This document shows, piece by piece, positions 1-64,000 of a stretch of DNA of 64,000 nt (within the stretch, counting starts at the first letter, position 1; every line of letters starts with the position of its first letter). A program made the position numbers and the translations under genes. The notes below the pieces were generated by a model, which worked only from the letters and a program-made list of their open reading frames with translations, did not search any database and had not been told where the DNA came from. Source of the stretch: Moorella humiferrea. Its GTDB lineage: Bacteria; Bacillota; DSM-521; Neomoorellales; Neomoorellaceae. The DNA is taken from NCBI RefSeq assembly GCF_039233145.1, contig NZ_CP136419.1, forward strand, positions 1,028,001 through 1,092,000. Reading direction: 5' to 3'.

Positions 1-174
1 CCGGAAGACGCTCAAAGCGAATTGGTGAAAGATTTGCTGGCCATAGTCACGTCATTTTCTGCCCGGTTATACGGGGCCAGGGGCGGCAAAAAAGTGAGGC
101 AGGGGTTTCGGGAACTAATCGCGGGAGTGGAGCTGGATGAAGAAACAGCGAAAGAACAAAAAGAGAATGAGTGA
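1..174 (+). CDS. IS607-type serine recombinase TnpA, C-terminal end (partial)
   Basis: The frame is open from base 1 and ends at the TGA at 172-174, giving 57 residues. The stretch with DLLAIVTSFSARLYG followed by a basic GGKKVRQG segment is typical of the end of IS607-family serine recombinases, which cut and join the element's DNA. The catalytic serine domain lies outside the window. The stop overlaps the start of the following tnpB gene, the usual tnpA-tnpB arrangement of IS607 elements. Family assignment is by motif recognition only. Confidence 0.7.
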   Translation, partial: PEDAQSELVKDLLAIVTSFSARLYGARGGKKVRQGFRELIAGVELDEETAKEQKENE

Positions 175-1846
175 ACTTAACGGCGGTCTTAAGTATACCA
201 TCTGCGGCGAGTGGTTTCCGGAAGCTTACCCCGCTTACCGGTCCAAGAAATGGGGCCGGGGGGATGAAGACCCGCTGGATACTGAGATGCGGCTTTTCTG
301 CGCCTGCGAGCGCTGGGCCTTCAACCGGCTTATGGAAGGCCGTTCCCGGGAAGAACTCAAACAAGAAGGCCAGCGGGTATTCGGCTTAAACTCCCGCTAT
401 TGTGACGACGCCATACTGAAAGCGAGGGCTATCATAGAATCGCAAAAGGAACTCCTAGCGTTAGAAATCGAGGAAACAGAAACCAAGCTGAGCCGGGCCA
501 AAAAGAAATTCCACTGGGCTGCAAAGGTCCTGGACAAAGCGATCAAGGCCAAAGACCCGGCAAAAATCGAGAAAACCAAACGTATTCTCCACGGCCGCAA
601 AGCCCGGGTCAAAAAGCTTGCCGCCAAACTGGCCGAACTCCAGAAGCATGAAGCTGACGGCACTATCCCCAAGGTAGTATTCGGGGGACGGGCCTTATGG
701 CGGCAGGTCTGCCGGGGCAAGGCCAGCCGGGAAGAATGGCGCCACACCCGGCAAAACCGGTTATACGCCCGGGGCGACGAAACTAAAGGCGGCAACCCCA
801 ACATGAAGGTGGCTTACCAGGAGGGGAGATTTACCCTGGCAGTCACTATTTCCCATTTATCCGAGCAGAAAGGTACTGACAGCAAAGGAAGGCCCATAAT
901 GACCAGGGCACCGCGGGTGGAAGGAGAGCTCTGGCTGCCGGAAAAACACCGGCTCAAGGTGTGGGAGTTGCTTCTTTCCGGCGCACCCTATAACGTTGAA
1001 TTGATTAGAGGCCGTGACAACCGGTACAGGGTCCATATCGCCTTCACCGTGACGGCGCCTGAATTGGTGACCGACCCCAACCGCGGCTACCTTGGGATAG
1101 ACACCAACCCAGATGGGGTAGCTCTGGCTAACGTTAATTATTTTGGCCAGCCCGAGCCCTGGCCGGAAGGCTTCACTGTTCCTTATCCCAAAGCCTTGCA
1201 CAAGTTTGCCGGAGAGTTTCAGACGATAGTACACCCGAACGGTTTCCTTTACCTCAAGATACCGGAACTGGCTTACAGCCGCAGTTTTAGACGTACTTAC
1301 CTCATCGGCGTTCTGGCCCAGGTAGTGGTGAACATCGCCAGAGTTTTAGGCAAATCTATCGCTATAGAAGACCTGGGCTTCGGCAAAGACCGGCTGGACA
1401 CCGATAAAAAGTTCAACCGCATGGCGGCCAATTTTCCTTACCGGAAGATAACCGAAGCTATTATCCGTAAAGCCTACAAAGAAGGCGTCGGCGTAAAGCC
1501 GGTCCGGCCAGCTCACACTTCCACCATCGGCTATTGGAAATACATGGAGCGGTATGGGGTAACAATCCACCATGCCGCCGCATTGGCAATCGCCCGCCGG
1601 GCAATAGGTTTTAAAGAACACATCACCAAAGAGTTAAAACAAAAAATCCAAGCCATTAAAGAAAAGCTGAACCAAAAGGCGAATTCCTTGCCTGGGGAAG
1701 GAAAAGGGATGACCCGAAAGGTGAAGCAGCAAATCATGCGGCTGGGCGAAAAGGTTTCCGTTCATAACGGCTTAGACCGCTATAAACAGGAATCCTTTTA
1801 TTCAGTCTGGCATGACTTGAAGCAGCTCGCTTTATCAAGTAGGTGA
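167..1846 (+). CDS. tnpB: TnpB-related RNA-guided nuclease-like protein of an IS607-type element
   Basis: About 559 residues from ATG 167, which overlaps the tnpA stop; ATG 137 is an alternative start that adds ten basic residues. TnpB proteins are RNA-guided nucleases of IS200/IS605 and IS607 elements, with a split RuvC domain. Visible are the RuvC-I aspartate in GIDTNPDG (about D312) and the RuvC-II glutamate in IAIEDLGFG (about E401). The expected zinc ribbon (two CxxC pairs) is absent. The place where RuvC-III normally has D-x-N-A-A reads HHAAALAIARR, so histidine replaces the aspartate. A basic, helical region lies around residues 95-165. This matches the group annotated as TnpB-related accessory proteins. 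Whether it still cuts DNA cannot be told from sequence. Confidence 0.85.
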   Translation: MSELNGGLKYTICGEWFPEAYPAYRSKKWGRGDEDPLDTEMRLFCACERWAFNRLMEGRSREELKQEGQRVFGLNSRYCDDAILKARAIIESQKELLALEIEETETKLSRAKKKFHWAAKVLDKAIKAKDPAKIEKTKRILHGRKARVKKLAAKLAELQKHEADGTIPKVVFGGRALWRQVCRGKASREEWRHTRQNRLYARGDETKGGNPNMKVAYQEGRFTLAVTISHLSEQKGTDSKGRPIMTRAPRVEGELWLPEKHRLKVWELLLSGAPYNVELIRGRDNRYRVHIAFTVTAPELVTDPNRGYLGIDTNPDGVALANVNYFGQPEPWPEGFTVPYPKALHKFAGEFQTIVHPNGFLYLKIPELAYSRSFRRTYLIGVLAQVVVNIARVLGKSIAIEDLGFGKDRLDTDKKFNRMAANFPYRKITEAIIRKAYKEGVGVKPVRPAHTSTIGYWKYMERYGVTIHHAAALAIARRAIGFKEHITKELKQKIQAIKEKLNQKANSLPGEGKGMTRKVKQQIMRLGEKVSVHNGLDRYKQESFYSVWHDLKQLALSSR

Positions 1847-2100
1847 CCCCGTTAGCCGGTATCGGACAAACCGGTAGGCCGCATCTAACAGATCGCGCGG
1901 AGGCGTCCGGCACCTGAAAGAATAAAGTGCTGGACCACTTGACGGTCAACGCAAGGCGAGAACTTTTATGGTTCTCCTTAAGGCCGCGCCTTGCGCCCGT
2001 GAAGTGCCGTTCTCCCGTCCGGGTGAGACTCCCGGGGCCGAGGTCTCCCTGTCGCGAAGCTTGCTCCCAGGGCAGGCAAATCAAATCCGAAAGGAGCGAA
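1847..2100 (+). ncRNA. Candidate guide (omega) RNA and right end of the IS607-type element
   Basis: This non-coding stretch directly follows tnpB, where TnpB guide RNAs are normally encoded. A strong hairpin is visible: 1951-1958 (gcaaggcg) pairs with 1987-1994, with an inner 5-bp helix 1959-1963/1971-1975 around a 7-nt loop. Further GC-rich complementary segments follow up to about 2090. No protein-like frame with a ribosome binding site is present. The exact RNA ends and element boundary cannot be fixed here. The guide-RNA role is inferred from position and structure. Confidence 0.5.
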
Positions 2101-2138
2101 AAGCCTGGTCATGGGGAGGCCGCCTAATAAGGATTGAC

Positions 2139-3743
2139 ATGATGTATCAAGAATTGTTAGGTTTTTTGAACCAGGCCAGTACAATGCAGCAGAGCTACAA
2201 GTTAAAAGCTAGTCCCTTGAGTGAAAAATACTTACTAGAGCTTAAGTTTCCGGGAAACGGCGATAATATTGCTGATGCAGACCGTTTACGCCAAGCACTG
2301 GAAACCCAAATTGGCTGTCCCGTGAGTATTCCTCTTGAGTTACTAAGGGAAATCCCGGAAAAGTTACGCCAGAATGATTGGAAGGTAACAGTAACTATAG
2401 GATACTACTGGCCTCCGGGGTGGGGGTTAGAACGACTGGTCGCCGAGTTAGTGGAAGTAGGGCCGGGTTCTGACCGGTTAGGACCTTTTGGCCTGGCGGT
2501 GGACTTGGGCAGTACCACTGTGGGAGGATATTTGTGGGATCTAGGTTCAGGTAAACTTCTCGCTGCTGATGGTGTGACTAATGCACAGACGAGGCTTGGA
2601 GAAGATATCCTGACTCGTATTCATTACGCAGCTACTCCTCAGGGACTAGCAGAACTGCAGCAGTTAGCAATCATGAGTATAAACAGGATAATTGATTTGG
2701 TGACCAAGCAGGCTAACATAGTACCGCAGGATATTACCGCAGGGGTAATTAGTGGTAATACAACTATGGTGCATCTATTACTGGGTCTACCAACAGCAAA
2801 TATCTGCCGGAATCCTTATGTGCCTGTAGTTAACGCTCCGGGGTTTTTCCCGGCAGCAATGATAGGTCTGGACCTCCACCCACGAGCTCTCGTTTACCTT
2901 TTACCCAGCGTAGGTAGTTATGTAGGAGGAGACATCCTGGCGGGTATTTTAGCGAGTGGTATGCACCGGCAAAAAGAGGTCAGCCTTTTGGCGGACATTG
3001 GTACCAACGGAGAAATGGTCTTAGGCAATCGAGAATGGTTGGTGGTAGCTGCTGGAGCAGCCGGACCAGCCTTGGAAGGTGGGGTAGTAGCTTGTGGCAT
3101 GCGGGCTGAACCTGGTGCAGTTTGTCAGGTTCGTATAGATCCGGATACAGGCAAGGTGACTTACCGCACTATTGAAGATGTACCCGCGCGCGGTATTTGT
3201 GGTTCAGGCATTGTGGATGCAATAGCTCAAGCGCTGCAAGCAGGGATCATTAATCAGCGAGGAGAATTACGTGAACCGCTTACTTCTCTAGTGGTTGTGC
3301 CGGCAGAGGAAAGCGCTACTGGCCATCCCATCGAGCTCACTGCCGTAGACATCCAGCGGCTGTTGCGCACCAAAGCTGCAGCCAATGCCATTATGGCTAC
3401 GCTGCTAGAGAGTGTTGGCTGTACTTTTGCCGATCTTAAGTACTTTTATGCTGCTGGTGCATTTGGCGATCACCTAGATATTGAATCAGCTATTACCATT
3501 GGGCTATATCCCGACCTGCCGCGGGAAAATATCATACGCTTAGGAAATAGTTCTGGTACAGGTGCCAGCCTGGTCCTTACTGACATTAATAAGGCACAGG
3601 AGTTAGAAGAAATATCCCGGCGCGTTACGTATCTGGAGATGAACAATAGCCAGCAATTTATGGCCCATTTTACCGCAGGCCTGTTTTTCCCCCACACCGA
3701 CCTTGACCTTTTCCCTACTGTTAAAGCTCGCCTAAAACACTAG
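2139..3743 (+). CDS. ASKHA-family ATP-binding protein, RACo/RamA-like (DUF4445), lacking the ferredoxin domain
   Basis: 534 residues from ATG 2139, chosen because AAGGA lies 7 nt upstream; longer in-frame starts would run through the structured tail of the IS element. Relatives are reductive activators of corrinoid proteins that use ATP to drive an electron uphill to cobalt. ASKHA motifs are clear: AVDLGSTT near residue 120, GNTTM, ADIGTNGE, CGSGIVDA and AAGAFGDH. Typical members carry an N-terminal [2Fe-2S] domain; here only the linker-like 110 residues precede the ATPase, and no CxxC cluster motif is seen. The gene is AT-richer than the core genes. The upstream IS element may have removed the missing domain. 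No corrinoid protein or methyltransferase is in the window, so the target is unknown. Confidence 0.75.
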   Translation: MMYQELLGFLNQASTMQQSYKLKASPLSEKYLLELKFPGNGDNIADADRLRQALETQIGCPVSIPLELLREIPEKLRQNDWKVTVTIGYYWPPGWGLERLVAELVEVGPGSDRLGPFGLAVDLGSTTVGGYLWDLGSGKLLAADGVTNAQTRLGEDILTRIHYAATPQGLAELQQLAIMSINRIIDLVTKQANIVPQDITAGVISGNTTMVHLLLGLPTANICRNPYVPVVNAPGFFPAAMIGLDLHPRALVYLLPSVGSYVGGDILAGILASGMHRQKEVSLLADIGTNGEMVLGNREWLVVAAGAAGPALEGGVVACGMRAEPGAVCQVRIDPDTGKVTYRTIEDVPARGICGSGIVDAIAQALQAGIINQRGELREPLTSLVVVPAEESATGHPIELTAVDIQRLLRTKAAANAIMATLLESVGCTFADLKYFYAAGAFGDHLDIESAITIGLYPDLPRENIIRLGNSSGTGASLVLTDINKAQELEEISRRVTYLEMNNSQQFMAHFTAGLFFPHTDLDLFPTVKARLKH

Positions 3744-3887
3744 TAGGTCGTGTCCTGAACCAGTTTTCGCCACAGCAAAACTTTATATCGTGTATAAGTT
3801 AAACTGATTGGACGTACAATCTTTTCTATGTTACATTCTTTTTATAGGTTACACCCTTAATGAAGTAAAGTAAGGAGAAGAGCAATT

Positions 3888-4817
3888 ATGATTAAAAAGT
3901 ACGCCAACAAGGGCTTTATACAACAACTGGATGGTACTTACGCTGTCTTAATTCATCCTCTCAATGGATACCTGGAACCCGAACAGCTAGAGGCCATACG
4001 TAAGCTAACCCAACAATACGGAAAGGCAAAGCTCACGGTTACCGAGGCTATCATGATTTACGGCATAAAACCCGAGGACCTTGACCAGGTGGCCGCAGAG
4101 TTAGAAAAGGTGCGCCTACCTTTGGCTGATATCGGTCCGGTGGTGCGAAATGTCAAAGTATGTTCCAGTCAGTATTGCAAGCACGTTATCCGCGATGTTA
4201 CTCCTCTGGCAGCGCAAATCAATCAGCGCCTCGCAGGAATGGCGACGCCGAAAAAATTTAAGATGGCCCTGAATGGCTGCCCCAATTCATGCGTGGAGGC
4301 GCAACTAAACGACCTGGGTATCATTGCTGTCCAGGACGGGTACTGGCTTTACCTTGGAGGCAAAGGAGGACGTCAACCCCAATTGGGTACTCGGCTGGAC
4401 ATGGTTATCAAGGAAGAGCATCTAGTCGAAACTGTCGAACGGATAGTTAAGGGCTATCTTCAGGTTGCCCAGAACGAGCGACTGGCTGAAGTTATTAACC
4501 GGATGGGCCTTCTGCCCTTCCTAAAGGTAGCACTGGCATGGAGTAGTGAAGGAATCAAGACGTGCATAGGCGCGCGGTATTGTAAAAACGGTGTTGGTGA
4601 TGTCCATACTATGGCGGAGCGCCTAGTCTCCTCCGGCAATTTACAAGGAAATATCACTATCAGTGGCTGCGGTAACGCATGTGCTGTGGACAAGGAAGCG
4701 GATTATAATATTGTTATTTTGAAAGACAGGTTATGGGTATATAAAAATGGCGATATGGATGTTGCTAATACGGATCAGTTGCCTGAGTATCTTAAAAGGA
4801 AGGGTATTTTAAAATAA
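3888..4817 (+). CDS. Small siroheme/[4Fe-4S] sulfite or nitrite reductase-like protein
   Basis: 309 residues; ATG 3888 follows AAGGAGAAG. The N-terminal 80 residues resemble the ferredoxin-like half-domain of nitrite/sulfite reductases. Two cysteine sets of the siroheme-cluster type are visible: C92, C97 with C131, C135 (GCPNSC), and C226, C232 with C261, C265 (GCGNAC). The canonical motif is C-x5-C...C-x3-C; the first set has x4 spacing. Standard subunits have one functional set, so two in a short protein is unusual. The likely role is multi-electron reduction of sulfite, nitrite or an unknown substrate in the cytoplasm. It lies between the ASKHA ATPase gene and a DsrE-like gene, which suggests a shared redox function. 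The substrate cannot be named. Confidence 0.8.
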   Translation: MIKKYANKGFIQQLDGTYAVLIHPLNGYLEPEQLEAIRKLTQQYGKAKLTVTEAIMIYGIKPEDLDQVAAELEKVRLPLADIGPVVRNVKVCSSQYCKHVIRDVTPLAAQINQRLAGMATPKKFKMALNGCPNSCVEAQLNDLGIIAVQDGYWLYLGGKGGRQPQLGTRLDMVIKEEHLVETVERIVKGYLQVAQNERLAEVINRMGLLPFLKVALAWSSEGIKTCIGARYCKNGVGDVHTMAERLVSSGNLQGNITISGCGNACAVDKEADYNIVILKDRLWVYKNGDMDVANTDQLPEYLKRKGILK

Positions 4818-4852
4818 CTTCAATTTGAGTTTAGCAGAGAAGGGGTGTTGGG

Positions 4853-5248
4853 ATGAATAGATTGAAAGTTCTTTTCCATGTTAACGAATCTGGCAGATGG
4901 CAAATAGTACTCGTGAACATCGCTAATTTTTTGAATGATGTTGGGCAAGGAAATGCTGACATCGAAGTAGTGGCCAACGGTGAGGCGGTTTCTATTTTCG
5001 GGAACAGGTGCCTCCTGGCCGGAAGTGAGGGTCAGGGGGCAAGCTGCGGGACGACAGCTAATGGATCGCTGGTAGAGCAGATGAAGAAGTTATCGGAGAT
5101 GGGAGTAAACTTTGTAGCGTGTCGGAACGCTCTCAAAGGTCAGTCTATCGACGAGGACAGCCTCCCCAACTTTCTGACAGTTGTACCGGCCGGCATAACA
5201 GAAATCGCCACGAAACAGGCTGAAGGGTATGCCTACATCAAGCCCTGA
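4853..5248 (+). CDS. DsrE/DsrF-like family protein (COG1416 type)
   Basis: 131 residues; ATG 4853 follows GAGAAGGGG. The fold signature of small DsrE/YchN-like proteins is recognisable: a beta strand at the N-terminus (KVLFHVNE), an ACRNAL segment around residue 90, and a C-terminal VVPAGITEIATKQ block ending in a YAYIKP-like tail. DsrE relatives carry sulfur on a conserved cysteine or act as small redox partners; the cysteine in ACRNAL fits this. It lies 35 bp after the siroheme protein and probably shares its transcript. No membrane segment or signal peptide is seen. The exact function is unknown. Confidence 0.75.
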   Translation: MNRLKVLFHVNESGRWQIVLVNIANFLNDVGQGNADIEVVANGEAVSIFGNRCLLAGSEGQGASCGTTANGSLVEQMKKLSEMGVNFVACRNALKGQSIDEDSLPNFLTVVPAGITEIATKQAEGYAYIKP

Positions 5249-5264
5249 TTATGTGTCCGCATGG

Positions 5265-5287
5265 AGGGGAAGTGAGAAACTTCCCCT
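5265..5287 (+). terminator. Hairpin after the DsrE-like gene
   Basis: A perfect 9-bp stem (5265-5273 with 5279-5287) closes a 5-nt loop and is followed by a T/A-rich stretch without a long T run. It probably marks the end of the siroheme/DsrE transcript, but termination may be incomplete. Confidence 0.5.
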
Positions 5288-5357
5288 TTAATGTAATTTG
5301 AACATACGGCAATAAAAAAAGGCCCGATCCAGCACAATAAGGGGGTAGTAAAATCGT

Positions 5358-6119
5358 ATGGAAGGAATTGTAGATTCTCATACACATGTTTCATTACTTC
5401 CGTTTGAAGGGTTGGAAAGTATGGCTCTGGCCGGAGTAAGGAAGATTATTGGCTGTTCCATGTTTTTCGGGGCCACATATGCGGAAACACTCTTTGATCA
5501 CTTCCACCAGATGTTAACCCTTTCCACGAGCAATGCCGCCAAAAATGGAATCAAGCTTTTCGTTACAGTTGGTATTCACCCCATGGGAACGCCGGAAAAC
5601 TGGCCCAGGGTAATCGACGCCCTTCCATCCTATCTTAATATGAGCGATGTTGTCGGTTTGGGCGAAATCGGCCTGCATGAGGGGAATAAGCGGGAACAGG
5701 ACGTCCTCCGGGAGCAATTAAAGATAGCCAAGGAATACGGGGTTCCGGTGATCATTCATACTCCGCCCCAGCACAGGGTAGAAATTACCGAAAAAACGAT
5801 TGAAATTGCCGCCACCGTTGGGATAGAACCCGGAAAAATGATCATCGATCACGCTAATTTAGACATCATTAACTTAATCGAAGACTTTGGGGCCATTCCC
5901 GGGCTTACCATCCGCCCGGAGGGGCTTACTCCCCATTTATTGCTTAATCACCTGGAACGTTTCCCACGAGGTGTTCTGAACAGCGATTACAGTAATCTCA
6001 AACCCAATGATCCCCTGGGCGTCCCCAGGGCCGTGCGGTACCTGGAACTGAACGGAGCTCCCCCGGAAATCATTGCGCGGATCGCGAGGTACAACGCTGA
6101 GGAACTTTTTGGTATCTAA
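5358..6119 (+). CDS. TatD-like metal-dependent hydrolase
   Basis: 253 residues from ATG 5358, with AAGGGGG about 13 nt upstream. The amidohydrolase TIM-barrel motifs are visible: DSHTHVS at residues 6-12, TVGIHPMG in the middle, GLGEIGLHEG, VIIHTP, IDHAN and a late NSDYSN aspartate. TatD enzymes are metal-dependent nucleases or hydrolases of the cytoplasm. The substrate is uncertain, and the sequence is more like the divergent TatD-related hydrolases than standard TatD. It lies downstream of the siroheme/DsrE cluster, separated by a hairpin, so a functional link is possible but not shown. Confidence 0.75.
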   Translation: MEGIVDSHTHVSLLPFEGLESMALAGVRKIIGCSMFFGATYAETLFDHFHQMLTLSTSNAAKNGIKLFVTVGIHPMGTPENWPRVIDALPSYLNMSDVVGLGEIGLHEGNKREQDVLREQLKIAKEYGVPVIIHTPPQHRVEITEKTIEIAATVGIEPGKMIIDHANLDIINLIEDFGAIPGLTIRPEGLTPHLLLNHLERFPRGVLNSDYSNLKPNDPLGVPRAVRYLELNGAPPEIIARIARYNAEELFGI

Positions 6120-6124
6120 ACGAC

Positions 6125-6144
6125 CAGGGGGGGCTACCCCCCTG
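6125..6144 (+). terminator. GC-only hairpin after the TatD-like gene
   Basis: An 8-bp stem of C-A-G6 against C6-T-G (6125-6132 with 6137-6144) starts six bases after the stop codon. No T run follows, so it may act as a transcript end stabiliser or a weak terminator. Confidence 0.45.
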
Positions 6145-6628
6145 ATATGGAAGGACAATGTCAGGCCCCTCCGAAAAATTTTTTCGAAACCCGTTTTTGG
6201 GACAGAAGTATCCTCCTACTACTTTAAGGCAGTAATTCAAAGTTGGGCTTTTACTGGTTTTTAGCTGCTTCCGCCCGGCTCTGACAGCCAATCATTGGCG
6301 GGGAGCAAGCCTGTCAAGGGCTGCGTAGCGGGCCGCAGGCTTTACCCTTCACTGCGTAGCGACCCGCCCTATAATCCCGGAGCTGCCGAGCGGATCTCGC
6401 TTTTTTTCCCTGTTTTGTTATCACCTCTTATCCAGGGTGCAGGGGGCAATAGGTGGGTTGGGCGAATACGACGGTTGCTCAACCTGATATGCGTGGATTG
6501 GTTACCACAAGACGTTTATGCGTCGGGAGCTGCCCCGGTCTAAAAACGTGCATCAGGTCAATATATGCCTGTCACATAGGGGAAGGGGTACCGAAGATTC
6601 TCCTTACCGCTAAGGAGTGAAAATCGTT
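6145..6628. other. Non-coding interval before the MazE-like gene
   Basis: No gene could be supported here. An 82-codon open frame at 6295-6543 has no ribosome binding site and a low-complexity, unrecognisable product. The decamer ctgcgtagcg occurs twice (around 6322 and 6350), and a palindrome of A5/T6 lies near 6172. The interval looks like decayed mobile-element or intergenic DNA. Confidence 0.4.
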
Positions 6629-6865
6629 ATGCAACCTCATGTGCAAAAGTGGGGCAATAGTTTAGGGATACGTATCCCTCTGTTGTTGGCCCCAAAAATA
6701 GGCCTTAGAGAAGGCACACCGGTTGATTTACAGGTAGATGACGACGCGATAATTATCCGCCGCAAACATTACAGCTTGGAACAAATGTTAGCCCAGGTTA
6801 AACCTGAAAATATTCATAGTGAAATAGATACCGGGCCTCAGGTTGGGCGGGAAATATGGTACTGA
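6629..6865 (+). CDS. MazE/AbrB-like antitoxin, orphan
   Basis: 78 residues from ATG 6629, with AAGGAG 11 nt upstream; GTG 6617 is less likely because it abuts that site. The N-terminus KWGNSLGIRIP is the signature of MazE-type AbrB swapped-hairpin DNA-binding domains. The rest is an acidic tail of the kind that wraps a toxin. MazE proteins neutralise MazF ribonucleases and repress their own operon. A mazF gene should follow with a small overlap, but the next 80 bases contain only short frames ending by about 6950. The toxin is therefore lost and the antitoxin is an orphan. Confidence 0.75.
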   Translation: MQPHVQKWGNSLGIRIPLLLAPKIGLREGTPVDLQVDDDAIIIRRKHYSLEQMLAQVKPENIHSEIDTGPQVGREIWY

Positions 6866-6948
6866 TTGGTATGCACCCTTCGGCGAGTCAGAGAAGGAGG
6901 TCCACCGGGTTCATGGCCATATAAGACCGCCCAGTATTAATGATTAGT

Positions 6949-7123
6949 CTTTTTCACTACCTTAGCAGGAACTCCCGTTCTGGTGGCGAATAGCAAATGT
7001 GGGTCAAAAAACCACCAGGGGGTTGAACATGTTAGCCATTGTCAATTCCGTCGTCCTGGTAGGCCTGGAGGGCCAAAGTGTACGGGTAGAAGTGGATATT
7101 AGTAACGGTTTGCCTGTTTGTGA
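6949..7123 (+). repeat. Direct repeat copy A: comM leader plus first 31 codons
   Basis: 175 bases aligning with 8342-8517 at roughly 90% identity. It includes the leader hairpin and the first 31 codons of comM. All five differing codons in the coding part are synonymous, so this copy evolved as a working gene before it was cut off. It bounds the left side of the VapBC-type cassette. Confidence 0.85.
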
Positions 7124-7136
7124 GAGTGTTGGTTAA
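7029..7136 (+). pseudogene. Truncated 5' end of a second comM copy
   Basis: A 35-codon frame starts at ATG 7029 with the same 31 residues as the intact comM at 8423, then diverges and stops at 7134-7136. The AAA+ and chelatase-like domains are missing, so it cannot be functional. It lies upstream of the VapBC-type pair. Confidence 0.8.
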
Positions 7137-7187
7137 ATTATATACACGAAATGTATAAGCTTATTGCCGCCAGCAAACCATTATGTA

Positions 7188-7216
7188 TAGGCAAAACCGT
7201 TTTTTCCCGTTATAAT
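7188..7216 (+). promoter_or_regulatory. Likely promoter of the VapBC-type pair
   Basis: A perfect TATAAT at 7211-7216 lies 17 bases after TAGGCA (7188-7193), a 4/6 match to the -35 consensus. It is about 95 bases upstream of the antitoxin start. An imperfect palindrome (tatac...gtata, about 7141-7157) further upstream could be an operator. Confidence 0.5.
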
Positions 7217-7312
7217 AGAATCAACTCATTGCATATTAAGCGTTGCTGGATTATCTAGAACCCAAACGCCTTTGACTTAAAGCATGATAGATCAAGAAGA
7301 GGGTGGGAGGTT

Positions 7313-7528
7313 ATGGCTGTAGAAAAAATCTATAACGCGATTAAAAGGCTCCCTTCCGCGGAGCGGGAAAAATTACGTCATCTGCTAGATAATGAGGATA
7401 CTGGCAATGAAAACACGAAAGCATTTGAAAGAGCAGCAGGTTCCTGGACCGACTTCGATGCTGACGGATTCATAGAAGAAATTTACCATCGCCGTAATAG
7501 CGCTGGCAGGACAGGTTCCGAATGGTGA
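7313..7528 (+). CDS. Putative VapB-like antitoxin of a PIN toxin
   Basis: 71 residues from ATG 7313, preceded by GGGAGG. The N-terminal half (VEKIYNAIKRLPSAEREKL) forms a predicted helix typical of small type II antitoxins. The C-terminal half is acidic and aromatic (GSWTDFDADGFIEEIY), like toxin-wrapping tails. Its stop overlaps the start of the PIN-domain toxin gene, so the two should be translated together. No specific DNA-binding fold could be named. The assignment rests on size, composition and neighbour. Confidence 0.65.
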   Translation: MAVEKIYNAIKRLPSAEREKLRHLLDNEDTGNENTKAFERAAGSWTDFDADGFIEEIYHRRNSAGRTGSEW

Positions 7529-7929
7529 TGGCAAAATACCTGGTCGATACAGATTGGGCGGTTTTTTATCTCCGGGGCAAGGAACCATTCGTAACGACTT
7601 TAAAAGAGTACAGGCAAAAAGGACTGGCCATAAGTGTAGTTACCATCGCTGAATTGTATGAAGGGGTTTTTAGAAGTGCAAAGCCAGAGGAAAAAGAAAG
7701 ATCATTGCGCGATTTTCTGAAGGGCATTTCCATAATAAATGTTTCCCCGCCTATAGCACACCTTTTCGGTCAACGAAGAGCGGAATTGCATAAACAGGGG
7801 TTAACAATCAGCGATTTTGACTTATTAATAGGTTGTACAGCGATATTTTTCAACCTAACGTTATTGACTAATAACAAAAAGCATTATGAAAAGATACCTG
7901 GGCTAACTGAAATAATTACTCTAGAATAA
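7528..7929 (+). CDS. PIN-domain ribonuclease toxin, VapC type
   Basis: 133 residues from ATG 7528, or two more from ATG 7522, which overlaps the antitoxin stop. PIN motifs are present: YLVDTDW near the N-terminus (first acidic residues), TIAELYEG (glutamate), ISDFDLLIG (aspartates) and a late TNNKKHYEKIPGL block. In many VapC toxins the last acidic position is aspartate; here asparagines lie in the TNN segment, as in several active members. VapC toxins cleave tRNA or rRNA. The pair is flanked by diverged copies of the comM 5' region. Confidence 0.8.
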   Translation: MAKYLVDTDWAVFYLRGKEPFVTTLKEYRQKGLAISVVTIAELYEGVFRSAKPEEKERSLRDFLKGISIINVSPPIAHLFGQRRAELHKQGLTISDFDLLIGCTAIFFNLTLLTNNKKHYEKIPGLTEIITLE

Positions 7930-8341
7930 AAATAGCTGTACCATGGCTCCATATAAGCAGATTGACTTGAATGCTAGTAGACATAAAAGTGGGTTAATAA
8001 TAGTTATTTTGGCGAAAACATTAAAAGATTATTTATAGTATAAACCCACATTTGTCCAGGTTCAAACTGGAAATAATTCTTCCAGTTAGACTGGATGGAC
8101 TTCGGCAGTATATCATATCGCCAACGGTACGTGACCGAAAGGATTAGCCCGCCGGTGGGACTGAAGGGGATGTTCAACTCCGAGACCAGCATAAGCCAGC
8201 CTCTTCCGATGGGTAGCCGGATTTGAAGGATATTATAGTAGGAGATAGTTGTATCCCGATAAACTGGAAAATATATTTCAGAACATTAAAGTCATCCCCT
8301 GAGCTGCCTGCAGAGAGATAGACCTCCACACGAGGCCTTTT
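7930..8341. other. Non-coding interval with structured segment between vapC-like gene and comM
   Basis: No gene is supported. From about 8080 to 8245 the DNA becomes GC-rich with several small hairpins: tccagt-tag-actgga at 8082-8096, cggt-acgtg-accg near 8126-8138 and ccc-gccggt-ggg nearby. This resembles the non-coding right ends of IS605-like elements, but no transposase is present. A weak terminator-like hairpin with T runs lies at about 8318-8347 before the comM leader. Confidence 0.4.
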
Positions 8342-8517
8342 CTTTTTTCACCACCTTAGCAGGAACTCCCGTTCTGGTGGCGAATAGCAAATATTGGACA
8401 TAAAACCACCTGGGGGTTCAAAATGCTGGCCATTGTCAATTCCGTCGTTCTCGTGGGCCTGGAGGGCCAAAGTGTACGGGTAGAGGTGGATATTAGTAAC
8501 GGTTTGCCTGTTTGTGA
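8342..8517 (+). repeat. Direct repeat copy B: leader and 5' end of the intact comM
   Basis: The right-hand partner of the 6949-7123 repeat. It contains a leader hairpin (8351-8355 with 8376-8380, inner pairing 8363-8366 with 8371-8374) that also forms in copy A with one G-U style change. It runs into the intact comM gene. Confidence 0.85.
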
Positions 8518-9967
8518 CATAGTAGGCCTACCGGATCCCTCCGTAAAAGAAGCCCGGGAGCGGGTGCGGGCGGCCATTAAAAATTCCGGCTTTGATTTCC
8601 CTTTACGTCGGATAATTGTTAACCTGGCCCCCGGAGATATTAAAAAAGAAGGGCCCATCTATGATCTGCCCATCGCCCTGGGCATTTTGATAGCGGCGGA
8701 AGAGCTGGGCGGCGGACCGGCGGTGCCTGTCTACGCGGTGGGCGAGCTCTCCCTGGAAGGTAGCCTGCGGCCTATACCCGGGGTTCTGCCCATGGCCCTG
8801 GCCCTACAAGAACTCCGGCCGGGAGCTACCTTCATCGTCCCGGCGGCCAATGCCAACGAAGCCGCCCTGGCCTCCAGGATCAAGGTGCTGGCGGCAGATA
8901 GTCTGGCCCAGGTGGTAGCATTCTTGCGGGGGGATGGGGAACTGCCCGAGGTTAAACCGGCGGCAGGAGAAATACCGCCTCCGGTTTTTAACGGTGTCGA
9001 CCTAGCCGACATCAAGGGTCAGATTGCCGCCAAGAGGGGATTGGAAATAGCGGCCGCCGGTGGCCATAATATCCTCCTCATCGGCAGTCCCGGCTCGGGG
9101 AAAACCATGCTGGCCCGGAGCCTGCCTTCAATCCTGCCGCCCCTCACCTATGAAGAGGCCCTTACCGTAACCAAGATTTACAGCGTCGCCGGGCTGCTGG
9201 CCCCCGGCCAGGGGCTGGTAACGGAGCGCCCCTTCCGAACACCCCACCACACAGCTTCAACGGCCAGCATTATCGGCGGCGGCCGTATCCCTAAACCCGG
9301 GGAAGTGAGCCTGGCCACCCACGGCGTCCTTTTCCTGGATGAAATGGCCGAATACCGCCGCGACGTTCTGGAAGCCCTGCGTCAGCCCCTGGAAGACAGG
9401 GTGGTCACAGTCTCGCGGGTGGCGGCCGCCGTTACCTATCCTGCCGATTTTCTATTGATCGGCAGCATGAATCCCTGCCCCTGCGGCTACTATGGCGATC
9501 CGGTCAAGGAATGCCTGTGCACCACCCACCAGGTCGCCCAGTACCGGAAAAGGTTATCCGGGCCTTTACTGGACCGGATAGACCTGCACCTGGAAGTTCC
9601 CCGGCTGACCTACCATGAAGTCGAAACCGGGACCACGCCGGAAAACTCGGCTGCTGTAAGGGAGCGGGTTACGGCCGCCCGCCTGAAGCAGCGGGAGAGG
9701 TTTAAGGGGACGGGGGTGGCCTGCAATGCCGCCATGACCCCGCGCCAGGTACATCAATTTTGCCGCCTGGAACACCAGGCGCGCGCCCTTTTACGCGATG
9801 CCTTCAACAAGTTGGGCCTCTCCATGCGGGCCCATGACCGCCTGCTCAAGGTGGCCCGCACCATCGCCGACCTGGAAGGATCGGAGTTGATAACTGCCGC
9901 CCACCTGGCTGAAGCTATCCAGTACCGCAGCCTGGACTGGGGCGAAGAGAAACAGGCAATACGGTAA
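8423..9967 (+). CDS. comM: YifB/ComM family Mg chelatase-like AAA+ ATPase
   Basis: 514 residues, ATG 8423 after GGGGG. The order is typical: an N-terminal ChlI-like domain (about 20-140), a Walker A motif GSPGSGKT near residue 220, Walker B with LFLDEMAEY, a CPCGYYGDP cysteine loop, and a C-terminal winged helix. In Gram-negative bacteria ComM is a helicase that helps branch migration of incoming DNA during transformation; the Firmicute role is assumed similar. dprA, another DNA-uptake gene, lies 2 kb downstream. A truncated, synonymously diverged copy of its 5' end lies upstream at 7029. Confidence 0.9.
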   Translation: MLAIVNSVVLVGLEGQSVRVEVDISNGLPVCDIVGLPDPSVKEARERVRAAIKNSGFDFPLRRIIVNLAPGDIKKEGPIYDLPIALGILIAAEELGGGPAVPVYAVGELSLEGSLRPIPGVLPMALALQELRPGATFIVPAANANEAALASRIKVLAADSLAQVVAFLRGDGELPEVKPAAGEIPPPVFNGVDLADIKGQIAAKRGLEIAAAGGHNILLIGSPGSGKTMLARSLPSILPPLTYEEALTVTKIYSVAGLLAPGQGLVTERPFRTPHHTASTASIIGGGRIPKPGEVSLATHGVLFLDEMAEYRRDVLEALRQPLEDRVVTVSRVAAAVTYPADFLLIGSMNPCPCGYYGDPVKECLCTTHQVAQYRKRLSGPLLDRIDLHLEVPRLTYHEVETGTTPENSAAVRERVTAARLKQRERFKGTGVACNAAMTPRQVHQFCRLEHQARALLRDAFNKLGLSMRAHDRLLKVARTIADLEGSELITAAHLAEAIQYRSLDWGEEKQAIR

Positions 9968-10063
9968 TTTAGTAAATAAGGTTTGGCTACCGGACTTATA
10001 CAAAAAAGCTGTCGGCTATTATTGAGTAGCCGGAACAAGGTGGTTAGTTATAAAGTTATTTAA

Positions 10064-10105
10064 GGCAGGGCATGTTATTTGGCGTAAAGCCAGAATTTAC
10101 CTGCC
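10064..10105 (+). promoter_or_regulatory. Nested hairpin in the leader of the DUF2148 gene
   Basis: GGCAGG at 10064-10069 pairs with CCTGCC at 10100-10105 around an inner 4-bp hairpin (10080-10083 with 10089-10092). It ends about 30 bases before the DUF2148 start codon. It does not match a riboswitch class I can name; it could be a leader control element or a transcript-stabilising structure. Confidence 0.35.
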
Positions 10106-10136
10106 CACCCCAAACATAAAAAGGAGGCAAACCATT

Positions 10137-10661
10137 ATGCCTGAATTCCAAGCCATGGGTTTAATCGCCGAGCTAATGGCCATTGCCGCCCGGACCGCGC
10201 CCAAAGCCGGCGGGAAAGACTTTATTGAGTTAAAAATCCTCCAGGGGGAAACCCTGGAGGAGCTGGCCGCGGCAATGGCCCGCTATGGCCAGGAGAGTGG
10301 GAAGAAAAATTTTGATCGCGATGGCGATAATGTCCGCCGTTCTGATGCTGTTCTCCTGGTAGGGCTGAAAAATGCTGCTAAAACTGGCCTGGACTGTGGT
10401 GCCTGCGGTGTTCCCCGCTGTGCCGACCTGGAACAGATCCATGATGGTCCCGAGTTTGCCGGCCCCATCTGCGCCTGGCGGTTGATGGACCTGGGGATAG
10501 CCCTGGGTTCGGCCGCGAAAATGGCGGGGATGCTTAATGCCGACAACCGCATTATGTATCGTATCGGGGTCGTGGCCAGGAAGATGGGCCTTATGGATGC
10601 CGACGTTATCGCCGGCATTCCCATTGCAGCAACAGGAAAAAATATTTATTTCGATCGTTAA
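10137..10661 (+). CDS. DUF2148 ferredoxin-like domain protein
   Basis: 174 residues; ATG 10137 after AAGGAGG. A conserved cysteine group DCGACGVPRC lies around residues 84-94 with another cysteine in GPICAWRLMDLG. Such cysteines probably hold an Fe-S cluster. The family (COG4739) is common in anaerobes and has no agreed function. There is no signal peptide; a helical C-terminus is glycine- and alanine-rich. It stands alone, with a hairpin after it and an alcohol dehydrogenase-like gene next. A redox role is inferred from the cysteines only. Confidence 0.75.
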   Translation: MPEFQAMGLIAELMAIAARTAPKAGGKDFIELKILQGETLEELAAAMARYGQESGKKNFDRDGDNVRRSDAVLLVGLKNAAKTGLDCGACGVPRCADLEQIHDGPEFAGPICAWRLMDLGIALGSAAKMAGMLNADNRIMYRIGVVARKMGLMDADVIAGIPIAATGKNIYFDR

Positions 10662-10681
10662 GCTGTTTATTAGACCCCTGA

Positions 10682-10703
10682 CGCCCAGGGCCTTCCCTGG
10701 GCG
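10682..10703 (+). terminator. Hairpin after the DUF2148 gene
   Basis: A 9-bp GC-rich stem (10682-10690 with 10695-10703) with a 4-nt loop, followed by cccatttatt. The T tract is short, so termination strength is uncertain. Confidence 0.55.
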
Positions 10704-10739
10704 CCCATTTATTATAAAAACTTTGGTGAGGCGATAAAA

Positions 10740-11843
10740 TTGACCTTCCGTTTTTACCTGCCTACCCGGGTGTTTTTTGGTGAAGGGGTATTAAAAGAAC
10801 ATGGTGATTTTTTAGGTAGGCTAGGAAGACGAGCCCTTGTAGTTACCGGACGTAAAAGCGCCATTGTCAGCGGTGCCATGGCCGATTTTGAAGAATTGGC
10901 GAAAAGTCTGGGATTAAGTTGGATAATTTACGACGAGGTAGCGGCCAACCCGACTCTGGAGACGGTGGCTAAAGCTATTGACCTGGCGCGTGGCGAGAAG
11001 GTCGACCTGGTAATCGGCATTGGCGGCGGCTCGCCCCTGGATACGGCCAAAGCCGTAGCCCTTCTGGCACCAAACCGGGCGGAGGCGGCCGAATTGTACG
11101 AGGCCAAACTCCCTGTGGAGCCCTTGCCTATGGTGGCCATCCCAACAACCGCCGGCACCGGCAGCGAGGTCACCCAGAACGCCGTTTTTACCCTTCCTGA
11201 TAAGCAAACTAAAAAAGGTTTCAGCGACGACCGTTGCTTTCCTCGAGTGGCCCTGGTGGACCCCCGCTATACCTATACCTTGCCCCGGGACGTTACCATA
11301 GATACCGCCCTCGACGCCCTGAGCCATGCTGTCGAAGGCTATTTATCAAAGCGCTCAACCCCTTTAACCGATACCCTGGCCATGGAGGCAATAAAAATTT
11401 TTTCCCGACATAAACACGGATTGCTAGAGGACGAATTAACACCGGTTACCAGAAACGAATTGATGTACGCTTCAACGTTGGCGGGTATGGTCATCGCCCA
11501 TACCAGAACTACTCTTCTTCATACCCTGGGTTATCCTTTAACCTACAGCCACGACATACCCCACGGCCGGGCCAACGGGTATTTACTGGCGGCATACCTT
11601 GAGTTCATTCAACCTGCGGAACCAGTTAAAGTGGACACTCTCCTTAAAGCCCTTGGAATGAATTCTGTAGCAGAAATCCAGGAGTTGATTCGCCATTTAT
11701 TGCCACCTGCGACCCAATTTTCGAAGGCAGAGCTGGAAAGAATGGCCTCCCTGGTAGTCAATGCCGAGAGCCTGACCTTTACGGCCCGCCGCGCAACTTT
11801 AGACGACTTATATGGCATTCTGGCAAAAAGTTTAGGACAATAA
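10740..11843 (+). CDS. Iron-containing alcohol dehydrogenase family protein
   Basis: 367 residues from TTG 10740, with GGTGAGG about 8 nt upstream. Motifs of Fe-dependent alcohol dehydrogenases are visible: the NAD(P)-binding GGGSPLDTAKA near residue 98, TTAGTGSEV, and metal-ligand candidates in DALSHAVEGY, LLHTLGYPL and PHGRANG. Such enzymes reduce aldehydes or oxidise alcohols in the cytoplasm. Substrate specificity cannot be read from the sequence. The gene appears monocistronic, between a hairpin and the dprA promoter. Confidence 0.85.
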   Translation: MTFRFYLPTRVFFGEGVLKEHGDFLGRLGRRALVVTGRKSAIVSGAMADFEELAKSLGLSWIIYDEVAANPTLETVAKAIDLARGEKVDLVIGIGGGSPLDTAKAVALLAPNRAEAAELYEAKLPVEPLPMVAIPTTAGTGSEVTQNAVFTLPDKQTKKGFSDDRCFPRVALVDPRYTYTLPRDVTIDTALDALSHAVEGYLSKRSTPLTDTLAMEAIKIFSRHKHGLLEDELTPVTRNELMYASTLAGMVIAHTRTTLLHTLGYPLTYSHDIPHGRANGYLLAAYLEFIQPAEPVKVDTLLKALGMNSVAEIQELIRHLLPPATQFSKAELERMASLVVNAESLTFTARRATLDDLYGILAKSLGQ

Positions 11844-11860
11844 ACTATTTGCCTTCACCC

Positions 11861-11889
11861 TTGACGGTACGGTAAATAATAGATATGCT
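11861..11889 (+). promoter_or_regulatory. Promoter upstream of dprA
   Basis: TTGACG (11861-11866), 17-bp spacer, TATGCT (11884-11889): a near-consensus vegetative promoter about 65 bases before the dprA start. It probably drives the dprA-topA-trmFO run. Confidence 0.7.
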
Positions 11890-11952
11890 TTAAAAAAACC
11901 GGTAGTATTTCACTGACAGGCGACAGAATGGAATTACAGCAGGGGAGAAACT

Positions 11953-13050
11953 ATGGACGAGAGGTCTTTCTGGGTGGCCCTGCAACAGGTACCGGGCCTG
12001 GGGGCGCGCCGGTTTTTACGGCTGGTTCAAATATTCGGCAGTCCCCGGGCCGTTTGGGAAGCGCCAGATAATGAGCTTTTGACAATAGAAGGCCTCGGTA
12101 AAGCTATAAGCAACTTGCTGCAATGGCGCCGCCAGGTAACGCCGAAGAGACTTATGGCTAAACTAGATTCAGCCGGAATAAAAGTTCTAACCCTGGCGGA
12201 TGAGGCTTATCCCCTGGAATTAAAGCGTATTTACGACCCACCCCCGGTCCTCTACTGGCGGGGGAGCCGTCTGCCGGGACAAGAGCTAAGAATCGCCATC
12301 GTCGGTACCCGCAGGGCTACGGCCTACGGCCTTAAAGTGGCTGAACAGCTGGCGGAAGAACTCGCGGCCGCCGGCGTTGGCGTTGTCAGCGGCCTGGCCC
12401 GGGGGATAGATGCGGCTGCCCATCGGGGGGCCATCAAGGGCAACGGCCCCACCTGGGGCATTCTCGGCTGCGGGGTAGACGTTGTTTATCCTCCGGAACA
12501 CCGGGAACTTTACCACAAGGTAATGGATCATGGCGCCATTATTTCCGAGTATCCACCGGGAACGCGCCCGGAGGCCGGTCATTTTCCTGCGCGCAATCGC
12601 ATCATCAGCGGCCTGACAAAGGGTACGGTGGTCGTCGAGGCCGCGGCCAAAAGCGGGGCATTAATCACAGCCGACCTGGCCCTGGAACAAAACCGCGACG
12701 TTTTTGCCGTCCCGGGGCCCGTTACCAGCCGTTACAGCCAGGGCACCAATGAATTAATAAAACAGGGGGCCAGGGTAGTTACGGGAGCGGGGGATATTCT
12801 GGCCGAATATGTGTCCGAATATGAAAGAGATAGTTTGTGGCAGTTAACTCCTCAGGAATACCGGGCGGAGGCCGGCTTAACGGCCGCAGAGGAAAAAATA
12901 ATGGCTGGTCTCAGCGTCGTTCCTGTTCATCTGGATGCCATTCTGGCTACAACCGGTTTGCCTCCGGGAGAAGTGAATACCGCCCTGCTTCAGCTGGAAA
13001 TGCGCAAGCTTATCCGGCGCTTGCCGGGAGGTTTCTACCTGCGCTGTTAG
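11953..13050 (+). CDS. dprA: DNA processing protein DprA
   Basis: 365 residues; ATG 11953 after AGGGGAG. An N-terminal helix-hairpin-helix region (LQQVPGLGARRFLRL) is followed by the Rossmann-like core with AIVGTRRAT, GLARGIDAAAH, ILGCGVD and FPARNRIISGL. The C-terminal 60 residues form a winged-helix-like domain. DprA binds single-stranded DNA entering the cell and loads RecA. It lies directly before topA, as in most Firmicutes, 12 bases apart. Confidence 0.95.
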   Translation: MDERSFWVALQQVPGLGARRFLRLVQIFGSPRAVWEAPDNELLTIEGLGKAISNLLQWRRQVTPKRLMAKLDSAGIKVLTLADEAYPLELKRIYDPPPVLYWRGSRLPGQELRIAIVGTRRATAYGLKVAEQLAEELAAAGVGVVSGLARGIDAAAHRGAIKGNGPTWGILGCGVDVVYPPEHRELYHKVMDHGAIISEYPPGTRPEAGHFPARNRIISGLTKGTVVVEAAAKSGALITADLALEQNRDVFAVPGPVTSRYSQGTNELIKQGARVVTGAGDILAEYVSEYERDSLWQLTPQEYRAEAGLTAAEEKIMAGLSVVPVHLDAILATTGLPPGEVNTALLQLEMRKLIRRLPGGFYLRC

Positions 13051-13062
13051 GGGGGAGACTTT

Positions 13063-15153
13063 TTGGCCCATACGCTAGTTATTGTGGAATCACCCGCCAA
13101 GGCCAAGACCATTGGGAAATTTCTGGGGCGAAACTTTTTAATCAAATCTTCCATGGGACACGTCCGCGATCTTCCCAAGAGTCAATTCGGCGTCGATGTA
13201 GAGCACGGTTTTGAACCCCGCTATATCACCATTCGTGGTAAAGGAGCCATTGTCAAAGACCTCCGGGAAGCCGCCCAGAAATGCCAGCGGATTCTGTTGG
13301 CCACGGACCCGGACCGGGAAGGCGAAGCGATCGCCTGGCATCTGAGCCATCTTTTAGAACTGCCCCAGGGACCGGTACGGATCGAATTCAACGAAATTAC
13401 CCGTAACGCCGTCCAGGAAGCCATAAAAAAACCCAGGGAGATAGACCAAAACCGGGTCGATGCCCAGCAGGCCCGTAGGGTCCTCGATCGATTGGTAGGG
13501 TATCGGCTGAGTCCCCTCCTTTGGCGTAAAGTGCGTAAAGGTTTAAGCGCCGGCCGGGTGCAGTCGGTGGCAGTGCGCTTAATCGTCGATAGAGAACGCG
13601 AAATTGAGGCCTTTGAGCCGGAAGAATACTGGAGCCTGACGGCATGGCTTTTGAGTGGTGACGACGGTGAGGCCTTCCCGGCCAAGCTTTATAAATATGC
13701 TGGCGAGGAGCCGGAAATAAAAAACGAAGACCAGATGCGGGCCGTCTTGGCGTCTTTGGAGGGAGCCGCCTATACCGTCACCCAAATCAAGCGGCGGGAG
13801 CGGCGCAAAAATCCGGCACCTCCCTTTACCACCAGCACGCTGCAGCAAGAGGCTTCGCGCAAGCTTAACTTCACCGCCAGGCGTACTATGCAGGTCGCCC
13901 AGCAGCTCTATGAAGGCATCGACCTGGGCGGCAGCGAAGGTCCAGTGGGTTTGATAACCTATATCCGCACCGATTCTACCCGTATTGCCGCCGTGGCCCA
14001 GCTGGAGGCCAGGGATTTTTTAATGGAACGTTTCGGTCCCGAATATGTCCCTGAAGGTTTGAGACAGTTTAAAGCACGTTCGGACATTCAGGACGCCCAT
14101 GAAGCCATTCGTCCTACTTCCATTTGGCGGGAACCCGAATCCTTGAAAAACGTCCTGACCCGGGACCAATTTCGCCTCTATAACCTCATCTGGGAGCGCT
14201 TTGTGGCCAGCCAGATGCAGGCCGCCGTCATGGATACTACGACTGTGGATATTAGCGCCGGCCCCTGCCTGTTCCGGGCCAGCGGTTCGGTGATAAAGTT
14301 CCCTGGCTACCTGCGGGTTTACCAGGAAGGTAGCGATGGGGAGGGCAGGGAACAGGAACAAAGGCTTCCCGAACTGAGCGAAGGAGAAGTTTTGCGTCTC
14401 CAGTCTCTTGAGCCGAAACAGCACTTTACCCAGCCGCCGCCGCGCTATACTGAGGCCACTCTGGTAAAAACAATGGAAGAACTGGGGATCGGTCGCCCCA
14501 GCACCTATGCTCCCACCATTGAAACCATCTTGGAACGGGGCTACGTAATTAGGGAACAGAAACAATTTATTCCCACAGAACTGGGGCGTGTGGTGGTGGA
14601 TCTTTTAAAAGAACATTTTCCCGATATCATTGACGTCGAATTTACGGCCCACATGGAGCAGCAGCTTGATGAAATTGAAGCCGGTAAACTCCCATGGCGT
14701 CAGGTGGTGGCCGAATTCTACGGCCCCTTCAGCCGCGTTCTGGAACGGGCTGAAAAGGAAATCGCCGCCATAGAGCTGCCGGAAGAAGTCAGCGAAGAAA
14801 AATGTGAGCTCTGCGGCCGTAACCTGGTTGTCAAAACGGGACGCTTCGGTAAGTTTTTGGCCTGTCCCGGCTTTCCGGAGTGTCGCTTCACCAAACCCCT
14901 GCTGGAAACCATAGGCGTTACCTGTCCCAAATGCGGGGGAGAAATAGTCGCCAGGAGAACGAAAAAAGGGCGCAGATTTTACGGCTGTCAAAACTACCCG
15001 GAGTGCGACTACGTATCGTGGGAGAAACCTGCCGGCCGCGACTGTCCCCATTGTGGTACCCGTATGGTGGAAAAATCCTCCCGTCATGGCGTACGTCTAA
15101 TATGTCCCAATAAAGAGTGTGCGTACGAGGAAATGGTCCAGGAGGCCAGGTAA
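13063..15153 (+). CDS. topA: DNA topoisomerase I
   Basis: 696 residues from TTG 13063, behind GGGGGAG. The Toprim domain starts at once (LVIVESPAKAKTIGKFLG) with the DPDREGEA acidic motif. The catalytic tyrosine is Y300 in ITYIRTDS. Three four-cysteine zinc ribbons occupy about residues 580-695 (CELCG, CPKCGG and CPHCG starts). The type IA enzyme relaxes negative supercoils. Length and domain order are standard for Firmicutes. It is followed 27 bases later by trmFO, the conserved order. Confidence 0.97.
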   Translation: MAHTLVIVESPAKAKTIGKFLGRNFLIKSSMGHVRDLPKSQFGVDVEHGFEPRYITIRGKGAIVKDLREAAQKCQRILLATDPDREGEAIAWHLSHLLELPQGPVRIEFNEITRNAVQEAIKKPREIDQNRVDAQQARRVLDRLVGYRLSPLLWRKVRKGLSAGRVQSVAVRLIVDREREIEAFEPEEYWSLTAWLLSGDDGEAFPAKLYKYAGEEPEIKNEDQMRAVLASLEGAAYTVTQIKRRERRKNPAPPFTTSTLQQEASRKLNFTARRTMQVAQQLYEGIDLGGSEGPVGLITYIRTDSTRIAAVAQLEARDFLMERFGPEYVPEGLRQFKARSDIQDAHEAIRPTSIWREPESLKNVLTRDQFRLYNLIWERFVASQMQAAVMDTTTVDISAGPCLFRASGSVIKFPGYLRVYQEGSDGEGREQEQRLPELSEGEVLRLQSLEPKQHFTQPPPRYTEATLVKTMEELGIGRPSTYAPTIETILERGYVIREQKQFIPTELGRVVVDLLKEHFPDIIDVEFTAHMEQQLDEIEAGKLPWRQVVAEFYGPFSRVLERAEKEIAAIELPEEVSEEKCELCGRNLVVKTGRFGKFLACPGFPECRFTKPLLETIGVTCPKCGGEIVARRTKKGRRFYGCQNYPECDYVSWEKPAGRDCPHCGTRMVEKSSRHGVRLICPNKECAYEEMVQEAR

Positions 15154-15180
15154 TTTGCTGCTAACGGAGGGAATAATAAG

Positions 15181-16494
15181 TTGGCGGAAAAACTGATTGT
15201 TATCGGTGGGGGGCTGGCGGGGAGCGAAGCGGCCTGGCAGGCGGCCAGGCGAGGAATCAAGGTGGAGTTGTGGGAGATGCGGCCGGGCAAAATGACCCCG
15301 GCCCACCGTACCGGGTACCTCGCCGAGCTGGTCTGCTCCAACTCGCTGCGGGCCGACACCGTGGAGAACGCCGCCGGTCTGTTAAAGGCGGAAATGCGCC
15401 TGGCCCGTTCCCTTATTATTAATGTGGCCGAAGAATGCCGCGTGCCCGCCGGCAAGGCCCTAGCCGTTGACAGGGAGGAATTTGCCGCCAGGGTTACGGC
15501 CGCCCTTGAGGCTGAAGCTAACATCACTATTATCCGGGAGGAATCCCGTGTCATACCGGAGCATACGCCGGTGATAATCGCTACCGGTCCTTTAACTTCT
15601 CCGGCCCTGGCGGAGAGCTTAAAAAGTTTGACCGGTACCAATTACCTGTATTTTTACGATGCGGCGGCGCCGATCGTCACCGCCGATTCCCTGAATTACA
15701 GCCGAATATTTAAGGGTTCCCGCTACGGACGGGGAGAAGAAGATTACCTTAACTGTCCATTAAACGAAGAGGAATACATGCGCTTTTATAAAGCTTTAAT
15801 TACGGCAGAGCGCCATCCCCGCCATGAATTTGAACCCGAAATAGTTTTTGAAGGGTGCATGCCGGTGGAGGTCATGGCCGCCAGGGGACCAGACACTTTG
15901 CGCTACGGTCCCATGCGGCCGGTCGGGCTTATCGACCCGTCCACCGGTAGAGAACCTTATGCGGTGGTGCAACTGCGCCGGGACAACCTAGCCGGTACCC
16001 TGTATAACCTGGTGGGTTTTCAGACCAGTTTGAAATGGGGAGAACAGGAGAGGGTCTTTCGACTGATACCCGGGCTGGAAGAAGCAGAATTCGTACGTTT
16101 TGGTGTCATGCACCGCAATACTTATATAAACTCGCCCCGGATCCTCAAACCGACTTTACAGTTGAAGGAACATCCGCAAATTTTCCTGGCCGGCCAGCTT
16201 ACCGGGGTGGAGGGTTATGTTGAATCTGCAGCCGGCGGGTTGGTGGCCGGAATCAACGCCGCCCGTTTAATTAAAGGTAAAGACCCAATAGTCCTGCCGC
16301 CAGAAACGGCCCACGGCGCCCTTCTTCATTACATCACCGATCCCACCCATGATCCTTTACAGCCGATGCATATTAATTTCGGCCTGCTGCCGCCCCTCGA
16401 GCGCCGGGTGAAAAATCGGGAAGCCCGTAACCGCGCCTTAGCCGAACGGGCATTAGCTATCTGGTCGAGTCTCGGTGAATTTTCCGGCAATTGA
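15181..16494 (+). CDS. trmFO: Methylenetetrahydrofolate-tRNA-(uracil-5-)-methyltransferase TrmFO
   Basis: 437 residues from TTG 15181, behind GGAGGG. The FAD-binding [13 protein letters not shown] motif lies near the N-terminus, and the VCSNSLR segment and the [16 protein letters not shown] block near the C-terminus are diagnostic for TrmFO. The enzyme makes ribothymidine-54 in tRNA using methylene-tetrahydrofolate and FAD. A folate-dependent route fits an acetogen-like host, but the gene is general in Firmicutes. It lies between topA and xerC as usual. Confidence 0.96.
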
Positions 16495-16547
16495 CTTGCA
16501 CTGAATAAATGGATGTGTTAGCATATATAGGGTTCGGGGGTGAGGGT

Positions 16548-17477
16548 ATGATCGGGAGGGCCTTTCAGGAAGGTCTGAAGGGATACGTCCTGTACCTTGA
16601 AGGCGAAAAAAACGCCTCGCCCTGTACGGTAGCCGCCTACCGAAAGGATATCGAACAATTTGCGGCCTTTATATATGAACGTTGCGGCCCGGAAGCCGAA
16701 CCCGGCGACGTGGACACCTGGTGGGTACGCCGTTTTTTAGGCTGGCTGAATCAAAAGGGACAGGCAAAGAGCAGCATGAACCGCAAATTGGCGGCCCTGC
16801 GTTCCTTCTACCGTTTTTTACTACGAGAAGGGAAGGTAGATAAGAGCCCGGCGGCCCTGGTGACAGGGCCGCGCCGGGAGAAGCTCTTGCCCAGGTTCTT
16901 AAGCTATGCCGAAATAGAAAAACTGCTGGCTATTCCGGTTGACACCCCCCTTGGCTTACGAGATCGGGCCATACTGGAAACCCTCTACGCCTCCGGTATC
17001 AGGGTTAGCGAACTAGTAAGCCTGAACATAGAAAACCTTGATTTAACTGCCGGTTACGCCCGCGTCCTGGGCAAGGGTCGCAGGGAAAGGATTGTTCCCT
17101 TGGGAAGCCATGCCGTTAAAGCCCTCGAAGACTATCTGGCTCGGGGAAGGCCGAGCCTTGCCGCCCGCCGCCGACCGCCGGAAACTCAGGCCCTGTATCT
17201 GAACCATCATGGGGGGCGCTTAACGGCGCGGGGGGTACGGGAACGCATGGAACATTATGTCGCCCGGGCTGCCCTGAACGGCGGTATTTCACCCCATACC
17301 TTGCGCCATTGTTTTGCCACCCATATGCTGGAAAGGGGTGCAGATCTCCGGGTGGTTCAGGAGCTTTTAGGCCACGTTAACCTTTCCACCACCCAGATTT
17401 ATACCCATATCAGCCAGGCCAGATTGCGAGAAATATATCAGGAGGCCCATCCCAGGGCTAGAAGAAGTGAGGGGTAG
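16548..17477 (+). CDS. xerC: Tyrosine recombinase XerC
   Basis: About 309 residues from ATG 16548, preceded by GGGGGTGAGGG; longer in-frame starts lack such a site. The N-terminal SAM-like domain (about 1-100) precedes the catalytic domain with SGIRVSEL (arginine), [11 protein letters not shown] (H-x-x-R), [11 protein letters not shown] and the nucleophile tyrosine in QIYTHIS. With XerD it resolves chromosome dimers at dif. It is followed 5 bases later by hslV, the classical codV-codW-codX-codY order. Confidence 0.95.
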
Positions 17478-17482
17478 TACTT

Positions 17483-18007
17483 GTGCAAGGGACAACGGTG
17501 ATTGCCGTACGCCATAAAGGCAGGGTAGCCATGGCCGGCGATGGTCAGGTGACCTTTGGCCATACCATTATGAAACATAAGGCCCGCAAAGTGCGCCGCT
17601 TATACCAGAATAAAGTCCTGGCAGGTTTCGCCGGCAGTGTGGCCGATGCCTTCACCCTCTTTGAAAAGTTTGAGGCCAAGCTGGAAGAATATAGGGGCAA
17701 TCTCCAGCGGGCCGCCGTGGAGCTGGGTAAAGAATGGCGGATGGATAGATTCCTGCGGCGCCTCGAAGCCCTCCTGGTCGTGGCCGATCGCGAGCATCTT
17801 TTGGTAATATCTGGGAATGGTGAGATTGTGGAACCCGATGACGGCGTAGCCGCCATCGGCTCGGGAGGACCTTATGCCTTGGCGGCCGCCCGGGCGCTAT
17901 TAAAGCATACTGATCTCGAGGCCGGCGCCATCGCCAGGGAAGCCCTCGCAATCGCCGCTTCCATATGCATTTACACCAACGGCAATATTATAGTAGAAGA
18001 ACTTTAA
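17483..18007 (+). CDS. hslV: ATP-dependent protease subunit HslV (ClpQ)
   Basis: 174 residues from GTG 17483. The mature N-terminus TTVIAVRH begins at residue 4, providing the catalytic threonine after removal of a short leader, as in proteasome-like peptidases. Motifs [10 protein letters not shown] and [16 protein letters not shown] are conserved. HslV forms the dodecameric peptidase chamber that works with HslU, encoded next. Some Firmicute homologues use serine; here threonine is kept. Confidence 0.96.
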
Positions 18008-18027
18008 CACCGTGGGGAGGGTATATA

Positions 18028-19410
18028 ATGAACCTTACACCCCGCCAGATAGTCGCCGAACTGGATCGCTACATCGTCGGCCAGGAAGAAGCGAAAAAGT
18101 GCGTGGCCATCGCCTTAAGAAACCGCTACCGCCGGCAGAAGCTCGATAAAGATCTGCGCGATGAAGTCCTGCCCAAAAACATCATTATGATCGGACCCAC
18201 GGGCGTGGGCAAAACGGAAATCGCCAGGAGACTGGCTCGCCTGGTGGGAGCCCCCTTCCTAAAGGTGGAAGCCACCCGGTTCACAGAGGTCGGCTACGTA
18301 GGACGCGACGTAGAATCAATGATTAGAGAATTGGTAGAAAATGCCGTAAGAATGGTTAAAATAGAAAAGCGGGCGGAAGTAGAAACCCAGGCGTCTAAAC
18401 TGGCGGAAAAACGTTTGCTTGATCTGTTGGTTCCCCGCTCCGGAAAAGACAGGGGAGGTCGTTCCCCATGGGAGGTTATTTTTGGCGGGGCCTCGGGGAC
18501 CGCGGCGGACACGGCGGTCGACGAAGGAAATACCGCAGAGCAGCGGGCCATCCTCCGGGAAAAGTTGCGGCGCCAGGAACTGGAAGACATGATGGTGGAG
18601 GTGGAAGTAGAGGACACCGCCTCTCCGGGTTTTGTGGTGGGCGGCCTTGGCCTGGAAGAACTCGGAATGAATCTCCAGGATATGCTGGGCAGCTTCCTCC
18701 CTAAACGCAAGCGCAAACGTCTGGTAACCGTGGCCGAGGCCCGGCGCATCCTCATCCAGCAGGAAGCCGATAAGTTAATCGATATGGACGAGGTTACGGC
18801 CATAGCCGTCCAGCGGGTGGAACAGGACGGCATCATATTCCTGGATGAAATAGACAAAATAGCCGGAAGGGAAAAAGGGACGGGCCCCGACGTATCCCGG
18901 GAAGGGGTGCAGCGCGATATCCTGCCCATTGTCGAAGGCACTACGGTTCAGACCAAATACGGCCCGGTAAAGACGGATCATATCCTGTTCATTGCCGCCG
19001 GAGCCTTTCACGTGGCCAAACCCTCGGACTTAATTCCGGAACTCCAGGGGCGGTTTCCCATCAGGGTAGAACTCAAAAGTTTGACGAAGGAAGACTTTAG
19101 ACGCATTTTGACTGAGCCGCGCAACTCCCTTTTACGCCAGTATAAAGCCTTGCTGGCGGTGGATGGAGTCGAGGTGCAATTTACAGACGATGCTATTGCG
19201 GAAATTGCCGATATTGCTTATACTGTAAATAATCAGGGCGAAGACATCGGCGCCCGCCGACTCCATACCATCCTGGAAAAGGTACTGCAGGAACTGCTAT
19301 TCCAGGCGCCGGACGTTGCCGGAGGTAAAGTGATGGTCGACGCCGCTTATGTCCGGCAACAATTGGGAGACATCCTGCAACAAAAAGATTTACAAAGTTA
19401 CATTTTATAA
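18028..19410 (+). CDS. hslU: HslU (ClpY) unfoldase ATPase
   Basis: 460 residues from ATG 18028, behind GGGGAGGG; earlier in-frame codons overlap hslV. Walker [10 protein letters not shown] is near residue 58, followed by the GYVGRDVES pore loop, an inserted I-domain (about 110-240) and Walker [10 protein letters not shown]. The AAA+ ring unfolds substrates for HslV. The neighbours hslV and codY match the Bacillus order. Confidence 0.97.
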
Positions 19411-19422
19411 CAGGAAAGGAAG

Positions 19423-20211
19423 ATGGAAATGGAATCTTTGCTAGAAAGATCTAGAAAAATCAACCGCCTGCTACAGCGGGCTGCCGGAAATCCGGTAGAC
19501 TTTCAAGAAATGGCCAATGTCATGCGCGACGTGTTGGGAGCCAACACTTATATCGTAGGTCGGCATGCCCGTGTTTTGGGCTACGCCTTTATTGAAGGCT
19601 TCACCTGCGACATAATGGAAGACATAGTTTTCCAGTCCGAGCGTTTCCCTGAGCAGTATAACGAACAGCTCCTGCGCATCGACGAAACCCAGGCCAATTT
19701 TTGCCAGGTAGGTAACGCCTGCGTTTTCGACCTGGACAAAAAATGTGTTTTCAATAACAAATTGACTACCGTTGTCCCCATTGTCGGTGGCGGACAGCGC
19801 CTGGGCACGCTGATACTCTCTAAGTTCGACGTGCGCTTTGACGACGAAGACCTGGTACTTGCCGAATACGGGGCCACAGTCGTGGGCATGGAGATCCTGC
19901 GTTCCAAAGCCGATAAGATAGAAGAAGAAGCCCGCAAGCGGGCCGCTGTCCATGTGGCCCTGGCCACCCTTTCCTACTCCGAACTAGAAGCGGTAGAACA
20001 CATTTTTGCCGAACTGGACGGCGATGAAGGCATTCTGGTAGCCAGTAAGATTGCCGACCGGGCGGGCATTACCCGTTCCGTGATCGTCAATGCCCTGCGC
20101 AAGTTCGAAAGCGCCGGGGTTATTGAATCCAAGTCCCTGGGTATGAAGGGGACCTATATCCGCATCTTGAACGACCATCTCCTTGAGGAGCTGGAAAAAC
20201 TACGCCGGTAG
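19423..20211 (+). CDS. codY: Global transcription repressor CodY
   Basis: 262 residues from ATG 19423; ATG 19429 is an alternative with better spacing to AAAGGA. The N-terminal GAF domain (about 1-155) senses branched-chain amino acids, and the C-terminal winged helix carries [21 protein letters not shown], the CodY recognition helix. CodY represses nutrient-scavenging genes and also responds to GTP. It is 12 bases after hslU. A new promoter for rpsB follows, so codY closes this transcript. Confidence 0.96.
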
Positions 20212-20223
20212 ACCAAAGATGTC

Positions 20224-20253
20224 TTGCTCAAAGCCGGGGGATTATGTTATACT
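20224..20253 (+). promoter_or_regulatory. Promoter for rpsB-tsf
   Basis: TTGCTC (20224-20229), 18-bp spacer, TATACT (20248-20253). About 110 bases of leader follow before rpsB. It includes a cggaagg...ccttccg inverted repeat around 20282-20319 that could be a ribosomal-protein leader structure. Confidence 0.6.
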
Positions 20254-20363
20254 TACCTCTGGCCCTTGATTACACACGCACCGGAAGGCGGGAGAAGTGC
20301 CGCGCTGGCGGTCCTTCCGTTTGATGAAGGTAGCGGCGGGTAAAAACTAAGGAGGTGCGTTTT

Positions 20364-21074
20364 GTGATAATTTCAATGAAACAGCTGCTGGAGGCCGGCG
20401 TTCATTTCGGCCACCAGACGCGGCGCTGGAATCCCAAGATGGCCCCGTATATTTTTACGGAGCGCAACGGGATTTACATTATTGACCTCCAGCGCACCGT
20501 TAAAATGATTGAAGAAGCCTACAACTTCGTCCGGGATCTGGCCCGCAACGGAGGCAAGATCCTCTTTGTAGGCACCAAGAAGCAGGCTCAGGAAGCCGTC
20601 AAGGAAGAAGCCGAGCGCTGCGGTATGTTCTATGTCAATGTCCGCTGGTTGGGAGGTACGCTGACCAATTTCCAGACCATTCGTCGGCGCATTGAACGTT
20701 TAAAAGAACTGGAACGCATGGAGGAAGAAGGTACCTTCGAGGTCCTGCCCAAAAAAGAAGTTGCCCGGCTGCGTCATGAAAAGGAAAAGCTGGAACGCTA
20801 CCTGGGCGGCATTAAAGAAATGAGGAATTTGCCCGACGCCCTTTTTATCATTGACCCGCGAAAAGAGCGTATAGCCGTGGCCGAAGGGCGGCGGTTGGGT
20901 ATTCCCATTGTAGCCATCGTTGATACCAACTGCGATCCCGATGAAATAGATTATGTTATTCCCGGTAACGACGACGCCATTCGGGCGGTACGGCTGCTGA
21001 CCAGCAAAATCGCCGATGCCGTTTTAGAAGGCCTCCAAGGTCAGGATCAGCCGGAAGAGGCGGTAGGAGAATAG
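20364..21074 (+). CDS. rpsB: 30S ribosomal protein S2
   Basis: 236 residues from GTG 20364, chosen because AAGGAGGTG ends 5-6 bases upstream and because homologues begin a few residues before MKQLLEAG. The motif [15 protein letters not shown] and [10 protein letters not shown] are diagnostic. S2 joins the small subunit late, near S1/S21 positions. Followed by tsf, the universal order. Confidence 0.97.
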
Positions 21075-21094
21075 TCTTATCCCATGGAGGATTA

Positions 21095-21121
21095 TAAGCG
21101 TAGGTTTGCCACCTACGCTTA
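21095..21121 (+). promoter_or_regulatory. Perfect 10-bp hairpin between rpsB and tsf
   Basis: 21095-21104 pairs with 21112-21121 around a 7-nt loop. No T tract follows, so it is more likely a processing or attenuation structure than a full terminator. It may set the ratio of S2 to EF-Ts. Confidence 0.5.
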
Positions 21122-21186
21122 CATAGTGTTTGTCTGCGTTCGTCACGGGAACTAACGGTTAAAGCAATGGATGGAGGAGAGAGGTT

Positions 21187-22621
<1,435 letters not shown>

Positions 22622-22622
<1 letters not shown>

Positions 22623-23179
22623 TGCTTGAGGAGATTTTAAAAGAAGCTGAAGGCAGGATGCAAAAGGCAGTCGAGGGCTTGCGGCGGGAAATGGCCACCA
22701 TCAGGGCGGGACGGGCCAACCCGGCACTTCTAGAAAAGGTCACCGTTAACTATTATGGGACGCCGACGCCCATCAACCAGCTGGCTACCATTTCTGCCCC
22801 GGAAGCACGGCTTTTAGTAATTCAGCCATGGGATCGCAATGTTCTGCCAGAAATGGAAAAGGCCATTTTAAAATCGGACCTCGGCCTGACACCCGCCAGT
22901 GACGGTACCGTCATTCGTATTGTCATACCCCAGTTGACGGAAGAACGGCGAAACGAACTGGTAAAGATGGTGCGCAAAAAAGCGGAAGAATTCCGGGTCA
23001 TCGTACGCAACGTCCGGCGGGAAGCCAATGATAAGTTAAAGGCTCAGGAGAAAAACAAAACTGCCTCCGAAGATGAGGTCAAACGGGCCCAGGAAAAGGT
23101 GCAAAAACTGACGGATAACTATATCCAAACCATTGATAAAATCCTGGCTAACAAAGAAGCGGAAATTATGGAGGTCTAA
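22622..23179 (+). CDS. frr: Ribosome recycling factor
   Basis: 185 residues from ATG 22622, inside the pyrH stop. The family blocks [20 protein letters not shown] and [13 protein letters not shown] are clear. With EF-G it splits post-termination ribosomes. Standard length. Confidence 0.97.
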
Positions 23180-23581
<402 letters not shown>

Positions 23582-23589
23582 ATGGCGAC

Positions 23590-23617
23590 AACCCCCCTCC
23601 ATGAGGGGGTTTGTTTT
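23590..23617 (+). terminator. Terminator-like hairpin between the ferredoxin gene and uppS
   Basis: A C-rich arm (23590-23598) pairs with AGGGGGTT (23604-23611), then TGTTTTAT follows. It probably gives partial termination, since uppS starts 31 bases later with no clear new promoter. Confidence 0.6.
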
Positions 23618-23647
23618 ATAGGTTGCCGGCTTATAGGGGGGAAACTG

Positions 23648-24424
23648 GTGGCCGGTTTTCTCAAAAAATGGTTCCGTTTTGCACCGGATAGGAAAGGCAA
23701 AGAAGCGGAGTTAGATCCAGGAAAAATGCCGCGCCATGTCGCCATTATAATGGATGGCAACGGACGCTGGGCCAGGAGCAGGGGGCTGCCGCGGGCGGCG
23801 GGCCATCGTGCGGGGGTAGAGGCTCTGCGTGATATAGTCCGGGCCTGTGTCGATTGGGGCATACCCATCTTGACGGTATATGCCTTTTCCACGGAAAACT
23901 GGAAGAGGCCACAAGAAGAGGTAAAGGGATTAATGAACCTTTTGGTCGAATACATGCGTCGCGAGCTTCCGGAATTAAAGCAAGAAGGGGTACAGGTTCG
24001 AGCCATTGGCCGCCTGGAAGCCCTCCCGCCTGAGGCCCGTCGGGAGCTGGAAAGGGCCTGGAGGGAAACGGCCGGTAACCGCAGATTGATTCTCAATCTG
24101 GCCCTAAATTACGGCGGCCGGGCGGAACTGGTGGACGCCTGCCGGGAAATATCCCACAAAGTTCTGGCCGGCGAACTTCGCCCTGAGGATATAAACGACG
24201 ACGTATTAAAAAAAGCCCTGTATACCGGGGATTTACCCGATCCTGATCTCCTAATTCGTCCTTCAGGAGAAATGCGCCTCAGCAATTTTCTACTATGGCA
24301 GCTTGCTTATACCGAGCTCTGGTTTACCGATATCTACTGGCCCGACTTCCGCAGGGAAAATTTGCGCCAGGCCCTCCTGGATTACCAACAAAGGGAACGG
24401 CGCTTCGGCGGTTTGAAAATTTAA
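23648..24424 (+). CDS. uppS: Undecaprenyl diphosphate synthase
   Basis: 258 residues from GTG 23648, behind GGGGGG; upstream in-frame codons fall in the terminator hairpin. Catalytic MDGNGRWARSRGLPRAAGH and the RPSGEMRLSNFLLWQ block are diagnostic of cis-prenyltransferases. It makes the C55 carrier lipid for peptidoglycan. Followed by cdsA. Confidence 0.96.
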   Translation: MAGFLKKWFRFAPDRKGKEAELDPGKMPRHVAIIMDGNGRWARSRGLPRAAGHRAGVEALRDIVRACVDWGIPILTVYAFSTENWKRPQEEVKGLMNLLVEYMRRELPELKQEGVQVRAIGRLEALPPEARRELERAWRETAGNRRLILNLALNYGGRAELVDACREISHKVLAGELRPEDINDDVLKKALYTGDLPDPDLLIRPSGEMRLSNFLLWQLAYTELWFTDIYWPDFRRENLRQALLDYQQRERRFGGLKI

Positions 24425-24441
24425 GCTCGGTGGTGTTGTTA

Positions 24442-25239
24442 GTGCTGGGCCCCAGGGTTTTAGTCGCCGCGTTGGGCGTCCCACTTCTTTTGGGAACGGC
24501 CGTTAAAGGCGGCTGGTGGTTCCTTCTGTTGGTTATGGCGGTGGCCTTTATCGGGTTAATGGAATTCTACCGTATGGCCGAACGCCTCAAGGTAAAGCCT
24601 TTAATACCGGTGGGCCTTGTCGGGGGCTTACTATTTATCATAGCAGCATATTTTAATAATGGGCCTGCGGCCTGGCCCGGACTGGTACTGACTGTAGGTA
24701 TGCTTGTATTTTTTCTCGCCCTTTTCCCCCGTATGACGCCGGCGGATGTGGCCGTAACTATCCTGGGTAGCTGGTACGTTGGAGGGTTGCTGGCCTTTTT
24801 GCCTCTACTACGTCTTTTGCCCCGCGGCGTCGAAATTCTTATCCTTACGTTAATCATGACATGGGCCAATGATACCGGCGCCTATTTCTGCGGCCGGCTT
24901 TTCGGCCGCCGTCATCCCTGGCCCAGTTTAAGTCCGGGTAAAACCTGGGCGGGGGCAATAGGGGGGCTAATGTCAACCTTGGCCGTAGCCGAGACTTTCG
25001 GCCAACATCTTTTACCCTTTTTCAGCGGTTGGGTGCTGGCAGGGTGGGCCCTGTTGACATCCATTGCCGCCCAGGCGGGGGATTTGATAGAGTCCGGTTT
25101 TAAACGCCAGGCCGGGGTTAAGGACAGCGGTACCATTTTACCGGGACATGGCGGTATTTTAGACCGTTTTGATAGTTTGCTCCTTGTGGCTCCGGTGGTA
25201 TACTATTATCTGGCCTTCTTTTTAACAAAAATGGAGTGA
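24442..25239 (+). CDS. cdsA: Phosphatidate cytidylyltransferase
   Basis: About 265 residues if started at GTG 24442; GTG 24430 and 24433 are equally possible, while longer frames overlap uppS. Eight or so hydrophobic helices and the C-terminal signature LSPGKTWAG...GHGGILDRFDSLL are visible. The enzyme makes CDP-diacylglycerol at the membrane for phospholipid synthesis. Standard position between uppS and dxr, with one extra gene. Confidence 0.93.
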   Translation: MLGPRVLVAALGVPLLLGTAVKGGWWFLLLVMAVAFIGLMEFYRMAERLKVKPLIPVGLVGGLLFIIAAYFNNGPAAWPGLVLTVGMLVFFLALFPRMTPADVAVTILGSWYVGGLLAFLPLLRLLPRGVEILILTLIMTWANDTGAYFCGRLFGRRHPWPSLSPGKTWAGAIGGLMSTLAVAETFGQHLLPFFSGWVLAGWALLTSIAAQAGDLIESGFKRQAGVKDSGTILPGHGGILDRFDSLLLVAPVVYYYLAFFLTKME

Positions 25240-25245
25240 AACCTT

Positions 25246-26346
25246 TTGAGCGACCTAAATGATCGTTTTAAACAAACATTCAAAACTTTGCTTTTGGCCC
25301 TCATGGCCTCTCTACTTTTCCTTTTGCTTTTTTATTACATACTGCCTGCTGCCGGGGCAATCGTCAAGGCCCTGGTACCTGTCTTACTTCCTTTTGCCCT
25401 GGCGGCCCTTTTGGCAGCAATCATCGATCCAGTAGTTGATTTTATAGAAACCCGGCTAAAAATAGGCCGGGGCTGGGCGGTCATTTTTACCCTATTGTCC
25501 GTCCTGGCCGTAATCAGTGTGGCCATTTTTTACCTGGCGGCCAACCTGATCGTTGAATTGGAAAGCCTGGCCATGAATCTTCCGGCACAGGCGCGCGAGC
25601 TGAGCCTTATTCTAAGGGATTATTTACTTCGTCTGCAGAACTTTTATTTTACCGGCAACCTCCCCGTTGAGGTTTTAAACACCCTCCAGTCCCTGCTGGA
25701 CAACGGCGTAAACTGGTTGAAAAACCTCCTGGGCCTTGCGGCCCAATGGTTGCTGACCTTTATTAGCTCTTTGCCCGAGCTCTTTATTTCTTTTATTATA
25801 ACTTTAGTTGCCACGTATTTTTTCAGCAGAGACAAAGAATTCATTCTCCATGCCCTGTTGTCAGTGGTGCAGCCGGCCTGGCGGGAAAGGATGGGGGCGG
25901 TATTCAGTTCTCTGGGCAAGGCCATTATTGGCTACCTGCGGGCCGAGATTTTACTGGTCAGCCTGCAGATGACTCAGAGCATTATCGGCCTTTTAATTTT
26001 AAATGTAGATTATGCCCTTACCCTGGCCTTTTTAATAGGCCTTGCCGACTTATTACCTATTGTCGGCCCGGGGACGGTGTTCATTCCCTGGATTGTGGTG
26101 GAATTCATTTTGGGGCATTATGGTATGGGGCTTGCCCTTTTAATCCTCTACGCCTTCATAATTATCCTGCGTCAGGTCCTGCAGCCAAAGCTGGTGGCCG
26201 TAAGCCTGGGACTGTACCCCCTGACGACCTTAATAGCCCTGTACGCCGGTTTAAAACTCCTGGGAGTTGCCGGACTGGTAGTTGGCCCCCTGACACTCGT
26301 TGTATTGAAGGCATTTTACCGTTCGCGGCAGGGGGTGACTAAATAG
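25246..26346 (+). CDS. AI-2E family / YtvI-like membrane transporter
   Basis: 366 residues from TTG 25246, five bases after cdsA. Several hydrophobic segments: two near the N-terminus, a central soluble-like region (about 110-190) and a helix-rich C-terminal half with GLADLLPIVGPGTVFIPW, the conserved AI-2E family block. Close relatives include sporulation protein YtvI and putative permeases. The transported substrate is unknown. It lies inside the cdsA-dxr interval, which is not the usual place in Bacillus. Confidence 0.8.
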   Translation: MSDLNDRFKQTFKTLLLALMASLLFLLLFYYILPAAGAIVKALVPVLLPFALAALLAAIIDPVVDFIETRLKIGRGWAVIFTLLSVLAVISVAIFYLAANLIVELESLAMNLPAQARELSLILRDYLLRLQNFYFTGNLPVEVLNTLQSLLDNGVNWLKNLLGLAAQWLLTFISSLPELFISFIITLVATYFFSRDKEFILHALLSVVQPAWRERMGAVFSSLGKAIIGYLRAEILLVSLQMTQSIIGLLILNVDYALTLAFLIGLADLLPIVGPGTVFIPWIVVEFILGHYGMGLALLILYAFIIILRQVLQPKLVAVSLGLYPLTTLIALYAGLKLLGVAGLVVGPLTLVVLKAFYRSRQGVTK

Positions 26347-27522
26347 ATGGCCAGGGAAATAACCGTGCTGGGTTCGACGGGTTCCATGGGCCGCCAGACT
26401 TTGGAGGTGGTGGCCGCACACCCCGGCCGCTTTAAAGTGGCCGCACTCGCCGCCGCCCGGAATGTCGAATTAATGACCGCCCAGGCAAAACGATTTCATC
26501 CCCGTCTTGCCGTTCTCCTGGATCCTGCCGGAGCCCAGGAGCTTGCTTCCCGGTTACGGGGAACGGGGGTGCGGGTCTTAACGGGAGATGAAGGCGTCCT
26601 GGCCGCCGCCACCTTGGAAGGCGTAGAACTGGTCGTGGCCGCCATGGTGGGTATCCGCAGCCTGCCGGCGGTTCTGGCCGCCCTGGAGTCCGGCAAAGAT
26701 ATCGCCATAGCCAATAAAGAACTGCTGGTGGCCGCCGGCGATGTGATTATGGGACGTGCCCATACCCTGAAACGCCGGGTGCTTCCGGTAGACAGCGAGC
26801 ACTCAGCCATTTTTCAATGCCTGAACCGGGGCGGCCCGGTGGAGGAAGTTATAATTACGGCTTCGGGTGGACCCTTTCGTGATAAAACCTTAGAAGAAAT
26901 GGCTGCCGTCACTCCGGAAGAAGCGTTGCAACACCCTACGTGGGTCATGGGGCCCAAGGTTACCGTCGATTCCGCCACCTTGATGAATAAAGGCTTGGAA
27001 GTTATAGAAGCCAAGCACCTCTTCAACCTGGACTATGACCGGATTACCGTACTCATCCATCCCCAGAGCGTCGTTCATGCTTTGGTGCGCTACGGCGATG
27101 GCTCCCTTTTCGCCCACCTGGGCCCTGCCGATATGCGCCTGCCCATTCAGTATGCCCTGACCTGGCCGGAACGCTGGGAACTGAATGTCCGCAAATTGGA
27201 CCTGGCTGACCTGGGACACCTGGACTTCAGCCACCCCGATGTTAAGCGTTTTCCCTGTCTGGAGCTGGCCTACCACGCCGGACGGGCCGGGGGTACTTGC
27301 CCGGCGGTATTGAGCGCTGCCGACGAGGTTGCCGTGGAATTTTTCCTGGCTGGTAAAATACCGTTGACGGCTATCAGCCAGGTGGTAGCCAGGGTTCTGG
27401 AGGAACACAGACCGGCGGCGGCAGACGACCTTGAGGCGATTCTTGCCGCCTATTCTTGGGCGCGGCGACGGGCGGAAGTAGTGGCGGAAGGGTTTTGCAA
27501 GGGAAGCCCTCATAAGGGCTGA
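26347..27522 (+). CDS. dxr: 1-deoxy-D-xylulose 5-phosphate reductoisomerase
   Basis: 391 residues; ATG 26347 directly follows the previous stop. NADPH site GSTGSMGRQTLEVV at residues 7-20, metal and substrate blocks DSEHSAIFQCL and TVDSATLMNKGLEVIEAKHLF. Second step of the MEP isoprenoid pathway; ispG lies two genes downstream. A structured non-coding element separates it from rseP. Confidence 0.97.
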   Translation: MAREITVLGSTGSMGRQTLEVVAAHPGRFKVAALAAARNVELMTAQAKRFHPRLAVLLDPAGAQELASRLRGTGVRVLTGDEGVLAAATLEGVELVVAAMVGIRSLPAVLAALESGKDIAIANKELLVAAGDVIMGRAHTLKRRVLPVDSEHSAIFQCLNRGGPVEEVIITASGGPFRDKTLEEMAAVTPEEALQHPTWVMGPKVTVDSATLMNKGLEVIEAKHLFNLDYDRITVLIHPQSVVHALVRYGDGSLFAHLGPADMRLPIQYALTWPERWELNVRKLDLADLGHLDFSHPDVKRFPCLELAYHAGRAGGTCPAVLSAADEVAVEFFLAGKIPLTAISQVVARVLEEHRPAAADDLEAILAAYSWARRRAEVVAEGFCKGSPHKG

Positions 27523-27563
27523 CGCCCGCACATACGAAAGATAAAAATTTGCCGGGTCGTTAG

Positions 27564-27817
27564 GGTGGGGATATGTCCCGGAGCCGCGAATAGTGAAGCG
27601 CCGGTAACAGGACAGGCGAGGTGAGGCAACCGCTGCCGGAGCCGAGGACGCCTGAGCGTACCCTGGCTAGGAATATAGTGCTATCGCATAGAAGGATCTA
27701 AGCCGGCGAGCAGAAAGCCTGTTCATGGGCAATCCACAGGCGACGAGCAGCGGTACGAACCGAGCCGTTGTCCTGTCGGCGCGTAACTCCTGAGCGGCGC
27801 AGGGACATATCCCCACC
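27564..27817 (+). ncRNA. 254-nt structured RNA-like element between dxr and rseP (HEARO-like candidate)
   Basis: The ends form a perfect 16-bp helix: 27564-27579 with 27802-27817. Nested inside are 27583-27587/27794-27798, 27598-27603/27777-27782 and 27607-27614/27769-27776. Interior hairpins lie at 27615-27618/27649-27652, 27717-27722/27736-27741 and 27751-27754/27759-27762. Such nesting over 254 bases is very unlikely by chance. There is no credible coding frame. Size, the long closing helix and the insertion inside a core operon resemble HEARO/omega RNAs of IsrB-type elements, here without a protein gene. That class assignment is from memory and unverified; the structure itself is read directly. 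Confidence 0.65.
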
Positions 27818-27867
27818 AGAAGGAACCATTTCTGGCAGAACCATATTCTTTAAGGAGCTGAGGTCCG

Positions 27868-28878
27868 GTGACCATTATCCTGGCCCTGATCGTTTTCAGT
27901 ATTTTAATCATCGTTCACGAAGGCGGACATTTCCTGGCGGCCAAAAGAGCCGGTATCAAGGTGGAAGAATTCGCCGTCGGCATGGGACCGGCCATCTGGC
28001 AGAAGAAAAAGGGGGAGACGGTGTACTCCCTGCGCGCCTTCCCCCTGGGCGGGTATAACCGCATGGCCGGTATGGAAGGCCCGGACCTCGACGATCCCCG
28101 CGGTTTTAATCGTCAGCCCCTTTTCAAACGGATGACGGTGATCGCCGCCGGTTCGGGTATGAATTTTTTGCTCGCCATCCTTATTTTTGTCTTCGTCTTT
28201 ATGGTCATTGGCATACCGGCGGATATTAACGTCATCGGCCGCGTCGAACCGGGGATGCCGGCCGCCCAGGCCGGCCTGCGTCCGGGGGACAAAGTCCTGG
28301 AAGTCGCCGGTACTCCGGTCAGCACCTGGCGGGAAATGGTCCAGGTTATCTACCGGCATCCCGATGAAAAAATCACTATGATCATCGAAAGGGAAGGCAG
28401 GCAGCAACAGATCACCTTGACGACGATAAAAGATCCCCAGACCGGCTATGGTATGGTGGGTATCGGCCCTAGCTGGCAGCGGCAGGGGCTGTGGACTTCC
28501 ATAAACCTGGGCCTCAGGCAGGCCTATGAAGTAACGCGGCTGATCATCTTGAGCCTGCTGGAAATCATCACCGGCAGGGCGGCGCCTGAAGTGGTGGGGC
28601 CAGTAGGCATCATCCAGATGGTCGGCCAGGCGGCCGCCTACGGATTGGCCAACGTATTGAATTTCATGGCGGTTTTAAGCCTGGATTTAGGCCTCATCAA
28701 CCTGCTGCCCATTCCCGCTTTAGACGGCAGCCGGCTGGTGTTTTTAGTTCTCGAAGGCCTGCGGGGGCGGCCCATAAGCGCCGAAAAGGAAAATTTGATC
28801 CACCTCATCGGTTTTGCCCTCCTTATGGGTCTGCTAATTCTAATAACCTATCAAGATTTGATACGTATTTTTAGTTGA
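27868..28878 (+). CDS. rseP: Site-2 membrane protease RseP/RasP
   Basis: 336 residues from GTG 27868. Zinc motif HEGGH at residues 17-21 in the first membrane helix, a PDZ domain (about 115-190), and the second-site block NLLPIPALDGSRL in a C-terminal helix. The enzyme cleaves transmembrane segments, for example of anti-sigma factors. Normally it directly follows dxr; here the structured RNA-like element lies between. Confidence 0.95.
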   Translation: MTIILALIVFSILIIVHEGGHFLAAKRAGIKVEEFAVGMGPAIWQKKKGETVYSLRAFPLGGYNRMAGMEGPDLDDPRGFNRQPLFKRMTVIAAGSGMNFLLAILIFVFVFMVIGIPADINVIGRVEPGMPAAQAGLRPGDKVLEVAGTPVSTWREMVQVIYRHPDEKITMIIEREGRQQQITLTTIKDPQTGYGMVGIGPSWQRQGLWTSINLGLRQAYEVTRLIILSLLEIITGRAAPEVVGPVGIIQMVGQAAAYGLANVLNFMAVLSLDLGLINLLPIPALDGSRLVFLVLEGLRGRPISAEKENLIHLIGFALLMGLLILITYQDLIRIFS

Positions 28879-28884
28879 GGTGAT

Positions 28885-29982
28885 ATGAACATGGCCGTCC
28901 GGCGCCGGCCAACGCGTCAGGTTTATGTGGGCCATGTGGCCGTGGGCGGAGGAGCGCCCATATCCGTCCAATCCATGACCAATACCGATACCAGGGACGT
29001 CGCCGCCACAGTCGCCCAGATACAAAGGCTCTCCCGGGCCGGGTGTGAAATTGTCCGTCTGGCCGTACCGGATACGGCGGCGGCAGCGGCCCTGGCAGCT
29101 ATTAAAAAGCAGGTGGAAATACCCATTGTCGCCGACATACACTTTGACTATCGCCTGGCCTTGGCCGCCCTGGAAGCCGGGGTGGACGGCCTGCGCCTAA
29201 ATCCGGGAAATATCGGCGGACCGGAGAAAGTCAGGGCTGTAGTAAAGGAAGCGGCCGCCCGCCAGGTGCCCATCCGCATCGGCGTCAACGCTGGTTCTCT
29301 GGAAAAGGAAGCCATGGCCGCCCACGGCGGGGTTACGGCTGCGGCCATGGTGGCCAGCGCCTTAAAGCACGTCCGCATTCTGGAGGATATGGGTTTTTAT
29401 GATATAAAAATCTCCTTGAAGGCGGCAGAGGTACCCCTGATGCTGGAAGCTTATCGCCGGATTGCCGAGGTGGTAGATTATCCTCTGCACCTGGGAGTAA
29501 CGGAAGCCGGTCCGGGATTGGCAGGGGCCGTAAAATCGGCCGTGGGGATCGGCATTTTGCTTAGCGAAGGCATCGGTGATACCATACGGGTGTCTTTGAC
29601 CGGCGATCCGGTGCAGGAAGTGGTCGCCGGGTTTGCCATTTTAAGCAGCCTGGGCCTGCGCCACCGCGGCATCGACCTCATTTCCTGCCCCACCTGCGGC
29701 CGCTGCCAGATCGATGTGGAAGGAGTGGCCGCGCGAGTCCAGCAGGAACTCCAAGATATACCAAAACCCCTCAAAGTTGCCGTTATGGGCTGTGCCGTCA
29801 ACGGCCCTGGTGAAGCCCGCCAGGCCGATGTGGGCATTGCCGGCGGGCCCGGTTTCGGTCTGCTCTTTCGCCACGGGCGACCCGTTCGTAAAATAGAGGA
29901 AGGAGATATGGCCCGGGTGCTCATAGAAGAAGTCAGGCGCCTGGCAGCCGAGGAAGAGGAGGACAAGGATGCGCACAAGTGA
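28885..29982 (+). CDS. ispG: 4-hydroxy-3-methylbut-2-enyl diphosphate synthase (flavodoxin/ferredoxin)
   Basis: 365 residues from ATG 28885; ATG 28891 also possible. [12 protein letters not shown], the barrel domain, and the [4Fe-4S] domain with ISCPTCGRC and [10 protein letters not shown] are diagnostic. Sixth enzyme of the MEP pathway, needing low-potential electrons, which the small ferredoxin at 23411 could supply. Its end overlaps proS by 14 bases. Confidence 0.96.
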
Positions 29983-31690
29983 GTTACTGGCACCGACATT
30001 AAGGGAAACCCCCGCTGAAGCGGAAATTGTAAGCCACCAGCTCTTGCTGCGGGCCGGCTTCATCCGCAAAGCCGCAGCCGGAATCTATACCTATCTGCCC
30101 CTAGGTAGACGGGTGCTGGCCAAACTGGAAGGTATCATCCGGGAAGAAATGGACCGGGCCGGCGGCCAGGAATTGGTCCTGCCCATTATCCAGCCGGCCG
30201 AACTCTGGCAGGAGAGCGGCCGCTGGGAGGTTTACGGAGAAGAAATGTTCCGCCTCCGGGACCGGCATCAGCGCCAGTTTTGCCTGGGCCCGACCCATGA
30301 AGAAATTATTACTGCCCTGGTCCGGAGCGAAGTCAACTCTTATAAACAGCTGCCCCTGCTCCTCTACCAGATCCAAAACAAATACCGCGACGAGCGGCGG
30401 CCCCGCTTCGGGCTCCTCAGGGGGCGGGAATTTATCATGAAGGATCTCTATTCCTTTGACCGGGACCAGGAAGGTTTAAACCAGAGTTATGCTAAAATGT
30501 ACCAGGCCTACACCAACGTTTTTCGCCGTTGCGGCCTGAATTTCCGTCCGGTTCAGGCTGATACCGGCGCCATTGGTGGCAACTACAGCCATGAGTTCAT
30601 GGCCCTGGCCTCTACGGGGGAGGCGGTACTGGTTTACTGCCGGGAATGCGACTATGCCGCCAATGTAGAAATAGCCGCTGCCAGGGCGCTGCCCAAGCCG
30701 GTGGCCGAAACGCCGCAGTCCATTAAAGAAGTGGCCACTCCAGGACAGAAGACGGTTGCCGAAGTCAGCGCCTTTTTGGGCATTACCCCCGACAGGCTGA
30801 TTAAAACCGTCTTTTATGAAGCCGACGGGCAACTGATCGCCGTTTTGGTACGGGGCGACCGGGAACTGAACGAAGTAAAACTCCAGAATTTCCTGGGATG
30901 CCGGCGGCTATCCCTCGCCGATCCGGAAAAGGTGGCGGCCGCCACCGGCGCTTCGGTAGGATATGTAGGTCCCGTAGGCCTGGAGGGCGTGCCGATTTAT
31001 GCCGACGCAGAGATTCCTTATCTCGTCAACGCCGTGGCCGGAGCCAACCGTGACGGTTATCACCTTACAGGCGTCAATCCCGGCCGTGACTTTAGGGCTG
31101 ATACTTATGCCGATCTCCGCCAGGTTGAGGCGGGAGAACCCTGTCCCCAGTGCGGCTCCCCATTAAACCAGGCCCGCGGTATAGAAGTGGGTCAAATTTT
31201 CCAGTTGGGAACAAAATACAGCCAGGCCTTGGGCGCTACATACACCGACGAGCAGGGCCGGGAGCATCCCATTGTCATGGGCTGTTACGGCATCGGCGTC
31301 AGCCGAACCATGGCTGCCATCGTCGAGCAGCACCACGACGAGCACGGCATAATCTGGCCCTTGAGCGTCGCTCCTTATGAAGTGGTTATCGTACCCGCAT
31401 CTTTAAAAGATGAAGCCCAACGAGAAATTGCCGATAGCTTATATAAAGAGCTTATAGCGGCAGGGGTAGAAGTTGTGTACGACGACCGCGATGAAAGGGC
31501 CGGCATGAAGTTTGTCGAGGCCGACCTTATCGGTTACCCCTTAAGGTTGACCGTGGGCAAAAAGACCGTGGCCCAGGGCACAGTAGACGTGAAATGGCGT
31601 CATGAAGGGCGGGAAATTGCCCTGCCCCGCGAAAACCTGGTCTCCCGGGTAAAAGAGATGCTGGGCCGGGAGATGGAAAAATATCGATAA
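29969..31690 (+). CDS. proS: Prolyl-tRNA synthetase
   Basis: 573 residues; ATG 29969 lies inside ispG behind GAGGAGGA. Class II core with [16 protein letters not shown], a bacterial-type editing insertion (about 220-400), and the anticodon-binding domain at the C-terminus beginning near [10 protein letters not shown]. Charges tRNA-Pro. No T-box leader is visible because it starts within the preceding gene. Confidence 0.97.
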
Positions 31691-31709
31691 CAGAATGGGG
31701 TAAGGTTTA

Positions 31710-34700
31710 ATGACCCTGGAAGGCAGGGAACAGTTGTGGCAGGATATACTGCGCCGGGGAGCCGTCCGCAAAGTTACTGTGGAGCGTAAGAAGGCCAGGT
31801 GCCACCTTTTCCTCTGCCCGCCCTTTCATCTGGAGCCCGAGGATATAGAGTCCTGCCGGCAGTTCTTGAAGGAGCAGTTTCCCGGTTTCGATTTCATAAT
31901 CGACGTTAAACCGGCTGCAGCAGTAGACTTAGCCACCTTTTGCCAGGAACAGAAGGAGGCGCTCCTGGATGAGGTGGCCCGCCGTCTGGGTAACGGCGCG
32001 GCGGCCTGGCTGGCCGGTGCGCGGTTGGAACCTTGCGGGGAAACTTTACAGCTCATTCTGCCGGTGACCTTGGCCGTGGAAGCCTTAAAAACACGACTGG
32101 GAGATAAGATTCTTTCCGAAGTTCTGCGGGAGTACGGCTATCAAGTAAGGGTAGAACTGGTGGCCGACAAGGATTACCAGGAAGAGCTGGCGGCTTCTTC
32201 CCGCCGCCTTGAGGAAGAACGTTTAATCAAGGTGCGGCAAGAATGTACCCCGGTTGCGGAAACCCACGACGTGAGGGGAGACACAGGGAAAAAAGCAAGT
32301 CTTAAGGAAAACGGGGAAAGCGATATCCTTTTGGGGAAAAAAATTACAGTCCCCTTACGCCCGTTAAAAGAAATACAAGAAGAGGAAAAACAGGTAGCCG
32401 TTCAGGGTGAAGTTATAGACGTTACGGCGCGACAGTTGAAATCCGGGCGCTGGCTCTTAAGTTTTGACCTTACCGATTATACGGATTCCATCAGCGTCAA
32501 AGCCTTTGCCGATGACGGTTATCTAGTGGAGAATGGTCTGGCGGCCGGAGAATGGGTTAAGGTGCAGGGGCCGGTTCAGCTCGATCGCTACAGCCAGGAG
32601 CTAGTACTGATAGCCGATTGCATCGCCCGTGGCATACGTCCAGAACGTCGGGATACGGCGCCGGAAAAAAGGGTGGAGCTCCACCTCCACACCAAGATGA
32701 GCGCCATGGACGGGGTTACCGATGTTGCGGCGGCGGTCAAACAGGCTGCCCGGTGGGGCCATGGCGCCATAGCCATCACCGACCACGGCGTCCTTCAGGC
32801 CTTCCCTGCCGCCGCCGAGGCCGGGAGTAAATACGGCGTAAAAATCATCTACGGCCTGGAAGGCTATCTCTTCGATGAAGACGACCAGCCCCCCGAACGT
32901 CAGCAGACCTATCACATCATCCTGCTGGTAAAAAACAAGCAGGGATTGGAGAATTTGTATCGTCTGGTTTCCCGGGCCCATCTTGATTATTTTTACCGTA
33001 AACCCCGGCTGCCGCGCCGTTTAATCCAGGAACATCGCGAAGGACTGCTTTTAGGGACAGCCTGCGAGGCCGGCGAATTAATCCGCAATTATCTGGCCGG
33101 GGTAAGCGCCGAACGTCTTGAAGAAATCGCTTCTTTTTATGATTTTCTGGAGATCCAGCCCCTGGCCAACAACGATTTTTTGATTCGGGAAGGCAAACTT
33201 GCTGATCGTGAGGCCTTAATGGACATGAACCGGCAGATCGTCGCCCTGGGTCAGAAACTTAACAAACCGGTGGTGGCCACCGGCGATGTGCACTTTTTAA
33301 ACCCGGAGGACGCCATCTACCGCCAGATCCTCCAGGCCGGCCAGGGGTACGCCGACGAGGTCCAGGCCCCCCTCTACTACCGGACGACGGAAGAGATGCT
33401 GGCGGAGTTCAGTTATCTGGATGCCGCCACGGCCCACCGGGTGGTAGTCACCAATCCTCGGCTTATTGCCGAGCAGGTGGAAGAGTTAAAACCCATCCCC
33501 GACGAGTTTTATCCACCTGAAATTCCCGGCGCCGAAGAGGAGCTGACCCAGATCGTTATCTCCCGGGCCCATGAATGGTACGGCGACCCCCTGCCGGAGA
33601 TTGTCCAGGCCCGCCTGGACAAGGAAATGAAATCCATCATCGGTCACGGCTTTGCCGTGCTGTATCTTATTGCCCATAAGCTGGTGTTAAAATCTAACGA
33701 AGACGGCTACCTGGTAGGCTCCCGGGGCTCGGTAGGTTCTTCCCTGGTGGCCACCCTGGCCGGGATAACGGAAGTAAATCCCCTGCCGCCCCACTACCGC
33801 TGCCCGTCCTGCCGCTACAGCGAGTTTATAACCGACGGCAGCGTCAACTGCGGTGCCGACCTGCCGGCGAAAGATTGCCCCCGCTGTGGGACCAGGTTGT
33901 TAAAAGACGGCCACGACATTCCCTTTGAAGTCTTCCTGGGCTTCAAAGGCGACAAGGTGCCGGACATCGACCTCAACTTTTCCGGGGAATACCAGCCCCG
34001 GGCCCACCAGTACGCCGAAGAGATCTTCGGCAAAGATCATGTATTCCGGGCCGGCACCATCGCCACCTTAGCCGAGCGGACGGCCTTCGGTTTTGTCCAT
34101 AAATACCTGGAGGAGCGGGGCCTTAAAGCCCGTCAGGCGGAGATCAACCGCCTGGTCAGGGGGATCACAGGGGTCAAGCGGACCACCGGCCAGCACCCCG
34201 GGGGGCTGATGGTCGTTCCCCGGCGGGTGGACATCCACCTCTTTACGCCCCTCCAGCGGCCGGCCGACGATACCGGCAGCAACACCATCACCACCCATTT
34301 TGACTATGAAGCCATCAGCCACCGCCTGGTGAAGCTGGACCTTTTGGGCCACGACGATCCCACGGTGATCAAAATGCTGGAGGATCTCACCGGGGTCAAC
34401 GCCCGAGAAATTCCCCTGGACGAACCCCGTACCATGTCCCTTTTTTCCGGCGTCGAAGCCCTGGGGGTGCGGCCGGAGGATATCGGCACCCAGGTGGGCA
34501 CCCTGGGGATTCCCGAATTCGGCACCCGTTTCGTTCGCCAGATGCTGGAAGAAACCCGGCCCCGGACCTTTGCCGAGCTCGTCCGCATCAGCGGTTTCTC
34601 CCATGGGACCGATGTGTGGTTAAACAACGCCCAGGACCTGATTAAAAGCGGCACCGCGAAACTAAGCGAAGCTATATCCACTCGCGATGACATCATGAAC

Positions 34701-35390
34701 TACCTCATCCAGCACGGCGTGGTCGCTGACATCGCCTTTAAAACCATGGAGGACGTGCGTAAAGGTAAAGGCGTGAAAAAGGAGTATGAAGAAGCCATAC
34801 GGGCCGCCGGGGTACCCGAATGGTTCATCCAGTCCTGCAAAAAAATCAGCTATCTCTTTCCCAAGGCCCACGCCGTGGCCTACGTAACCATGGCCTTCCG
34901 CATCGCCTATTTCAAAGTTTATTATCCGGAGGCCTTCTACGCTTCCTTTTTCAGCATCCGTGCCGATGAGTTCGATGCCGACATTGTCGCCGCCGGGCTG
35001 CCCCGCATCCAGGAAGAAATCGCTTTATTAGAGAAAAAGGGGAATGAGGCTACGGCCCGGGAGAAGAATATGCTCACCATCCTCGAAGTGGCCCGGGAAA
35101 TGTATTGCCGGGGCATTACCATGGAGCGTATCGATCTTAAGAGATCGGATGCCAGCCGTTTTCAGGTGGGCAAGGGGAGGCTGCTTCCGCCCCTGGCATC
35201 CCTGCCCGGAGTAGGGCAGGCGGCGGCTGAGGCCATCGTCCGCGCTCGCCGGGAACGGCCCTTTACTTCCATTGAGGACCTCCAGCGCCGCAGCCGGGTG
35301 AGCAAAACGGTCATCGAAGCCCTGGTGAAGCACGGCGCCTTAGCCGGCCTGCCTTCCTCCGACCAATTAACGTTTTTCGGCGGATTTTAA
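31710..35390 (+). CDS. polC: DNA polymerase III PolC-type alpha subunit without exonuclease domain
   Basis: 1226 residues; ATG 31710. Order: N-terminal domain, OB domain (about 225-310), PHP domain starting [15 protein letters not shown], a zinc-binding group (CPSC...CPRCG), the palm with [24 protein letters not shown], and a C-terminal helix-hairpin-helix region. In ordinary PolC (about 1400-1450 residues) a DnaQ-like 3'-5' exonuclease interrupts the PHP domain after the IIYGLEGYL block. Here the sequence continues straight into [12 protein letters not shown], and no DxE exonuclease motif is seen. Proofreading must come from elsewhere. Confidence 0.95.
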
Positions 35391-35399
35391 GTTTTATCC

Positions 35400-35428
35400 T
35401 TGCAGCTTCCAGCAACCTGTGCTATACT
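35400..35428 (+). promoter_or_regulatory. Promoter of the rimP-nusA-infB operon
   Basis: TTGCAG (35400-35405), exactly 17 bp, TATACT (35423-35428). It lies ten bases after the polC stop and 100 bases before rimP. Confidence 0.75.
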
Positions 35429-35474
35429 TATTTCAGGTTGTTTCAAGAACCATTTACGATTGTTGTTTTGCTGG

Positions 35475-35505
35475 AAAAGAGTGGGTCAATGCCCACTCTT
35501 TTATG
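35475..35505 (+). terminator. Leader terminator before rimP (candidate NusA-responsive attenuator)
   Basis: An 11-bp stem (35475-35485 with 35492-35502) with a 6-nt loop ends in a T run. It lies downstream of the promoter at 35400 and upstream of rimP, so transcripts from that promoter must pass it. It can also end polC transcripts. Confidence 0.75.
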
Positions 35506-35529
35506 TTGAAAACCTGGGAGGCTACTATT

Positions 35530-36006
35530 TTGAGCAAACTAACGGAATCAATCCAGGGCCTGGTGGAACCGGTGCTTATCGAACTGGGTTATGAGTTGGT
35601 CGACTTACAGTACGGCCGGGAAGGGGGGCGTTACATCCTGCGGCTGTTTATCGACCGGCCGGAAGGCATCGGCCTTGATGACTGCGAAAGGGTAAGCCGG
35701 GCCGTCGGCGACATCCTGGACAGGGAAGATCCTATTCCCCACAGTTACTACCTGGAAGTCTCGTCGCCGGGTCTGGAACGTCCTTTAAAGAAAGAAGTCG
35801 ATTTTCAGCGTTTTGCCGGTCGAAAAATCAAATTACGGACCTTTGCCCCCGTAGAAGGCCAGCGGCATTTTCAGGGGCGGCTTCTAGGCTACCTGGATGG
35901 AGAGGTGCACTTACAGCTGGAAAACGGCCGTCGGCTGACCCTCCCAATGGAACAGGTGGCGACTGCCAGGCTGGTGTTTGAACTGGCAGAAAATGAGGAG
36001 GCTTAA
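35530..36006 (+). CDS. rimP: Ribosome maturation factor RimP
   Basis: 158 residues from TTG 35530, with GGAGG 12 bases upstream; longer frames enter the leader terminator. The blocks [24 protein letters not shown] and [14 protein letters not shown] are diagnostic. Needed for 30S assembly. First gene of the conserved rimP-nusA-rnpM-ylxQ-infB-rbfA operon. Confidence 0.95.
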
Positions 36007-36008
36007 GG

Positions 36009-37097
36009 ATGAATATTGAATTTATCCAGGCACTGCATGATCTGGAAAAGGAGAAGGGAATTAAAGTTGACATCCTTTTGGAAGCCATCGAGGCGGCTTT
36101 AATATCGGCCTATAAGAAAAATTTCGGGTCAGGACATAATGTCCGGGTAGAAATCCAGCGCGATACAGGGGAAATAAAGGTCCTGGCCCAGCGGCAGGTG
36201 GTAGAAGAAGTAAATGATCCGCGGACGGAGATTTCCCTGGCCGAAGCCAGGGCCATTAACAGCAATTATGAAATAGGGGATATTGTAGAAAAGGAAGTGA
36301 CGCCGCGGGATTTTGGACGCATCGCCGCCCAGACGGCCAAGCAGGTCGTCGTTCAGAGGATACGTGAGGCCGAACGAAACTTGATCTACGACGAATTTAT
36401 CGGCCGGGAGAACGACATCGTCACCGGAGTTGTCCAGCGTCACGAAGGCAAAAACGTTATCCTGGATTTAGGACGTGCTGAGGCTATACTTCTTCCAAGC
36501 GAGCAGAGCCCTGGAGAGGTTTACCGCCAGGGGGAACGTTTTAAGGCTTATATACTGGAAGTGCGTAAGACCAACAAAGGGCCCCAGATTCTAGTATCCC
36601 GCACCCATCCCGGTCTGCTAAAAAGGCTCTTTGAACTGGAAGTGCCGGAGATTCACGACGGCATTGTGGAAATTAAAGGGGTAGCCCGGGAGGCCGGCGC
36701 CCGTTCGAAAATCGCCGTCCATTCCAGGGACGAGAAGGTGGACCCGGTCGGCGCCTGCGTGGGGCCCAAAGGCTCCAGGGTGCAGGCAGTTGTCCAGGAA
36801 CTCAGGGGTGAAAAAATCGATATTATTAAATGGAGCGACGATCCGGCAGTATTTGTGGCCAATTCATTAAGTCCGGCCCGGGTACTGGACGTGACTGTGG
36901 ATGAAGAAAACAAGGTCAGCCAGGTAATTGTTCCCGACAATCAGCTTTCCTTGGCCATTGGCAAAGAGGGTCAGAACGCCCGCCTGGCGGCCAGGATAAC
37001 GGGTTGGAAAATCGACATAAAAAGCGAATCAGAAGCCGGAGATTGGGATGCCTGGGATACCGATCTGGAACTTGAAGGCGGTGTAGAGGAGGAATAA
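36009..37097 (+). CDS. nusA: Transcription termination/antitermination factor NusA
   Basis: 362 residues; ATG 36009. N-terminal RNA polymerase-binding domain, S1 domain (about 135-200), and two KH domains with VGACVGPKGSRVQAV and LAIGKEGQNARLAA. It lacks the acidic C-terminal repeats of the E. coli protein, as usual in Firmicutes. The leader terminator upstream of rimP suggests autoregulation. Confidence 0.96.
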   Translation: MNIEFIQALHDLEKEKGIKVDILLEAIEAALISAYKKNFGSGHNVRVEIQRDTGEIKVLAQRQVVEEVNDPRTEISLAEARAINSNYEIGDIVEKEVTPRDFGRIAAQTAKQVVVQRIREAERNLIYDEFIGRENDIVTGVVQRHEGKNVILDLGRAEAILLPSEQSPGEVYRQGERFKAYILEVRKTNKGPQILVSRTHPGLLKRLFELEVPEIHDGIVEIKGVAREAGARSKIAVHSRDEKVDPVGACVGPKGSRVQAVVQELRGEKIDIIKWSDDPAVFVANSLSPARVLDVTVDEENKVSQVIVPDNQLSLAIGKEGQNARLAARITGWKIDIKSESEAGDWDAWDTDLELEGGVEEE

Positions 37098-37099
37098 AC

Positions 37100-37390
37100 T
37101 TGCCTAAACCCAGGAAAGTGCCCATGCGCATGTGTGTCGGCTGCCGGACGCGTGCCGACAAGCGCAGTTTGCTGCGTGTTGTCCGTACACCGGCGCAAGA
37201 GGTGATCCTCGATCCTACCGGCAAAAAGGCGGGGAGGGGTGCCTATATCTGTCCCAGGGTGGAATGCCTGCGCAAGGCCCTTAAAAGCCGGGCCCTGGAA
37301 CGCGCCTTGGGTGTGAGCCTCACTCCGGAAGTCGTGGCCGGCCTGGAAGCAAGCCTTGCCCGGGATGGTGACGATGAACAAAGTCTATAA
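37100..37390 (+). CDS. rnpM: RNase P modulator RnpM (YlxR)
   Basis: 96 residues from TTG 37100, three bases after nusA. The YlxR signature MRMCVGCRTRADKRSLLRVV and GRGAYICPRVEC are visible. YlxR proteins bind RNase P RNA. It overlaps the next gene by 17 bases. Confidence 0.92.
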   Translation: MPKPRKVPMRMCVGCRTRADKRSLLRVVRTPAQEVILDPTGKKAGRGAYICPRVECLRKALKSRALERALGVSLTPEVVAGLEASLARDGDDEQSL

Positions 37391-37682
37391 CCTCCTTGGT
37401 CTGGCCAACCGGGCAGGAAAGGTCGCGTGGGGTTACCGGGCGGTGCTGTCGAATGTGGCAAGACGAAGGGTTTCCCTGGTAATATTGGCCGAGGACGGCA
37501 GCCCGCGGTTACACAGTAAAATATTGGCGGCCTGCAGGGAGGCCGACATCGAAGTTTGTGTTTTAGGTGACAAAAAGAATATGGGAGCAGCTTTAGGTAA
37601 ACCTCCATGTGCCGTCGTCGGCATTACTGATTTAGAACTGGCGAGATTAATCCGGCAACATGTACGGGAGGTTGATGCATGA
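37374..37682 (+). CDS. L7Ae-like ribosomal protein YlxQ
   Basis: 102 residues from ATG 37374, inside the end of rnpM. The L7Ae/L30e-type fold is indicated by NLLGLANRAGKVAWG and LVILAEDGSPRLHSKI. RNA-binding protein of unknown precise role, conserved between rnpM and infB in Firmicutes. Confidence 0.88.
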   Translation: MNKVYNLLGLANRAGKVAWGYRAVLSNVARRRVSLVILAEDGSPRLHSKILAACREADIEVCVLGDKKNMGAALGKPPCAVVGITDLELARLIRQHVREVDA

Positions 37683-37700
37683 GAATATGGGGGTGGTTTA

Positions 37701-40334
37701 ATGGCCAAAACTCGTGTTTACGAATTAGCCAAAGAATTAAAGGTATCAAATAAAGATCTAATGGACACCATGGCCCAACTGGGCATATACACCCGTTCCC
37801 ATATGAGTGTCCTGGAAAACGGAGAAGTTATAAAAATACGCAACCATTACCGCCAGATATGGCGGGCGGCCCGGGCCGCCAAATTAAAGCAGCAGGAGGC
37901 GGCCGCACCAAAGGAGGAAAGAGCCGTAACGGAAGCCGCGAAGGAACAACCTGCAGAACGGCACGAGGAGATAACAGCGGCTGTAGCCGGCGAGGCGGCA
38001 GGGTCGGCAGCAATGGTTACCCCGCCCGCAAGTACCGCCACCGATACCGGGCGTTCCCCTCAGGGTAACGAAGCTGCGAACAAAGCTCTTACGGAAAAAG
38101 GACGGCAACCGGCTGGAGAAGATACCGCCCCGGCCGCCGCGGCTCAGGGGGAACAGCACCGGGTGGACGATCGTCAAACAGGAAAGCAGGCGGGCAAGAC
38201 CAAAGCGCGGCCCGAGCAAAAACAGCACCGCCGCCGGGAAAACAAGGTTCAAGAGCAGGAAGGACGGCGTAGTCAGGAGAGGGCCGAGCGGCCTCAAAAG
38301 ATTGATCAGCAGGCACCCCAGACGGTCGCGCCGCGCCCGGCGGGTAAAGGAGCCGGTAGACCGCCGCGGGGTAAACAACTGCGTATACCGAAACCCCCGG
38401 AGACGGTTACAAAGGAAGCGCCGGAAAAACGTCGGGAACGTCCCGGCAAGCCGACTGCCAGACAGGAAGAAAACGGCCGCAGCCGTAAAAAGGTGGAACT
38501 CGAGCAGCAGCTGGAAGAGCGCCTGCTGCGCCGGGATAAAGAAAAGAGCAAGGCCAAGGCCGCTCAGCAGGAGGCACCCAAGGTCGTCCGCCGCTTAACC
38601 TTAACTGGCAGTATTACCGTCCAGGAGCTGGCCAAGAGGCTAGGCAAAACGGCCGCCGAAGTTATTAAATTTTTAATGGGTCAGGGCATAATGGCCACCA
38701 TCAACCAGGAGCTGGATATAGATACGGCCGCCATTGTGGCCCAGGAGATGGGTGCGATTGTTGAAGTAAAAGAAGAAAAGCCCATCACCCTTCTGGAAGA
38801 TCAGCCCGATGACCCGGAAACCTTGCGGGAGCGTCCGCCGGTGGTTACCGTCATGGGCCATGTCGACCATGGTAAGACCTCCCTCTTGGACGCCATTAGG
38901 CGCACCAATGTAACTGCTACCGAAGCCGGCGGTATCACCCAGCATATCGGCGCCTATCAGGTTAAAATTAAAGACCGCAAGATAACCTTCCTGGACACCC
39001 CGGGCCATGAGGCCTTTACCGCCATGCGCGCCAGGGGAGCCCAGGTAACGGATATAGCGATACTCGTGGTGGCGGCCGACGACGGCGTCATGCCCCAGAC
39101 CGTGGAAGCCATCAACCACGCCAAGGCTGCCGGCGTACCCATCGTCGTGGCCATCAACAAAATAGATCGCCCCGATGCCAATCCCGAGCGTGTCAAGCAG
39201 CAGCTTTCCGAATACGGCCTGATTCCGGAGGAATGGGGGGGCGACACCATTATGGTCCCCGTTTCCGCCGTTAAAAAAGAAGGTATCAATGAGCTGCTGG
39301 AAATGACCCTGCTGACGGCTGATATGATGGAGCTAAAAGCCAACCCCGATCGCCCGGCACGGGGGGTAGTCATCGAAGCCAAGCTGGATAAAGGCCGCGG
39401 GCCGGTGGCCACCGTACTGGTCCAGAAGGGGACCCTTAAAGTGGGTGACAACCTGGTGGCCGGTGCAGTATACGGACGGGTGCGGGCCCTCTTTGACGAC
39501 AAGGGCGAGCGGGTGAAGAGCGCCGAACCTTCAATGCCCGTGGAAGTCCTGGGTCTTTCCGATTTGCCCCAGGCCGGCGATATTTTCCAGGTGGTTGAAG
39601 ATGAAAAACTGGCCCGCCAGATAGCCGCCCTGCGCCAGGAAGAACACCGCCAGGAAGAATTTAAGGCGGCCGCTAAAACTTCCCTCGACGACCTTTTCAA
39701 GCAGATGGAAGCCGGCGAGGTTAAAGAGCTCAACCTGGTGGTCAAAGGCGACGTCCAGGGTTCGGTGGAGGCCCTGCGGGCGGCCCTGGAGCAGCTCTCT
39801 ACCAATGAAGTCAAGGTAAGCATCATTCACGGTGGCGTAGGGGCAATAACCGAAAGCGATGTCATGCTGGCTGCGGCTTCCAAGGCCATCATCATCGGAT
39901 TTAACGTACGTCCCGATGCCAACGCCCGCAGGGCGGCGGAAGAAGCCGGAGTGGAGATCCGTCTCTACCGGGTGATTTATGAAGTAATCGACGAAGTAAA
40001 GGCCGCCATGACTGGTCTTCTAGAACCGGAGAAACGGGAAGTAATCCTGGGCCGGGCAGAAGTGCGAGCCACCTTTAAGGTGCCGAAGGTGGGCACGGTA
40101 GCCGGTTGCTTTGTCACCGAAGGTAAGATTCAGAACCGCGCCTTGGCCCGCGTTATCCGGGATGGAGTGGTGGTCTTTGAAGGACGCATCGAATCCTTGA
40201 AACGCTTTAAAGACGACGTGAGGGAAGTGGCCCAGGGATATGAGTGCGGCGTCGGTCTGGAAAAATTTAACGATATTAAGGTCGGCGATATTATCGAAGC
40301 CTATGCAATAGAAGAAGTAAAACGGGAGCTGTAG
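37701..40334 (+). CDS. infB: Translation initiation factor IF-2
   Basis: 877 residues; ATG 37701 after GGGGGTGG. N-terminal IF2_N domain, a long charged low-complexity linker (about 60-290) rich in Ala, Glu, Arg and Gln, a second IF2_N domain, then the GTPase with GHVDHGKTS (G1), DTPGHEAF (G3) and NKID (G4), followed by domains II-IV. It places initiator tRNA on the ribosome. Length is at the long end owing to the linker. Confidence 0.97.
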
Positions 40335-40347
40335 GGAGGCGAAGGCC

Positions 40348-40716
40348 GTGGCGCTGCGGGTTGAGCGGGTTGCTGAACAAATGAAAAAAGAAATCGCCCA
40401 GATTTTACGTGATGAATTAAAGGATCCGCGCCTGGAAGCCGGTCTGGTCACGGTTACGGGAGTGGAACTTTCCAGCGACCTCCGTTACGCCAAAGTTTAT
40501 GTAAGCATTTACGGCGATGAAAACCAGAAAAAAGAAGTGATGGAGGGGTTGGCCAGGGCGACGGGCTACGTGCGGCGGGAAATAGGGCAGCGTTTGAAGC
40601 TGCGCTATACACCGGAGATCGCCTTTAAATTTGACACTTCCATTGAGCACGGCGACCTTATCAATAGGCTGCTTATGCGTGTTAAGGCAGAGGAGCAGGG
40701 ACATGACGGAAATTGA
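40348..40716 (+). CDS. rbfA: Ribosome-binding factor A
   Basis: 122 residues from GTG 40348, behind GGGAGG. KH-like fold with RVAEQMKKEIAQIL, GLVTVTGVELSSDLRYAKVYVS and PEIAFKFDTSIEHG. Helps 16S rRNA maturation in cold or fast growth. Its end overlaps the next gene by 14 bases. Confidence 0.95.
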   Translation: MALRVERVAEQMKKEIAQILRDELKDPRLEAGLVTVTGVELSSDLRYAKVYVSIYGDENQKKEVMEGLARATGYVRREIGQRLKLRYTPEIAFKFDTSIEHGDLINRLLMRVKAEEQGHDGN

Positions 40717-41665
40717 AACTATAGCGGCAGTTCTGGCCACGGCTAACGATGTCGCCGTCGTATCCCATGTCATACCGGACGGCGACTGTTTGGGTTCTAC
40801 TTTAGCGCTGGCCCTGGCTTTGCGCCAGCGCGGGGCAAAGGTGACAGCCATCAATGCCGACCCGGTCCCGGAAACCTTCCGATTTTTACCAGGCTGGGAA
40901 ACTATAGTTTCGCCGGAAAAAGTAGATGAAATACCTTCCCTTTTGGTAATGGTTGACAGCACGGACATGGAGCGGGGCGGTGAGGTTTTTAGCGGCTGGC
41001 GCGAAAAGGCCGAAATGATTATAAACATCGATCATCACGTCAGCAACACCCGGTTCGGACACCTGAATTTGGTAGACGGCGGGGCGGCGGCGACGGCCGA
41101 ACTGATTTACGCCGTATTGAAAAAAATACCGGTTGCCATTAGTCCGGCCATCGCCACCTGCCTTTATACCGCCCTGGCTACCGACACCGGCTCTTTCCAG
41201 TACGAAAACTGTACGGCCGCGACTATGCGCCTGGCGGCAGATCTTATGGAGCTCGGGGCGGACTTACCTTTGATAAGAGAATTTCTGTGGGAAAGGAAGC
41301 CCCTGGCCGCCATCCGCCTGTTGGCGGAGGTATTGCCCACCCTTACTTTAGGCTACGGCGGCAGGGTGGCCTGGATGAAAGTGTCCACGGCCGCCCTTAA
41401 AGCCTCCGGCGCTTTACCGGAACATGCCGAGGGGTTGGTCAATTACCCGCGCTGCATTGCCGGCGTCGAGGTAGGTCTGCTCTTCCGTGAACTGCCTGAC
41501 GGTCAGGTCAAGGTCAGCCTGCGCTCGAAAAAAACTGTAGACGTCAACACGGTGGCGGCACGCTTCGGCGGCGGGGGTCACCGCCGCGCCGCCGGATGCA
41601 CCGTTAAAGGCGATCTTGAAACCGTAACGGCCATGGTTGTTGCCGCGGCGGGGGAAGCGTTATAA
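40703..41665 (+). CDS. nrnA: DHH-family oligoribonuclease / PAP phosphatase NrnA
   Basis: 320 residues from ATG 40703, inside rbfA behind GAGGAGCAGGG. DHH-superfamily motifs: SHVIPDGDCLGST, DSTD, IDHHVSNT, and DHHA1 domain block GGGGHRRAAG. It degrades nano-RNAs and 3'-phosphoadenosine phosphate. Normal position between rbfA and truB. Confidence 0.94.
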   Translation: MTEIETIAAVLATANDVAVVSHVIPDGDCLGSTLALALALRQRGAKVTAINADPVPETFRFLPGWETIVSPEKVDEIPSLLVMVDSTDMERGGEVFSGWREKAEMIINIDHHVSNTRFGHLNLVDGGAAATAELIYAVLKKIPVAISPAIATCLYTALATDTGSFQYENCTAATMRLAADLMELGADLPLIREFLWERKPLAAIRLLAEVLPTLTLGYGGRVAWMKVSTAALKASGALPEHAEGLVNYPRCIAGVEVGLLFRELPDGQVKVSLRSKKTVDVNTVAARFGGGGHRRAAGCTVKGDLETVTAMVVAAAGEAL

Positions 41666-41666
41666 A

Positions 41667-42590
41667 ATGATCAACGGTTTTATCAACGTCTTAAAACCCC
41701 CCGGGCCTACCTCCCACGATGTGGTGCAGACTTTGCGGAGTATTCTAAAGGAGCAACGAATCGGCCATGGCGGCACCTTGGATCCCATGGCCGCTGGGGT
41801 GCTTCCCATAGCCGTAGGGCGGGCCACCCGCCTGCTAGAATATATACAGGCCGGCGGCAAGACCTACCGGGCGGAGTTTATCCTGGGGCTAAAAACCGAC
41901 ACCCAGGATCTCGCAGGCCAGATCCTGGCCCGTCCCGGCTGTTCGGGTTTTAGCCTGGAGGAACTTCAGAAAGCCGCCCTCCGTTTTACAGGTACCATCA
42001 CCCAGATGCCGCCCATGGTTTCGGCCGTCCATTACAAGGGCAGGCGTCTTTATGAACTGGCCCGGGAAGGGCAAGAAGTAAAAAGACCCCAGCGCCTCGT
42101 TAAAATCTATGCCTTTAGGATATTGAAAGCCTGGCCGGACGGAGCTTTTTACCGGGCAATGGCCGACATCTCCTGTTCCAAAGGTACCTATATCCGCACC
42201 CTGGGAGCGGATTGGGGCGATTACCTTGGGTGCGGGGCGGCCCTGGCGTTTCTTATCCGCACCCGCGCTGGCGGTTTTAAGTTGGACGAGGCGTGGACAT
42301 TGGAAGAAATACAGGAACGGGCGGCGGCAGGGGACTTTTCTTTCCTCCTGCCGCCGGTTGCCGCCCTTACCCACCTCCCGGCAGTCGTCGTTAAGGAACG
42401 GGCCGTAAAGCAGGTGTTAAACGGTACCCCTCTAAAAGACGACGACTGGAATCTCAACACTCCCCTTCAGCAAGGCCAATTGGTCCGTCTTGAAGGGGAA
42501 GACGGCCATCTCTTAGCTGTAGCCAGGGTAACGGCCGGAAAAGGAGGGCTATACCTAAAACCTGATAAGGTCTTTAAAGAAAAGGAGTAA
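41667..42590 (+). CDS. truB: tRNA pseudouridine-55 synthase
   Basis: 307 residues from ATG 41667, one base after the nrnA stop. Catalytic aspartate in HGGTLDPMAAGVLP, followed by GRATRLLEY and the CSKGTYIRTL block, and a PUA-like C-terminus. Makes pseudouridine at position 55 of tRNA. Confidence 0.96.
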   Translation: MINGFINVLKPPGPTSHDVVQTLRSILKEQRIGHGGTLDPMAAGVLPIAVGRATRLLEYIQAGGKTYRAEFILGLKTDTQDLAGQILARPGCSGFSLEELQKAALRFTGTITQMPPMVSAVHYKGRRLYELAREGQEVKRPQRLVKIYAFRILKAWPDGAFYRAMADISCSKGTYIRTLGADWGDYLGCGAALAFLIRTRAGGFKLDEAWTLEEIQERAAAGDFSFLLPPVAALTHLPAVVVKERAVKQVLNGTPLKDDDWNLNTPLQQGQLVRLEGEDGHLLAVARVTAGKGGLYLKPDKVFKEKE

Positions 42591-42594
42591 AAGG

Positions 42595-43524
42595 ATGCGG
42601 GTAATCGAAGGATTCCCTGAAGTGGATGGACTCCGAGACGGCTACCTCGCCCTGGGAAACTTCGACGGCGTCCACCGCGGCCACCGGCAACTTATCGGCA
42701 GCGTTGTAAGCAGAGCCAGGGAGGCTGGACGTCCGGCAGTTGTTATTACCTTTTTTCCCCATCCGGCGCAGATTCTCGAAGAAGAACCGCCGGGACTTTT
42801 AACCACAAAGGCTCGCAAGGAAAAATTAATAGCCGCCCTCGGGGTAGATTTTTTAGTTGTCTTGCCTTTTAATAGAGAATTGGCCCGTCTCCCGGCGTCG
42901 GCTTTTGTGCGGGAAATCCTGTGGCCCTATTTTCAACCCCGGCTGGTGGCCGTAGGTTTTAATTTCACCTTCGGGTACCAGGGAACAGGTACGCCTGATT
43001 TATTACACCGCCTAGGTGAAGAACTGGGCTTTAAAGTAGAAGTAATGGAGCCAGTGACCCATAAAGGGGTTACCGTAAGCAGCACAGTCATCCGCAACGC
43101 CCTGGACAGGGGGGATATCCTCATGGCCAAAGAACTATTGGGTTACTGGCCGGTATTGAGCGGTAATGTTGTAGGCGGCGACAGGCGCGGACGCGAACTC
43201 GGTTTTCCTACGGCCAATTTAGCCGTACCGCCGGAAGTTAAGCTGCCGGCAAAGGGAGTATACGCCTGCTTGGCCCGTTTTCAGGAGCGAGCGTATAAAG
43301 CAGTGGTCAACATCGGCCGCCGTCCCACCTTTGGCCACAACCTACCGCCCACCGTCGAAGCTCATCTCCTCGATTTCCGGGGCGACATCTACGGCTGCGA
43401 GTTAGAACTCGAGTTGCGCGCATTTTTACGTCCGGAACGGCGGTTTACCAATGCTGGTGAATTGGTGGCCCAAATGGAGGCGGATTGTACCAGGGCGCGC
43501 GCCATTTTATCCGACCCAGAGTAA
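42595..43524 (+). CDS. ribF: Bifunctional riboflavin kinase/FAD synthetase
   Basis: 309 residues; ATG 42595 after AAGGAG. N-terminal FAD synthetase with LGNFDGVHRGHRQL and STVIRNALDRGD; C-terminal flavokinase with GRELGFPTANL and VVNIGRRPTFG. Converts riboflavin to FMN and FAD. Conserved after truB. Confidence 0.96.
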   Translation: MRVIEGFPEVDGLRDGYLALGNFDGVHRGHRQLIGSVVSRAREAGRPAVVITFFPHPAQILEEEPPGLLTTKARKEKLIAALGVDFLVVLPFNRELARLPASAFVREILWPYFQPRLVAVGFNFTFGYQGTGTPDLLHRLGEELGFKVEVMEPVTHKGVTVSSTVIRNALDRGDILMAKELLGYWPVLSGNVVGGDRRGRELGFPTANLAVPPEVKLPAKGVYACLARFQERAYKAVVNIGRRPTFGHNLPPTVEAHLLDFRGDIYGCELELELRAFLRPERRFTNAGELVAQMEADCTRARAILSDPE

Positions 43525-43607
43525 GGGTAACCATTTTCCAGCCCTGAACGTAAAATATACTGCGGCGAATCCAGATATTTACCATGGCCAGATTGGGGCT
43601 GGAAGCA

Positions 43608-43829
43608 ATGCGGGTAATAATCACGGCCCATGCCAGGAAACGCCTGCAGGATTTACGACAGGAACAAATCAACGAAAACGACGTTTTGCAGGCGGCACGG
43701 AGAATCACCGCCCGTATACCTACCGCCACTCGTTTTCGAGGTTTTTTAGCTACTTCCGGGCGGGCATTCGATCTGGTGATGAAAGACGTTCCGGCAGGGC
43801 GGATGGTAATCACTATTATAGGCAAATAG
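43608..43829 (+). CDS. Small DUF4258-like protein
   Basis: 73 residues from ATG 43608, with GGAAG close by; ATG 43584 would add eight residues but has no ribosome site. The start VIITAHARKRLQDLRQEQI followed by ENDVLQAA matches the H-x-R...I-x-x-x-D-V-x-x-A pattern of DUF4258 and RelE-like small proteins. Such proteins are often toxin-like, but no antitoxin gene is adjacent. It lies between ribF and the rpsO promoter, an unusual place. The function is unknown. Confidence 0.6.
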   Translation: MRVIITAHARKRLQDLRQEQINENDVLQAARRITARIPTATRFRGFLATSGRAFDLVMKDVPAGRMVITIIGK

Positions 43830-43858
43830 TTGCTTTTACAGGGCAATAGCTCTATAAT
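43830..43858 (+). promoter_or_regulatory. Promoter of rpsO
   Basis: TTGCTT (43830-43835), 17-bp spacer, perfect TATAAT (43853-43858). About 90 bases of leader follow, containing GC-rich inverted segments (cgaggct...gcctcc) that may serve S15 autoregulation. Confidence 0.75.
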
Positions 43859-43951
43859 TATAGTTGTTAGTGAACCCGAGGCTAGGATTAGCGAGCCTCC
43901 GGCGCTTTTCTTGGCCCGCTGGGGATTTTTAAGGAAGAGGAGGTGAAGTCG

Positions 43952-44221
<270 letters not shown>

Positions 44222-44228
44222 CGCATCG

Positions 44229-44255
44229 GGGAGCGGTGGGGCCGCTCCCTTTTTT
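44229..44255 (+). terminator. Intrinsic terminator after rpsO
   Basis: An 8-bp all-GC-rich stem (44229-44236 with 44242-44249) and a 6-T tract directly after it. Confidence 0.9.
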
Positions 44256-44364
44256 AATGATATTTTCCCGGTATTTAGCTTTACTTTGGAAGGAAATACT
44301 ATAATAAATGTCGAATGAGTTAAAGTTTATTAATGGAATGTTTTAAGGAGGCTACTTTGAACTA

Positions 44365-46602
44365 ATGCAAGGGGTATTACGCAAGACCCTCACCATTGCC
44401 GGCCGCGATTTGATTCTGGAAACCGGACGGCTGGCGCGCCAGGCCGGGGGTGCCGTGCTGGTAACCTACGGCGGCACGATGGTCCTGGTAACGGCAACGG
44501 CCTCTCAAGAACCGCGGGAAGGAATCGACTTTTTTCCCCTGACTGTCGATTATGAAGAGAGGCTTTACGCCGCCGGCAAAATTCCGGGTGGTTTTATTAA
44601 ACGGGAAGGCCGGCCAAGCGAAAAGGCCATCCTTTCGGCCCGGCTTATCGACCGGCCCATCAGGCCTTTATTTCCCAAGTACTACCGCAATGATGTCCAT
44701 GTTGTCGCAACCGTACTTTCGGTAGACCAGGACTGCCCGCCCAATGTCGCCGGCATCATCGGCGCCTCTGCGGCCCTCACCATTTCTTCCATACCCTTTG
44801 CGGGCCCCATAGGTGCGGTAGGCGTCGGCCTGATCGATGGGCGACCTGTCATCAATCCCACGCTGGCCGAAGACGAAAAAAGTTTGTTACACCTGGTGGT
44901 GGCCGGCACCGGAGAAGCTATCATGATGGTCGAAGCGGGAGCAAAGGAAGTTCCCGAAGACCTGATGCTGGAATGCATCATTACAGCCCATGAAGAGATT
45001 AAACGCATCGTCGCCTTTATTAACGAATTTCGTTCCGAAGCCCTAGCCATGGGGCTGGCCAAAGAAAAGCAGCAAGTGGAAGAGCCGCATCTATCACCTG
45101 ATTTGGAAAACCTGGTACGTGAAATCGCCACCCCGCGCCTCCAGGAAGCCATTTATACCAGTCGCGACTTAAAGCTCGCCAAACAAGAAAGGGAACAACG
45201 CCTGGAAAGTTGCAGAGAGGAAATAAAGGAACTGGTTTTGACCGGTAAGGAAGAGCTGGTGGCGGAACAGCCGGATATACCCCGGTTGGTAAACGATCTG
45301 ATCACGAAAATCGAAAAAGAAATCATGCGGCAGATGATACTTACCCAGGGCGTAAGGATCGACGGCCGCGCCCTTGATGAAATAAGACCCATCACCTGCG
45401 AGGTCGGGGTGTTAAGCCGCACCCATGGTTCGGGCCTCTTTACCCGGGGAGAAACCCAGGTTCTGACGGTTACGACCCTCGGTCCCATAAGCGATGAGCA
45501 GATACTTGACGACCTCGGCGTCGATGAAACAAAGAGATATATGCACCATTATAACTTCCCTCCTTACAGCGTCGGTGAAGCTAGGCCCATCCGCGCGCCA
45601 GGACGCAGGGAGATCGGCCACGGCGCCCTGGCGGAAAGGGCCCTGGAACCCATGATACCGCCGGAGGAAGAATTCCCCTACGCCATTCGCCTCGTGTCCG
45701 AAGTTCTGGGTTCTAACGGTTCGACCTCCATGGGAAGCGTCTGCGGCAGCACCCTGGCCCTTATGGATGCGGGCGTGCCCATCAAAGCGCCGGTCGCCGG
45801 GGTGGCTATGGGCCTGATCAAGGAAGGGGATCAGGTGGCTATACTTACCGACATCCAGGGGATAGAAGACGCCCTTGGCGATATGGACTTTAAAGTTGCC
45901 GGCACCAAGAACGGCATTACGGCCCTGCAGATGGACATAAAAATACCCGGCATAGACCGGTCCATTTTAGAAAAGGCCCTGGAGCAGGCACGTAAAGGAC
46001 GCCTTTTCATCCTGGATAAAATTTTAGCCACCATACCGGCGCCGCGGCCGGAACTGTCGCCCTATGCCCCGCGGATGCTGACCATGACCATCGATCCCGA
46101 TAAAATTCGGGATATCATCGGCCCTGGCGGCAAAATAATTAAGAAGATCATTGAAGAAACCGGCGTCGAGATCGACGTTGAAGACGACGGCCGCATCTTC
46201 ATCGCCTCCACCGACGCCGCCAAGGGGCAGCGGGCCATGGAGATTATCCAGGCCCTGACTCAGGATGTAGAAACCGGCAAGGTATATAACGGCAAAGTGA
46301 CCAGGATTACCGATTTCGGCGCCTTTGTCGAAGTCATTCCCGGAGTCCTGGGCATGCCCGGCAAAGAAGGTCTGGTTCACATCTCCCAGCTGGCCAACGA
46401 GAGGGTAGAAAAGGTGGAAGACGTCGTCCAGGAAGGCGATTATATTCTGGTGAAGGCCATCGGCTTTGATTCCCAGGGACGGCTTAAACTGTCCCGGAAA
46501 GAAGCCCTGCCCCCTCCTGCTCTAGAAGGCGGCGGGCGTCACCTGCGCCGGCAGGGACGGGACGGCGGCAGACATACCCCCGGCAATAAGCGCCAGCGTT
46601 AA
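44365..46602 (+). CDS. pnp: Polyribonucleotide nucleotidyltransferase (PNPase)
   Basis: 745 residues from ATG 44365, with AAGGAGG 13 bases upstream. Two RNase PH domains, a linker helix domain, then KH ([13 protein letters not shown]) and S1 ([13 protein letters not shown]) domains and a basic tail. It degrades RNA from the 3' end by phosphorolysis. A TATAAT at 44300-44305 upstream suggests its own promoter, though the -35 is poor. Confidence 0.97.
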
Positions 46603-46629
46603 GGTTAATTCTGATTGCGGCGGCAAAGG

Positions 46630-46680
46630 CATATACATTGATCAGTACCCTCGATAAAGGTGGTGCGATCAATGTATGTG
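46630..46680 (+). promoter_or_regulatory. Hairpin masking the start of the deacetylase gene
   Basis: 46630-46643 pairs with 46667-46680 (13 of 14 positions complementary). The right arm contains the ATG at 46672 and the loop holds the AAAGGTGGTG ribosome site. If it forms in mRNA, translation would be blocked until it is opened. Confidence 0.55.
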
Positions 46681-47382
46681 CTTTATTACAGGCGGCAGCG
46701 GCTGCTGGGAATAATGGCGGCGGTAGGACTGTTGCTCGTTTTGGGTTTCACCGCCTGGCACTGGCTGGCCGGACGGGCCGTGCCGACCATGAAAATCCAG
46801 CCCATCTACCAGGGGAATCCGGAGCGCAAGGCAGTGGCCCTGACCTTTACTATCGATTGGGGGGAAGAATACCTGCCCTCTATCCTGCAGGCCCTTCAAA
46901 AGGCCGGGGCGCGGGCCACCTTTTTTCCTACCGGCCAGTGGGCCGAGCGGCATCCCGACTTGGTACGGCAGATGGCGGCCGCCGGTCATGAAATAGGCAA
47001 CCACGGCCAAAGCCACCCCCATCCCGACAATTTAAGCCGGGAGGAGAACCGCCGCGATATCCAGTTGGGAGAAGCGACGCTTACGGCCATTACGGGAAAA
47101 AAACCGGAGCTGTACGCTCCTCCTTACGGGGAAAGCAAACCCCAGGTGGTGGCGGCGGCCGGTGACCTGGGCTATAAATTTATAATGTGGACCATCAACA
47201 CCGGCGACTATCTTCCCAACACGACACCCGAAGATATTCTGGCGTCGGTCATACCCAAATGTCAAAACGGGGCCATCATCCTCATGCACCCCACCAAGCC
47301 GGCAAGCCAGGCGTTACCTGAGCTTCTAAAAAAATTGCAGGAACGGGGTTACGCCCTGGTAACGGTTTCCGAAGTTCTCTAA
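46672..47382 (+). CDS. Polysaccharide deacetylase, YlxY/PdaB type
   Basis: 236 residues from ATG 46672. A basic N-terminus and one hydrophobic segment (about 14-32) indicate a membrane anchor or signal, with the NodB domain outside. Motifs: ALTFTIDWGEE (YlxY-like variant of the TFDD motif), NHGQSHPHP (metal histidines), YAPPYGES and LMHPTKP. It probably acts on spore or wall peptidoglycan. Position directly after pnp equals that of ylxY in Bacillus. Confidence 0.88.
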   Translation: MYVLYYRRQRLLGIMAAVGLLLVLGFTAWHWLAGRAVPTMKIQPIYQGNPERKAVALTFTIDWGEEYLPSILQALQKAGARATFFPTGQWAERHPDLVRQMAAAGHEIGNHGQSHPHPDNLSREENRRDIQLGEATLTAITGKKPELYAPPYGESKPQVVAAAGDLGYKFIMWTINTGDYLPNTTPEDILASVIPKCQNGAIILMHPTKPASQALPELLKKLQERGYALVTVSEVL

Positions 47383-47469
47383 GGAAAGAGCGAGGTTTTT
47401 ATAAGGCCGCCCTTCCCTGGATATAATAAGCCGTGTTTAATGAAACTTATCCAGGGGAGTGAAGGCCTC

Positions 47470-48561
47470 TTGGCAAGAGTTTTTTTGGCGCTGGTATTGA
47501 TCATTGGCTGTTTGCTCCAGCCGGAAACAGCAAGGGCTGCCAGTGAACCCTATCTTACGGCACCGGCAGCTATTTTAATGGAAGCCAGTACCGGCCAGGT
47601 CCTCTATGAGCGCGGCGCCAGGAAGGAAAGGCCGCCGGCCAGCACCACCAAAATCATGACGGCCATCCTGGCCCTGGAACTGGCTCGGCCGGATGTTGTT
47701 GTCAAAGTCAGTGAAAATGCCGCCGCCACCCCGGGAGCCAGCATTTATTTAAAGGCGGGCGAGACGCTCACCCTGGGCGACCTGGTAAAAGGGGCCCTTC
47801 TCAATTCCGGCAACGACGCCGCTGTGGCCATCGCCGAAGGTATTGCCGGTACAGAAAACGGCTTTGCCTGGCTGATGAACCGTAAAGCCAAACAAATAGG
47901 CGCCTATCATACCCATTTCACCAATCCCCACGGTTTGACTGAGCCGGAACATTATACAACCGCCTATGACTTGGCCCTCATGGCCCGGTATGCCCTCGGC
48001 AACCCTGAATTCCGCCGATTGGTAGCCACCCGGGAAGACCAAATCCCGGCGCCGGATGGGGTACGTTACCTATATAATACCAACCGGCTTCTAGAATCTT
48101 ATCCTGGTGCCGACGGGGTAAAGACGGGAACAACCGATGCCGCCGGCCAGTGTTTGGTCGCCTCGGCTTCCAGGGAAGGACGCCGGCTGATTGCCGTGGT
48201 ATTGGGAAGCGAAGACCGTTATGCCGATGTCCAGGCCCTTCTGGATTACGGCTTTAACGCTTTTTACAGTGAAGCGGCCGCGGTCGGTGAGCCTGTAGGT
48301 CGGGTATCTGTCAAAAATGGAGAGTTCCAAAGCGTTACGGTAGCGCCGGTGACGACGATCGGGTTCACCGTACCGGTCGAAGAGGCTCCTTTTCTAGAAA
48401 AGCGCGTTCTCCTCCCGGCGGTGGTAAAAGCGCCTGTAAGGAAGGGACAGACCCTCGGTCGGATGCTGATTTTGTATAAGGGCAGGGAAGTTGCCAATAC
48501 CAGTCTGGTATCCACCCAGGACGTAGCCGCTCTGTCATGGTGGGCGCAGTTTAAACAATAA
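47470..48561 (+). CDS. D-alanyl-D-alanine carboxypeptidase, DacF-like
   Basis: About 363 residues from TTG 47470 behind GGGGAG; ATG 47440 is also in frame but has no ribosome site and lies just after a TATAAT (47422-47427). A signal peptide ends near ARAASEP. Penicillin-binding motifs: STTK (nucleophile), SGN and KTGTTDAAG; then a PBP5-like C-terminal domain. It trims the peptide side chain of peptidoglycan, likely during sporulation given the neighbours. Confidence 0.93.
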   Translation: MARVFLALVLIIGCLLQPETARAASEPYLTAPAAILMEASTGQVLYERGARKERPPASTTKIMTAILALELARPDVVVKVSENAAATPGASIYLKAGETLTLGDLVKGALLNSGNDAAVAIAEGIAGTENGFAWLMNRKAKQIGAYHTHFTNPHGLTEPEHYTTAYDLALMARYALGNPEFRRLVATREDQIPAPDGVRYLYNTNRLLESYPGADGVKTGTTDAAGQCLVASASREGRRLIAVVLGSEDRYADVQALLDYGFNAFYSEAAAVGEPVGRVSVKNGEFQSVTVAPVTTIGFTVPVEEAPFLEKRVLLPAVVKAPVRKGQTLGRMLILYKGREVANTSLVSTQDVAALSWWAQFKQ

Positions 48562-48588
48562 AAGCAGGCAGAGGTTAGGAGGAAAGGG

Positions 48589-49854
48589 ATGTACCAAAAA
48601 AATATCCTGGATAACGGTATCCGGGTGGTAAGCGAAGAAGTTCCCTTTGCCAATTCCATAGCCCTGGGGGTGTGGGTACGCGCCGGCTCCCGCAATGAGG
48701 ATGCTACCAACCAGGGCGTTTCCCATTTTTTAGAACATTTACTATTTAAAGGCACATCAAAGAGAACAGCACGGCAGATAGCCGAAGAGCTGGAAGCCGT
48801 CGGTGGAATAATCAACGCCTTTACAACGAAAGAATATACCTGCTTCTATGCCCGGGTTCTGGCCGAACACATGGATTTAGCCATCGACGTGTTAAGCGAC
48901 ATGTTTTTTAATTCCCTCATGACCTCCGAAGATATCGAAAAAGAAAAAAAGGTCATCCTGGAAGAAATAAAAATGTACGAAGATTCCCCGGACGAGTTGG
49001 TCCACGACCTCTTTGCCCAGACCGTCTGGCCGGGACATCCCCTGGGCCGGGCCATCCTCGGTACTTATGAAACGGTTTCTAATTTAAATAGGGACGTCAT
49101 CTATAACTATTACAAAGAACAGTACAACAGCGCCAACATAGTCCTGGCCGCAGCCGGAAAATTTAATACCGACGAATTGGTTGATAAGCTGCAAAAAGCC
49201 TTTGGGGAAAGAAACTGCTCGGGTAAGGCAGGAGAATATCTTCCACCTAGCAGTAAATCCGGAGTAAGCGTAAATGTAAAGGATACCGAACAGGTGCAGA
49301 TCTGCCTGGGAGTCCCGGGGCTGCCCCAGGATGACGATGCCATTTATGCCCTCCAGGCCCTGAATAACATCCTCGGCGGTGGTTTAAGCTCCCGCCTGTT
49401 CCAGCTGATCCGCGAAGAGCAGGCCCTGGCCTATTCTGTTTATTCTTACCACGCCGGCTTCAGTGACAGCGGCCTGTTAACCATTTATGCCGGTACCAGC
49501 CCGGACAATTACCGCCAGGTAGTGGCCCTTATTTTGGCAGAGATCGCCTCTATCAAAAACAAAGGCGTGACACCCCAGGAGTTGAAGCGTACCAAGGATC
49601 AAATTCGCGGCAATTTACTCCTGGGCCAAGAGAACGTCAATCACCGCATGAGCCGGTTGGGCCGCACAGAACTCACCTACGGCAGGGTCGTCACCACGGA
49701 AGAAATCATCGAACGGCTGCAGGCGGTCACCGCCGACGACATCCAGGCCGTGGCCGCACGCCTTTTTCGGCCGGAATGCCTCACCCTGACTACCCTGGGT
49801 CCGGAAGTCGAAGTCCTGGACCTGGCCGCCTGTGCCCGCCAGGCCGGAGTGTAG
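48589..49854 (+). CDS. mlpA: M16 family zinc peptidase MlpA
   Basis: 421 residues; ATG 48589 after AGGAGGAAAGG. Inverted zinc motif HFLEH at about residues 45-49, with the downstream glutamate in EEIKMYEDSPDELVH. The second half is the usual inactive M16 domain. Intracellular processing peptidase-like protein, conserved in the pnp-ylxY-mlpA-ymxH order. Confidence 0.95.
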   Translation: MYQKNILDNGIRVVSEEVPFANSIALGVWVRAGSRNEDATNQGVSHFLEHLLFKGTSKRTARQIAEELEAVGGIINAFTTKEYTCFYARVLAEHMDLAIDVLSDMFFNSLMTSEDIEKEKKVILEEIKMYEDSPDELVHDLFAQTVWPGHPLGRAILGTYETVSNLNRDVIYNYYKEQYNSANIVLAAAGKFNTDELVDKLQKAFGERNCSGKAGEYLPPSSKSGVSVNVKDTEQVQICLGVPGLPQDDDAIYALQALNNILGGGLSSRLFQLIREEQALAYSVYSYHAGFSDSGLLTIYAGTSPDNYRQVVALILAEIASIKNKGVTPQELKRTKDQIRGNLLLGQENVNHRMSRLGRTELTYGRVVTTEEIIERLQAVTADDIQAVAARLFRPECLTLTTLGPEVEVLDLAACARQAGV

Positions 49855-49866
49855 GAGGATTAGCGG

Positions 49867-50244
49867 ATGGACCGTTTAGAACATATCTTTGCCCTCCAGG
49901 AGCGCTTCGATCAGGACCTGGCCCGCCGGCGGCGGCTGCCCGATTATAGCGTCGAGGAGTGGATCCAAAAAGAAGTCCTGGCCATGGTCGCCGAGCTGGG
50001 CGAGCTCTTAGAAGAAGTAAATTTCAAGTGGTGGAAAAACCCCCATCCCTTAGATCGCGAAGCCATCAAAGGCGAACTCGTGGACATCCTCCACTTTCTC
50101 GTCAGCATGTGCTTGAAAGCCGGCATTACAGCAGAAGAATTCTACCAAGCCTATCTGGCGAAAAATGAAGAAAACTTTCGCCGCCAGCAGGGTTTGACGA
50201 ACCGCCGTGGCTATGCCGCCGGCCTGGAGGACAAGGAGGCATAA
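49867..50244 (+). CDS. Dimeric dUTPase-like all-alpha NTP pyrophosphohydrolase
   Basis: 125 residues; ATG 49867 after AGGAGGATTAGCGG. The helical MazG-like core is shown by VAELGELLEEVNFKWWK and GELVDILHFLVSM, the metal-binding E-x-x-E and E-x-x-D pairs of the dUTPase_2 family. It probably hydrolyses dUTP or another nucleotide to keep the pool clean. It lies 12 bases after mlpA. Confidence 0.85.
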   Translation: MDRLEHIFALQERFDQDLARRRRLPDYSVEEWIQKEVLAMVAELGELLEEVNFKWWKNPHPLDREAIKGELVDILHFLVSMCLKAGITAEEFYQAYLAKNEENFRRQQGLTNRRGYAAGLEDKEA

Positions 50245-50252
50245 AACAATAA

Positions 50253-50282
50253 TCTCCCTTCATATCCTGTAATGAAGGGAGA
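50253..50282 (+). promoter_or_regulatory. Hairpin masking the ribosome site of the next gene
   Basis: A perfect 11-bp stem (50253-50263 with 50272-50282) with an 8-nt loop. The right arm contains GAAGGGAG, the only ribosome site for the gene starting at 50291. Confidence 0.55.
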
Positions 50283-50290
50283 TGGAACCG

Positions 50291-50605
50291 ATGCTGGCGC
50301 TACTGGTATTTCTCGCCCTGGCTCTCCTTTTAATCCTGGCCGTGAAGGTTAAGGTTGGTAATTACCGCAGCAATAATGTCGAAGCCGTAGCCAGTCCCGT
50401 TTCCCGGGCCCTGGCCGAATTGGTAGCCATCGCCGGTGGGATTTACCTCTCCCTCGTCCTCCTGGTCAGCTTTTTAAAGATCAGCCTTCCGGAAACGATA
50501 GCCATCGGCGGCTTCCTGGTGGATCCCCTCGCCGTTGTCGCCCTGGTAATCGCCCTCATCCAACCCCTTATCCTCGGCCTCTGGCCGCGGTTGAAAGGGC
50601 GGTAG
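50291..50605 (+). CDS. Small hypothetical membrane protein
   Basis: 104 residues from ATG 50291 (ATG 50282 is too close to the ribosome site). Three hydrophobic segments: the N-terminal LLVFLALALLLILAV, a central ELVAIAGGIYLSLVLLVSFL, and PLAVVALVIALIQPLILGL. No catalytic motif. Unknown function; located between a dUTPase-like gene and ymxH, so it may be part of the sporulation block. Confidence 0.7.
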   Translation: MLALLVFLALALLLILAVKVKVGNYRSNNVEAVASPVSRALAELVAIAGGIYLSLVLLVSFLKISLPETIAIGGFLVDPLAVVALVIALIQPLILGLWPRLKGR

Positions 50606-50611
50606 GGATCG

Positions 50612-50878
50612 ATGCGCCTTTCAGAGCTCATGGGGAAGGAGATAATAAATCTTTACGACGGCTCCCGTCTGGGAAATCTAAATGATGCCGATCTACTCCT
50701 CGATGCAGCCCAAGGGACCATTGCCGCCCTTATCCTTCCCGTAAAAGGCGGATGGATACCCTTACTTGGGGGACGCCAGGAACTGATTATTCCCTGGGAT
50801 GCCGTCCATAAAGTCGGCACCGAAGTGGTGGTCGTCAGCATGGACCCCACCTACAGCCGCCGGCGGGATAAAGATTGA
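50612..50878 (+). CDS. ymxH: YlmC/YmxH family PRC-barrel sporulation protein
   Basis: 88 residues; ATG 50612. PRC-barrel pattern with MRLSELMGKEIINLYDGSRLG and IIPWDAVHKVG. Small YlmC/YmxH proteins are conserved in spore formers, role unknown. It sits between mlpA and the dap/dpa genes as in Bacillus. Confidence 0.85.
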   Translation: MRLSELMGKEIINLYDGSRLGNLNDADLLLDAAQGTIAALILPVKGGWIPLLGGRQELIIPWDAVHKVGTEVVVVSMDPTYSRRRDKD

Positions 50879-50924
50879 CAGGACTTTAATTTTGATGGTA
50901 TCATAAGATAAACAAAGCCATAAA

Positions 50925-51136
50925 CTCATCTCGTGTGCAGTGGGGTAGAGGTGCAGCGGGCAAGAGTACCGCCGGTGAGGTTTCGGGCACCTGTGAGACG
51001 GCGAGAAAGGGTACGCTGCCGAAGGGAGAAGAGAACCCGAGGCCTTCTCCCTGGGCCGGTTTCTGAAAAAGGACCGGACTGTCACCATAAAATAATGGTG
51101 GAGCGCTACTCGCACGAAGAGGCCGGGCGAGATGAG
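50925..51136 (+). promoter_or_regulatory. Lysine riboswitch (L box)
   Basis: The conserved core elements appear in order: AGAGGTGC (50947-50954), AAGAGTA, GGTGAGG, AGAAAGGGTACGCTGCCGAAG (positions 51004-51024), CTGGG and TGGTGGAGCGCTACT (51095-51109). The closing helix P1 is extended by 50925-50933 pairing with 51128-51136. It senses lysine and precedes dapB, the expected target. Confidence 0.92.
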
Positions 51137-51152
51137 TATTCTGGTAATCCGG

Positions 51153-51194
51153 GGGAAACCGGAGCGGGATGCTCATGGTTTCCCTTAATTTTTT
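51153..51194 (+). terminator. Riboswitch-controlled terminator before dapB
   Basis: GGGAAACC (51153-51160) pairs with GGTTTCCC (51177-51184), then a T-rich tract to 51194. An alternative hairpin (51132-51136 with 51172-51176, extended by weaker pairs) excludes it topologically and needs the same bases as riboswitch P1. Confidence 0.85.
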
Positions 51195-51211
51195 AAGCGG
51201 GGTGGATAGCT

Positions 51212-52006
51212 ACGATCAGGGTAATAGTTACCGGCGCCGCCGGCCGCATGGGCCGGGAAATGACGAAGGGACTGTTGCAGACGGAAGACATAGAGGTGGT
51301 GGGGGCCGTCGATCAAGTGGCGGTTGGTGAGGATATCGGCACCTTGAGCGGTCTTAAACCCGCAGGGGTGGCCATCAAGGACGATTTGGCAGAGGTAATC
51401 AAAGAAGCCCGTCCCCAGGTAATGGTGGACTTCACCGTAGCCGCCGCCGCCTGGGCCAACGCCCGCCTGGCCGTGGAAGAAGGGGTCAGCCCGGTGATCG
51501 GAACTACGGGCCTTGGCCCGGAGCAATTGGACGAGCTCCATAAGATGTGCGAAGGGCGGCAGATCGGGGCGGTGGTGGCTCCCAATTTTTCCATAGGGGC
51601 CATTTTAATGATGCATTTTGCCCGCCAGGCGGCACGCTACTTTCCCCGGGCAGAAATTATCGAGCTCCATCATGAACAAAAACTCGACGCCCCTTCTGGG
51701 ACGGCCATGAAAACGGCCGAACTCATGGCCGGGGAGATGGAAACAGTGCCGCCCCTGCCGAAAGGGGAAGAGAAAATCGCCGGGGCCAGGGGAGGAATTT
51801 ACCGCGGCCTGGCCGTCCACAGCCTCCGCCTACCCGGAGCGGTGGCCCACCAGGAGGTAATCTTCGGCGGGCAAGGGCAGTTGTTAACCATCCGCCATGA
51901 CACCATCGGCAGGGAGGCCTTTCTACCGGGGCTTTTACTGGCCATAAGACGGGTTATCCACCTTAAGGGGGTGGTATACGGCCTGGAAAACCTGATGGAG
52001 TTATAA
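51212..52006 (+). CDS. dapB: 4-hydroxy-tetrahydrodipicolinate reductase
   Basis: 264 residues if read from ACG 51212. The NAD(P)-binding TGAAGRMGREM lies at the very N-terminus and ELHHEQKLDAPSGTA carries the catalytic histidines and lysine. The first ATG (51248) would remove the nucleotide-binding strand, and no ATG, GTG or TTG exists in frame upstream. GGGGTGG ends 6 bases before the ACG, where homologues have ATG-Ile-Arg. So dapB either uses a rare ACG start or the base is a sequencing error. Third enzyme of lysine/dipicolinate synthesis; controlled by the lysine riboswitch. Confidence 0.9.
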   Translation, partial: TIRVIVTGAAGRMGREMTKGLLQTEDIEVVGAVDQVAVGEDIGTLSGLKPAGVAIKDDLAEVIKEARPQVMVDFTVAAAAWANARLAVEEGVSPVIGTTGLGPEQLDELHKMCEGRQIGAVVAPNFSIGAILMMHFARQAARYFPRAEIIELHHEQKLDAPSGTAMKTAELMAGEMETVPPLPKGEEKIAGARGGIYRGLAVHSLRLPGAVAHQEVIFGGQGQLLTIRHDTIGREAFLPGLLLAIRRVIHLKGVVYGLENLMEL

Positions 52007-52084
52007 ACCTGGCACCTCCCGGAACGGCCGCACATATATTGCAAGTAGTACAGGTGTACTAACTTGACAGGGGGTCGTTCCGGC

Positions 52085-52978
52085 ATGGGCGGGATGTTGT
52101 CAGGTATAAAGGTGGCGATGCTCGGCGGCGATGCCCGGGAAGTCATCCTCCTCGAAGAGCTCTTGCGGCAGGGCGCCGAAATCAAGGTGGCCGGACTTGG
52201 GGAGCTACCTCGGCAAGACGGCTGCACCATTTGCGAGGACCCTGCCGACGCCGTGGAAGGGGCGGATGTCATTATTTTACCGGTCCCGGGCATCAAGGGG
52301 GAAGGTCTGATCTACGCCCCAAGGGCGCGGCGGCCTCTTTATTTTTCACAGGAAGTAGCGGCGGCTATTCCGGCGGGGACGCCGGTCCTAGTGGGGGTGG
52401 CCCGGCCTCCTCTGAAGGAGATGGCAGCTGCAGGCGGCTGGCTGCTGGTGGAGACGGCCGAGATGGATGAAATGGCCATTTTAAATTCCATCCCTACGGC
52501 CGAAGGGGCCATCATGCTGGCCATGCAGGAGATGCCCATCACTATCCACGGCTGCGAAGCCCTGGTCCTGGGGCTGGGCCGGACCGGCTTCACCCTGGCC
52601 CGAATGCTGGACGGGATTGGCGCCAGGGTGACGGTAATCGACAGGGGCGCCCCCGACCGGGCCCGGGCCTATGTCGAGGGCTGGCCGGCCTTTCCTTTCT
52701 CGGAACTGGCGGCCGCGGTCGCAAGAGCCGACGTCATTTTTAACACCGTACCAGCACCCGTCCTCACCCGGGATGTGTTGTCCCGCACCAAGCCCGAGGT
52801 TCTGATTATCGATCTGGCCTCGGACCCGGGCGGTACGGACTTCAACGCCGCGGCGGACCTCAAGCGCCGAGCCATGCTTGCCCCGGGGCTGCCGGGCAAA
52901 GTGGCTCCCCAGACGGCCGGTAAGATTCTGGCCCGCATTTATCCCGCCCTCATTTTAAAGTGCCTGGGACGACTGTAA
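52085..52978 (+). CDS. dpaA: Dipicolinate synthase subunit A
   Basis: 297 residues from ATG 52085; ATG 52094 possible. Rossmann folds with VAMLGGDAREV at the start and VLGLGRTGFTLARML in the second half, typical of SpoVFA. With DpaB it makes dipicolinic acid, the calcium chelator of spores, from the DapA product. An inverted repeat tagtac...gtacta (52046-52061) lies upstream. The gene sits between dapB and dpaB. Confidence 0.94.
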   Translation: MGGMLSGIKVAMLGGDAREVILLEELLRQGAEIKVAGLGELPRQDGCTICEDPADAVEGADVIILPVPGIKGEGLIYAPRARRPLYFSQEVAAAIPAGTPVLVGVARPPLKEMAAAGGWLLVETAEMDEMAILNSIPTAEGAIMLAMQEMPITIHGCEALVLGLGRTGFTLARMLDGIGARVTVIDRGAPDRARAYVEGWPAFPFSELAAAVARADVIFNTVPAPVLTRDVLSRTKPEVLIIDLASDPGGTDFNAAADLKRRAMLAPGLPGKVAPQTAGKILARIYPALILKCLGRL

Positions 52979-53000
52979 ACCCTACATGGAGGTGCTGAAA

Positions 53001-53603
53001 ATGCGGCTCAAAGGCAAAAGAGTAGGGTTTGCCGTCACAGGATCCCACTGTACCCTGGCGGCGGTCGTGCCGCAATTGGCCAGGGTAGTTGCTGAAGGTG
53101 CCCAGGTCGTCCCCATTCTATCCCCTGCTGTAAGGGACAGCGACACGCGGTTCGGTACCAGCGCCTTCTGGCGGGCGGAGGTGGAAAGGATTACCGGCCA
53201 GAAAGCCATCGACAGCATTGTAGCCGCAGAACCCATCGGACCACAGAAACTCTTCGACGTCGTCGTCGTAGCCCCCTGTACGGGTAACACCCTGGCCAAA
53301 CTGGCCAACGGTATTACCGACACCCCGGTACTGATGGCTGTTAAGGCGCACTTGCGCAACCTGCGTCCGGTGGTGATTGCCGTTTCCACTAACGACGGTC
53401 TGGGGGCCAACGCTGTAAATTTAGGTCATGTAATGAATATGAAAAACATTTACCTGGTGCCCTTTGGTCAGGACGACCCTTTTAACAAGCCCAATTCTTT
53501 AGTGGCCAGTATGGATTTAATCGTCGATACCATCCTGGCGGCTCTGGAGGGGAGGCAGCTCCAGCCCCTTCTGCTGGGTCCTCCGCCAAAGGGACGGGAG
53601 TAA
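53001..53603 (+). CDS. dpaB: Dipicolinate synthase subunit B
   Basis: 200 residues from ATG 53001 behind GGAGGTG. Flavoprotein-like fold with VGFAVTGSHCTL, VVVAPCTGNTLAKLANGITD and VIAVSTNDGLGANA, characteristic of SpoVFB. Partner of DpaA; 22 bases after it. Confidence 0.94.
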   Translation: MRLKGKRVGFAVTGSHCTLAAVVPQLARVVAEGAQVVPILSPAVRDSDTRFGTSAFWRAEVERITGQKAIDSIVAAEPIGPQKLFDVVVVAPCTGNTLAKLANGITDTPVLMAVKAHLRNLRPVVIAVSTNDGLGANAVNLGHVMNMKNIYLVPFGQDDPFNKPNSLVASMDLIVDTILAALEGRQLQPLLLGPPPKGRE

Positions 53604-53624
53604 CGGGAGGAAGGTAATTAACCT

Positions 53625-54632
53625 ATGAAGACTTACAACGTCGCAGTAGTAGGAACAGGAGCCGTGGGCCAGACCCTCCTTAAGGTTTTGGAAGAGAGGA
53701 ATTTTCCCGTCGGCCGGCTGAAGGTCCTGGCCACCAGCCGTTCGGCGGGCAAGAGCGTAAACTTCAAGGGTGAAGAATACGTCATCGAAGAGACTACCCC
53801 GGCCGCCTTTGCCGGGATCGATATAGCCCTCTTTGCCGGCGGCGAAGCCAGCAAGCTGTACGGCCGGGCGGCAGTTGAGGCTGGAGCGGTGGTGATCGAC
53901 AACAGCAACAACTTCCGCATGGATCCAGACGTCCCCCTGGTGGTGCCCGAGGTCAATCCCCAGGACGTCCGCTGGCACAAAGGTTTAATCGCCAATCCCA
54001 ATTGCTCTACCATCCAGATGGTGGTGGCTTTAAAGCCCATTTACGACGCCGTCGGCATTAAAAGGATAGTCGTTTCCACCTATCAGGCCGTATCCGGGGC
54101 CGGCCAAGAAGCCATCGACGAGCTGCGGCTCCAGAGCAAACAGGTGCTGGCGGGGGAAAAAGTTACGGGCTCAGTATTTCCCCATCAGATCGCCTTTAAC
54201 TGCCTGCCCCACATCGACGTCTTCCTGGAAAACGGCTACAGCAAAGAAGAAATGAAAATGGTCAATGAAACCAAAAAGATCATGGGCGACGATCAGATCC
54301 AGGTCACGGCCACGACGGTACGGGTACCCGTCTTCAACGGTCACTCAGAGGCGGTAAACGTAGAAACCCGGGAAAAACTTACGGCAGCGGCGGCTAAGGA
54401 GCTTTTGCGCCGGGCGCCGGGGGTCGTGGTGGTGGATGATCTGGAGGCCAAAGCCTATCCCCTGGCCATCCATGCCGACGGCCGCGACGAAGTATTTGTC
54501 GGCCGCATCCGGGAAGATTTCACGGTCCCCTGCGGCCTCAATATGTGGATAGTGGCCGACAACTTACGCAAGGGCGCGGCGACCAACGCCGTCCAGATTG
54601 CTGAACTCCTGGTGCAGGAGGGCCTTCTCTAA
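53625..54632 (+). CDS. asd: Aspartate-semialdehyde dehydrogenase
   Basis: 335 residues; ATG 53625 after GGAGGAAGG. NADP motif VVGTGAVGQTLLKVLEER and the catalytic cysteine in NPNCSTIQ; VSTYQAVSGAGQEAIDEL follows. Second step from aspartate to lysine. Tightly linked to dpaB and the aspartokinase gene. Confidence 0.96.
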   Translation: MKTYNVAVVGTGAVGQTLLKVLEERNFPVGRLKVLATSRSAGKSVNFKGEEYVIEETTPAAFAGIDIALFAGGEASKLYGRAAVEAGAVVIDNSNNFRMDPDVPLVVPEVNPQDVRWHKGLIANPNCSTIQMVVALKPIYDAVGIKRIVVSTYQAVSGAGQEAIDELRLQSKQVLAGEKVTGSVFPHQIAFNCLPHIDVFLENGYSKEEMKMVNETKKIMGDDQIQVTATTVRVPVFNGHSEAVNVETREKLTAAAAKELLRRAPGVVVVDDLEAKAYPLAIHADGRDEVFVGRIREDFTVPCGLNMWIVADNLRKGAATNAVQIAELLVQEGLL

Positions 54633-54650
54633 AAAAGAGAGGTGATGGTT

Positions 54651-55892
54651 ATGAAGGTCCTGGTGCAAAAATTCGGCGGCTCCTCGGTTGCCACCCCGGA
54701 GCAGCGTTTATTGGTGGCCCGCCATATTGAAAGGGCGTGTCAGGCCGGGTACCGCCTGGCCGTCGTCGTATCGGCCATGGGTCGCAAAGGGGCACCTTAC
54801 GCCACCGACACCTTATTGGATTTATTGGGCGACAATCCCATTTCTCCCCGGGAGCGCGACCTCCTTTTGTCCTGCGGGGAAATCATCGCCGGTGTAGTAT
54901 TGAGCGCCACCTTACAGGGAATGGGTATTCCGGCCGTCTTTCTCACCGGCGGCCAGGCTGGCATCATCACCGACGCCCGCTTTAACGACGCCCGTATCCT
55001 CCGGGTGGAACCGCGGCGGGTCGAGTCCTACCTGGAGCAAGGTCTGGTCGTCGTGGTCGCTGGCTTCCAGGGAATGACCGAAGCCGGAGAAATCACCACC
55101 CTGGGGCGCGGCGGCAGCGACACTACGGCCGCGGCATTGGGCGTGGCCCTGAAGGCAGAAGCGGTAGAGATCTACACCGACGTCGACGGCGTCAAGACTG
55201 CCGATCCCCGTATCGTGAGCGAAGCCAGGACTTTGAGCACCATCACCTATACGGAAATATGCCAGATGGCCTATGAGGGGGCGAAGGTCATCCATCCCCG
55301 CGCCGTAGAGATCGCCAGGGAAGGAAATATACCCTTAAGGATAAAATCGACTTTTACCGAGGGGCCCGGTACCCTGGTAGTGGCCTGGCAGCCGGGTCCC
55401 AGCGGCGTGCACATCAGCCGCGACCGGGTGATTACTGGCATCGCCCACATGGCCGGTCTGACCCAGCTTAGGGTTATAGTTCCCGACGGCAACAAGGCCG
55501 ATGCCGTTTTCCAGACCCTGGCCCGAAATAATATTAGCGTAGACTTTATTAACGTCTTTCCCGGTGAGCTGGTCTTTACCGTCGCCGCCGCGGTCGCCGG
55601 GAGGGCCGTAGAGCTCATTGAGGAGCTGGGTCTTAAAGTTACGGTAAGGCCCAACTGCGCCAAGGTGGCGGCCGTCGGGGCCGGTATGCGCGGCGTTCCC
55701 GGGGTTATGGCGGCCATAGTTACCGCTTTGAATCGCGCGGGGATAAAGATCCTGCAGTCCGCCGATTCCTACACCTCCATTTGGTGCCTGGTGGACCAGG
55801 CGGATATGGAACGGGCCGTACAGGTCCTGCACCGGGAATTTAAACTACACGATGAAGATACAGGCGAGGTGAAAGCATATGCCGTGGGGTAG
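54651..55892 (+). CDS. dapG: Aspartokinase (DapG/LysC type)
   Basis: 413 residues from ATG 54651, behind GAGAGGTGATGG. Kinase motif KFGGSSVATPEQ, FLTGGQAGI, and GRGGSDTTAAALGVAL; two ACT domains at the C-terminus from about residue 260. First enzyme of the pathway. Position between asd and dapA matches Bacillus dapG. It overlaps dapA by 14 bases. Confidence 0.95.
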   Translation: MKVLVQKFGGSSVATPEQRLLVARHIERACQAGYRLAVVVSAMGRKGAPYATDTLLDLLGDNPISPRERDLLLSCGEIIAGVVLSATLQGMGIPAVFLTGGQAGIITDARFNDARILRVEPRRVESYLEQGLVVVVAGFQGMTEAGEITTLGRGGSDTTAAALGVALKAEAVEIYTDVDGVKTADPRIVSEARTLSTITYTEICQMAYEGAKVIHPRAVEIAREGNIPLRIKSTFTEGPGTLVVAWQPGPSGVHISRDRVITGIAHMAGLTQLRVIVPDGNKADAVFQTLARNNISVDFINVFPGELVFTVAAAVAGRAVELIEELGLKVTVRPNCAKVAAVGAGMRGVPGVMAAIVTALNRAGIKILQSADSYTSIWCLVDQADMERAVQVLHREFKLHDEDTGEVKAYAVG

Positions 55893-56763
55893 AATCCTTA
55901 CCGCCATGGTGACACCCTTTACCGCAGACGGCAAATTAGATTTGGACGGTGCCAGGCGACTGGCCGCCCACCTGGTAGACCATGGCAGCGATGGACTGGT
56001 GGTGGCCGGCACCACGGGGGAATCGCCGGCGTTAAGCCACGAGGAAAAAATTTCCCTTTTTAAAGCCGTGAAGGAAGCAGTGGGCGGCCGGGCAGCGGTC
56101 ATTGCCGGTACCGGCACCAATTCCACCGCCGCCAGCATTGAGCTTTCCCGGGAGGCAGAAGCCCTGGGATTAGACGGCTTGATGCTCGTGGTTCCCTATT
56201 ACAACCGCCCCTCCCAGGAAGGGCTGTACCGGCATTTTAAAGCCATTGCCGAAGCCGTTAACCTACCCATAATCCTTTACAACATACCTTCCCGCACGGG
56301 GCGCAATATGGAAGCGGCGACCACCTTGCGTCTGGCGGAGATTAAAAATATCGTCGCCGTCAAGGAAGCCAGCGGCGATCTGGACCAGGCGACGGCCATC
56401 ATCAGGGACGCACCGCCGGGGTTTCTTGTATACAGTGGCGACGACTCCCTGACCCTGCCTTTGATGGCCGTAGGCGCCTACGGGGTAATCAGCGTCGCCG
56501 CCCATGTAGCTGGGGACAAAATGCAGGCCATGGTCAGGTCATTTGTCAGCGGCGACGTGGCCGGGGCGGCGGCCCTGCACCGGGAGCTCTTCCCACTGTT
56601 TAAAGCCCTGTTTATAACCTCCAACCCGGTACCGGTCAAAGAAGCCCTTAACATGATGGGCCTGCCGGCCGGGCCGGTACGCCTGCCCCTGGTCGAGGCC
56701 AGCCCGGCGGAGAAAGAAAAAATCGCCGCGGCCCTCAAAGCAGCAGGCATTTTAGCTGATTAA
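55879..56763 (+). CDS. dapA: 4-hydroxy-tetrahydrodipicolinate synthase
   Basis: 294 residues; ATG 55879 within the end of the aspartokinase gene, behind GGCGAGG. Schiff-base lysine in VAVKEASGDL, catalytic tyrosine in VPYYNRPSQEGLY, and TTGESPALSHEEK. Condenses aspartate semialdehyde with pyruvate. Last gene of the lysine/dipicolinate operon. Confidence 0.97.
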   Translation: MPWGRILTAMVTPFTADGKLDLDGARRLAAHLVDHGSDGLVVAGTTGESPALSHEEKISLFKAVKEAVGGRAAVIAGTGTNSTAASIELSREAEALGLDGLMLVVPYYNRPSQEGLYRHFKAIAEAVNLPIILYNIPSRTGRNMEAATTLRLAEIKNIVAVKEASGDLDQATAIIRDAPPGFLVYSGDDSLTLPLMAVGAYGVISVAAHVAGDKMQAMVRSFVSGDVAGAAALHRELFPLFKALFITSNPVPVKEALNMMGLPAGPVRLPLVEASPAEKEKIAAALKAAGILAD

Positions 56764-56765
56764 TA

Positions 56766-56794
56766 TTGCGAAACATTGGTAGATGGGGTATAAT
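56766..56794 (+). promoter_or_regulatory. Promoter of rnj
   Basis: TTGCGA (56766-56771), 17 bp, TATAAT (56789-56794), three bases after the dapA stop. Confidence 0.75.
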
Positions 56795-56826
56795 AAAATT
56801 AGCTGGTTTAGAACGTGGACTAAAAA

Positions 56827-56856
56827 ACCGGGCCGAGAGCAAGGGGCCCGGTCTTT
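56827..56856 (+). terminator. Terminator in the rnj leader
   Basis: An 8-bp GC-rich stem (56827-56834 with 56845-56852), a 10-nt loop and CTTTAATT after it. It lies about 30 bases downstream of the expected start of transcription and before rnj. It can end dapA transcripts and attenuate rnj transcripts. Confidence 0.65.
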
Positions 56857-56882
56857 AATTGTTAAAACATGGAGGTGGATTA

Positions 56883-58559
56883 ATGGCCGAAAATGAGAAA
56901 AATGAGCAGAGAGTTTACTTGATTCCCCTCGGCGGCCTCGGCGAAATAGGCAAAAACATGATGGCGATCAGGTACGGGAACAGCATACTGGTCATCGACT
57001 GCGGCCTGACCTTCCCCGAGGACGAAATGCTGGGCGTAGACGCGGTCATACCCGATTATAGCTACCTGCTGGAACACCGGCAGATGGTCAAGGGGATCAT
57101 CGTCACCCACGGCCACGAAGACCATATCGGCGCCCTGCCTTATGTGTTGAAAGATTTAAACGTACCCGTCTATGGCACGCGCCTCACCCTGGCCCTGGTT
57201 CAGGCCAAACTGAAGGAACAGGGAAATGTGAACGGCGCCAAACTGCAGATGGTAAAGCCGCGGGATACAGTGCGCATAGGGCCTTTCAGGGTAGAATTTA
57301 TTCACGTCAGCCATTCCATTGCCGATACGGTGGCCCTGGCCATTCACACGCCGGTAGGTACCATAGTGCACACCAGCGATTTCAAGATCGATTACACCCC
57401 AATAGACGGCGAGGTATTTGATTTTTATAAATTTGCCCAGCTGGGGGAAGAGGGCGTCCTTGTGCTCTTGTCCGACAGCACCAATGTTGAACGCCCCGGC
57501 TACACCATGTCCGAACGAGTGGTCGGCGCAACCTTTGATGAAGTCTTCCGTCAGGCCAGGGAGCGTATTATCGTCGCCAGCTTTGCTTCCAATGTCCATC
57601 GGCTGCAGCAGATAATATCGACGGCTTATAAGTACAACCGCAAAGTGGCCGTGGTGGGCCGGAGCATGATCAACGTCGTAAACATCGCCCTGGAGCAGGG
57701 CTACCTGGACATTCCGGAAAACACCCTGGTGGATTTAAGCGAACTGGCCTCCCTGCCCAAAAACAGGACGGTGATCATCTCCACCGGGAGCCAGGGTGAA
57801 CCCATGTCGGCCCTCACGCGTATCGCCAGAAACGATCACCGCCAGATTGAGATCGTCCCGGGCGATACGGTGATTATATCGGCCCTTCCCATACCCGGTA
57901 ATGAAAAATTGGTTGCGCGGACGGTGGATCAGCTCTTCCGCCAAGGGGCCGACGTCTATCATGAAGCCATAGACGGTGTCCACGTTTCCGGCCACGCCAG
58001 CCAGGAAGAGCTGAAGCTGGTCTTAAGCCTCGTCAAACCCAAATTCTTCGTCCCCGTCCACGGCGAATACCGCATGCTCATCAAGCATGCCCGCCTGGCG
58101 GAAGAACTCGGCATCCCGCCGGAAAACATCTTCGTAGCAGAAAACGGCCAGGTGCTGGAGTTTACGCGCCGGAAAGGCGCCATCACCGGACGGGTGCCTG
58201 CCGGAAAGCTCCTCGTTGACGGCCTGGGAGTAGGCGATGTAGGCAATATCGTTTTGCGGGATCGGAAACAATTGGCCCAGGACGGGCTGTTAATCGTCGT
58301 CGTGACATTAAGCAAAGACACGGGAGCTGTCGTTGCCGGACCGGACATTGTTTCCCGCGGTTTTGTCTACGTTCGCGAGGCCGAGGAACTGCTGGAAGAA
58401 GCCAAAGAAAAGGTGCGTCAAACCCTGGACAAATGCGAAGAACGCCGGATCACGGATTGGGCGACTATAAAGGGTAACATTCGCGACTCCTTAAGCAAGT
58501 TCCTCTTTGAAAAGACCAGGCGTCGCCCTATGATTTTGCCGATCATCATGGAAGTATGA
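56883..58559 (+). CDS. rnj: Ribonuclease J
   Basis: 558 residues from ATG 56883 behind GGAGGTGG. Metallo-beta-lactamase/beta-CASP fold: HGHEDHIGALPY zinc motif, VSHSIADTVALAI, SDSTNVERPGYT, HVSGHASQEEL and HGEYRML. 5'-3' exo/endoribonuclease for mRNA and rRNA processing. Follows dapA as rnjB does in Bacillus. Confidence 0.96.
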   Translation: MAENEKNEQRVYLIPLGGLGEIGKNMMAIRYGNSILVIDCGLTFPEDEMLGVDAVIPDYSYLLEHRQMVKGIIVTHGHEDHIGALPYVLKDLNVPVYGTRLTLALVQAKLKEQGNVNGAKLQMVKPRDTVRIGPFRVEFIHVSHSIADTVALAIHTPVGTIVHTSDFKIDYTPIDGEVFDFYKFAQLGEEGVLVLLSDSTNVERPGYTMSERVVGATFDEVFRQARERIIVASFASNVHRLQQIISTAYKYNRKVAVVGRSMINVVNIALEQGYLDIPENTLVDLSELASLPKNRTVIISTGSQGEPMSALTRIARNDHRQIEIVPGDTVIISALPIPGNEKLVARTVDQLFRQGADVYHEAIDGVHVSGHASQEELKLVLSLVKPKFFVPVHGEYRMLIKHARLAEELGIPPENIFVAENGQVLEFTRRKGAITGRVPAGKLLVDGLGVGDVGNIVLRDRKQLAQDGLLIVVVTLSKDTGAVVAGPDIVSRGFVYVREAEELLEEAKEKVRQTLDKCEERRITDWATIKGNIRDSLSKFLFEKTRRRPMILPIIMEV

Positions 58560-58564
58560 GGGAG

Positions 58565-58599
58565 GGCCGGGTCCCGGCAGGAGCGCCGGGCAACCGGCC
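58565..58599 (+). terminator. Stacked hairpin after rnj
   Basis: 58565-58570 pairs with 58594-58599 and, inside it, 58573-58578 with 58585-58590. No T tract follows, so it may be a stabilising structure or partial terminator. Confidence 0.45.
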
Positions 58600-58643
58600 T
58601 TCGCTGCATATGGTTGCAAAAACAAGGAGGAATTTTCCTATTT

Positions 58644-58715
58644 ATGCCGAAAGAATCCAAAATAGACGGGGAGGGAGCCCCCGTCAAAAAAATAAAAGGG
58701 AGGTGTTACCGTTGA
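58644..58715 (+). pseudogene. Likely 5' stub of tepA (ClpP-like), truncated
   Basis: A 23-codon frame from ATG 58644 with AAGGAGG 13 bases upstream, reading a charged start with GEGAPVKKIK. Genes at this place in related genomes are tepA/ymfB, whose products begin with a similar short charged lead into the ClpP fold. The homology stops at about 58700 and the frame ends at TGA 58713-58715. The truncation point marks where the conserved gene order breaks. The tepA identity is inferred from position and a short segment. Confidence 0.45.
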
Positions 58716-58724
58716 TCTCTACGG

Positions 58725-59295
58725 TTACAACCACCACCCCCTGCCTTTATCTACCCACTAATGGTGCTTAATACCCTGGGCCCGGAAAACAGCGCCTATT
58801 TTTATATAGCCTGGATGATGAGTATGGTTCTCTCGGTTATCCCCTCGGGCCTGGCTTCTTCCCTTTTTGCTGAGGGGTCCCACGATCAGCGGCGGCTGGG
58901 ATGGCCGGCGTGCCCTGGGCATTGCCCTTTTGCTGTCAGTACCCGCGGTTATAGCCATGATTGTCCTGAGCAGATGGTTTTTACACTTTTTTGGCCCCGG
59001 ATACGCGGAAAAAGGGACCGGAGTGATAAGGTTTTTAGCCCTGGCGGTTATCCCCCAGTGCGTGAACCAGCTTTACATCACCGTCAACCAGGTAAAGAAA
59101 CGGGTGTTTTTGATTATTTACCCGACTCTTTCCCTGGCCGTCCTGGCCCTGGGTTTAGGCGATTTAATGTTAGAGATATTCGGCTTAAACGGCATCGGTA
59201 TAGCCTACTTCATGGCCCATTCGGTGGTGGCAGTAGTGGTCGCCGGGCCGTTGTGGCGGGCTTTGCATGAAAGCGGGAAAGAAATCTCCCATTGA
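58725..59295 (+). pseudogene. Remnant of a polysaccharide flippase (Wzx/MATE-like)
   Basis: The first half reads VLNTLGPENSAYFYIAWMM and SGLASSLFAEGS in one frame. After a frameshift near 58880 the reading continues in another frame with GRRALGIALLLSVPAV, FFGPGYAEKG and NGIGIAYFMAHS. These are hydrophobic helices and loops typical of polysaccharide export flippases. The N-terminal half is missing and the frameshift splits the rest, so it is not functional. Its end overlaps the next remnant. Confidence 0.7.
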
Positions 59296-59494
59296 GGGCG
59301 TCAAGCCTTACTGTCGGGGGGAACTGGAGATTACCGACGCCATCCAGGAACACTTGAATATGGATTACAACGTAGCCGCCCGCAGGGTAGAGGTCGGGTT
59401 GCTGGATACGGGCAAGAAGAACGATATCCTGGAGGCCAACCGGGCGGTCCATGGAGGTGAGGTGAGCTTATTGACTCATGGGTCCATTCAATAA
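59267..59494 (+). pseudogene. Fragment of a sugar nucleotidyltransferase (RmlA-like)
   Basis: From about 59297 the frame reads RGELEITDAIQ and then LLDTGKKNDILEANR, the hallmark C-terminal blocks of glucose-1-phosphate thymidylyltransferases. The nucleotide-binding N-terminal domain is absent. With the flippase remnant it indicates a decayed surface-polysaccharide gene cluster. Confidence 0.65.
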
Positions 59495-60329
59495 TCGCGA
59501 AATCGCAACCGCCTTCTGGGTTATTGTATTCCTGGCATTCGCGTTGCGAAAGGCCGATATACGCAAATCGTTCGTGGCAGTCCTGCGAGCATTCTGCCAA
59601 TTTAAGATTCTCTTGTCAGTTTTCCTGATGGTATTTTATACTTTAGCCGTTGTGAGGCTACTTGCTGCCATTGGTCTATGGAAAGTTTCTCTTCTCAAAG
59701 ATACCATCGTATGGTTATGTGTCAATGCGATGGCAATGATGATACGTTTCATTACGTCGGACGATGCTGAGAATATCTTCCAGAAGGTACTAACCGACAG
59801 CTTCAAGAGTGTAATTGTCCTTGAGTTCCTTGTCAATACATACACATTTTCGCTCCCTACTGAACTTGTCCTCGTGCCGATACTTACTCTAATTGCGATG
59901 GTTGACGTAATAGCGAGTTCGGACGAGAAGTACTCTGCGGTTGCAAAAATAACCAAGTGGGTGCAGATGATCATTAGCTTCGTTATTTTGGCGATCGTAG
60001 TTAACCGCGCCATTTCTAATTTCCAGACTCTCCTCAGTTTGGATACTTTCAGAAGCATTGCATTGGCTCCGCTTCTTTCCTTGCTATTCACGCCATTTCT
60101 TTACGTCATGGCACTAATTTCAAAGTATGAGCTTGTCTTCTTGAGGCTCAATTTTGGCTTGGAAAAAGAGAGAAGGTTGAAGCGGTATGCGCGCCGCCGC
60201 ATCTTGATATATGCTGGCCTCAGCCTGAGAAAGCTCCAGCATCTTCTCAGAAACCATGCAGCTGATCTCATGCATATCCAAACTAAAGCTGACGTTGATC
60301 GTCTTGTGCAGCAAAGAGTCAATCCGTGA
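59478..60329 (+). CDS. Hypothetical membrane protein
   Basis: 283 residues from ATG 59478; GGAGGTGAG lies about 15 bases upstream. Hydrophobic segments are seen near residues 12-25, 42-65, 74-90, 130-145, 160-180 and 195-215, followed by a basic C-terminal cytoplasmic tail of about 60 residues. No catalytic motif was recognised. The gene is AT-richer than the core genes and sits among gene remnants, which suggests recent acquisition. Function unknown. Confidence 0.65.
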   Translation: MGPFNNREIATAFWVIVFLAFALRKADIRKSFVAVLRAFCQFKILLSVFLMVFYTLAVVRLLAAIGLWKVSLLKDTIVWLCVNAMAMMIRFITSDDAENIFQKVLTDSFKSVIVLEFLVNTYTFSLPTELVLVPILTLIAMVDVIASSDEKYSAVAKITKWVQMIISFVILAIVVNRAISNFQTLLSLDTFRSIALAPLLSLLFTPFLYVMALISKYELVFLRLNFGLEKERRLKRYARRRILIYAGLSLRKLQHLLRNHAADLMHIQTKADVDRLVQQRVNP

Positions 60330-60362
60330 CTTTTATGATGAGGACAAAGAAGAACCTTTTTC

Positions 60363-60518
60363 ATGGATAATCCATATTTTGAAGTCATCAGCAAAATGGG
60401 CAAAAGGATCAGAACAACGAAAACGTACTGGGCAATCAATAAAAAACACCCAGCGATGAAGGGAAGGAAAAAAGAGGTTCAGGAATTAAAGAAGGTGAGC
60501 TTGTATGGAAAAGATTAG
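60363..60518 (+). pseudogene. Internally deleted toxin-like gene upstream of DUF2283
   Basis: The frame from ATG 60363 begins MDNPYFEVISKMGKRIRTTK and has KHPAMKGRKKEVQE, the N-terminal half of a roughly 100-residue family usually paired with DUF2283 genes. After about residue 40 the family's central part is missing. A different frame then shows IKEGELVWKR, matching the family's end. So an internal deletion with frame change has destroyed it. The pairing and family pattern are from memory. Confidence 0.5.
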
Positions 60519-60714
60519 GCTATATTACGACAAAGCAAACACATTAAATATGTGGTTTGACGATCCTGAAAAAGAGTATATTTGTGAGGAAAGCGGTGAA
60601 GAGGTTATTTTAATCAAAGACAAAAATGGGAAAGTGATCGGCCTTGAAAAGCTTAATTTTCTTATACCTAATGTTAATATAAATGAGCTTCCTCTGGAGA
60701 CCGCTATTATTTAA
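60505..60714 (+). CDS. DUF2283 domain protein
   Basis: 69 residues; ATG 60505 behind AAGGTGAG. The pattern IRLYYDKANTLNMWF, acidic middle and LIKDKNGKVIGLEKLNF is the DUF2283 signature. These small beta-rich proteins are commonly the second gene of a two-gene, toxin-antitoxin-like pair. Here the partner is broken, so this is probably an antitoxin without its toxin. Confidence 0.75.
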   Translation: MEKIRLYYDKANTLNMWFDDPEKEYICEESGEEVILIKDKNGKVIGLEKLNFLIPNVNINELPLETAII

Positions 60715-60810
60715 GTAAACCTGGCCGACATTTAATAAATTTGCCCGCAAAAATTCCACTCTTGAAAGTTCTCATCCTCCCCAAAAGGGGCTTAAAGAGG
60801 AAGGGCTAAA

Positions 60811-61071
60811 ATGGGAAGAGGGGCGTTCCCTACTTTTATACAGGCAGCAATGAAAGAAGCTGTCATCGAACGGCTAGAAGATGGTACTTTCTTCGCTGAA
60901 ATACCTCCGTGCCCTGGCGTTTGGGCTGACGGAAAAGATGAAAAGGAATGTCTAGCCACTTTGCAGGAAGTTCTGGAAGAATGGCTTCTTTTTAAACTGC
61001 GGGATGGGGACAACGATATTCCTGTTTTAGGCGGCGCAGATCTAAATCATAAATGGCAAGTAAAGCTCTAA
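60811..61071 (+). CDS. HicB-like antitoxin, orphan
   Basis: 86 residues; ATG 60811 behind GAGGAAGG. The HicB RNase H-like fold is shown by EAVIERLEDGTFFAEIPPCPGV...GVWADGKDEKECLATLQEVLEEW split over the middle of the protein (shown here in parts). HicB neutralises the mRNA-cleaving toxin HicA. No hicA gene is present within 300 bases on either side. Confidence 0.75.
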   Translation: MGRGAFPTFIQAAMKEAVIERLEDGTFFAEIPPCPGVWADGKDEKECLATLQEVLEEWLLFKLRDGDNDIPVLGGADLNHKWQVKL

Positions 61072-61452
61072 ACACGATTTTATGCGCCGGGGCCGGCATA
61101 AACTTCGCATACCCAATCCCCATGGTGATGATATAAGTGTTTCATTATAAATCAGAATTTTAAAATAAAAGAATATTAACAAGGAAAATGGGATAGCTTG
61201 AGTGAGTGAATAAAACTCATTTCTATAGTTATATATCCCAGTGGCAAAGCTGATAGCCCGTGTTGGCCGGTGTTTAATTAAATATTACTTTATAAGATCT
61301 ATGTCCATAATACTGAGTGGGGACGGAGATGGTACGGCGATGATCACCCTTGTGTAGTTAAGTATAATTTAATTTGTTCAGGTGAACGTGATGGAGATGC
61401 GCCTGTTGCCCTGGGATGTTATATGGTAAAATAAAAAAGGAGAATTATCCCT
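61072..61452. other. AT-rich interval without a gene
   Basis: No coding frame could be supported. A GC-rich inverted segment (tatgcgccgg...ccggcata, about 61080-61100) lies just after the HicB-like gene. The rest is AT-rich up to the promoter of the Rpn remnant. Confidence 0.5.
61405..61432 (+). promoter_or_regulatory. Likely promoter of the Rpn-family remnant
   Basis: TTGCCC (61405-61410), 16 bp, TAAAAT (61427-61432), about 20 bases before GTG 61453 with AAAGGAGA between. Confidence 0.45.
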
Positions 61453-62187
61453 GTGCCCTCAATCGATCTCCCGATCAAACGTTTGGTCCAGCGAAGAGCT
61501 GGTGACTGGGTAAGATTTCTACAACGGTCATGCCGGGAAGAGTGGATTAGGCCATGAGCCCATGGGCTATTACGACCCGGCTCTACCGGCCCGGATGATG
61601 CGCTACCACTAGCTCAGTGATTACTGGGGTAACTTAAAGACCCTGGAATTTACCTACCGGGTAGTTCGGGTTTGGGAAGAGCCCAGGCAATCCGTAATAG
61701 AGCGGGGACTTATCGGTCTTTACCCCCTGCTTCCGTTAATGAAGGGAGAAAAAGGAGAAGAGGCCAGACAGGTTTTACAGCAGAGTATAACAGTAGTAAG
61801 CGAAATTGAGGATGAGGCTCTCCGGCAGGATCTTCTAGTGGTTATGGGAATCTTGGCCGGGGGTAAATACGCGGCAGAATTGGTTTATTCAATGATAAGG
61901 AGGGAAATGGTAATGCAGTCGCCAATTTACCAGGAATGGGTAAGGGAAGAGCGTGCAGAAGCGGAAACTAAAGGCAGGATGGAAGGCCGGATGGAAAAAT
62001 CCTAAGAGATTATCTGCAAGTACCTCTCCCACAATTCGGGCAGCACTCTGCTGATTTGCAAGAAAAGGTGCAGAAAATAAGCGACCTCCAAATCCTGGAC
62101 CGCATTCTGGAAGAACTGTTTACTGCTGATACTATAGAGGAAGCACGGGCAGTTATTTTAGTAAAGATCGCCGGGAACCTCCAGTAG
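61453..62187 (+). pseudogene. Degenerate Rpn-family (PD-(D/E)XK nuclease/transposase) gene
   Basis: It starts at GTG 61453 with PSIDLPIKRLVQRR...DWVRFL and stops at 61557. It resumes in another frame with YRVVRVWEEPRQ and PLLPLMKGEKGEE, breaks by an in-frame TAG near 61615, and continues to SPIYQEWVREERAEAE. A further frame change near 62005 leads to the family's C-terminal coiled segment ending at TAG 62185. Rpn proteins are recombination-promoting nucleases common as multi-copy genes in these genomes. At least one deletion, one nonsense codon and two frame changes inactivate it. Confidence 0.75.
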
Positions 62188-62232
62188 GTGCTTTTAGGCT
62201 CCGAACAACTGCGCTGCCGGCTCAGGAGTACG
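62087..62232 (+). repeat. Direct repeat R1 (Rpn gene 3' end)
   Basis: 146 bases matching 62910-63055 with 10 mismatches and no gaps. It covers the last 33 codons of the Rpn remnant and 45 bases beyond. It lies left of the DUF433/DUF5615 pair. Confidence 0.9.
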
Positions 62233-62268
62233 CCTAAATTATCCCTGCGGTGCAGAACCTAATTCTAG

Positions 62269-62523
<255 letters not shown>

Positions 62524-62539
62524 ATTAAGGGGAATAAAG

Positions 62540-62905
62540 ATGCTGAGATTTAAAATCGATGAAAATCTTCCCATTGAGATTGCTGATCTTCTCAGGGAAG
62601 CAGGTTATGAAGCTGAAACTGTCTGGTCAGAACAAATCCAAGGATTTTCTGATATTGAACTTTTAGGTATTTGCCGGAATGAAAAGCGGGTTCTAGTTAC
62701 CCTTGATATGGATTTTTCGGATATTCGCAGGTATAGACCTGAAGATTATCAAGGAATAATTTTACTTCGTATAGCGTCTCAAGGCAAACAGAGTGTTATA
62801 AATCTTTTCAAAAAAGTCATCCCCCACCTACGTTATCAGAATCTTATTGGATATTTATGGATAGTACAAAAAGATCGAATCAGGATTAGAGGACCTGAAA
62901 GATGA
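62540..62905 (+). CDS. DUF5615 PIN-like toxin
   Basis: 121 residues from ATG 62540 behind AAGGGGAA, 16 bases after the DUF433 gene. LRFKIDENLPIEIADLLREAG carries the first acidic residues, LVTLDMDFSDIRRY the second set, and GIILLRI the next strand. The PIN-like fold predicts an RNase toxin. The stop is five bases before direct repeat R2. Confidence 0.88.
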   Translation: MLRFKIDENLPIEIADLLREAGYEAETVWSEQIQGFSDIELLGICRNEKRVLVTLDMDFSDIRRYRPEDYQGIILLRIASQGKQSVINLFKKVIPHLRYQNLIGYLWIVQKDRIRIRGPER

Positions 62906-62908
62906 AAG

Positions 62909-63010
62909 GTCCAAATCCTGGACCGCATTCTAGATGAGCTGTTTACTGCTGATACTATAGAAGAAGCGCGGGCAGTTATTTTAGGAAAGATCGCCGGGGG
63001 CCTCCAGTAG
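62909..63010 (+). pseudogene. Second fragment of an Rpn gene 3' end
   Basis: 33 codons read VQILDRILDELFTADTIEEA and end at TAG 63008-63010, almost the same residues as the end of the remnant at 62187. Only the C-terminal tail is present, within direct repeat R2. Confidence 0.8.
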
Positions 63011-63055
63011 GTGCTTTTAGGCTCCGAACAACTGCGCTGCCGGCTCCGGGGTACG
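62910..63055 (+). repeat. Direct repeat R2 (Rpn gene 3' end)
   Basis: The right-hand partner of 62087-62232, about 93% identical over 146 bases. Together they frame the DUF433/DUF5615 cassette. Confidence 0.9.
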
Positions 63056-63129
63056 GATTTGGGCACAAGAGAACAACCCTTCGCTTGTTCTTAGGTGACA
63101 CTGGGGCCATTGTTGAAGAAGGTGTAAGA

Positions 63130-64000
63130 ATGAACCTGTTGCAATGTTGCCATTTGAGCGATAGTGACAGGTACTTTGAGGAATTGTTAGCCGGCTCTGC
63201 AGATCTGTCCCTTTTAGGGAATATCGAGTTGAATCCTGAGGAACTCGATCACCTGGCGAAGTTGATTGCTGGGGAATTAGGGAAACCTGATTTTGCTCAA
63301 AGAGGCTCTTTAAGTGTCGCCGTCTTTCTTGTTGGCATGGGTGTGAATTATTATCATGACAACTTCTGGGCCCCTGTATATACCGCCCTCGGGCTGCCTC
63401 CCGGACAGATTAAATGGCAGCGGCTGTTAGGGGAGGCTTTTCTGGCAACCGTTGAGAAATATAATTTGCCTGCATTTTCGGATGAATTGCGTTATATTAT
63501 GCCTATCCTGGCCCACGGTATCGTCCCAAATGCATACCTGAACGACTATTTTAGCGATGTGGTGCTGGCCATATATTACGAAAGGGAAAGAGCAGGACTG
63601 CCGGTGATGGAGGCCGAGATAGCCCATCTGGCGACCAACTGGCGCCGGGACTATCATACCCGTAATGAACTGGAAAGAGAACTTGCCGAAGTAAAAGGCC
63701 ATGAAAGTTCTTTGGCCCTGGCCATGGATATGTGGAAAAACAAAGAAAAGTTGGAGCGGTTGCAGGACCTGCGGGCCGGGGTTGAAGATTCCGTAGAGTT
63801 AAAGGCCGCTTTGGCTGTTCCTGAAGGTTGGTTGGAACAGGCTGAAGCTGAACGGAGCCGCTTGCAGCAACAAATCGACGCCTACTATAGTTCATTGAAG
63901 CATTTGCAGGAGATTGCAGCCGTCCAAGAAGCCGGTCATGTCGAGATTAACGCGTTAAACAGGGCGATAGAAGACGCCGGCAAAGAAATAATGGGCCACT
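63130..64000 (+). CDS. Unrecognised protein with N-terminal domain and coiled coil (partial, runs off window)
   Basis: 290 codons from ATG 63130 without a stop to the end; GAAGGTG lies upstream. The first 170 residues look globular and helical with an aromatic-rich part (VNYYHDNFWAPVYTAL) and PILAHGIVPNAYLNDYF. From about residue 180 the sequence is highly charged and heptad-like (ELERELAEVKGHE, EQAEAERSRLQQQ), a likely coiled coil. No membrane segment. I do not recognise the family. Such designs occur in large defence or structural proteins, but nothing proves this here. Confidence 0.7.
   Translation, partial: MNLLQCCHLSDSDRYFEELLAGSADLSLLGNIELNPEELDHLAKLIAGELGKPDFAQRGSLSVAVFLVGMGVNYYHDNFWAPVYTALGLPPGQIKWQRLLGEAFLATVEKYNLPAFSDELRYIMPILAHGIVPNAYLNDYFSDVVLAIYYERERAGLPVMEAEIAHLATNWRRDYHTRNELERELAEVKGHESSLALAMDMWKNKEKLERLQDLRAGVEDSVELKAALAVPEGWLEQAEAERSRLQQQIDAYYSSLKHLQEIAAVQEAGHVEINALNRAIEDAGKEIMGH

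Follow-up and report, generated by a model that had tools for sequence, protein, structure and literature searches.

Probable accretion of integrase-less cassettes that resupply the promoter and 5' end of comM in Moorella

Elements at gene ends and the Moorella comM locus

Integron cassettes carry no integrase, share a common end sequence, are rich in toxin-antitoxin pairs and are stacked one way at one platform. Elements of the SXT/R391 family resupply the start of prfC. They integrate at the 5' end of that gene, and are presented in the relevant part of the source as large and conjugative, with their own tyrosine integrase (PMC2791158). CIMEs (cis-mobilizable elements), which derive from ICEs or IMEs or are mobilised by them through matching att sites, accrete site-specifically, and in the section of PMC5704250 devoted to them they lack recombination genes, have attachment-like borders and form tandem stacks at the end of one gene. 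In Acinetobacter, AbaR/Tn7-like and other islands sit in comM and often destroy it (PMC11472951, passages on these islands), and sr1WO prophages, which carry a large serine recombinase, insert site-specifically in a Wolbachia magnesium chelatase gene and split it (PMC9203015, passages on the insertion site).

The window analysed here is a stretch of 64,000 nucleotides from Moorella humiferrea, and probably contains a filled site at a recombination hotspot in comM (codons 31-32), where small integrase-less cassettes accrete by site-specific recombination, each with a replacement promoter and 5' end; it is one instance of a pattern found across the genus. In the proposed mechanism, the left end of a cassette would be a conserved tail and its right end a promoter plus comM nt 1-94. 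Insertion by crossover at comM nt 93-96 would turn the old promoter and start into a scar joined to the tail (copy A in the window), and would join the cassette-borne promoter and start (copy B) to the comM body, leaving comM intact; repeated insertion would produce head-to-tail scars upstream of comM, with different cargo after each. The scars, the common tail, the common switch point, pairs of empty and filled sites and the intact comM are seen directly. To complete the scheme, the cassettes would pass through a circular form, the site-specific recombinase would act in trans or would have disappeared since, and comM would be transcribed by sigma-H.

Like integron cassettes, the comM cassettes are integrase-less and rich in toxin-antitoxin pairs, with a common end, a single orientation and one platform, but here the platform is a coding gene that is rebuilt each time, and no PF00589 protein, the family searched for an integron integrase, lies between the tails and comM. 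They resemble CIMEs (PMC5704250, same section) in being bordered by comM start/tail on the left and comM start/body on the right with a common switch point, and in lacking integration genes of PF00589, PF07508 and PF00239 between the truncated copies and comM; they differ in that the target is the comM 5' end, the cargo is mostly very small (toxin-antitoxin) and an integrase-bearing relative was not found, and for this last reason they are not filed as CIMEs. SXT/R391 likewise enters a conserved gene at its 5' end (PMC2791158, same part). As at prfC, comM is rebuilt by the cassette's own gene end (full length in 10 genomes, with native starts decoupled from gene bodies), whereas the cassettes span 1-15 kb and no element-encoded integrase of the same three families was found. 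The Acinetobacter islands share the target gene but, in the passages cited, inactivate it, whereas the Moorella elements rebuild it, with a full-length comM in each of the 10 genomes that make up the native set (PMC11472951). The sr1WO prophages also target a gene annotated as magnesium chelatase, a likeness by annotation, but there the gene is split (PMC9203015). The open-access literature searched yielded no account of such cassettes in the comM of Moorella. The system would combine the CIME type of accretion, in which elements lacking an integrase pile up at one end of a gene, with a 5' end that restores the gene, as for SXT/R391 at prfC.

Truncated comM starts, their tail and their cargo

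A repeat search of the window finds a 183-nt direct repeat (6950-7132 and 8344-8526; 90% identity, spacing 1394), the two copies of which, A and B, are the sole two matching places in their own genome in a whole-genome search. Up to codon 31 the copies have different codons at positions 2, 9, 10, 11 and 21, and all five differences are silent, which upholds the initial annotation of repeated comM 5' ends whose coding parts differ synonymously only. From codon 32 (GAG/GAC) the copies diverge: copy A reaches a stop at codon 36, after 35 codons, and copy B continues as a full-length comM of 514 aa, assigned to YifB/ComM by profile search (Table 1).

Table 1. Features of the comM region, in window coordinates
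Feature	Position	Strand	Evidence
Orphan mazE-like antitoxin gene	6617..6865	+	PF04014, 42.2 bits, cut-off 24.7
Copy A flank	6862..6945	+	3' part also flanks intact comM of G005; flank also found in G003 and G009
Orphaned sigma-H-type promoter motif (copy A), facing vapBC	6964..6992	+	Pattern match G000:1034964-1034992
Copy A, comM nt 1-94, putative displaced resident start	7029..7122	+	Repeat, G005 alignment, Fst
Proposed crossover zone, comM nt 93-96 of copy A	7121..7124	+	Fst step from nt 92 to nt 96
Conserved tail, proposed left end of inserted cassette	7123..7159	+	17 sites in 8/15 genomes
Small ORF, 71 aa, putative antitoxin	7313..7528	+	Position only; overlaps vapC start
vapC-like PIN-domain toxin gene	7522..7929	+	PF01850 E 3.8e-10; NCBIfam VapC E 2.4e-27, below cut-off
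Proposed right part of cassette, up to new comM promoter	7930..8341	+	Continuous G009 match, window 7284 to 8448, 95%
Sigma-H-type promoter motif of working comM	8358..8386	+	Pattern match G000:1036358-1036386
Copy B, comM nt 1-94, putatively cassette-borne	8423..8516	+	Window vs G003: mismatches 6/164 promoter side, 199/1471 beyond
Intact comM (YifB family)	8423..9967	+	TIGR00368 609.8 bits; single full-length copy

Between the two copies lies a vapBC-like pair. The VapC-like protein scores above the PF01850 cut-off and below those of the NCBIfam VapC models, and so has the PIN domain of a VapBC toxin. The preceding 71-aa protein has no family match in Pfam, NCBIfam or PADLOC and is a putative antitoxin by position alone; its gene is kept together with vapC in G003, G004 and G009. 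PADLOC has no match for the toxin-antitoxin proteins of the window. The orphan mazE-like gene upstream of copy A is probably what is left of an earlier mazEF cassette.

Copy A was searched against 41 genomes and matched 14, several of them at four to six places each. The comM-start copies are of two kinds, native copies that continue into comM and truncated copies that continue into a common tail, which consists of GAGAGTGTTGGTCAAATT followed by a looser stretch of about 18 bases (about 36 bp overall). The mean pairwise difference among truncated copies rises from 0.12 (nt 97-111) through 0.34 (nt 112-131) to 0.62 (nt 132-148). With up to three mismatches allowed, the tail pattern occurs at 17 sites in eight of 15 genomes, with up to five per genome, and its reversed control at none, in a sample with one genome per species and several truncated copies on short contigs. 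Searched against 18 genomes of the family, the tail consensus returned 16 places in seven genomes, all at sites already known. All 11 tails on the same contig as comM lie upstream of it and are co-oriented with it. The cargo behind the tail includes vapBC (the window, G009 and G004), mazEF (G005, G009 and G010) or mazE (G002 and G003), arsenic-type ArsR/permease genes (G016), the gene set that occupies window positions 1968-6119 (G004) and further genes elsewhere. An origin of the tail as the end of an insertion sequence is not supported, since the tail was found solely beside comM starts or their remnants.

Beyond the genus sample, neither the tail pattern nor a degenerate comM-start pattern has any match in IMG/VR, and the comM-start peptide has none among plasmids and phages. 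A regular expression for duplicated starts, applied to 80 wider loci, returned no match at all in 58 and is too insensitive for other taxa. Truncated comM starts with tails also occur away from comM, on another contig or about 119 kb off (L126 in G016 C1; L127 at G009 C1:2505312). The comM of G006 (L264, C11) looks broken: only its C-terminal third is left (query residues 349-510), and the upstream part is unrelated sequence. Transposase-like, AAA-ATPase-like and small zinc-finger-like ORFs, named by eye, form a set (L123:5901-8892, and L112:15906-17945 with L113:1-951) that adjoins truncated copies in G002 and G009, with opposite orientations to these copies, and is possibly a separate transposon.

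Which of the two starts is resident is indicated by empty and filled sites. In G001, which is empty, a foldase-like gene (named by eye) leads directly into intact comM; in G009, which is filled, the same foldase-like flank is followed by a truncated start, the tail, vapBC and comM. In alignment, ACCGCCCAGTATTAATGATTAGTC, the flank of copy A in the window, also borders the uninterrupted comM in G005, a genome with mazEF and no vapBC ahead of comM; BLAST matches this flank to L121:5308-5392 (96%) and L113:11558-11632 (92%). The G001/G009 pair and the G005 flank indicate that truncated copies are displaced resident starts, copy B being read as the newcomer that came with vapBC. The promoters are mosaic: the core of the G005 promoter is closer to copy B, and the promoter of the G009 truncated copy is closer to copy A of the window than to G001. 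In G003, vapBC stands ahead of comM without a truncated copy, which was apparently lost by deletion.

Divergence between genomes indicates that the vapBC block was transferred between species. Between vapB and a point 93 bp ahead of comM, the window differs from G009 at 25 of 1016 positions (2.5%), against 223 of 1639 (13.6%) beyond. The vapBC genes are conserved, but their left neighbour (7140-7284) is unlike G009 and their right neighbour (7923-8340) is unlike G003, indicating that the pair also moves by other exchanges. Toxin-antitoxin pairs here pass between species as very small cassettes.

Position of the crossover and competing explanations

The switch point was located by two independent analyses. 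Of the truncated copies, 16 (from 20 places) were compared with 10 native copies, 26 sequences in all, omitting L112:6251 and L121:997, in which little comM is left, and L131 and L117, which depart from comM at other points; unless decay explains them, L131 and L117 are evidence against one fixed point. Fst between the two classes is 0.01 (nt 1-30), -0.02 (nt 31-60), -0.03 (nt 61-80) and 0.03 (nt 81-94), then 0.58 (nt 95-99) and 0.72 (nt 100-110), with polymorphisms common to both classes through nt 92. In 300 label shuffles, which ignore relatedness, the observed Fst was reached 145 times for nt 1-94, 64 times for nt 81-94 and never for nt 95-110. Mean identity over nt 1-94 is 85.3 within truncated copies, 85.4 within native copies and 85.4 between them (17 truncated and 10 native); truncated and native starts are thus indistinguishable there, and the tail must have been joined to different comM starts on many occasions.

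The second analysis used native genes only. Among eight of the genus (28 pairs), the correlation with gene-body distance is -0.11 for the promoter and 0.07 for nt 1-94, then 0.87 for nt 96-189 and 0.66-0.92 beyond; when two outgroups are added (45 pairs), r is 0.28 for nt 1-94 (0.65 for nt 1-47 and 0.01 for nt 48-94) and 0.82 for nt 96-142. Together, the Fst step and these correlations point to repeated crossovers at codons 31-32 of comM. Pairwise scans add detail: from the promoter, the window differs from G003 by 6 mismatches in 164 positions and then 199 in 1471, with the switch at nt 75 (interval 44-105); from vapB the counts are 21 of 529 and then 355 of 1968; and G003 and G009 switch at nt 16. 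The window-G009 scan, the window-G003 scan from vapB on and the G003-G009 scan show exchange elsewhere than at codons 31-32 too. A candidate inverted repeat around the crossover was dropped, axis 95 ranking only seventh of 121 axes.

Candidate recombinases were sought in the families PF07508, PF00589 and PF00239 (14, 14 and 11 genomes, respectively), and none is encoded between truncated copies and comM on contigs holding both. The nearest PF00589-type gene is XerC-like and lies about 8 kb downstream of comM, and the tyrosine or serine recombinases of the genome include XerC, XerD and proteins of 313 and 543 aa. A Xer/dif origin finds little in its favour, as a dif consensus, with up to three mismatches, matches in one of five genomes (G010) and is by eye unlike the crossover site. 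No integrase-bearing relative with matching att sites was found in the genomes searched, IMG/VR, plasmids or phages, and a phmmer search with 13 query ORFs, for recombinase-like ORFs near comM across the 80 wider loci and those of the genus, returned only L052 and L085, with no linkage found. The recombinase may have been lost, may act in trans or may belong to another family; as both analyses, independently of each other, narrow the switch to a few bases, the search for this enzyme is directly testable.

The cassette model is supported by the tails in eight of 15 genomes, the Fst step, the native-gene correlations, the G001/G009 pair, the divergence of the vapBC block and the intact comM; it is weakened by the recombinase not found, by L131 and L117, by the outgroup correlation at nt 1-47, by the mosaic promoters, by G003 and by the distant scars. 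An unlikely alternative is ordinary RecA-dependent recombination: blocks with a comM start on either side would have moved by transformation, or as circles cut out between direct repeats, a single founding rearrangement having made the first tail and homology having spread the others. The 183-bp repeat is available homology for this, comM itself is placed in the transformation pathway in part of the source (PMC11472951), and the mosaic promoters fit it, as do those pairs that switch at nt -93 or nt 16. RecA-dependent exchange would, however, let linkage to the tail decay gradually and keep together the starts adjoining it, whereas Fst is still near zero at nt 81-94 and jumps within the next five bases; in native genes, too, the history changes there, and unrelated cargo stands behind one and the same tail. 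The mosaic promoters and the G003-G009 switch nevertheless indicate that homologous exchange acts in addition to cassette insertion.

The remaining alternatives fare worse. That the comM start and tail form a MITE-like repeat copying itself around the genome would suit the repeated units of 180-230 bp, the up to five tails per genome and their occasional distance from comM, but truncated copies are not a lineage of their own over nt 1-94 and all same-contig sites lie upstream of comM in a single orientation, which makes such a repeat very improbable. The initial annotation had proposed import of a block by single-ended recombination, copy A and vapBC arriving together from a strain in which copy A was the comM start. 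Its import of a block, as opposed to simple tandem duplication, is borne out by the low divergence of vapBC from G009; the joint arrival is contradicted by the resident flank of copy A (G005; G001/G009) and by its junction with the tail instead of a lost comM body, and no allele with vapBC directly after a full-length comM of copy A was seen in the genomes read, so that little credence is left for it as a whole. Of single-ended recombination, the fixed-point crossover indicated by the Fst and native-gene analyses takes the place, though homologous exchange in the promoter region does also occur. A simple duplication of comM in tandem, the first gene then decaying, would give two alike starts in direct orientation, but the tail is non-comM sequence common to unrelated cargo in many genomes, and this origin can practically be discounted.

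Promoter motif and expression of the cargo

Sigma-H promoters have an AGGA-type -35 box and a GAAT-type -10 box at fixed spacing. What the initial annotation called a leader hairpin includes AGCAGGAA-N13-GGCGAATA (N14 in some copies), a pattern with 65 occurrences in 10 of 14 genomes against one for the reversed control, and a frequency of 4-10 per genome in the family; an Rfam search of positions 6000-9000 gave no match, and the element looks like a sigma-H-type promoter instead of an RNA hairpin. Among 18 motif sites whose neighbours were read, one lies ahead of a STAS/SpoIIAA-like gene that has a SpoIIAB-like gene behind it, another ahead of ComFB, the remainder preceding mraZ-like, fabZ-like, metabolic and various other genes (most names by eye); the sites are likely a sigma-H regulon that includes comM. 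Nine of the 10 native copies retain the exact motif, as do 10 of the 16 truncated ones, suggesting that the unit restored by each cassette is promoter plus start.

The scars retain sigma-H-type promoter motifs facing the new cargo. A candidate sigma-70-like promoter for vapBC lies at 7188-7216 (one of seven such sites in the region, 4.4 being expected by chance), and with it the copy A promoter may add to vapBC transcription and need not drive it. A tentative and rather doubtful extension is that comM is the platform of an integron-like system, in which a trans-acting recombinase would insert integrase-less cassettes at codons 31-32 and remove them again. Every cassette would bring a sigma-H promoter with a comM start at its end, so that each insertion would rebuild the competence gene, and through the promoters left displaced, expression of toxin-antitoxin pairs may be coupled to competence or sporulation.

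At the left edge of the window, a TnpB-like ORF (137-1846) is preceded by a Resolvase-domain ORF that straddles the window start (G000:1027692-1028081), a pair which we take to be an IS607-like arrangement.

Follow-up and report, generated by a model that had tools for sequence, protein, structure and literature searches.

The 254-nt structured element that lies between dxr and rseP in Moorella humiferrea is probably (estimated probability about 0.72) the core, designated T1, of a non-autonomous mobile structured repeat of about 350 nt, which was inserted at the rseP Shine-Dalgarno sequence and belongs to a 'GA-rod' superfamily that also comprises T2, T3 and RNAs matching TwoAYGGAY. The T1 family is previously undescribed, is not in Rfam and is a distant relative of the orphan TwoAYGGAY RNA. 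The observations behind this reading are dispersal, presence and absence at orthologous sites, a conserved rod, tandem GA steps, homology to other families and occurrence in both orientations. The window is the whole 64,000-nt stretch that was analysed (contig NZ_CP136419.1, positions 1,028,001 to 1,092,000), and its genome is referred to as G000.

Structured core and inserted unit

A sequence-only reading of the window had described a 254-nt nested structure at 27564–27817, with a perfect 16-bp closing helix, as an insertion in a core operon. The structure is present and far more stable than expected by chance, with a minimum free energy of −137.7 kcal/mol, whereas 200 shuffled sequences averaged −93.3 (sd 4.5; z = −9.8) and none of them folded as low. 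The closing helix, GGTGGGGATATGTCCC / GGGACATATCCCCACC, is indeed perfect over 16 bp. The insertion was borne out by the dxr–rseP junction of M. mulderi (G002), which is empty (TTTTGCAAAGGAGTTGAGG; it reads GGGTTTTGCAAAGGAGTTGAGGCCCGGTG); the window junction consists of GGGTTTTGCAAGGGAAG, the insert and then TTTAAGGAGCTGAGGTCCGGTG. From this comparison, the unit therefore covers approximately 27507–27857 at the rseP Shine-Dalgarno sequence, one of which is left in place. The inserted unit is thus larger than the stretch first noted, and it provides the dxr stop codon as well as new last dxr codons. An AGGAG-like sequence flanks it on both sides. The features, all on the + strand, are as follows.

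27507..27857 (+), bounds approximate: whole inserted unit (5' frame, T1 core and 3' frame), set against the empty G002 junction and the frames of other copies
27507..27563 (+): 5' outer frame, common to T1, T2 and T4 elements (frame search, 83% to the frame consensus)
27520–27522 (+): dxr stop codon TGA within the 5' outer frame (ORF table, dxr end 27522)
27564..27817 (+): T1 structured core, 254 nt (from its fold, the alignment of 40 copies and the counts of pairs)
27564..27579 (+): left arm of the closing helix, 16 bp, hypervariable in sequence and paired in each copy (12/16 pairs with two-sided changes)
27618..27619 (+): first tandem GA/GA step, GA opposite GA 27762–27763 (37/40 copies, columns 57–58/212–213)
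27623..27624 (+): second tandem GA/GA step, GA opposite GA 27757–27758 (37/40 copies, columns 62–63/207–208)
27588..27589 (+): third tandem GA/GA step, GA opposite GA 27792–27793 (31/40 copies, columns 26–27/243–244)
27802..27817 (+): right arm of the closing helix (fold and pair counts)
27818..27851 (+): 3' outer frame, AGAAGGAACCATTTCTGGCAGAACCATATTCTTT (frame search and right-flank alignment)
27852..27857 (+): rseP Shine-Dalgarno AAGGAG at the insertion site (sequence; the empty site in G002 has AAAGGAG)

Conservation of the fold

The fold was evaluated in an alignment (A1) of 40 full-length T1 copies. Six nested rod helices, with 58 pairs in total, were 87–98% paired, in counts that are biased toward the structure of one member because the structures were derived partly from its fold. 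The nested helices of the sequence-only reading were therefore upheld in part: the six rod helices were kept across the 40 copies, whereas three inner helices of the window structure were only 49–67% paired and are poorly conserved. Compensatory changes in homologues, which that reading had made the touchstone of its structure, were found on both sides of 19 of the 58 rod pairs. Twelve of these 19 lie in the closing helix of 16 pairs, which varies in sequence from copy to copy with its pairing kept. The covariation score of the whole structure was 0.174, compared with 0.110 for shuffled alignments, none of 500 of which reached it, and the signal was lost when helix partners were slid or shuffled. 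Between the ribH-site orthologues of G000 and G005, three compensatory double changes and no broken pairs were observed; the other orthologous T1 pairs presented some broken pairs. T1 was found to diverge at about the same rate as its mostly coding flanks, and is therefore not a free-running spacer. Conversion between copies could also be the cause of this slow divergence, and a host function could be as well, which counts against the mobile-repeat reading.

Tandem GA/GA steps and the likely functional strand

The signature of the superfamily is a rod of short helices parted by tandem GA/GA loops. In predicted folds, most two-by-two internal loops were GA/GA: 125 of 147 for T3-like copies, 72 of about 100 for T1 copies and 41 of roughly 50 for distant members. 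On the complementary strand these steps read TC/TC, and its fold was less stable in 38 of the 40 T1 copies and in all 22 T3-like copies. A GU-versus-AC strand test on the rod gave equal cells and no asymmetry, so the choice of the sense strand as the likely functional one rests on the GA steps and the folding energy. Many of these GU and AC cells may reflect decay after insertion.

The equal GU and AC cells also agree with a plainer account, in which the element is a DNA palindrome of the kind formed by MITE terminal inverted repeats, its fold is meaningless beyond the ends and its arms are kept paired by arm-templated correction. The arms do act like terminal inverted repeats, and coreless derivatives arise through deletion at the stem. 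Such correction should, however, remove mismatches, yet the GA/GA steps are kept, which argues against it; they persist from genus to genus, with GA on the strand that folds better, and the inner rod helices covary as well as the ends. This account is accordingly regarded as unlikely. Another origin of the closing stem, by capture from a target palindrome, was not supported, since the empty sites are without such palindromes.

The dxr–rseP junction and other insertion sites

The comparison of dxr–rseP spacers among relatives that the sequence-only reading had proposed revealed junctions of several kinds in addition to the empty one of M. mulderi. In G001 the junction holds a deletion remnant, in G005 and G008 a different, related core (T2), and in G004, G009 and G010 no insert. 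These junctions bear on the possibility that the element is a cis-regulatory RNA of the dxr–rseP operon (a riboswitch, attenuator or leader), as might be supposed from its strong fold and its sense orientation directly upstream of rseP. At the same junction in relatives it is absent or different, its copies elsewhere precede unrelated genes in either orientation, and it has no Rfam match; because of the empty sites and the two orientations, cis-regulation is considered very unlikely.

A DNA search of the G000 chromosome (2.67 Mb) returned about ten further T1 copies or fragments, and the family was detected in 10 of 11 Moorella genomes, with up to 28 matches in one. No T1 was found by DNA search in seven genomes from six other genera of the taxonomic family, an exact-pattern search outside Moorella gave only three short chance matches, and plasmid, phage and viral-contig collections were without a T1 match. 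Nothing relevant was found in the literature on Moorella repeats. Five further T1 sites of G000 were compared across the genus. Four of them were empty at the homologous junction in some species and occupied by T1, T2, T3 or T4 in others; for the fifth (s2180), only two other species were read, and both lacked the element. Orientation also varied at orthologous sites: T1 was antisense in G000 and G005 and sense in G008 at the ribH site, sense in G000 and antisense in G001 and G007 at the s819 site, and antisense in G000 and G002 and sense in G007 and G008 at the s861 site.

The outer frame, GGAGGAGCCCCTCATGGGGGCTGACGCC... / ...CATTTTTGGCAGAACCCTATTTTCGGAGGAG, was found around T1, T2 or T4 cores and also with no core inside. 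T2 is abundant in some species, with at least 40 scored matches among 143 candidates in G004 and 36 in G009; its closing stem covaries too, and one T2 copy (L124) is inverted within its frame. Nested insertions of T3 inside T1 were observed at two loci (L019 and L208). T4, a fourth core closed by GGGGGAGGCAGGTTCCC / GGGAACCTGCCTCCCCC, occurs in the same outer frame (L219, G008), and T5, a small repeat with the ends CCCAGCACTCAC / GTGAGTGCTGGG, lies inside T3 (L208 and L210).

MITE-type non-autonomous repeats, for example ERIC/IRU and NEMIS/Correia, are well known in bacteria. T1 is likewise dispersed, insertion-polymorphic and non-coding, and it shares with such repeats a short length, an intergenic location, inverted terminal arms, presumed co-transcription with operons and a presence that varies between species. 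It differs from them in its complex internal fold, its conserved GA/GA steps, its homologues over a phylum and its closing arms, which vary between copies yet covary. In addition, no target duplication above chance was observed at the T1 core ends, no transposase was found for T1, and the genus-wide search of Moorella brought out no long element bearing both T1 ends; the first two of these results count against the mobile-repeat reading.

Comparison with Rfam and HEARO RNAs

The sequence-only reading had favoured a stand-alone HEARO/omega RNA (an IsrB- or IscB-type guide RNA) without its protein, with the 5' flank as a possible guide, and had suggested searches with Rfam models and for the genes. 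Like HEARO RNAs (RF02033), T1 is large, structured and set in a mobile-element context. The likeness ends there: no Rfam model, HEARO included, matched the 27564–27817 region at the gathering cut-off or at E ≤ 10 with permissive filters, no RRXRR (IscB/IsrB) gene is present in G000, and in subfamily A the 5' flank, far from being a variable guide beside a constant scaffold, is the outer frame shared by the copies of a dispersed repeat. The probability left to this reading is negligible. Among ten relatives, one RRXRR gene was found; this IscB-type gene, in G010 (L236, G010:C7:62933-63448; open frame of 425 aa), is the only one in the eleven Moorella genomes. The other option of the same reading, a new RNA class, was supported. 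The covariance models place T1 with a TwoAYGGAY-related superfamily.

The wider superfamily and TwoAYGGAY

Two covariance models were employed, R1, built from T1 only, and R2, built from 21 T3-like copies without T1, in whose alignment 93.6% of cells were paired and 30 of 51 pairs had two-sided changes. R1 gave two weak matches in another family of the order, and DNA similarity to their loci uncovered T3-like elements in six genera within the class. Of 398 genomes of the phylum, 77 had R2 members, and these fell in 53 of the 267 genera sampled; at most six candidates were scored per genome, so the copy numbers are lower bounds. With the E-values of these home-made models taken as rough, R2 detected 17 of 32 T1 loci in the right place and on the right strand (best E of 3.4e-5, with no unrelated match better than E 2.4) and each of the 17 T2 loci examined (E as low as 1.7e-10). 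R1 in turn picked up T3-like, T2 and distant loci, with E-values reaching 2e-9. On this reciprocal covariance detection, T1, T2, T3 and the phylum-wide loci are grouped as homologues in one superfamily.

The TwoAYGGAY motif (Rfam RF01731) was reported by Weinberg et al. 2010 (PMC2864571); tandem GAs in its stem were noted, and its loops were proposed to bind CsrA (PMC4333381). Four distant R2 loci scored 35–43 bits with the Rfam model (cut-off 43), and in several genomes the RF01731 search of the phylum hit the same places as R2. AYGGAY loops occur in T3-like copies, those of G021 and G017 among them, and T3 copies carry ACAGGATGT-like loops. T1 belongs to this TwoAYGGAY-related superfamily by its covariance homology, through a chain of models, and by the rod with tandem GA steps that the two have in common. 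RF01731, however, did not match T1 at E ≤ 10, nor any listed Moorella genome in the phylum search, and the two AYGGAY-loop hairpins are absent from the T1 alignment; T1 is therefore a relative, not a member, of TwoAYGGAY. It further differs in its longer closing stem and in being mobile and insertion-polymorphic, as seen here. The lack of AYGGAY loops and of an RF01731 match also counts against the mobile-repeat reading as framed above. As a separate observation, a superfamily element in G288 (L299, about 1470–1710) lies inside a T-box leader and splits the T-box match at 1321–1865.

Mobility and inversion in relatives

Three T3-like copies in G017 share at least 99% identity across some 262 bp. 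They are enclosed by the 15-bp imperfect terminal repeats CTGAGTTATCCCCAG / CTGGGGATACGCCAG, with a 9-bp duplication outside these that is exact in two copies (TACTGCCAC and ATTATTCAT) and carries a single mismatch in the other. The footprint, which surrounds a core of the same kind, is of the transposon type. Clear 9-bp target duplications were seen only in these G017 relatives, and the G018 copies have outer ends that differ from those of G017. That the footprint belongs to a T3-like relative with other ends weighs against its extension to T1.

In genus g91, a single-copy TwoAYGGAY-like element occupies the same locus in three species and is inverted in one (L305 in G138, compared with L304 in G243 and L306 in G104, around 1480–1700). 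Its identity of 97.6%, against 90–92% in the flanks, suggests a conserved function there, and the arrangement of the sequences suggests an in-place inversion at the closing arms. The main rival explanation draws on this case: T1 would be a putative functional trans-acting sRNA, TwoAYGGAY-like and perhaps titrating CsrA, that was spread by mobile elements and whose fold is kept for a host job. The homology to TwoAYGGAY with its proposed CsrA binding, the ACAGGATGT-like loops of T3 and the conservation of the g91 element, though it is inverted in one species, all speak for it. Against it, the AYGGAY loops are lost in T1, GGA is not invariant in the T1 loops, and copy number and presence differ widely among species. 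This explanation fits the g91 element better than the window copy, for which it is judged improbable, if still the foremost of the alternatives.

Proposed mechanism and implications

Under the mobile-repeat reading, a non-coding, non-autonomous repeat of about 350 nt would have inserted at the rseP Shine-Dalgarno site, with a Shine-Dalgarno sequence before rseP and a stop codon for dxr afterwards, so that the operon would still be readable. The sense strand is predicted to fold into a rod of short helices with tandem GA/GA steps between them, closed by a stem whose sequence would drift with its pairing kept. Movement would probably be driven by a transposase acting in trans, as the G017 footprint of a T3-like relative with different ends would indicate, and selection presumably maintains the fold, as RNA or as single-stranded DNA. 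The dxr–rseP copy itself would be tolerated cargo, not a regulator. More tentatively, and at somewhat less than even odds, TwoAYGGAY-type RNAs as a whole might be part of phylum-wide mobile, invertible folded elements and not ordinary sRNAs; the transmissible unit would be the tandem-GA rod, carried between transposon-like ends of different kinds and in some cases domesticated into a conserved RNA that acts in trans, and T1 would be a branch without the protein-binding loops.

The orphan TwoAYGGAY thereby gains an evolutionary context, with relatives that are abundant, mobile, insertion-polymorphic and invertible, and new families outside Rfam are described with an unusual, testable architecture of short-helix rods joined by tandem GA steps. 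In a thermophilic acetogen, operons can accommodate inserts of about 350 nt at Shine-Dalgarno sites, and annotation that calls single copies riboswitches or guide RNAs would mislead.

Other features of the window

A clear lysine riboswitch is located at 50938–51116 (+; 123.5 bits). Long direct repeats were also observed at 6950–7132 and 8344–8526 (90% identical) and at 62087–62232 and 62910–63055 (93% identical).
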